IMG/VR virus record: IMGVR_UViG_3300032323_000964
Coordinates: 1 to 20,671 of that record
DNA length: 20,671 nucleotides
DNA from: a virus
Reading direction: 5' to 3' (one strand)
In this document: positions 1 through 20,671 of the stretch, piece after piece
How positions within the stretch are numbered: the first letter of the stretch is position 1
How the letters are laid out: every line of letters starts with the position of its first letter
Position numbers and translations under genes: made by a program
Notes under the pieces: model-generated
Told to the model about the DNA's origin: nothing
What the model saw: the letters and a program-made list of their open reading frames with translations, nothing else
Database searches by the model: none

Positions 1-2260
1 ATACATTCAAGGAGCTAATATTCCCTTTATTATTATATGTAGCAAATTTAATGCTTATTTTTGACTCTTTTCTCTCAGGTTGATATAAGTGCTTCTGACA
101 AGCCATAATCGCTAATCCCGAGCTAATTGTAGCATCGTACATAGTACGATCACTGATGTCAAATTTAGCCCAATCCTCAAGGGTTCTAGTAAACGGCATA
201 TAGCCCATTTCATCCTCATCTACCATACCAATATGCTTCTCGATGTATGACTCAACAGCTGCTGCGTGCGCTTGCTTCACATCCTCTGATGAGTTTGGTA
301 TACCACCTAGCTCACGCTCTGTCTTAGACAGCTTGTTGTATGTCTTGTCGGGCCTGTTGATACAGAACCCACGGTACCCTCTATTCTTAAAGTGATATAG
401 CAAACGTGGTTTGTTGTTCTCAATTAAGATTGGCATACCATAGAACACACACGCCATCAATACCTCCTCAAAGAATACCTCAGCAGTCTGAGGACGAGCG
501 ACATACTCCAAAAAGAACTGATTAATAGGTGCGTCATCCATATGGAATTTGGTAAGGCCATGCAATGCTCCGTTGGACCCACGTCCCACAACAACACCTG
601 AGATGTCATAGGAGTCACACCCAAATGCACCTATGTGCTCATTGCCCGGGTGTTTAACGCCATTCCTCTCATATACATTGTTCTGAAGACCTTTATTTGG
701 CGTCCATCCAACTAAAAATCTACCTCTTTTGTCAGGAGTAAATATAACCTTGGTGTCTCTGATACCATCCTTCCAACTAAAGCTACCTCTAGTCAAATGA
801 TGCTCTTGGATTAATGTATCATTGTAGTCAATCTGCTGATAAATCTTTGTGAGATTAAACAACGCAGCTTTACTCTCATCACGGAACGCATGTGACTCAG
901 TGCGCGGGAACTGACGGTAATACTCATTAAGGGCATCAGGGTCATTCTTAAGTGACTCAACCTCAGCCTCCCAATAGTCAATGGCACCATTAACAATCAT
1001 GGCATCATCAACACCTCTGATTGGCGCAGGTGGTTTTCTCAATACAGGAATACCATATCTATCAATAAAGCCCTCCATGTTCCACTCCATTGGAATGAAC
1101 AGGCTGTATAAGCCTGACTTGGTCTGACCATTGGCATTGCGAGTATATGGATCAGAGTCCTCATACAAATTCTTGTAGTTCTGACCACCTTTGCTGAGCG
1201 CATTTGAGGTTGACCCCATCATACACTTGCCGATAATCTTACTACCCAAACGCAAACACGTCTTTGTTACTCGCCAATTGTTTAGGATGTTATTCGGCTT
1301 GACCCATTTTGCTGATTCGTCATGAGCTAAGAATAGTAGCTTCTCACCATCGTATGAGTTCTCGTCAGTGTTCTTCCAATCTATTGTTGTATCAAGACCA
1401 TCTACGAGATCATCATCAATGTCATGCATATTCTTCTTGGTAATCTTAGATGCCGGCACGCGATATGCAAGCTCTGTCTTCGGCTTGTCCATACCATCCA
1501 TTACAGGCTTGAAGAAGAAGGGAAGGTTGCTGTTGATTGGCACGACCTTGTCAGTAAACATCTTCTTGGCATCGGCACCCGTCTTTGATAGGATGCCAAC
1601 CCTTGCATCTTTAGCGAGAGTTGCAATATTCACACACTCTGATGATGACATAAACGAGAAGCCTGAGCGGCGTATCTTTAAATACACCATTCCAAATGAA
1701 CGCCTGTCAGCCTTGCAAGCCTCCCAAAATATAAAGAAGATGCGGTTAGCCTCACGGAAGTCAGGGTATCCGATGTCAATCTTAGACCACTGCAAGTACA
1801 TATAATGAGAGCCTGTGATGTAGGTTGGCTTGCCATTGTTCATAAACCAATGCCCATGATCTCTTCGGTCAAACTGCCCCTCAATGTAGTCTACATATTT
1901 TGCCTTGAACTCCTTAGGCATCTCATGCCATTGGAAGATTGACTGAATTCTAGATAGTTGTTTTGGAAGCTCATCCCTAGACCAATATTGCTCGGATGAC
2001 TTATCACTGCGTTTCTCACAGTTATTGGGCGCAAGCGGAAGCGCAATGTGCAGACCATTGATGAAGTATATGTCACCTATTTGACCTGTCTTTGATATTA
2101 CAATGAGGTTGTATTGGTCATTGTAACCATACTGCCAACTATAGTTTCGGTTCTTCTGATCACGAGTTTGCTTACCTATGTGATCATTGGCAAGACTATA
2201 AAGCCTATTTAGCTCTCCGCTCTGCGAATCCTTGCTTGGTATCGATTTTAGACGATTCAT
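1..2260 (-). CDS. terL: Terminase large subunit (partial, C-terminus beyond window)
   Basis: DNA-packaging motor ATPase/nuclease. From the ATG at 2260 the frame stays open for 753 codons to the window edge, so the stop codon is not seen. The N-terminal ATPase half has a Walker A-like segment KIRRSGFSF at residues 195-203, a Walker B LLFLAHDESAKW at 308-319 (catalytic DE), and a possible coupling motif GSTSNA around 349-354. The C-terminal half looks like an RNase H-fold nuclease: acidic D549 in GCDSYDISG, a second acidic patch near FFEEV (597-600), and a third candidate at D709. The Walker A lacks the usual GK[ST] and resembles the deviant lambda gpA form, where lysine is at the start of the motif. 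The gene overlaps the preceding small gene by 56 bases in another frame. Assignment rests on motif order and length; family membership is from recognition, not a search. Confidence 0.88.
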   Translation of the reverse strand, partial: MNRLKSIPSKDSQSGELNRLYSLANDHIGKQTRDQKNRNYSWQYGYNDQYNLIVISKTGQIGDIYFINGLHIALPLAPNNCEKRSDKSSEQYWSRDELPKQLSRIQSIFQWHEMPKEFKAKYVDYIEGQFDRRDHGHWFMNNGKPTYITGSHYMYLQWSKIDIGYPDFREANRIFFIFWEACKADRRSFGMVYLKIRRSGFSFMSSSECVNIATLAKDARVGILSKTGADAKKMFTDKVVPINSNLPFFFKPVMDGMDKPKTELAYRVPASKITKKNMHDIDDDLVDGLDTTIDWKNTDENSYDGEKLLFLAHDESAKWVKPNNILNNWRVTKTCLRLGSKIIGKCMMGSTSNALSKGGQNYKNLYEDSDPYTRNANGQTKSGLYSLFIPMEWNMEGFIDRYGIPVLRKPPAPIRGVDDAMIVNGAIDYWEAEVESLKNDPDALNEYYRQFPRTESHAFRDESKAALFNLTKIYQQIDYNDTLIQEHHLTRGSFSWKDGIRDTKVIFTPDKRGRFLVGWTPNKGLQNNVYERNGVKHPGNEHIGAFGCDSYDISGVVVGRGSNGALHGLTKFHMDDAPINQFFLEYVARPQTAEVFFEEVLMACVFYGMPILIENNKPRLLYHFKNRGYRGFCINRPDKTYNKLSKTERELGGIPNSSEDVKQAHAAAVESYIEKHIGMVDEDEMGYMPFTRTLEDWAKFDISDRTMYDATISSGLAIMACQKHLYQPERKESKISIKFATYNNKGNISSLNV

Positions 2261-2486
2261 GTGTTACCTCCTCTAAACTAGCTTTTTCAGCTTCAATTCT
2301 ATTTAATATGTCGAATGCATCAAATATAGCCAATCGTTTTGATGCAGCAGCATTCTTTAACTTATCTGCAGCCAAATCGTCCTCAGCGTCAATCTTGATG
2401 ATATCTTCTTTAGCAACTTTGATGAGCTGCTCAACGGCTTTGTATCCTGCCTCAATAATCTTATGCCTTAGTTCTTTTGGGTTCAT
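2205..2486 (-). CDS. Small helical protein, possible small terminase subunit
   Basis: A 93-residue, charged, Ala/Lys/Glu-rich protein predicted to be almost wholly alpha-helical, with an Asp/Ala-rich centre (DAEDDLAADKLKNAAASKR) and a basic tail ending ERRAK. Its position directly upstream of the large terminase gene is the classic position of the small (DNA-recognition) terminase subunit, and a short all-helical protein would fit an oligomeric TerS core. However it is shorter than most TerS proteins and no helix-turn-helix is obvious, so the role is inference from position. Its start overlaps the stop of the GroES-like gene as ATGA, and its 3' end overlaps the terL start by 56 bases. Confidence 0.6.
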   Translation of the reverse strand: MNPKELRHKIIEAGYKAVEQLIKVAKEDIIKIDAEDDLAADKLKNAAASKRLAIFDAFDILNRIEAEKASLEEVTHESSKIDTKQGFAERRAK

Positions 2487-3046
2487 AGCTTAATTGTTAT
2501 TTGATGGTCATACATTCTGTACAGCTTCTCGTCATCCACAATAAACTCATACTCGCTGTCAGGCTTAAAGCACACCTTGTCACCGGCTTTTACGCCCTTT
2601 GACAGCAGGTACTCATTTGGGTATACCATGATCCCCATTAGTGGCTCCTCCTCAATTGGCTTGTAGATAAATGACTCCTCAGGCTTTATAGGCTTGACAA
2701 AGCAATACCTGTCATAAGCCTGCCAATCTGTGCCGTTATGAAACATAAAGAACTGCTCATCGTCAATAAAGAACAGGTCTTCTTTGAAGAAGCTCTTGCC
2801 GCTCTTACGGCGACCCTTCATATCGTTATAGAACTTGAATACGTTATGGTGAACGAGAAGTTTGTGGCCAACTTTAATTGGTCCTTCGTAGCCAATGGGT
2901 AGCTCAACAACATCAGCTTCTCTATTTGAGAACCTAAAGTCTTCTTCAGAGGTATTGACAATAAAATCAATGCCTCCTATTTCTTTTGTGTTGTTGTATC
3001 TTTTCCCCTCCTTTGGCTTTACTATAAAGTAAAATGGAGATTGCAT
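2483..3046 (-). CDS. Tandem GroES-like (co-chaperonin-fold) protein
   Basis: A 187-residue protein that appears to hold two GroES-like beta-barrels in a row. The first (about residues 4-120) starts PFYFIVKPKE, has a DVVELP...GPIKVGHKLLVHHN stretch that matches the GroES pattern 'V-x-VG ... VK-x-GD-x-V', and ends FIDDEQFFMFHNG. The second (about 114-187) starts CFVKPIKPEE, lacks most of the mobile-loop region, and has GVKAGDKVCFKPDSEYEF then VDDEKLYRMYDHQITI, which matches the C-terminal GroES strands. T4 gp31 is a precedent for a phage GroES-like protein. A conventional GroES gene also lies at 17,002-17,265, so this may be a diverged co-chaperonin or a GroES fold reused as a structural protein. 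Start and stop are coupled to both neighbours (TAATG, ATGA). Confidence 0.6.
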   Translation of the reverse strand: MQSPFYFIVKPKEGKRYNNTKEIGGIDFIVNTSEEDFRFSNREADVVELPIGYEGPIKVGHKLLVHHNVFKFYNDMKGRRKSGKSFFKEDLFFIDDEQFFMFHNGTDWQAYDRYCFVKPIKPEESFIYKPIEEEPLMGIMVYPNEYLLSKGVKAGDKVCFKPDSEYEFIVDDEKLYRMYDHQITIKL

Positions 3047-3273
3047 TAGATATTTACATTATATTCGATTGCGACAGGAACTGTGTTATTGAACTCCTTC
3101 CAAAGGACAACCTCACTTTTTTCGTTTTCAATATAAATCTTAATTGATTGCCTGTCATTATCATACTTAATAAGATGAATCTCTTGGCTATCATTCAAGA
3201 CCTTTTGACCTACGATGTAGTGCATTGCACCGCCCTTATAGTCGGGTCCAACAGATATCTTTCTGATATACAT
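3046..3273 (-). CDS. Small conserved-looking phage protein, function unknown
   Basis: A 75-residue protein starting MYIRKISVGPDYKGG, with alternating hydrophobic and polar residues suggesting a mostly beta fold (HLIKYDNDRQSIKIYIEN; VVLWKEFNN; VAIEYNVNI). No signal peptide, membrane segment or catalytic motif. Its ATG shares one base with the stop of the upstream fibre gene (TAATG at 3271-3275), and its own stop is coupled the same way to the GroES-like gene, which supports it as a real gene translated in step with them. Location between a fibre gene and packaging genes suggests a late or virion role, but I cannot assign one. Confidence 0.7.
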   Translation of the reverse strand: MYIRKISVGPDYKGGAMHYIVGQKVLNDSQEIHLIKYDNDRQSIKIYIENEKSEVVLWKEFNNTVPVAIEYNVNI

Positions 3274-4046
3274 TAACCAACTCTGTTTACTGTTAAAATC
3301 ACTGATGGGGTCTCAGGGTGTATTCCGGCTGCCGGTCCGTAAAGAATTTCAATAGCAGTTGTAGTAGTAGACCACATTAATTGCGCTTCAGCTCCTGCAT
3401 CCATTTGAATTAAGAAGTTCCAAGCTGCAACTAAAAATCCTGCGTTAGCCTGAACAGAAACAACTGTATTGGTAAAAGGTACATTTACACCATTTTTTCT
3501 CAACCAAATATTAACCTGCTCTGCAGAACCTCCACTACCACGTCTTAGTTGCGCAGAAAATGAAATGTTATATATACCTTGATTAGCCGCCTTAAGAATA
3601 GTCTTATTGCCAAATCCATCTAGAATAACAGAGAATCCATTTGTAGCAGTTAAGTCAACTGAACTTAGTTTAATAGGGTAGGCAGTATTTATAGCTAGAG
3701 CATTCTGAGTAGTTATGTCATAGAAGCTTCCGCAATAAGGTGTTATTGCAGCAACTGATGCAGTTGTGGCATATGTAGTTGAGTCAACAGACCCATCGGC
3801 TTTCAAGAACTGAGATGCGAGACCACCCGCTTTGACAAAAGAATTAGCGGTAATGCCATGAACACCTAGGTTAACAGGTCCTGTTGCTCCTGTGTAAGGA
3901 ACAAGAAGTCCTGATGATGCACCAAGAGATAAAATCTGACCGATAGTAAAATTCTTTGTTGCGTTCAAATCATTTACATCAGTACCAATAAGCTTATCTC
4001 CTACGTTAGGAGTTGAATCATTTGCGTATCCACTAATCTTTCCCAT
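3273..4046 (-). CDS. Virion fibre/spike-like protein with TNF/C1q-like C-terminus
   Basis: A 257-residue protein with a fibre-type layout. The N-terminal third is low in charge and rich in Gly, Ser, Thr and Asn, with an oligomerising-shaft signature common in Bacteroidota phage fibres: VPYTGATGPVNLGVHGITA at about 49-67, then AGGLASQFLKADGSVDSTTY. The C-terminal part (about 130-257) alternates beta strands and reads like a C1q/TNF jelly roll: GFSVILDGFGNKTILKA, YNISFSAQLRRGS, VNIWLRKNGVNVPFT, then AWNFLIQMDAGAEAQL and the end SVILTVNRVG. Such heads usually trimerise and bind surface ligands. It probably sits at a tail tip or on the capsid surface; the exact place cannot be read. It lies 3 bases after the coiled-coil gene. 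Confidence 0.7.
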   Translation of the reverse strand: MGKISGYANDSTPNVGDKLIGTDVNDLNATKNFTIGQILSLGASSGLLVPYTGATGPVNLGVHGITANSFVKAGGLASQFLKADGSVDSTTYATTASVAAITPYCGSFYDITTQNALAINTAYPIKLSSVDLTATNGFSVILDGFGNKTILKAANQGIYNISFSAQLRRGSGGSAEQVNIWLRKNGVNVPFTNTVVSVQANAGFLVAAWNFLIQMDAGAEAQLMWSTTTTAIEILYGPAAGIHPETPSVILTVNRVG

Positions 4047-4049
4047 CTC

Positions 4050-4283
4050 TTATTTTTTTGTAACCTCCCCGGTTTGCATGTTAATCACAGCATCCTCACC
4101 GTACTTGGTCATTAGTTCTTTTTCATGTTCAGCAAAAAAGGCCTTAAGCATATCAACTTGCTTTAGAATACCTTGCTTCTGTAGCTCAACATCGCCGAGC
4201 TGCATTTTTAATTTGTTGAAGTCGCCATGCATTGCCTGCGTTTTCTCCAACTCTTCTTTCGTTAAAAATTTTTCTAATTTCAT
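4050..4283 (-). CDS. Small coiled-coil protein
   Basis: A 77-residue highly charged protein, predicted helical for residues 5-60 with heptad-like spacing (LTKEELEKTQAMHGDFNKL; LQKQGILKQVDMLKAFF), ending in a short beta-like tail AVINMQTGEVTKK. No membrane segment. A TAnnTTTG promoter element lies 16 bases upstream, so the gene seems to open its own sub-operon running into the fibre, GroES-like and terminase genes. Function is unknown; small coiled-coil proteins here may serve as assembly chaperones or scaffolds, which is only inference. Confidence 0.72.
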   Translation of the reverse strand: MKLEKFLTKEELEKTQAMHGDFNKLKMQLGDVELQKQGILKQVDMLKAFFAEHEKELMTKYGEDAVINMQTGEVTKK

Positions 4284-4298
4284 TTGATTTAATTTTTA

Positions 4299-4306
4299 CA
4301 AAGATA
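4299..4306 (-). promoter_or_regulatory. TAnnTTTG promoter -7 element before the coiled-coil gene
   Basis: Reads TATCTTTG on the minus strand, an exact match to the Bacteroidota -7 consensus TAnnTTTG, 16 bases before the ATG at 4283, in a 38-base intergenic gap. No convincing TTG at the -33 distance. It would allow the terminase/fibre genes to be transcribed separately from the lysis genes upstream. Confidence 0.6.
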
Positions 4307-4321
4307 CAATTTATTAAATTA

Positions 4322-4807
4322 CTATTTTTTAAGTACGGCATTAATTGCAAATCTAGCCAATAGCATAAGTATCACCCCTGTCAGTAGGCCATATAGGAAT
4401 AGGTTTGGCGACTTCTTTTTCTGAGTCTTTATCTTGACCTTATTGTCCTGCTTATTAATCTTTACAGCAGCATCTAAGCTATCATCGTGCATTTTAATTG
4501 AAGCCTTCAAGCTGTCATCGTACACTTTTCGTATGTGCCTTAAGCTGTCATTAAACCTTCTGTTATCAAAACGAACTTTCCACTTAGGGACGTACTGCGT
4601 CACTAACTTAGGTACTATTGAATCTTTGTAGGTAATAACGGGATAAGGCTTACCCTCAACCCACATAGTGTCCACAGTGGATACCTTAAAGGTGTCCACA
4701 TGGATAGTATGCATATACCCTTTCTTTACAGCTTTTTGATGCAGGCGCTCAGCACCACATGATAAAAGTAGGTGCAATGACAAAATGATGAGTGCGAAGT
4801 GTTTCAT
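4322..4807 (-). CDS. Lipoprotein with C-terminal membrane anchor, candidate unimolecular spanin
   Basis: A 161-residue protein with a lipoprotein signal (MKHFALIILSLHLLLSC; lipobox LLSC with the acylated Cys at 17), a periplasmic-type body, and one strong transmembrane segment near the C-terminus (about 136-158, LFLYGLLTGVILMLLARFAI) preceded by a basic KKK. This two-anchor layout, lipid in the outer membrane and helix in the inner membrane, is that of unimolecular spanins such as T1 gp11, which fuse the membranes at the last step of lysis. The middle has three exact-spaced 11-residue repeats with DSL at 87-89, 98-100 and 109-111, typical of a hendecad coiled coil. It sits close to the endolysin and holin-like genes. 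The role is inference from topology and context. Confidence 0.6.
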   Translation of the reverse strand: MKHFALIILSLHLLLSCGAERLHQKAVKKGYMHTIHVDTFKVSTVDTMWVEGKPYPVITYKDSIVPKLVTQYVPKWKVRFDNRRFNDSLRHIRKVYDDSLKASIKMHDDSLDAAVKINKQDNKVKIKTQKKKSPNLFLYGLLTGVILMLLARFAINAVLKK

Positions 4808-5088
4808 TACTTGAAAAATGAGCGCTTCTTGTCAGCGCGGTTCTTTGACTGAGACTGCATACGCGTCTTTGTCTTTGAGGTATGGGCGGCGTCCTTGCCA
4901 TCCCCGTTGCCATAGGTACCCTTCTCTCTGTTGACCTTGTTTAGCTTCGAGCGATACTCGCGTCTATCGTCAGTAGAGTGGTATTCACTATCATACTCTT
5001 TCTTCTTTTTACGTGCCTCAGGATTCTCCTGATAGTACTTTGCGCTTTTAGACGCACCACGCTTTGTTCCGGCTAGACTATTTCTCAT
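4807..5088 (-). CDS. Small basic conserved-looking phage protein
   Basis: A 93-residue, strongly basic hydrophilic protein beginning MRNSLAGTKRGASKSAKYYQ, with ENPEARKKKKEYDSEYHST, then a GTYGNGDGKDAAHTS segment and a basic end NRADKKRSFF. I recognise the general pattern (NPEARKKK...YH...GDGKD.xH) from Bacteroidota phage genomes, where it is left as hypothetical. The GDGKD-x2-H turn could bind metal or nucleic acid but there is no complete HNH or zinc-finger motif. Its stop is coupled to the lipoprotein gene by TAATG. The stretch of the tiny 30-residue ORF upstream overlaps its start by 11 bases. Confidence 0.7.
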   Translation of the reverse strand: MRNSLAGTKRGASKSAKYYQENPEARKKKKEYDSEYHSTDDRREYRSKLNKVNREKGTYGNGDGKDAAHTSKTKTRMQSQSKNRADKKRSFFK

Positions 5089-5170
5089 CTCTAACTAAAT
5101 TATAGACCAAGGCAGCAGCCTTTGTTAGACTGCTGTACCTTGTGTCAGGTGTCCAATATGCGACAATCAT
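5078..5170 (-). CDS. Possible 30-residue micro-gene
   Basis: An ORF of 30 codons (MIVAYWTPDTRYSSLTKAAA... ending RDEK) fills what would otherwise be a 78-base gap. Its ATG overlaps the stop of the M15 peptidase gene as ATGA, and its stop lies 11 bases inside the start of the next gene, the same coupling style as the rest of the operon. No domain can be recognised and it is too short to judge by composition. It may be a real micro-protein or a spacer that keeps ribosomes on the message. Confidence 0.45.
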   Translation of the reverse strand: MIVAYWTPDTRYSSLTKAAALVYNLVRDEK

Positions 5171-5673
5171 TTTAAATCAGCATCTGATTTATAAGGGATA
5201 TACTTAGTAGCTCCGCCAACTTTTTTGGCAACTAAGATTTGCTTGCGCTGCTTACCTGTAGACTCATAGCTAACGTGCACCCAAGCAGGATTACTATTCT
5301 CAGGGAACTCTGCGATTAATTGATCAAAGTTCAAATTGTCTTTGATGAAGTGGAAGATTTGAGCATTGGTGATATCAGTGCCATCCATGTCAATATCAAT
5401 CGCTTCACCCGTGCAATGTTGTGATGATGGAATATAAACTCCATTGACAGTTTTACCTGCTCCACCAATAGCTTTATTGAGGGCAGCGGAGCGATATCCG
5501 GATGAAATATGGATAGGCTTACCAAAGTGATCGCGGATAGGTTGAAATACGTTCTCAGCCAATTTCTTGAAGTTCTCCAAGTGCTCAGGTGTAGGCATAT
5601 TTGAAATGCCACGGCGTTTTGCAGTTTCACTACGTGTTACTTCTGCGAGTGATAGGTTTTTACTCAGTTGCAT
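5167..5673 (-). CDS. M15-family zinc peptidase, endolysin
   Basis: A 168-residue peptidoglycan peptidase cutting peptide cross-links or stems. The core has a substrate-binding SSGYRSAALN (57-66), the zinc motif SSQHCTGEAIDID with ligands H86 and D93, a catalytic-type acidic residue E122 in FDQLIAEF, and the third ligand H133 in WVHVS, all in the order of the M15 D-Ala-D-Ala carboxypeptidase/endolysin family. The length is typical of a single-domain enzyme. There is no signal peptide and no separate cell-wall-binding domain, as expected for an endolysin released by a holin in a Gram-negative host. The start (MQLSKNLSLAEVTRS) overlaps the end of the holin-like gene by 14 bases. Confident for family; the exact bond cut is not readable. 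Confidence 0.9.
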   Translation of the reverse strand: MQLSKNLSLAEVTRSETAKRRGISNMPTPEHLENFKKLAENVFQPIRDHFGKPIHISSGYRSAALNKAIGGAGKTVNGVYIPSSQHCTGEAIDIDMDGTDITNAQIFHFIKDNLNFDQLIAEFPENSNPAWVHVSYESTGKQRKQILVAKKVGGATKYIPYKSDADLK

Positions 5674-5914
5674 CTTTATCTTTATTTTTAAGTTTCATAA
5701 TACGCCCGGCAGTTGTGATGCCAAACGCTCCCAAAGTTAGTAACATAAATCCATCAAAGATAAATTCTTTGATTACTAGTTCGTTACCAATGATTCCTGT
5801 TACTACATCTGTAAGCAACACAAATACCATAGCGAAAAACGAGATGACACCAACAAAGGCCTGCTCGTTAATTTGATTGTCGTCTGAGATTAACTCTCTA
5901 AAAAACTTTTTCAT
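5660..5914 (-). CDS. Holin-like small membrane protein
   Basis: An 84-residue protein with two hydrophobic helices, about residues 20-43 (FVGVISFFAMVFVLLTDVVT) and 52-71 (FIFDGFMLLTLGAFGITTAG), separated by a short polar loop, with a charged N-terminus and a lysine-rich C-terminal tail (MKLKNKDKD). Size, two membrane spans, basic tail and position directly before the M15 endolysin fit a class II holin that forms the inner-membrane hole. Holins share little sequence, so this is topology and context only. Coupled to the upstream exported-protein gene by a 4-base overlap (5911-5914). Confidence 0.72.
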   Translation of the reverse strand: MKKFFRELISDDNQINEQAFVGVISFFAMVFVLLTDVVTGIIGNELVIKEFIFDGFMLLTLGAFGITTAGRIMKLKNKDKDATE

Positions 5915-6465
5915 AGTTTAAAAATATTTAGTTTAGGCCTCTTTGGTCTTACTATGTCAGTGTGCCAACCAAGAGGCGGTTCTTTTTGTTTATCGTCATT
6001 AGGGCACTCTTCTGTTCGCTTGTAGAAGATTATATCACCCGTATAGTCATCCTTCCTTACAACGTAGTCAGAGAGGTCTACAGCCACTACTTCATTGTTT
6101 AAGTAGGAGTAGTATATCCAACTTCCTTCCTTTGCCCTGTCAATCAGCCATCCTCTGATGGTGTCAAGTTTGTCCTCACGCACAATCTGAGTCTCTAGGA
6201 TGGTTCTGTACTCAGTGTATTTTGAGGTGTAGAACATCAACACGGTATCTCTGACTGATATGATTGAATCCTTTGTCTTTACATCGGATTTGAATTTGGC
6301 AATCTTAGCCTTTTGGCTTTCGAATATTGCATTGATCGTATCGGCTTGAGCCTTGGTCAGAATGACAACAGAGTCGCCATCAATTACCGTCTGAAGTGGG
6401 TAGCGTGATTGGCTGAAAGTCAAACTCTCTACCAGTAGACTGCCTACGAACAATATCTTTTTCAT
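5911..6465 (-). CDS. Exported protein of the lysis region, function unknown
   Basis: A 184-residue protein with a signal peptide (MKKILFVGSLLVESLTFSQS, likely signal peptidase I cut near residue 20). The mature part begins RYPLQTVIDGDSVVILTKAQ, then a helical, coiled-coil-prone section (about 38-95) and a mixed C-terminus with a proline-rich end. It starts 86 bases inside the 3' end of the preceding gene in another frame. That overlap with a membrane-anchored coiled-coil protein recalls Rz/Rz1 spanin pairs, but there is no lipobox cysteine, so it is not a normal Rz1. It may be a periplasmic partner of the lysis proteins. The start was kept because the signal peptide begins exactly there. Confidence 0.68.
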   Translation of the reverse strand: MKKILFVGSLLVESLTFSQSRYPLQTVIDGDSVVILTKAQADTINAIFESQKAKIAKFKSDVKTKDSIISVRDTVLMFYTSKYTEYRTILETQIVREDKLDTIRGWLIDRAKEGSWIYYSYLNNEVVAVDLSDYVVRKDDYTGDIIFYKRTEECPNDDKQKEPPLGWHTDIVRPKRPKLNIFKL

Positions 6466-6760
6466 TTTTCAATTCATTTTTGATGTCCTTCACCACAGAC
6501 TTGGTACTATCCAAATCACCTATGACTTCAGACACCATCTGCTCAAGGTTCTCCTTGTCTTCTATTAACTCCTCTTTCTCCGCCTCTAATTGGTTAACAC
6601 TATTTGTTAACTTCTTATTTGCTGTAGTGAGCTTTTTATTCTCACCTGTGAGCTGTATGTTGTCCTCAACCACTACAACGTGGCCGTGTCCACTTGAGAA
6701 CACTTGGATGACCACAAGGGTGATGAATAGTGCGCCAACAATGAGCAGCTTCTTTTTCAT
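6380..6760 (-). CDS. Membrane-anchored coiled-coil protein, possible Rz-like inner-membrane spanin
   Basis: A 126-residue protein with one N-terminal membrane segment (about 5-21, LLIVGALFITLVVIQVF) followed by a long coiled coil (about 33-105) built of ENKKL, NKKL, QLEAEKEEL and similar heptads, then a short unstructured tail. This is the layout of an inner-membrane spanin (Rz type), and the downstream exported protein starts inside its last 86 bases, as Rz1 does in Rz. Against this, a separate spanin-like lipoprotein with both anchors lies at 4322-4807. It could instead be a tail-associated or lysis-control protein. The 5' end overlaps the previous stop by 4 bases (ATGA). Confidence 0.65.
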   Translation of the reverse strand: MKKKLLIVGALFITLVVIQVFSSGHGHVVVVEDNIQLTGENKKLTTANKKLTNSVNQLEAEKEELIEDKENLEQMVSEVIGDLDSTKSVVKDIKNELKNEKDIVRRQSTGREFDFQPITLPTSDGN

Positions 6761-6999
6761 TTCTTGCTCAAGAACATTAGGACTATCTCCTTCAAGCTCT
6801 TGGAGCTCTCAGTGGTTTCAGTAAGCTTTTGCTCAAGCTTCTCTCTGTACTCACCCTCAAGCCCATTGACCTTTTCTTTGAGGTCATCCTCACTCTTCAT
6901 CAGTCGATTTAGGAACATCCAACAAAGGTATCCTAGGGCTAAGACTGCAAAGCCGAGGACGCCGTATTGTGTGAGTACCTCAAATGGACCGAATGACAT
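6757..6999 (-). CDS. Single-span membrane protein with coiled-coil tail, holin-like
   Basis: An 80-residue protein: a short N-terminal segment MSFGPFEVLTQYG, one membrane helix (about 12-31, VLGFAVLALGYLCWMFLNR) and a cytoplasmic-type coiled coil (LKEKVNGLEGEYREKLEQKL...). The first 34 residues resemble the whole upstream 45-residue protein (shared F-G-x-F start, YG-x2-G, LALGY-x2-W-x-F-x2-R), so the two look like a tandem duplication, one copy having gained a coiled coil. Single-span proteins with a charged coiled coil (BhlA type) can act as holins, but no function is shown. Start coupled to the upstream stop by TAATG. Confidence 0.7.
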   Translation of the reverse strand: MSFGPFEVLTQYGVLGFAVLALGYLCWMFLNRLMKSEDDLKEKVNGLEGEYREKLEQKLTETTESSKSLKEIVLMFLSKK

Positions 7000-7136
7000 T
7001 ACTTATTGTTATCTAGGTGTCGTTTGATAAATACCCAAGCCACATAGCCAAGTGCTAGTGCTGCTAATCCAATTGGTCCATACTCAGACAATTGGCTAAA
7101 TACACCAAAGTCAGGTGCTGTTGATACTGTGTCCAT
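6999..7136 (-). CDS. 45-residue single-span membrane micro-protein
   Basis: Starts at the ATG at 7136 (MDTVSTAPDFGVFSQLSDYG) and has one membrane helix, about residues 20-38 (GPIGLAALALGYVAWVFIKR), ending RHLDNNK. It is framed by one-base TAATG overlaps on both sides, which argues strongly that it is translated. It is a short paralogue of the next protein (LALGY-x2-W-x-F-x2-R in both). Possibly a holin, antiholin or lysis regulator, by analogy to small membrane proteins beside endolysins; this is inference. Confidence 0.72.
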   Translation of the reverse strand: MDTVSTAPDFGVFSQLSEYGPIGLAALALGYVAWVFIKRHLDNNK

Positions 7137-7402
7137 TATCTATTAATTATTAATTGCTTGACTGCGTCTGATAGCTCAGCTACGCTTCTAGCTAAGTTTT
7201 TGATTTCAAGTTGTGTCTGCTCTTGCATAGCCTGATATTTGAGGCGTGATTCTTGCTCTACTAGCTCAATCTTTCCTTTGAGCTTGCCTAGTGACTCAGT
7301 GTTACTGCGAACATCATTGTGCACTACCTTTAGAAAATACCCAATTATAGCCACTACTGAGCCTAAAATCAACATCCATATATCAGCCATCGTCACAGTC
7401 AT
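7136..7402 (-). CDS. Membrane-anchored coiled-coil micro-protein
   Basis: An 88-residue protein with an N-terminal membrane helix (about 7-25, IWMLILGSVVAIIGYFLKV) and a coiled coil over the rest (SLGKLKGKIELVEQESRLKY ... LARSVAELSDAVKQL). It resembles the small 'holin/haemolysin-like' single-span coiled-coil proteins often seen beside phage lysis genes, but no motif proves it. A second ATG four codons in (MADIW) is an alternative start. The first ATG is preferred because it overlaps the preceding stop as ATGA; its stop overlaps the next ATG as TAATG. Confidence 0.7.
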   Translation of the reverse strand: MTVTMADIWMLILGSVVAIIGYFLKVVHNDVRSNTESLGKLKGKIELVEQESRLKYQAMQEQTQLEIKNLARSVAELSDAVKQLIINR

Positions 7403-7536
7403 TTTCCTTGCCCTCTATACTTTTTTGTATAGTTCTTGCTTGTTTTCAACTTACTTGTCTTGCTCTTTGCGTGCACTCCTGTTCTGCTCTTCTTTGGAGC
7501 TTCAACAAAGTTACTAATTTCTTTAATCTTTGCCAT
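7399..7536 (-). CDS. 45-residue basic protein
   Basis: Reads from the ATG at 7536: MAKIKEISNFVEAPKKSRTG, then a Lys/Ser/Thr-rich stretch (HAKSKTSKLKTSKNYTKK) ending YRGQGK. Hydrophilic, highly basic, no membrane segment. I recognise the pattern 'PKK.R.GVHAKSKTSK.K.SKNY.KKYRGQG' as a recurring short protein in Bacteroidota phages, without an assigned function. One-base overlap with the fibre stop upstream (TAATG) and four-base overlap with the membrane protein downstream support it as a gene. A nucleic-acid or virion-DNA association would fit the charge, but that is a guess. Confidence 0.75.
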   Translation of the reverse strand: MAKIKEISNFVEAPKKSRTGVHAKSKTSKLKTSKNYTKKYRGQGK

Positions 7537-9209
7537 TATACAATTTTAATCGTTCCACCATCGTTATATAAGTCACCCGCACTAAGCCCTGTCGGTGATG
7601 TAGGTAGACCCTCGAGTCTCACTCGCCCACTTGTTGAGTGGAAAGCGTAGTGTGTTACACCCACCGTTGCGGTTAATGTTGGGTTATGATAAAAACCTCT
7701 ATAAATTGTTGTTCCACCTGATGTATTTACAACGGTATTATTTTGGATATTATTATAAAATGAAGTACCTGTTGAATTGGTTAAAGTTCCAAGCATTCTA
7801 ATTACACTACCTATATTTTGTTGTCCACTGCTTTCTGCTTGACCTATACTCAATCTCATAAAAGATTGTTCTGTTGTACCTGCAGCTTGAAAACGACCTG
7901 AATTTATTTGAGTGAAAGTAAAAACATCAGTTGTTTGACCACCGCCAAAATTCATTGCAACTGAAGGATTACCATAGATTTCAGCTGCTACTGAAGCAGT
8001 TCCTACAGTGAGTCTGCTTTGCACCCTTGCAGTACCATTCACATCGAGTTTAAAGCCTGAGTCAGTGGTGGTGTTGATGAGTAGGTTGCCTGATGTAGGT
8101 ATACGCATTATTTCAGTACCACCTTGAAACCATCTATGCCCAAAAGAAATGCCATTTTGTTGGGCATAATAATTTATACCACCCCCCGCATTACTAGTGT
8201 TAAAATTTCCAATATTAACATTAACTCCGGCCCCATTTGCTCCATATCCAACACCGGAAGCAAATCCACTTTGTGGTGTAGATTGTGGGTTAGCCCAAAA
8301 AACACCCGTAACTCCTTGAGAAGAAAAAGATGTTCTTGACCATGTACTAGAAATTACATTAGTAAATGTAGAATCAGCTGCCGCATTTGTTAAATTTAAT
8401 GAGGCTACTCCATTTGGAACTAAACCTGTTATTGTTCCTTGCACCCTCGCAGTACCATTGACGTCAAGAGTCGCAGCAGGTGTTGTTGTTCCTATTCCAA
8501 TGCTGCCGTCCCATCCTTGTATAAAAAGCCTTGATGTTAATACATTCCCTGAGTTTTTAGTTCTAAAGTTATACGAGCCTAAACCTGTACTCGCAGCATA
8601 ATTATATAGTGTATCAAAATAAGTTACAGCATCAGGTGAATTATAATAGATTTGCGTTGCGGTGGTAGCTAAAGCAAAATGTTTTAGCAATATACCTTGT
8701 GTTGAATTTACTGAATTTACTTCAAGTTGTGCATTTACCCTCGCAGTACCATTGACGTCAAGCCTAAATCCTGCATCGGTTGTTGTGTTGATTAGAACAT
8801 TACCTGTTGATGATACAATTCTCATTCGCTCTACTGAGCCTGTTCTTTGTAAAAAACGAATAGGCAAATTAGATAAAAAGTCAAAGTTTCCGCTATTTGA
8901 GCTCGCCCTAATTTGGTCTGTATTTCCACCAAAAGAAGCTAAGCCACCTATATATAAAGTTTGATTAGGGTTATCCCATGTAAAGTTGCTTGACTGCTGT
9001 AGGACATTGCCCGTACCTTGAAAAAATACACCTCCTCCTGAGCCATTTATAACAGGTGTACTGCCAACGTTCAGTTTTGAGGCGTTCATAATCTCCTGTC
9101 CTGTTATCTTGCGTGAGCCTGTGCCGCCTACAAGGGACATTTCAAATAGGTCAGTGGCTGCTAAATCTCTGCCTACTGCCGGTAAATCAACTATCTTAAT
9201 TCCTGCCAT
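7536..9209 (-). CDS. Fibre-like virion protein A (paralogue 1 of 3)
   Basis: A 557-residue, Gly/Asn/Thr/Ser-rich, low-lysine protein predicted to be beta-rich. It opens with MAGIKIVDLPAVGRDLAATD and KITGQEIMNAS, shared almost exactly with two other genes here, so this is probably the common attachment domain. The shaft has three copies of a module with the pattern N-LIN-TTTDAGF-LDVNGTARV (DNA at about 8021-8094, 8441-8500 and 8734-8810) separated by unrelated segments. Unlike its paralogues it lacks the GFLPPRM C-terminal domain and ends GLPTSPTGLSAGDLYNDGG. Probably a tail fibre or capsid appendage for host binding; the module pattern is common in Bacteroidota phages, function inferred. Confidence 0.75.
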   Translation of the reverse strand: MAGIKIVDLPAVGRDLAATDLFEMSLVGGTGSRKITGQEIMNASKLNVGSTPVINGSGGGVFFQGTGNVLQQSSNFTWDNPNQTLYIGGLASFGGNTDQIRASSNSGNFDFLSNLPIRFLQRTGSVERMRIVSSTGNVLINTTTDAGFRLDVNGTARVNAQLEVNSVNSTQGILLKHFALATTATQIYYNSPDAVTYFDTLYNYAASTGLGSYNFRTKNSGNVLTSRLFIQGWDGSIGIGTTTPAATLDVNGTARVQGTITGLVPNGVASLNLTNAAADSTFTNVISSTWSRTSFSSQGVTGVFWANPQSTPQSGFASGVGYGANGAGVNVNIGNFNTSNAGGGINYYAQQNGISFGHRWFQGGTEIMRIPTSGNLLINTTTDSGFKLDVNGTARVQSRLTVGTASVAAEIYGNPSVAMNFGGGQTTDVFTFTQINSGRFQAAGTTEQSFMRLSIGQAESSGQQNIGSVIRMLGTLTNSTGTSFYNNIQNNTVVNTSGGTTIYRGFYHNPTLTATVGVTHYAFHSTSGRVRLEGLPTSPTGLSAGDLYNDGGTIKIV

Positions 9210-9212
9210 GTC

Positions 9213-10757
9213 TTATACTATAAATGTCCATCCTGTTGACTTGTAAACCCATAAACCTTCTGTAGCATCAGTACAGTATACAATCAACCCCACAGCCGGG
9301 CTTACAATTGCTGTGCGTTGCGCGTTTGTCATTCTTGGTGGAAGAAAGCCTGTTGTTGTACTATTTAAAGCAAATAATGCAGATGCTACCTCAGAACCAC
9401 CTACCCAAGTATTTCCACTTGAATTTCCGTAATTCCAATTAAATATTCTTATTAATGTACCGTTATCATTTATCCTTGAAAATACGTGTCCTGCACCTGT
9501 TTGATTCGTGTCTAATTGGCCATTTAAAGTAACTTTTCCTGTTACTCTCATTGTTCCATTAACATCAACTTTATAACCTGCGTCTGTGGTGGTATTGATG
9601 AGGAGGTTACCTGTTGCAGGTATGCGCATTCGTTCAGTATTATTTGAAAAGAATGTTAAAAAATAACCACCAAAACTTGCTAATAAACGAACTTCACCTG
9701 TGTTTATATTTGTTATTAATCCACCTCTTGCGGCGCCATCAGTTGCATTCATATTTAATGAAACAACTTGTGTATTGTCGCCTACTTGCATATTTATTGT
9801 AGGGTTTGCCGTAGTAAGTTGCAAATTACCCTTCACCCTCGAAATACCATTGACGTCTAATCTATAACCATCGTCTGTGGTGGTGCCTATTAGGACGTTG
9901 CCTGCGCTTGGATTGAGCAATACATTACTATTTGAAAGAGCACGAATAGCAACATTGCTATTATTATGTACTACGCTAAAAAATGTATTCCCTGCTCCTT
10001 GTGTTGAATAAAAATTTGCACTACCATTAGAAACAAACGTACCCGAACTTCCTAAAAATAAAGTAGGCGTACTTCCTTCTAAATATAAATCTCCAAATCC
10101 GCGCATTCTTAATAAAGAACCACTTGCTCCCGTTACTTGAAATGCCGTTGATGATGAATTATTAGCTAATCCACTCTGCACCCTCGCAGTACCATTGACA
10201 TCTAAACGGAAGCCTGCATCGGTTGTTGTGTTTATTAGGACGTTGCCTGCATTATTAATACGCATCCTCTCTGAAGCAACCGTAAAAGTTACCGCAGTAG
10301 TTCCCCCTCTTAGATTAGCCGTTGAACTTGATAATTCCAAAAAGCTACCTGTTACACCTGCGCCTGATGCCAAATAAATTGCTCCGTTGCTTGTAGCTAA
10401 GTAGCCTGTCTCTGAATACTGACCTTTAAAACGTATAGCATCAAATCCGCTTGTAGCATTACCAACAACGTGTAAAGGAGCTAATGGTGTGCTTGTACCA
10501 AAACCTGCCCTTTCATTCGTGTTGTCCCAAAATAAAGACAAACTCTGCTGCAACACATTCCCCGTACCTTGGAATAAAAGGCGACCTACCGTTCCACTAA
10601 CGATAGGAGTTGCGCCAACATTTAACTTTGAGGCGTTCATTATCTCTTGCCCTGTAATCTTACGACTAGCAGTGCCTCCGATTGACATCTCAAATAGGTC
10701 TGTTGACGCTAAATCCCTACCCAATGCGGGTAGGTCGACAATTTTTATTCCGGCCAT
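9213..10757 (-). CDS. Fibre-like virion protein B (paralogue 2 of 3)
   Basis: A 514-residue protein with the same first 45 or so residues as fibres A and C (MAGIKIVDLPALGRDLASTD, KITGQEIMNASKLNVG). Repeat modules (VNGTARVQ/VNGISRVK/VNGTMRVT preceded by TTTDAG/DDG) lie at about 10,174-10,255, 9,831-9,905 and 9,541-9,615. The C-terminal domain, about the last 50 residues, is TTGFLPPRMTNAQRTAIVSP then GLIVYCTDATEGLWVYKSTGW; this 'GFLPPRM...AI..P..GL..Y.TD' ending is a known recurring end domain of Bacteroidota fibre and surface proteins. It begins 3 bases after fibre gene A's upstream boundary and its start is 3 bases from the 47-residue gene. Likely a host-range protein. Confidence 0.75.
   Translation of the reverse strand: MAGIKIVDLPALGRDLASTDLFEMSIGGTASRKITGQEIMNASKLNVGATPIVSGTVGRLLFQGTGNVLQQSLSLFWDNTNERAGFGTSTPLAPLHVVGNATSGFDAIRFKGQYSETGYLATSNGAIYLASGAGVTGSFLELSSSTANLRGGTTAVTFTVASERMRINNAGNVLINTTTDAGFRLDVNGTARVQSGLANNSSSTAFQVTGASGSLLRMRGFGDLYLEGSTPTLFLGSSGTFVSNGSANFYSTQGAGNTFFSVVHNNSNVAIRALSNSNVLLNPSAGNVLIGTTTDDGYRLDVNGISRVKGNLQLTTANPTINMQVGDNTQVVSLNMNATDGAARGGLITNINTGEVRLLASFGGYFLTFFSNNTERMRIPATGNLLINTTTDAGYKVDVNGTMRVTGKVTLNGQLDTNQTGAGHVFSRINDNGTLIRIFNWNYGNSSGNTWVGGSEVASALFALNSTTTGFLPPRMTNAQRTAIVSPAVGLIVYCTDATEGLWVYKSTGWTFIV
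10176..10229. repeat. 54-bp exact repeat, copy 1 (fibre B)
   Basis: This stretch inside fibre gene B is identical to 12,368-12,421 inside fibre gene C. It encodes the TTDAGFRLDVNGTARVQ part of the fibre module. Six further diverged copies of the same module lie in the three fibre genes at about 8021, 8441, 8734, 9541, 9831 and 11,566. Confidence 0.9.
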
Positions 10758-10759
10758 AG

Positions 10760-10903
10760 TTATTCTTCTGTTACCTCAGGCTGCTGTTCTTTTGCAATCT
10801 CATTCAAGAACTGAACGAGTGGCATTGCATACTTCATAGGCATCTCCTGAATGAAAGCTTCTAATTTTGCTAATTGCTCTTGATTTAAAACGATTTGATT
10901 CAT
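10760..10903 (-). CDS. 47-residue helical protein between fibre genes
   Basis: Starts at the ATG at 10,903: MNQIVLNQEQLAKLEAFIQE, then MPMKYAMPLVQFLNEIAKEQ and an acidic end PEVTEE. Predicted amphipathic helices, no membrane segment. It stops 2 bases before the ATG of fibre B and starts 11 bases after the 90-residue gene. Small helical proteins placed next to fibre genes can be fibre-assembly chaperones or connectors; this is inference from place only. Confidence 0.7.
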   Translation of the reverse strand: MNQIVLNQEQLAKLEAFIQEMPMKYAMPLVQFLNEIAKEQQPEVTEE

Positions 10904-10914
10904 GATTATATAGA

Positions 10915-11187
10915 TTAAATGATTACTACTCCAAGGTATTCAGCAACATAGTTGTCTACTACGCTGTTGTCAGTACCCCACGTTGCAAACTGCTCCTCAG
11001 TCAAGGTATAGTTGCCCTGTGCCAATTGCTTGCCATCCTCAGTAAGCAACTGCCAATAAGTTGTGCATGTTACTGCATCAGTTGGGAAGTTAAGAACTAA
11101 GACAGACAATAGTGTTGCTGTCCCTTCGTTTAATGGGTATACTACCGGTTCGATAGCTACTCCTCCTTGTGGTGTTGTGTTTTCCAT
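10915..11187 (-). CDS. Small protein between fibre genes, function unknown
   Basis: A 90-residue, acidic protein (MENTTPQGGVAIEPVVYPLN) with beta-type strands (TLLSVLVLNFPTDAVTCTTY) and a polar C-terminus ending YVAEYLGVVII. No signal peptide or membrane segment. Compact size and setting between fibres B and C suggest a virion accessory or an assembly factor. Sixteen bases separate it from the fibre C stop and a rich A/T run lies there. Confidence 0.68.
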   Translation of the reverse strand: MENTTPQGGVAIEPVVYPLNEGTATLLSVLVLNFPTDAVTCTTYWQLLTEDGKQLAQGNYTLTEEQFATWGTDNSVVDNYVAEYLGVVII

Positions 11188-11203
11188 TTTTTATTTTTTA
11201 TGA

Positions 11204-12982
11204 TTAACCAATATATGTCCATCCGGACGATTTATAAATATACTTTCCTTCAGTCGCGTCAGTCTGATAGATTTCAAGACCGATAGCCGGACTAGCAATA
11301 GCGTTACGCTGTGTCTGTGTCATTCGTGGGGGAAGGAAGCCTTGGGTAGTAGATGCAACGTCAAGTATTGCCGAAGCATTTGGGCTAATAGTGTTTATCC
11401 CTATTCTATTTTCACTTGCTTTCAAGTAAAACAAAACACCCGCTTGCGAATGAAGCCTAAACGTTGGCGTTGAACTATTATTCGCGTTGAAAGCTAAAAC
11501 CGCTGCTGAATTGAACATACGAAACATCTCAATTCCATCGCTTCGATTTATTATAAATTCATTTTGAATCCTCGCAGTCCCGTTAACGTCAAGTCTAAAG
11601 CCTGCGTCTGTGGTGGTGTTGATGCCTACGTTTCCTGTTGATTGAAAGAACTTCATTGTTGTTGAAGTCAATGAGCCAACACCTGACGCAACACCTATGC
11701 TGAAGTTGTGTGAACTTACTGTAGTTATAGCGGTTTCACTTGAAGAAGGAAAATTCATCCTAATTGTACCATTATTTCCATCACTAAAACTAATACCATC
11801 ATTTACCGAGGCCGTGTTTAGGCTTATTTTACCACCTGTCGCATTTCTTAAATTTATGAATGGACCTGTAGGTGCTTGATTGTCACCTAGTACACTTGAT
11901 GTTCCAATTGTTATTGCAGCATTTGAATTGATGTAAAAACCTGTCGTTGTTACATTTGAAAATCCAAAGGTAGTAGTACCATTTGAATTGTCTGTCATCC
12001 TAATTAGACTGTTAACCCCGGATAAAGTAGGATTAATTAAAACCCTTGCTTGACTCCTAATTCCCCAATTCGTTACCCCCGTAAATGCACCATTAGTAAA
12101 AGTTGGGTTAATATCCAAACCTACAAGTGTGTTGTTATTGGCAGATGCTACTAACGAAGGTCCAATAGCCAAACCATTTAAAATGCCACTTAAATTCTCA
12201 GGATTTATTGATAAACTCAATCCTGTTGCAGTTGTATATTGAAAAGATGCTTTGGAGTTATTAGCGGAATTAAACATTTGAAATGCATTACCGCTAAATA
12301 ATTGCATTTGTCCATAACCTTGATAATTGCTGAAATTTTGAATACCTGCCGAGGTAGTTAAATTCCCCTGCACCCTCGCAGTACCATTGACATCTAAACG
12401 GAAGCCTGCATCGGTTGTTGTACCGATGAGTACATTACGTTGACTACTAATAGACATTGAGTAGTTAATAGCAGTTCCGTTATCTTGTGTAAATAATATC
12501 GGAGCATAACTACCACTTCGAAAGGACTTAAAATATAAAGAATTAGTTAATGCAACAGTTGAGCTATTACCCCATCCAAATACTCCACCAACAACACCAT
12601 TGTTATCTAATAAATTAAATTCAGTCCAACCACTTGCGTTCGTGTTTCTTAACGACATTAATTGAAATCCAATTGTTCCATTACCAACAACATCCAAAGG
12701 ACTTGCAGGCAAACTCGTGTTAATACCTACTCTCCCATTTACTTGGTCAAAAAACAAATTAGCTGACTGCTGCAATACATTTGTTGAGCCTTGGAAGAAT
12801 ATGCGGCCGGATGTGCCGTTGATAACAGGGGTGTTGTTAACTGAAAGCTTGGATGCGTTCATTATCTCTTGGCCCGTAATCTTGCGACTACCTGTGCCAC
12901 CTGCTAATGACATCTCGAACAAGTCGGTTGCCGCAAGGTCTCTCCCTACCGCAGGTAGGTCAACTATCTTAATTCCCGCCAT
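11204..12982 (-). CDS. Fibre-like virion protein C (paralogue 3 of 3)
   Basis: The longest of the three, 592 residues. It shares the N-terminal domain (MAGIKIVDLPAVGRDLAATD, KITGQEIMNASKLSVN), then FFQGSTNVLQQS as in A and B, the repeat module NVLIGTTTDAGFRLDVNGTARVQ-type at 12,366-12,430 and NVGINTTTDAGFRLDVNGTA-type at 11,566-11,640, and the GFLPPRMTQTQRNAIASP C-terminal domain (GLEIYQTDATEGKYIYKSSG). The middle is rich in Asn, Ser, Thr and Gly and differs from A and B. It lies 5 bases downstream of the 47-residue gene at 12,988. Same role as A and B is likely; three simultaneous copies suggest hetero-oligomeric or alternative fibres. Confidence 0.75.
   Translation of the reverse strand: MAGIKIVDLPAVGRDLAATDLFEMSLAGGTGSRKITGQEIMNASKLSVNNTPVINGTSGRIFFQGSTNVLQQSANLFFDQVNGRVGINTSLPASPLDVVGNGTIGFQLMSLRNTNASGWTEFNLLDNNGVVGGVFGWGNSSTVALTNSLYFKSFRSGSYAPILFTQDNGTAINYSMSISSQRNVLIGTTTDAGFRLDVNGTARVQGNLTTSAGIQNFSNYQGYGQMQLFSGNAFQMFNSANNSKASFQYTTATGLSLSINPENLSGILNGLAIGPSLVASANNNTLVGLDINPTFTNGAFTGVTNWGIRSQARVLINPTLSGVNSLIRMTDNSNGTTTFGFSNVTTTGFYINSNAAITIGTSSVLGDNQAPTGPFINLRNATGGKISLNTASVNDGISFSDGNNGTIRMNFPSSSETAITTVSSHNFSIGVASGVGSLTSTTMKFFQSTGNVGINTTTDAGFRLDVNGTARIQNEFIINRSDGIEMFRMFNSAAVLAFNANNSSTPTFRLHSQAGVLFYLKASENRIGINTISPNASAILDVASTTQGFLPPRMTQTQRNAIASPAIGLEIYQTDATEGKYIYKSSGWTYIG
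12368..12421. repeat. 54-bp exact repeat, copy 2 (fibre C)
   Basis: Identical to 10,176-10,229 over 54 bases; flanking sequence differs on both sides. Points to recent conversion or recombination between fibre genes B and C at this module. Confidence 0.9.
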
Positions 12983-12987
12983 CTCTT

Positions 12988-13131
12988 TTAGTCAATTATG
13001 CGTTCATCACCATCATCAGTATATCTGTTGATTTCATCGTCAGTGACGCGCTCGAATGGGTATATAGGTGAGATAGGGTTCTCACCTGTAATTCCAATCT
13101 CGTTTACAATCTGTATACCGTTAGTAATCAT
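12988..13131 (-). CDS. 47-residue acidic protein
   Basis: Starts at the ATG at 13,131: MITNGIQIVNEIGITGENPI, then SPIYPFERVTDDEINRYTDD and the end ERIID. Acidic, no membrane segment, predicted mixed fold. It fills the gap between the 157-residue gene (1 base away) and fibre C (5 bases away), in the packed style of the operon. Function unknown; possibly a fibre accessory. Confidence 0.7.
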   Translation of the reverse strand: MITNGIQIVNEIGITGENPISPIYPFERVTDDEINRYTDDGDERIID

Positions 13132-13132
13132 C

Positions 13133-13606
13133 TTACCACAATGCGATTAGGTTGGTTGCTGTTGTATCTGTCTTGAAGACCTTAAGGACCTGAACAGGTA
13201 AGAATGTACCACCTAGGATTTGGTCAAATGTAATGTCTTGGCCTCCTGCTGTGATCACACGAAGCTTTCCGCCTGTGCCAACAAATAAAACACAAGCATT
13301 ACTTGGACTGTTCTGAGCATAAATAGTATACGCCTCTAAAAGAACCAAGAAGATATTTGCATTCAATATAATTGTCGTCTGATTGACAACTCTTACAACA
13401 GTAGCAGCCTGCAAAGTAACAGGATTGTAGACAATGTCACCTACTTGTACATTATTAGTGATAAATGTAGCCGCTGAGTCCACTAATTGGTTGGAAACTA
13501 CTGATGTAGCTGTACCTATTTCAACAACAGATGGTGAAGGTATATTCGCGTTATCTGTCGATACAATATTTAGACCTACACTTGTCTGTAACTTTTGATA
13601 TGCCAT
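13133..13606 (-). CDS. Putative small virion protein, function unknown
   Basis: A 157-residue, beta-rich protein with few charges: MAYQKLQTSVGLNIVSTDNA, then VGDIVYNPVTLQAATVVRVV (about 75-94), and the end FLPVQVLKVFKTDTTATNLI. The ending resembles small phage head or tail decoration proteins I have seen in related genomes, but there is no named domain. First gene of the long fibre/lysis/packaging operon, just after a terminator and a TAnnTTTG element, so it is the promoter-proximal gene and may be made in quantity. Confidence 0.68.
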   Translation of the reverse strand: MAYQKLQTSVGLNIVSTDNANIPSPSVVEIGTATSVVSNQLVDSAATFITNNVQVGDIVYNPVTLQAATVVRVVNQTTIILNANIFLVLLEAYTIYAQNSPSNACVLFVGTGGKLRVITAGGQDITFDQILGGTFLPVQVLKVFKTDTTATNLIALW

Positions 13607-13626
13607 GGCTTTTTAATTTTATATCA

Positions 13627-13634
13627 CAAAGATA
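13627..13634 (-). promoter_or_regulatory. TAnnTTTG promoter -7 element for the fibre/lysis/packaging operon
   Basis: Minus-strand TATCTTTG, 21 bases before the ATG at 13,606. A TTTG lies 15 bases upstream (13,653-13,650), shorter than the usual 17-20 spacing, so the -33 part is weak. It sits right after the terminator of the preceding unit, supporting it as a fresh transcription start. Confidence 0.65.
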
Positions 13635-13648
13635 GGCAATATTTTAAA

Positions 13649-13673
13649 ACAAAAAAGCCGCCCTAAGGCGGCT
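13649..13673 (-). terminator. Rho-independent terminator after the 540-residue gene
   Basis: Minus-strand stem AGCCGCC/GGCGGCT (7 bp, all paired; arms 13,656-13,662 and 13,667-13,673), 4-base loop, then TTTTTT. It follows the stop of 13,704-15,326 by about 30 bases. GC-rich stem in an AT-rich gap, a strong case. Confidence 0.9.
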
Positions 13674-13703
13674 CGATTACTTTGTTTTGGAACTACTAAA
13701 GTA

Positions 13704-15326
13704 TTATAATTGCTCGTATTCGTAGAATAGTTGGAATTTCGGAGTGTCAATAGCTCCCGGAATAGTCGTAGTGAAGTAGTCAGGATTGATTAGCTCAACT
13801 ACAGGGAATATTAACTTAGTGTACCATGCATCATAAGGATTAGCAATCTGAGTGGCTACCTTAGTAATACCAATCCAATTTGTGATGTTAGGATAGGCAT
13901 CTAATGCTAATGTTGCCTCAATGTAGTACGTACCGGGGTCACCTACGTTTGCAGAACAGTTTGAACCCGGGAAAGACTCAGTGAATGTACCCGGAAGAAC
14001 ACCTGAAACTATGTTGCCATTTGTAAGAGTTGAAAGAGCCACAGGAGAGAATCCTGACTGAGGAATTGGGAACGTAGCCCCATTTGTACCCGGATAAATA
14101 AAGTTATATCCTGAGCTTGTGTTCCAAGCAGCATTGTTATAAGCTACAAATGATTGGAAGACAGGGCTTGCACCTTGAGTGTAAAGAGCAACGCCTGCAT
14201 TCGCGCCAATTTTTACATTGACCTGCTGCTGCATATTAGTGTAAATCTTAAACTTCGTAAATCTTCTCCAAGTTGTACCTAAAGAAGGTGATATGGAAAT
14301 GAAGTCAGGATTTTGAGCAAGGCCGCCGTATACATAAGTAGTTTGAGTGCTTGACAAAACGTTAACGGGAGTTAACGCCCAACCGCCACCTAAACCTGTA
14401 GTGATTGATTTACCGTAAATACCTACACCTGTGTCAGGCGTGTTATTTGCAAGGCAGAATCCTTTTGTCTGATATATGTCAGCGTTCCTTTTCTGAACAG
14501 TGTACGTAACGCCACCTACAGGGTTTACAGCCATGTTGTTTAGCAACGTAACCTGTCCTGCTGATGGAGCTGTAAAGTATACATAAGGGTTAGTTGTAGT
14601 ATCAGAGTAAACAGCGATACCTGTATCATTAAAGATATCAATTCCATGCGCATTTACAAAGTCTACAACAGTAGTGTTGAAGTTAGTATTAAATACCATT
14701 GGGTAAGTTACTGCGTTCAATACAATGTTAACTGTTCCTGATGGAGGATTCACGCCAAGGATTGGCTGTAATCTCACTTGACCCGATGTACTTGCTATTG
14801 AAGATGTACTGAATGTTCCAACAAAAGTTAAGTCTTCATTTGGAAAATCAATGGCACCTGATGTAACCTGTGCAGTTGCAGGAGCAGTAATTGTCCAAGC
14901 ACCCGGCGCAGGGTTTTCATAACAGAAGAAAGTATATGCCTGCCCATTTGATGGGACACTAAATGAACCATTGGTAATGCCGTTAATGCTACCACCCGGT
15001 AAGCTTGGGAATACTACGATGTCAATACCTGATGTATTTACAATTGTAACTTGACGTCCTTGAATTGGCGGATTCGGCAAGTGACAAGCATAGTCATTGA
15101 CAGTTGGCACAGCACTAATGTGAACAAGGCCATATGGCAAATAAGCAGTGCTGTTGATGTCAGTGCCTTGAGTTTGAAATTCAGCAGAGTTAGTTACCGT
15201 TTGAGTCTGAATATCCTCAATTGTATAAGCCTCACTCTCTGAGTTAATTAAACTAGAGCGTCTCTCTACCGTTGGGTAGTTGGCTGCTAAACCAATAAAT
15301 TGAGTACCTGATGGAATTGATGACAT
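13704..15326 (-). CDS. Large putative virion structural protein
   Basis: A 540-residue, low-charge, Thr/Ser/Asn/Gly/Val-rich protein, probably beta-sheet throughout. It begins MSSIPSGTQFIGLAANYPTV and ERRSSLINSESEAYTIEDI, an N-terminal pattern seen in Bacteroidota phage structural proteins, continues with PIQGRQVTIVNTSG, a NPAPGAWTIT turn, and strand-rich C-terminal half ending FQLFYEYEQL. It has its own promoter (TATATTTG at 15,340-15,347) and own terminator, so it is expressed as a single unit, as expected for a high-copy virion part such as a tail or head-surface protein. No lectin or catalytic motif recognised; not the major capsid protein by any motif I can see. Confidence 0.7.
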   Translation of the reverse strand: MSSIPSGTQFIGLAANYPTVERRSSLINSESEAYTIEDIQTQTVTNSAEFQTQGTDINSTAYLPYGLVHISAVPTVNDYACHLPNPPIQGRQVTIVNTSGIDIVVFPSLPGGSINGITNGSFSVPSNGQAYTFFCYENPAPGAWTITAPATAQVTSGAIDFPNEDLTFVGTFSTSSIASTSGQVRLQPILGVNPPSGTVNIVLNAVTYPMVFNTNFNTTVVDFVNAHGIDIFNDTGIAVYSDTTTNPYVYFTAPSAGQVTLLNNMAVNPVGGVTYTVQKRNADIYQTKGFCLANNTPDTGVGIYGKSITTGLGGGWALTPVNVLSSTQTTYVYGGLAQNPDFISISPSLGTTWRRFTKFKIYTNMQQQVNVKIGANAGVALYTQGASPVFQSFVAYNNAAWNTSSGYNFIYPGTNGATFPIPQSGFSPVALSTLTNGNIVSGVLPGTFTESFPGSNCSANVGDPGTYYIEATLALDAYPNITNWIGITKVATQIANPYDAWYTKLIFPVVELINPDYFTTTIPGAIDTPKFQLFYEYEQL

Positions 15327-15339
15327 AATTTATTTTTTA

Positions 15340-15347
15340 CAAATATA
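15340..15347 (-). promoter_or_regulatory. TAnnTTTG promoter -7 element for the 540-residue gene
   Basis: Minus-strand TATATTTG, 14 bases before the ATG at 15,326, inside the short gap to the 58-residue gene. Exact consensus; no good TTG at -33. Confidence 0.65.
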
Positions 15348-15351
15348 CGTG

Positions 15352-15528
15352 TTATTTTTGATAGGGAAATGCCTTGTTCAGTGCTTGACGGCGCTTCTCA
15401 CATGGCGTACACTCAGCTGTACCCTTCTTCTTCTGAGCAATTGTGTCAGCAATACGCTTGATACCTGTTGCAGTGGTCACCTTGTGGATTGTATCACCAA
15501 GGCCACGGCTAGTACTTGTAAGCTTCAT
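15352..15528 (-). CDS. 58-residue basic protein with CxxC motif
   Basis: Starts at the ATG at 15,528: MKLTSTSRGLGDTIHKVTTA, then TGIKRIADTIAQKKKGTAEC and CTPCEKRRQALNKAFPYQ. The pattern 'GLGDTI..VT.ATGIK ... C..C..RR..LN..FPY' recurs in Bacteroidota phages. The single CxxC pair (Cys 40 and 43) could form half a zinc site, made whole by dimerisation. Last gene of the basic-protein unit; its stop is only 5 bases from the promoter element of the next gene. Confidence 0.75.
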   Translation of the reverse strand: MKLTSTSRGLGDTIHKVTTATGIKRIADTIAQKKKGTAECTPCEKRRQALNKAFPYQK

Positions 15529-15695
15529 TACTTTTTCTTTTTGTCCATTGTCTTAACAGAGGCATATGCCTTACCTGTTGACTTTTTGTTCATGGCTTTA
15601 GCCTCATCACGGCGGTCTTTAAGCGTTTGCTTCTTCTTACCGTTGCGAGCTGCCATTGACTCGTCCATCTTTGCGTTAAATCCTTGCTTTTTCAT
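15528..15695 (-). CDS. 55-residue very basic protein
   Basis: Starts at the ATG at 15,695: MKKQGFNAKMDESMAARNGK, then a run of Lys/Arg (KKKQTLKDRRDEAKAMNKKS) and end KTMDKKKK. About one third of residues are Lys or Arg. Joined to the next gene by TAATG. Nucleic-acid binding in the virion or during packaging would fit; no named family recognised. Confidence 0.75.
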   Translation of the reverse strand: MKKQGFNAKMDESMAARNGKKKQTLKDRRDEAKAMNKKSTGKAYASVKTMDKKKK

Positions 15696-15701
15696 AATTA
15701 T

Positions 15702-16043
15702 TTATTTTTTGACGTTACTTACTCTTCTACCCATACCAACTCTTGACTTCTCAGCCTTCTTGGCCGCAAGCTTTGATGGGCTCATCTCACTCTTTGTGAC
15801 AGGAGTCTTTGCAGATACCCTCTTTGATGGTCGACAGTACTCATTGCTACCACCTGCACCACAGGCCTTACCTGTGCGCGTGTCAACCCACTTCTCTTTC
15901 TCCCATCTCTTAAGACTAGCTCCCTTCTCAGTCTTCTTTACATTGCCTGAGGCCTTACGGCATTTAGCAATTGCCTGTGAGGCCCTTGCTGAGGGGAACA
16001 CATCATATGATGCCTTGACCTTTTTGTAGCAGGCGTCCTTCAT
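15702..16043 (-). CDS. 113-residue basic protein, DUF5872-like
   Basis: Starts MKDACYKKVKASYDVFPSAR, then ASQAIAKCRKASGNVKKTEK, GASLKRWEKEKWVDTRTGKA and CGAGGSNEYCRPSKRVSAKT, with a Lys/Arg-rich tail ending RRVSNVKK. The 'YKKVKASYDVFPSARASQAIAKCRK' front and 'SLKRWEKEKWVDT.TGK.CG....EYCRPSKRVS.KTP' core match from memory a family of small basic proteins found in phages and giant viruses, some of which are listed as DUF5872. Four Cys (5, 28, 61, 70) might bind metal. Function unknown; a virion-associated DNA-binding role is a guess from charge. Confidence 0.7.
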   Translation of the reverse strand: MKDACYKKVKASYDVFPSARASQAIAKCRKASGNVKKTEKGASLKRWEKEKWVDTRTGKACGAGGSNEYCRPSKRVSAKTPVTKSEMSPSKLAAKKAEKSRVGMGRRVSNVKK

Positions 16044-16312
16044 TACTTACCCTTAAGGTATTTAGTGCTTCCCGGAGACCATAAATTCTTGCAGGCCCAA
16101 TAGCGTGGTGTTAATTTATCAGTAGCTGTATCGCAACTATGGCGTGAACGGAAGTTTTTTCTTGCTGCTGCTGAATAATTCGACTTATATCCTTTAGCAC
16201 CAAAATGCAATAACTTCTCTTTACCGTTATCACAGGCTTTTACCATGCGTTTTTTACCTGCCCTATCAGAAGGAACAGGCACATTGCACTTCATTTTGCT
16301 CTTATCAGCCAT
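16043..16312 (-). CDS. 89-residue conserved phage protein
   Basis: Contains LLHFGAKGYKSNYSAAARKN and FRSRHSCDTATDKLTPRYWA then CKNLWSPG. I know 'HFG..GY..NYSA.ARK.FRARH.CD...DK.T..YW.C' as a recurring signature in phages of many hosts, usually left without a function and close to structural genes. Basic protein, no membrane segment, five Cys. Its ATG overlaps the preceding stop by 8 bases; its stop is coupled to the next gene by TAATG. Confidence 0.8.
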   Translation of the reverse strand: MADKSKMKCNVPVPSDRAGKKRMVKACDNGKEKLLHFGAKGYKSNYSAAARKNFRSRHSCDTATDKLTPRYWACKNLWSPGSTKYLKGK

Positions 16313-16553
16313 TTTTAGGTCTTATATAGCCTTGCGGCAGGTCAATACTTGTCGCGCTACCCAACTGAGCGAGGCCACTCTTGCGTGAAGTGCCTGCTTG
16401 CTTGCGTTGTTTGCGACCAACTTGGTTTTTTACGGCATATTTCGCATCCATAACCTTCAAAGCCTGTGCATTCTTCACATTTAATGCCATCAGGTCAGTT
16501 TTTAGTGACGCTGTCTTCTCAGAAGAGAGAGGATTTTTATTTTCTTCAGCCAT
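16305..16553 (-). CDS. 82-residue basic protein, first gene of its unit
   Basis: Begins MAEENKNPLSSEKTASLKTD, helical to about 45, then a basic linker (GRKQRKQAGTSRKSG) and a neutral end LPQGYIRPKNG. Function unknown. It leads the five-gene basic-protein unit and its promoter lies in the 42-base gap shared with the divergent plus-strand gene. Confidence 0.7.
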   Translation of the reverse strand: MAEENKNPLSSEKTASLKTDLMALNVKNAQALKVMDAKYAVKNQVGRKQRKQAGTSRKSGLAQLGSATSIDLPQGYIRPKNG

Positions 16554-16559
16554 TATTGC

Positions 16560-16567
16560 TAATTTTG
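16560..16567 (+). promoter_or_regulatory. Plus-strand TAnnTTTG element for the regulator gene
   Basis: TAATTTTG on the plus strand, 28 bases before the ATG at 16,596; exact consensus, no TTG at -33. It lies only 5 bases from the opposite-strand element at 16,573-16,580. Confidence 0.55.
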
Positions 16568-16572
16568 TACAA

Positions 16573-16580
16573 CAAATTTA
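16573..16580 (-). promoter_or_regulatory. Minus-strand TAnnTTTG element for the basic-protein unit
   Basis: Minus-strand TAAATTTG, 19 bases before the ATG at 16,553. The polymerase bound here would cover the plus-strand promoter region, so the two are probably mutually exclusive. Confidence 0.55.
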
Positions 16581-16595
16581 ATAAAATTTAATAAC

Positions 16596-17042
16596 ATGGA
16601 TGATTACCTAAAGTATTGGCGAGTGATACGCCAATATGTGAAGATAAAGTATGAGCTGAACCAAGCTGATCTTGATATGATTCTCTTCCTCTACTCAGAG
16701 GTTTACTTCAACAAAGACAAGTTCGCAGAGTTTACACGCCTAGTCGGTTGGGACTCAAAGCGATTTAAGAGATTGCAGTCGCAAGGGTTTATTGAGTCGT
16801 TCCGCAAGTATGACCCACATACAAAAAGGAGAGCCTTGTACAAACTCTCCTATAAAGCCAAACGAATGGTCAATAAAATCTATAAATACCTAAGTGGTGA
16901 AGAACTCATCTCAGAGACATACAAACACAACCCACTGTTCAAAAAGAATAAGCGCTACCGTGATGCTGTCATGAGAGGAGCTGTCCTACAGCTCAATGAC
17001 TCTATTCGCCAACTACAACAACAACGTCACGCTCCTGAATGA
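16596..17042 (+). CDS. Plus-strand protein, probable winged-helix-like DNA-binding regulator
   Basis: The only complete gene on the plus strand. A 148-residue, basic, largely helical protein: MDDYLKYWRVIRQYVKIKYE, NQADLDMILFLYSEVYFNK, then FAEFTRLVGWDSKRFKRLQS, GFIESFRKYDPHTKRRALYK and LSYKAKRMVNKIYKYLSG. The order helix - helix-turn-helix (residues about 45-75, with the W52 and KRFKRL recognition-like helix) - basic beta-hairpin 'wing' (IESFRKYDPHTKRRALYKLS) - helix is that of MarR-like winged-helix proteins. It may control the neighbouring late units. Its 3' end overlaps the groES stop end by 41 bases, tail to tail. Function is inferred from fold pattern and setting. Confidence 0.7.
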   Translation: MDDYLKYWRVIRQYVKIKYELNQADLDMILFLYSEVYFNKDKFAEFTRLVGWDSKRFKRLQSQGFIESFRKYDPHTKRRALYKLSYKAKRMVNKIYKYLSGEELISETYKHNPLFKKNKRYRDAVMRGAVLQLNDSIRQLQQQRHAPE

Positions 17043-17265
17043 TGGTGTACGGCTTGTCACCAATCACCATAGTGTACGAGCCCGCCTTGTCATAGTAGAT
17101 CTCATCACCGGCCTTGATGTTTGCCACGTCAGTGCCCGGAGCCACAACACGCCCCATCTTGTAGCGAAAGTCATTCGCGTCATGCGCACTTAAGAGGAGG
17201 CCTGACTCAGTCTTGACCTCCTTCTCAATTGTCTCAATAATCAAATGTTTGCCGATAGCTATCAT
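17002..17265 (-). CDS. groES: Co-chaperonin GroES
   Basis: An 87-residue GroES-like protein that caps the GroEL ring. It has the N-terminal strand IGKHLIIETIEKE, a mobile loop with a GroEL-binding LLL (KTESGLLLS, equal to the IVL of the bacterial protein), the GRVVAPG strand, then IKAGDEIYYDKAGSY and the C-terminal IIQERDVVVVV. Slightly shorter than the E. coli protein (97) and the roof hairpin region is hard to place. It starts inside the groEL stop (ATGA at 17,262-17,265), so it is translated after groEL, opposite to the usual groES-groEL order. The 3' end overlaps the plus-strand gene. Confidence 0.88.
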   Translation of the reverse strand: MIAIGKHLIIETIEKEVKTESGLLLSAHDANDFRYKMGRVVAPGTDVANIKAGDEIYYDKAGSYTMVIGDKPYTIIQERDVVVVVGE

Positions 17266-18875
17266 TGTGCCTGATATGTTCGCGCCATTGTGATAATAGC
17301 GTCAGTTGATAAAATTGTCGTAGCCACACTCACTGCGTTCTGCAGTGCACTGCGTGTCACCTTGAACGGGTCAATTACTCCCATCTCAATGAGGTCACCC
17401 CACTCACCTGTCTTCACATTGTAGCCATACCCATTGTCAGCCACCTTCACATTCTTGTAGATGACATTCGGGTCAATACCCGCGTTGATGAGTATCTGCG
17501 CACTTGGTGTCGCAATGGCATGAATAAGTATCTCAGTGGCAGCCCTGCGCTCAGCGCTCTGAGTGTCTAGTGGGAGTAATGCCAATGACTCGTCAAGTAG
17601 TGCCTTGCCCGCTCCCGGCAAGATGCCCTCCTCCAAGGCTGAGCGTACTGCACACACCGCGTCATCAACACGGTCATACAGCTCCTTCTGCTCAATGTCA
17701 GTGGCGCCACCTACGTAGATGACACCAACACCACCCGTGAGTGAGGCGATACGCGACAAGATGAAGTCTTTGTCATGCTTCTTAGTCGCCTCAGCATGCG
17801 CTGCCCATAATTGGGCCACTCGCTCAGCGACAGCCTCCTCGTCAGTACGCGCCGGTGAGTTGATGATCACAGTGTTCTGCGAGTCAACAATAATCTTGGC
17901 AGCGTGACCAAGGTCAGCATATGTCATCAGGCTCAAATCATCACCCGTCTTCTCACTAAAATACTTCGCACCTACTGCTAGGGCAATGTCACTCATCAGC
18001 TCATGCTTCTTGTACCCAAAGCTCGGCGGCTCAATTGCACACACCTTGAGGTTACCCTTTGCGACATTGGCAGCCAATGTGTTGATGACACCACCTGCGC
18101 ATGGCGCGATGATCAACAGGCGCTTGCCCTCTTGGATGATTGGCTTCAATATATTCTCCAACTGCAAGATGTTATGAATCTCAGCGTCACATACCAACAC
18201 CATCACATCCTCAAACACACACTCATCACGCTTGTGGTCATTGATGAAATACTGCGAGTAGTACCCGCGCTGTACCTTGAAGCCATGCGTGCTCTCAGCA
18301 TATGTCTCATTGGTCTGTGACTTCTCAACGGTCACAATGCCATTGGTGCCAATCTCATTGTACACCCTCGCAATGATACCACCAATCACCTTGTCATTGT
18401 TGGCTGAGATTGTCGCAACATCACCCAACATCTTCTTGGTCACCTTCTTCTTCTTCTTCTTTAAACTCTCAACAATCTCATCACTCAGCTCAGTCATGTG
18501 ACGTAACACCTGTATGCGGTTCAGCTCAGGAGTGATGATGTTGTCACCGTTCAAAACCAAAGCCTCTGTCAACACAATTGCCGTAGTGGTACCGTCTCCC
18601 GCATGGGTGGCAGTCTTGTCCGCCGCCTCTTTCATCATCTTGACCGCAAGGTTCTCCACCGGGTCCAACAAGTCAACAGCTTTAGCCACTGTGACACCAT
18701 CCTTGGTGACAATAATACTTCCTGTGTGATTCGGTGATTCAATTAACACCGTGTTGCCCCTCGGGCCTAATGTGCTCTTTACAGCCCCGGCAATCTTCTG
18801 AATGCCACTGATGAGCCTCTCTCTTCCCTGATCACCAAAACGGATGTCCTTGGGTGAGTATCCTAAATTCTCCAT
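17262..18875 (-). CDS. groEL: Chaperonin GroEL
   Basis: A 537-residue group I chaperonin, near the usual 540-548. Landmarks: TLGPRG at 35-40, TKDGVTVAK at 57-65 (D59 for the E. coli D52), the nucleotide loop AGDGTTTA at 92-99 (D94 for D87), ISANND at 156-161, the apical substrate/GroES site RGYYSQYF at 203-210, and the ATPase aspartate D405 (E. coli D398) in RVDDAVCAVRSALEEG followed by GILPGAG. All ATPase residues that can be judged are present, so it should be active. The tail ends TYQAQ with no GGM repeat, and a lysine run (KKKKKK) occurs near 139-144. A promoter with TTG-N18-TATATTTG and a 9-bp palindrome lie upstream. Likely folds phage proteins. Confidence 0.95.
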   Translation of the reverse strand: MENLGYSPKDIRFGDQGRERLISGIQKIAGAVKSTLGPRGNTVLIESPNHTGSIIVTKDGVTVAKAVDLLDPVENLAVKMMKEAADKTATHAGDGTTTAIVLTEALVLNGDNIITPELNRIQVLRHMTELSDEIVESLKKKKKKVTKKMLGDVATISANNDKVIGGIIARVYNEIGTNGIVTVEKSQTNETYAESTHGFKVQRGYYSQYFINDHKRDECVFEDVMVLVCDAEIHNILQLENILKPIIQEGKRLLIIAPCAGGVINTLAANVAKGNLKVCAIEPPSFGYKKHELMSDIALAVGAKYFSEKTGDDLSLMTYADLGHAAKIIVDSQNTVIINSPARTDEEAVAERVAQLWAAHAEATKKHDKDFILSRIASLTGGVGVIYVGGATDIEQKELYDRVDDAVCAVRSALEEGILPGAGKALLDESLALLPLDTQSAERRAATEILIHAIATPSAQILINAGIDPNVIYKNVKVADNGYGYNVKTGEWGDLIEMGVIDPFKVTRSALQNAVSVATTILSTDAIITMARTYQAQ

Positions 18876-18895
18876 AGATTAAATTTAATTGGTCA

Positions 18896-18924
18896 CAAAT
18901 ATACAAATATTTGTTACTACTCAA
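18896..18924 (-). promoter_or_regulatory. groEL-groES promoter (TTG-N18-TAnnTTTG)
   Basis: Minus strand: TTG at 18,924-18,922, an 18-base spacer, then TATATTTG at 18,903-18,896, 20 bases before the groEL ATG. Both parts match the Bacteroidota -33/-7 consensus, the best-formed promoter seen in the window. Confidence 0.75.
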
Positions 18925-18929
18925 TGTCG

Positions 18930-18950
18930 ATACCATTTAAAAAATGGTAT
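18930..18950. promoter_or_regulatory. 9-bp perfect palindrome upstream of groEL
   Basis: Arms ATACCATTT and AAATGGTAT with a 3-base AAA centre, 5 bases upstream of the groEL -33 TTG. No match to the CIRCE element. It may be an activator or repressor site for the chaperonin operon, or a backup hairpin behind the terminator; not decided by sequence alone. Confidence 0.6.
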
Positions 18951-18952
18951 AA

Positions 18953-18982
18953 CAAAAAAAAGCCATCCCCGAAAGAATGGCT
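18953..18982 (-). terminator. Rho-independent terminator after the 98-residue gene
   Basis: Minus-strand stem AGCCAT/ATGGCT (arms 18,961-18,966 and 18,977-18,982), loop of 10 bases with TTTCGGGG, then TTTTTTTT. It ends 20 bases after the stop codon of 19,003-19,299 and separates that gene from the groEL promoter. Confidence 0.88.
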
Positions 18983-19002
18983 CTAATTTTAGCTAAGCAC
19001 AA

Positions 19003-19299
19003 TTACGCAATTGTAACAGCACTGATAGCACGTGGTACCTCCACAACAAACGCCACATTCGTCCAAGAAGTAGCCAAGGCAGTAGCCAAAGCATCTTGGA
19101 TAGCAGTACGCATGTCATAAGCCACCTGCGCAGCATGCGTCAACGTGATAGCACGACCCGTAGTGTACGTGATCACAGTTGTAGTTGCAGTAGCTGTGTT
19201 GTTGGTAGCACCCGTACCCGCAGATACCATTGCAACATCTGTTGCTCTAATCAACTGATTAGGCTGTCCCGTTACCGGAACCGAAATAAACTTTTCCAT
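19003..19299 (-). CDS. 98-residue phage protein, single-gene unit
   Basis: A low-charge, Ala/Thr-rich protein: MEKFISVPVTGQPNQLIRAT, TNNTATATTTVITYTTGRA, then ITLTHAAQVAYDMRTAIQD and SWTNVAFVVEVPRAISAVTI. I recognise 'MEKFI.IPVT ... ITHA....MR.AI.DA...AL.TSW' as a recurring small protein in phage genomes of aquatic bacteria, without a settled function. It has its own promoter and terminator, as expected for a strongly expressed part such as a head decoration or abundant virion protein; that is inference. Confidence 0.78.
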   Translation of the reverse strand: MEKFISVPVTGQPNQLIRATDVAMVSAGTGATNNTATATTTVITYTTGRAITLTHAAQVAYDMRTAIQDALATALATSWTNVAFVVEVPRAISAVTIA

Positions 19300-19330
19300 C
19301 TTTAAAAAATTAATGGGTTAAACAATACCA

Positions 19331-19338
19331 CAAAGATA
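19331..19338 (-). promoter_or_regulatory. TAnnTTTG promoter -7 element for the 98-residue gene
   Basis: Minus-strand TATCTTTG, 32 bases before the ATG at 19,299. A dyad at 19,351-19,368 covers the place of the -33 contact. Confidence 0.65.
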
Positions 19339-19350
19339 AACCAAATACCA

Positions 19351-19368
19351 ATATGAATTTATTCATAT
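19351..19368. promoter_or_regulatory. 8-bp perfect palindrome over the -33 region
   Basis: Arms ATATGAAT and ATTCATAT with a 2-base centre, beginning 13 bases upstream of the TATCTTTG element. Position suggests a protein-binding operator; too AT-rich for certainty. Confidence 0.5.
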
Positions 19369-19591
19369 TAGGATCTGATTTAGGCTATGTCAAAATTAGC
19401 ATTCCCTATATATATATATATTTTATTACCTCCTTTTATTATTTTTTTTTAATCTAAGTTAGATTTAAAATCGACATTTTCGACAACTAATTAATAATCA
19501 ATAAGTTAAATAACATAAAAAAGACATTTCTATGTCAATTATCGTACATTCAATTCTAGTTAGATACTAATATTAAAAATTAGTATAAACG
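19369..19591. other. AT-rich intergenic stretch with small palindromes
   Basis: No gene could be supported here. The stretch is strongly AT-rich, with a TATATA run near 19,410, a dyad AATCTA-AGT-TAGATT at 19,451-19,465, a GACAT/ATGTC dyad at 19,523-19,536 and a dyad ATACTAAT/ATTAGTAT at 19,564-19,586. It separates two single-gene units and is best read as regulatory or untranslated. Confidence 0.55.
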
Positions 19592-19617
19592 AAAAAAGGG
19601 GCCTTTTGAGCCCCTTT
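19592..19617 (-). terminator. Rho-independent terminator after the rightmost minus-strand gene
   Basis: Minus-strand stem AAAGGGGC/GCCCCTTT (arms 19,595-19,602 and 19,610-19,617), 7-base loop, then a T-rich tail TTTTTTCGTTT. It lies 20 bases after the stop of the small gene ending at 19,636. Confidence 0.88.
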
Positions 19618-19635
19618 CTCTGAAACTCTGAAAAA

Positions 19636-19833
19636 TTATCGACATGAACTGCCCATCATGTACTCGTTCATTTGCTCGCGCATCTCTGCTCTTACATCGG
19701 CCTCAACCATCATCGAAATCTTCTCCTCACGCTTGCGCATCTTCTTGGCTGCAACAGCCGCTTGAATGCCCGTGACACCATTGCTAATCGGTCTATTAAC
19801 CATGCTAGCCAACATCTCTTTTTTCATCATCAT
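19636..19833 (-). CDS. Small basic helical protein, single-gene unit
   Basis: Read from the first of three adjacent ATG codons at 19,833 the product is about 65 residues: MMMKKEMLASMVNRPISNGV, then TGIQAAVAAKKMRKREEKIS and MMVEADVRAEMREQMNEYMM. Methionine- and charge-rich, predicted helical. A longer reading starts at 19,857, but that ATG overlaps the -7 promoter element (19,855-19,862) and would lie before the transcription start, so it is rejected. Function unknown. Own promoter and terminator. Confidence 0.68.
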   Translation of the reverse strand: MMMKKEMLASMVNRPISNGVTGIQAAVAAKKMRKREEKISMMVEADVRAEMREQMNEYMMGSSCR

Positions 19834-19854
19834 AATATAAGGTATTAGTTTATG

Positions 19855-19862
19855 CAAATATA
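19855..19862 (-). promoter_or_regulatory. TAnnTTTG promoter -7 element of the rightmost minus-strand gene
   Basis: Minus-strand TATATTTG. Places transcription start near 19,848, 15 or so bases before the chosen ATG at 19,833. Confidence 0.65.
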
Positions 19863-19987
19863 GTGATTAGATACATAGAGGTTTTGGGTGATATATAGGT
19901 TCTGAGCGAACGTGCCCGATGTGGAAACGCCTTTATTTTTAGGGGGTGGGGGGTGCATTTCGTTAAGCGCAGTCAAGATTTTTGACC
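19863..19987. other. Non-coding lead-in to the dyad array
   Basis: No gene supported. Contains a G-rich run at 19,941-19,955 (GGGGGTGGGGGG) and a small GTCAA/TTGAC dyad at 19,973-19,987. A plus-strand reading frame starting at 19,912 runs into the repeat tract and is rejected. Confidence 0.5.
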
Positions 19988-20290
19988 TTTTGGTACAAAG
20001 TACAATAAGTAGTTATGGTACAAAGTACAATAAGTACCTGTCACGCGCCTACGCGCACGCACGCACATACGCGCGCGCATACATACGCGCCTACGCGCAC
20101 GCACAAATGAATTACTTATGGTACAAAGTACAATAAGTATTTAGTTATGGTAAAAAGTACAATAAGTCTTTGCTTAGTTATTGTAAAAAGTACAATAAGT
20201 GAGCTCAATTAGTTATTGTATAAAGTACAATAAGGTTAGTGTCATTTGGACACTAAGTAATCTCCTTACTTATGGTAAAAAGTACAATAA
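19988..20290. repeat. Seven copies of a 21-bp near-palindrome (family I iterons)
   Basis: Core: left arm TTATGGTAC, centre AAA, right arm GTACAATAA. Copies at 19,988-20,008; 20,013-20,033; 20,116-20,136; 20,145-20,165; 20,178-20,198; 20,213-20,233; 20,270-20,290. The right arm is unchanged in all seven; the left arm varies (TTTTGGTAC, TTATGGTAA, TTATTGTAA, TTATTGTAT). All copies have the same orientation and most are followed by GT. Likely binding sites for a dimeric protein, such as a replication initiator, partition protein or repressor. Confidence 0.92.
20042..20104. repeat. Alternating purine-pyrimidine CG/CA tract with 20-bp direct repeat
   Basis: A run of ACGCGC/CACGCA/TACGCG alternation, prone to left-handed (Z) DNA, between family I copies 2 and 3. 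The same 20 bases occur at 20,043-20,062 and 20,085-20,104 (ACGCGCCTACGCGCACGCAC). Far more GC-rich than its surroundings. Confidence 0.85.
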
Positions 20291-20365
20291 GTAGTTAGTG
20301 TCATAACTACACTAAGTAGTAAGTGTCATTTGGACACTAAGTAGTAAGTGTCATTTGGACACTAA
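20236..20365. repeat. Four copies of a second 21-bp palindrome (family II iterons)
   Basis: Core: arms TTAGTGTC and GACACTAA with centre ATTTG. Copies at 20,236-20,256; 20,295-20,315 (centre changed, ATAACT); 20,320-20,340; 20,345-20,365. The last two start TAAGTGTC. The last three are spaced exactly 25 bp centre to centre. Same length as family I and interleaved with it (one family I copy lies between the first and second). Confidence 0.92.
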
Positions 20366-20506
20366 GTGTTTTCTCCCCCCTTTATCCCCATCTACTCAAA
20401 AAAAATTTATCCCCTTTGCCCTTCTGTAACCCTTATAAACATTGGGATATAGAGAAAATCTATAGAGCCTATAGATAAAATCGATGAAAATATTTTCAAA
20501 AAGCCA
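20366..20506. other. AT-rich, origin-like stretch with DnaA-box-like sites and palindromes
   Basis: No gene seen. Contains TTATCCCCA at 20,382-20,390 and TTATCCCCT at 20,407-20,415 (one and two mismatches to the DnaA box TTATNCACA), a dyad TCTATAG-AGC-CTATAGA at 20,459-20,475, and an exact 14-bp palindrome TGAAAATATTTTCA at 20,485-20,498. Together with the iterons this resembles a replication origin, but no experiment or skew is available here. Confidence 0.5.
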
Positions 20507-20536
20507 TTGCCGAACAAAAAGAAAGCCCTAGTATTG
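20507..20536 (+). promoter_or_regulatory. Candidate plus-strand promoter before the right-edge ORF
   Basis: TTG at 20,507-20,509, 19-base spacer, then TAGTATTG at 20,529-20,536 (one mismatch to TAnnTTTG), 4 bases before the ATG at 20,541. If real, the transcript would be leaderless or the true start lies further right. Confidence 0.4.
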
Positions 20537-20540
20537 CACC

Positions 20541-20671
20541 ATGAAACAACGACAAACACACAACGCAACAACGCAACTACGCACCACGCTACACACACAT
20601 GAGGGTGCTATTATAAGCGCCACACGTGAGGCACGTGTTAAGCATGGACAAAAGGACACAACGAACGGCGC
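20541..20671 (+). CDS. Start of a plus-strand ORF (partial, runs off window)
   Basis: Open from ATG at 20,541 for 43 codons to the window edge: MKQRQTHNATTQLRTTLHTH, then EGAIISATREARVKHGQKDT. Basic, with Thr/His-rich start that partly reflects an ACA/CAC-rich DNA run, so the first part may be untranslated; HEGAIISATREARVKHG looks more protein-like. It would be the first gene of a rightward (perhaps early/replication) operon. It contains a 7-bp dyad ACACGTG/CACGTGT at 20,622-20,638. Function unknown. Confidence 0.35.
   Translation, partial: MKQRQTHNATTQLRTTLHTHEGAIISATREARVKHGQKDTTNG

Follow-up and report, generated by a model that had tools for sequence, protein, structure and literature searches.

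A phage array of 21-bp dyads with the features of operators for two host NrtR/AraR-family regulators

Introduction

LexA and CRP are examples of host regulators that phages use at their promoters, and operator titration and datA are cases of DNA carrying sites for cellular regulators. A natural phage array that serves two metabolic repressors is not known to us.

The sites published for AraR are semipalindromes of 21 bp, frequently paired 3 bp apart, and the crystallised operator of Bacteroides AraR, which has 21-bp semipalindromic tandem sites, contains the core GTGTTACTTTTACAC (PMC4666351). Here we analyse an array of 21-bp dyads at 19988-20365 of IMG/VR virus record IMGVR_UViG_3300032323_000964, the 20,671 bp of which are called the window below. 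The array shares with BtAraR of Bacteroides the 21-bp semipalindrome, the NTGT-N7-ACAN core, a tandem placement about 24 bp apart and the link to Bacteroidota, and its centre spacing of 23-25 bp is similar to that of AraR site pairs (PMC4666351). However, BtAraR has one or two sites at host operons (PMC4666351), whereas the array has 11 sites of two specificities and lies on a phage genome without the regulator gene. The lambda iterons, bound by O protein, resemble the array as a set of imperfect inverted repeats, ~19-21 bp each, within the control region of a phage; they number four (six in Stx phages) and lie within the initiator gene, next to an AT-rich tract (PMC7466680). Unlike them, the array varies in number and spacing, has no initiator match and is missing in close relatives. 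In Vibrio, two site classes, the 12-mers and 39-mers of RctB, share one control region; RctB recognises both site types as a single protein (PMC5395669), whereas the array would serve two paralogous proteins, each with its own site type.

Results

The family I dyads lie on the plus strand at 19988-20008 (TTTTGGTACAAAGTACAATAA), 20013-20033, 20116-20136, 20145-20165, 20178-20198 (TTATTGTAAAAAGTACAATAA), 20213-20233 and 20270-20290, and the family II dyads on the same strand at 20236-20256 (TTAGTGTCATTTGGACACTAA), 20295-20315 (TTAGTGTCATAACTACACTAA), 20320-20340 and 20345-20365. Scores with the host-derived matrices described below were 17.2 bits for the first family I copy, 23.3 and 22.9 bits (T1 matrix) for the fifth and sixth, and 24.5, 22.5, 24.3 and 24.3 bits (T2 matrix) for the four family II copies; family I copies 2, 3, 4 and 7 rest on motif position and the host-derived matrix. 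An earlier note on this DNA had counted seven family I and four family II dyads and four exact 25-bp centre spacings between neighbours, and both counts hold; its other spacings matched or nearly so. Its consensus was too narrow. The family I core GTAC-AAA-GTAC is present in 3/7 copies, the remainder having GTAAAAAGTAC or GTATAAAGTAC, and the family II core GTGTC-ATTTG-GACAC does not apply to copy 2. The common outer TTA/TAA ends are lacking in family I copy 1, which starts with TTT, and in family II copies 3 and 4, which start with TAA. A single form, TTA[TG][TG]GT[AC]-N5-[TG]AC[AC][AC]TAA, covers both families nearly throughout; family I can be written as TTATTGTA-N5-TACAATAA with position 5 variable, and family II as TTAGTGTC-N5-GACACTAA. 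The dyads have the 21-bp semipalindrome with a TGT-N7-ACA core that serves as the NrtR/AraR operator criterion; where positions 5-6 of a family I copy are GG, GT-N7-AC is retained and the first core base differs.

The 684 bp from 19858 to 20541 hold 12 dyads of 8-bp arms around a 5-bp centre; 1000 dinucleotide shuffles gave 0.43 on average and never more than 3. The degenerate dyad motif matched 11 times in the array region and never in 300 shuffles. Centre spacings range from 22 to 49 bp plus gaps, and the helical phase is weak. One gap holds a GC-rich, Z-DNA-prone tract of alternating purines and pyrimidines (20050-20105, 41 + 14 bp), the longest such run of the record, and its 41-bp part (20050-20090) separates family I copies 2 and 3. 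The longest purine-pyrimidine run falls in the same region in G001, G006, G007, G008, G012, G013 and the array-less MW202828. Among 38 different dyads, 3/40 arm mismatches were compatible with G-U on either strand. Mismatches are thus almost never G-U, which points to a dimer-binding site in DNA and not to a hairpin in RNA. An array of RNA hairpins or terminators was rejected because arm changes are not kept as G-U or compensatory pairs, and Rfam gave no family at gathering score for the array, with chance-level matches only.

Minus-strand late genes had been thought to end at the array. They start to its left instead, so the array lies between divergent transcription units, with a small gene and the groEL genes leftward and early genes rightward. 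The first leftward gene (19636-19833, minus strand) encodes a small conserved protein (MMMKKEMLASMVNRPISNGVTGIQ...), and its promoter has a Bacteroidota-type -7 element, TATATTTG (19855-19862, minus strand); TAnnTTTG is found at the leftward -7 position also in the relatives read. The rightward early promoter (20507-20536, plus strand) consists of TTG (20507-20509), a 19-bp spacer and TAGTATTG (20529-20536), a layout kept in L014, L027 and L031, and the first early gene (MKQRQTHNATTQ..., 20541-20671, plus strand) runs off the contig end. These elements are outside the array, which is therefore upstream of both promoters; the distance from its ends is 126 bp to the leftward -7 element and 141 bp to the early -33 element. 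A conserved G-tract block, GGAAACG..GGGGGTGGGGGGTG..GATTTTT (end also given as GATTTTTTTGGC), occupies 19920-19987 and is common to array-bearing and array-less relatives. The array, or the position just before it, is where the contigs of L016, L012, L028, L040, L041, L043, L054 and the window stop; so many ends at one place suggest that the array breaks assemblies.

The phage group encodes terminase, GroEL/GroES, a MarR-like protein, a primase-helicase and standalone DnaA domain-IV proteins, and its kin are Flavobacterium Elemovirus, Cellulophaga phi13:2-type and Maribacter Panino phages. The proteins that are mainly DnaA domain IV are conserved across the group, one or two per phage (66521-66829 and 8849-9370 in G001; 13927-14232 in G003). 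At 7536-12982 the window has three paralogs in tandem, large proteins that begin with MAGIKIVDLPA and are probably tail or fibre components.

Pattern scans of IMG/VR found arrays recurring in two clades of GroEL-encoding, Elemovirus-related phages: clade A (the window, L014, L027/G001, L031/G005 and L016/L037/G006) and clade B (L012, L019, L022, L026/G003, L028, L029/G002 and L199/G044). Short versions occur in more distant phages without GroEL (L007, L030). The array is therefore conserved in relatives and not absent from all of them. Single dyads before many genes, the pattern that the earlier note set against an origin array, were not seen in the phages, the strong sites being confined to a single cluster in each of the 60-67-kb GroEL relatives; they were seen in bacterial genomes, as promoter operators. 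Across phages an array has 2-11 sites (about 3-7 in clade B), and spacing and orientation also vary. The array is inverted relative to the genes between the clades, the 23-bp spacing of family I to family II recurs in both, and every lineage with an array has it at the early/late control region. A GroEL tree does not unite clades A and B among the array-less relatives and requires two changes, although a single origin of the array is not strictly excluded. Close relatives sharing the primase-helicase at 59-80% identity lack the array. A similar control region is retained in array-less relatives. A nucleotide-similarity search of phage and plasmid collections gave no match to the array, and a literature search for the half-site strings gave nothing relevant. 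In the array-less L053, several GC-rich perfect inverted repeats of the CCCTACACC..GGTGTAGGG type lie between consecutive early genes (14116-15644).

Exact family I matches in bacterial genomes were mostly in Bacteroidota, several of them 12-33 bp upstream of glycoside hydrolase-like genes. The description of the Bacteroides AraR sites (PMC4666351) led us to test NrtR-family genes for dyads. A family I site was found just upstream of an NrtR-family gene in G032 and G038, and family II sites between pfkA and a second NrtR paralog in G035 and G039. With phage-derived matrices, thresholded on mononucleotide shuffles, 36 of the 71 Bacteroidota NrtR genes with upstream sequence, from largely metagenome-assembled genomes, had a site ≤200 bp upstream (0.7 expected). 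Site density was 2.83/kb in NrtR promoters and 0.10/kb in the rest of the same loci (27x). Among the 21 sites outside NrtR promoters, 17 were at +688 to +871, at or just beyond the end of the ~700-bp gene, and probably belong to the next promoter. The initial control with the phage-derived matrices flagged 15/89 non-NrtR ORFs. About half of the host NrtR genes have no site, chiefly those outside three types that we label T1, T2 and T3 by N-terminal motif (VSVDNVVFGFD, NPHVSVDC and FGLSVDC, respectively) and not by a tree.

The site families follow these types. T1 genes with a site have a family I site in 8/9 cases, T2 genes with a site have a family II site in 11/12 (one also with a family I site), and the third paralog, T3, has a variant site, TTAAAGTA-N5-TACTATAA. 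In the other direction, matrices built from host sites alone recovered 11/11 window dyads at 17-24.5 bits, with one other match in the record at 14.4, and assigned family I to T1 or T3 and family II to T2. At the level of sequence, motif, paralog and family thus match in both matrix directions, and no such protein was found in the phages: NrtR_WHD was not detected in 28 phage records at E≤1. The nearest solved structure to T1 and T2 is AraR (E 1e-51 and 5e-41 in the PDB comparison), and both have the Pfam domains NrtR_WHD and AraR_C; the NrtR/AraR family combines a Nudix-like domain with a winged helix. The earlier note had suggested either a single protein family of two specificities or a pair of related proteins. 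The pairing of T1 with family I and T2 with family II agrees with this, and the proteins most likely belong to the host.

G032 and G038 each have T1 and T2. Host T1 operators sit 31-52 bp upstream of the ATG, and two host genomes have 2 family I sites each at ≤1 mismatch, compared with 7 in the phage genome. T1-type sites lie upstream of GH16 and GH2/GH5-like genes and adjoin a GluP-like transporter in G031 and G043, where zwf also adjoins an NrtR gene. T2-type sites neighbour pfkA-gapA, pckA, the NADP-glutamate dehydrogenase gene gdhA, an alpha-amylase gene and a sugar-kinase operon in which a BadF-type kinase is beside beta-phosphoglucomutase. By analogy with AraR (PMC4666351), T1 and T2 probably respond to a sugar or nucleotide sugar. 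Site counts compared with a reversed-pattern control made no host regulon evident in most bacterial genomes, and the bacterial sites are interpretable because of their link to NrtR genes and nothing else. Many matches in G024 fall in coding sequence for hydrophobic LIVLFTI-like segments. Termite-gut Bacteroidales (L216-L229; Tannerella G022 and others) have many intergenic arrays of a TATTGTAC-N3-GTACAATA palindrome that is near phage family I.

Discussion

Our data are best explained if the array is an operator cluster for two host NrtR/AraR-family regulators, not for a phage protein, and probably titrates them; we give this reading a probability of roughly 0.6. Judged from sequence, the dyads are very probably host NrtR-type operators, T1 and T2 having been taken from other Bacteroidota that may not be the host of this phage. 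Family I would then be the operators of T1 and family II those of T2, bound by the host proteins with presumably one dimer per dyad. As phage DNA enters and replicates, it would lure T1 and T2 away from their operators on the chromosome, and the resulting release of sugar uptake and central carbon metabolism would feed phage growth. The main effect is probably titration, because the array is 126-141 bp from the promoter elements and strong family I sites are in excess. Titration is also preferred because the sites are many, represent both specificities, are flexible in spacing and orientation, lie off the core promoters and outnumber the strong family I sites in the two host genomes for which these were counted. 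Against it, the 3-7 or so sites of clade B are little for a sponge, and the location in a control region in all array lineages is equally predicted by local regulation. Taken as the main role of the array, titration falls a little short of even odds.

Host T1 and T2 might instead act on the array directly, controlling the divergent early and leftward promoters according to the sugar state of the host. This main alternative is rather unlikely. In its favour, divergent promoters flank the array in the relatives that were examined, clades A and B have the 23-bp I/II spacing in common, and the regulators are probably sugar- or nucleotide-sugar-responsive by the AraR analogy (PMC4666351). The array is 126/141 bp from the promoter elements, whereas the host T1 operators are 31-52 bp before the ATG. 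It is also inverted relative to the genes between clades, its spacing varies without clear helical phasing, and a similar control region persists in array-less relatives. Titration and local sugar-gated control are compatible with each other.

An origin in which the dyads are iterons for a phage initiator, either the DnaA domain-IV protein or the primase-helicase, is very unlikely. The GC-skew minimum is at the divergent region in complete or near-complete genomes, as an origin would predict, but the skew is confounded by gene direction. The phages do encode standalone DnaA_C proteins, and lambda iterons are likewise ~19-bp inverted repeats (PMC7466680). However, the array is absent in close relatives with the same replication genes, and its dyads vary in number and spacing and are not the regular, helically phased repeats of an origin. 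The most easily melted DNA tends to lie ~500-900 bp away, next to further conserved GACAT repeats, which occur in some array-less relatives too; the distance of the least stable DNA near the array ranges from 140 to 880 bp and exceeds 480 bp in most genomes. The array itself is probably not the origin, and a better candidate is the stretch at ~19385-19560 of the window, which is flanked by the groEL genes and the small gene. This is the least stable DNA of the record, G001 and G002, with conserved GACAT/ATGTC repeats and an alternating TATA run, also found in some array-less relatives; in relatives the element is AT-rich, with a DnaA-box-like TTATCGACA. DnaA boxes were not enriched near the array. 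The counterpart of 19385-19560 in the relative L053 has TAGTAGTAG repeats.

The dyads could also be operators of the phage's own MarR-like protein (16596-17042), which is conserved, has a MarR-like predicted fold and is the most obvious phage-encoded dimeric regulator. We consider this highly improbable, even more so than an origin. The protein is equally conserved in array-less relatives, there is no dyad at its own gene, and the match to host NrtR promoters would be left unexplained. Its recognition helix shows no clear tracking of the array, the residue being K in clade A, Q/D in clade B and D/E/N/Q in array-less relatives; a co-variation of helix and array that clade A seemed to show did not hold in clade B.

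A partition centromere, or a structural repeat without a specific host protein, is hardly credible despite the single cluster of tandem dyads, as the Pfam scan of 72 G001 proteins had no ParA/ParB-type partner (nor any ParA, integrase or repressor family). An origin or a centromere had been among the options of the earlier note; the variable number, spacing and orientation, the absence from relatives with the same replication genes and the lack of ParA among the 72 scanned G001 proteins speak against either as first choice.

Through the host-operator reading, a phage array without a name becomes connected to named regulators of the host, and each dyad family acquires a meaning that experiments can probe. 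For T1 and T2 in Flavobacteriales-type genomes, the reading further suggests operators and candidate regulons. Tentatively, and with less confidence than for titration itself, at least two phage clades may carry a natural DNA decoy, in which the gathered, interleaved operators of two repressors derepress host sugar uptake, glycolysis and gluconeogenesis in infected cells without a phage protein. If titration is true, the phages would reprogram host metabolism via DNA sites instead of auxiliary genes.
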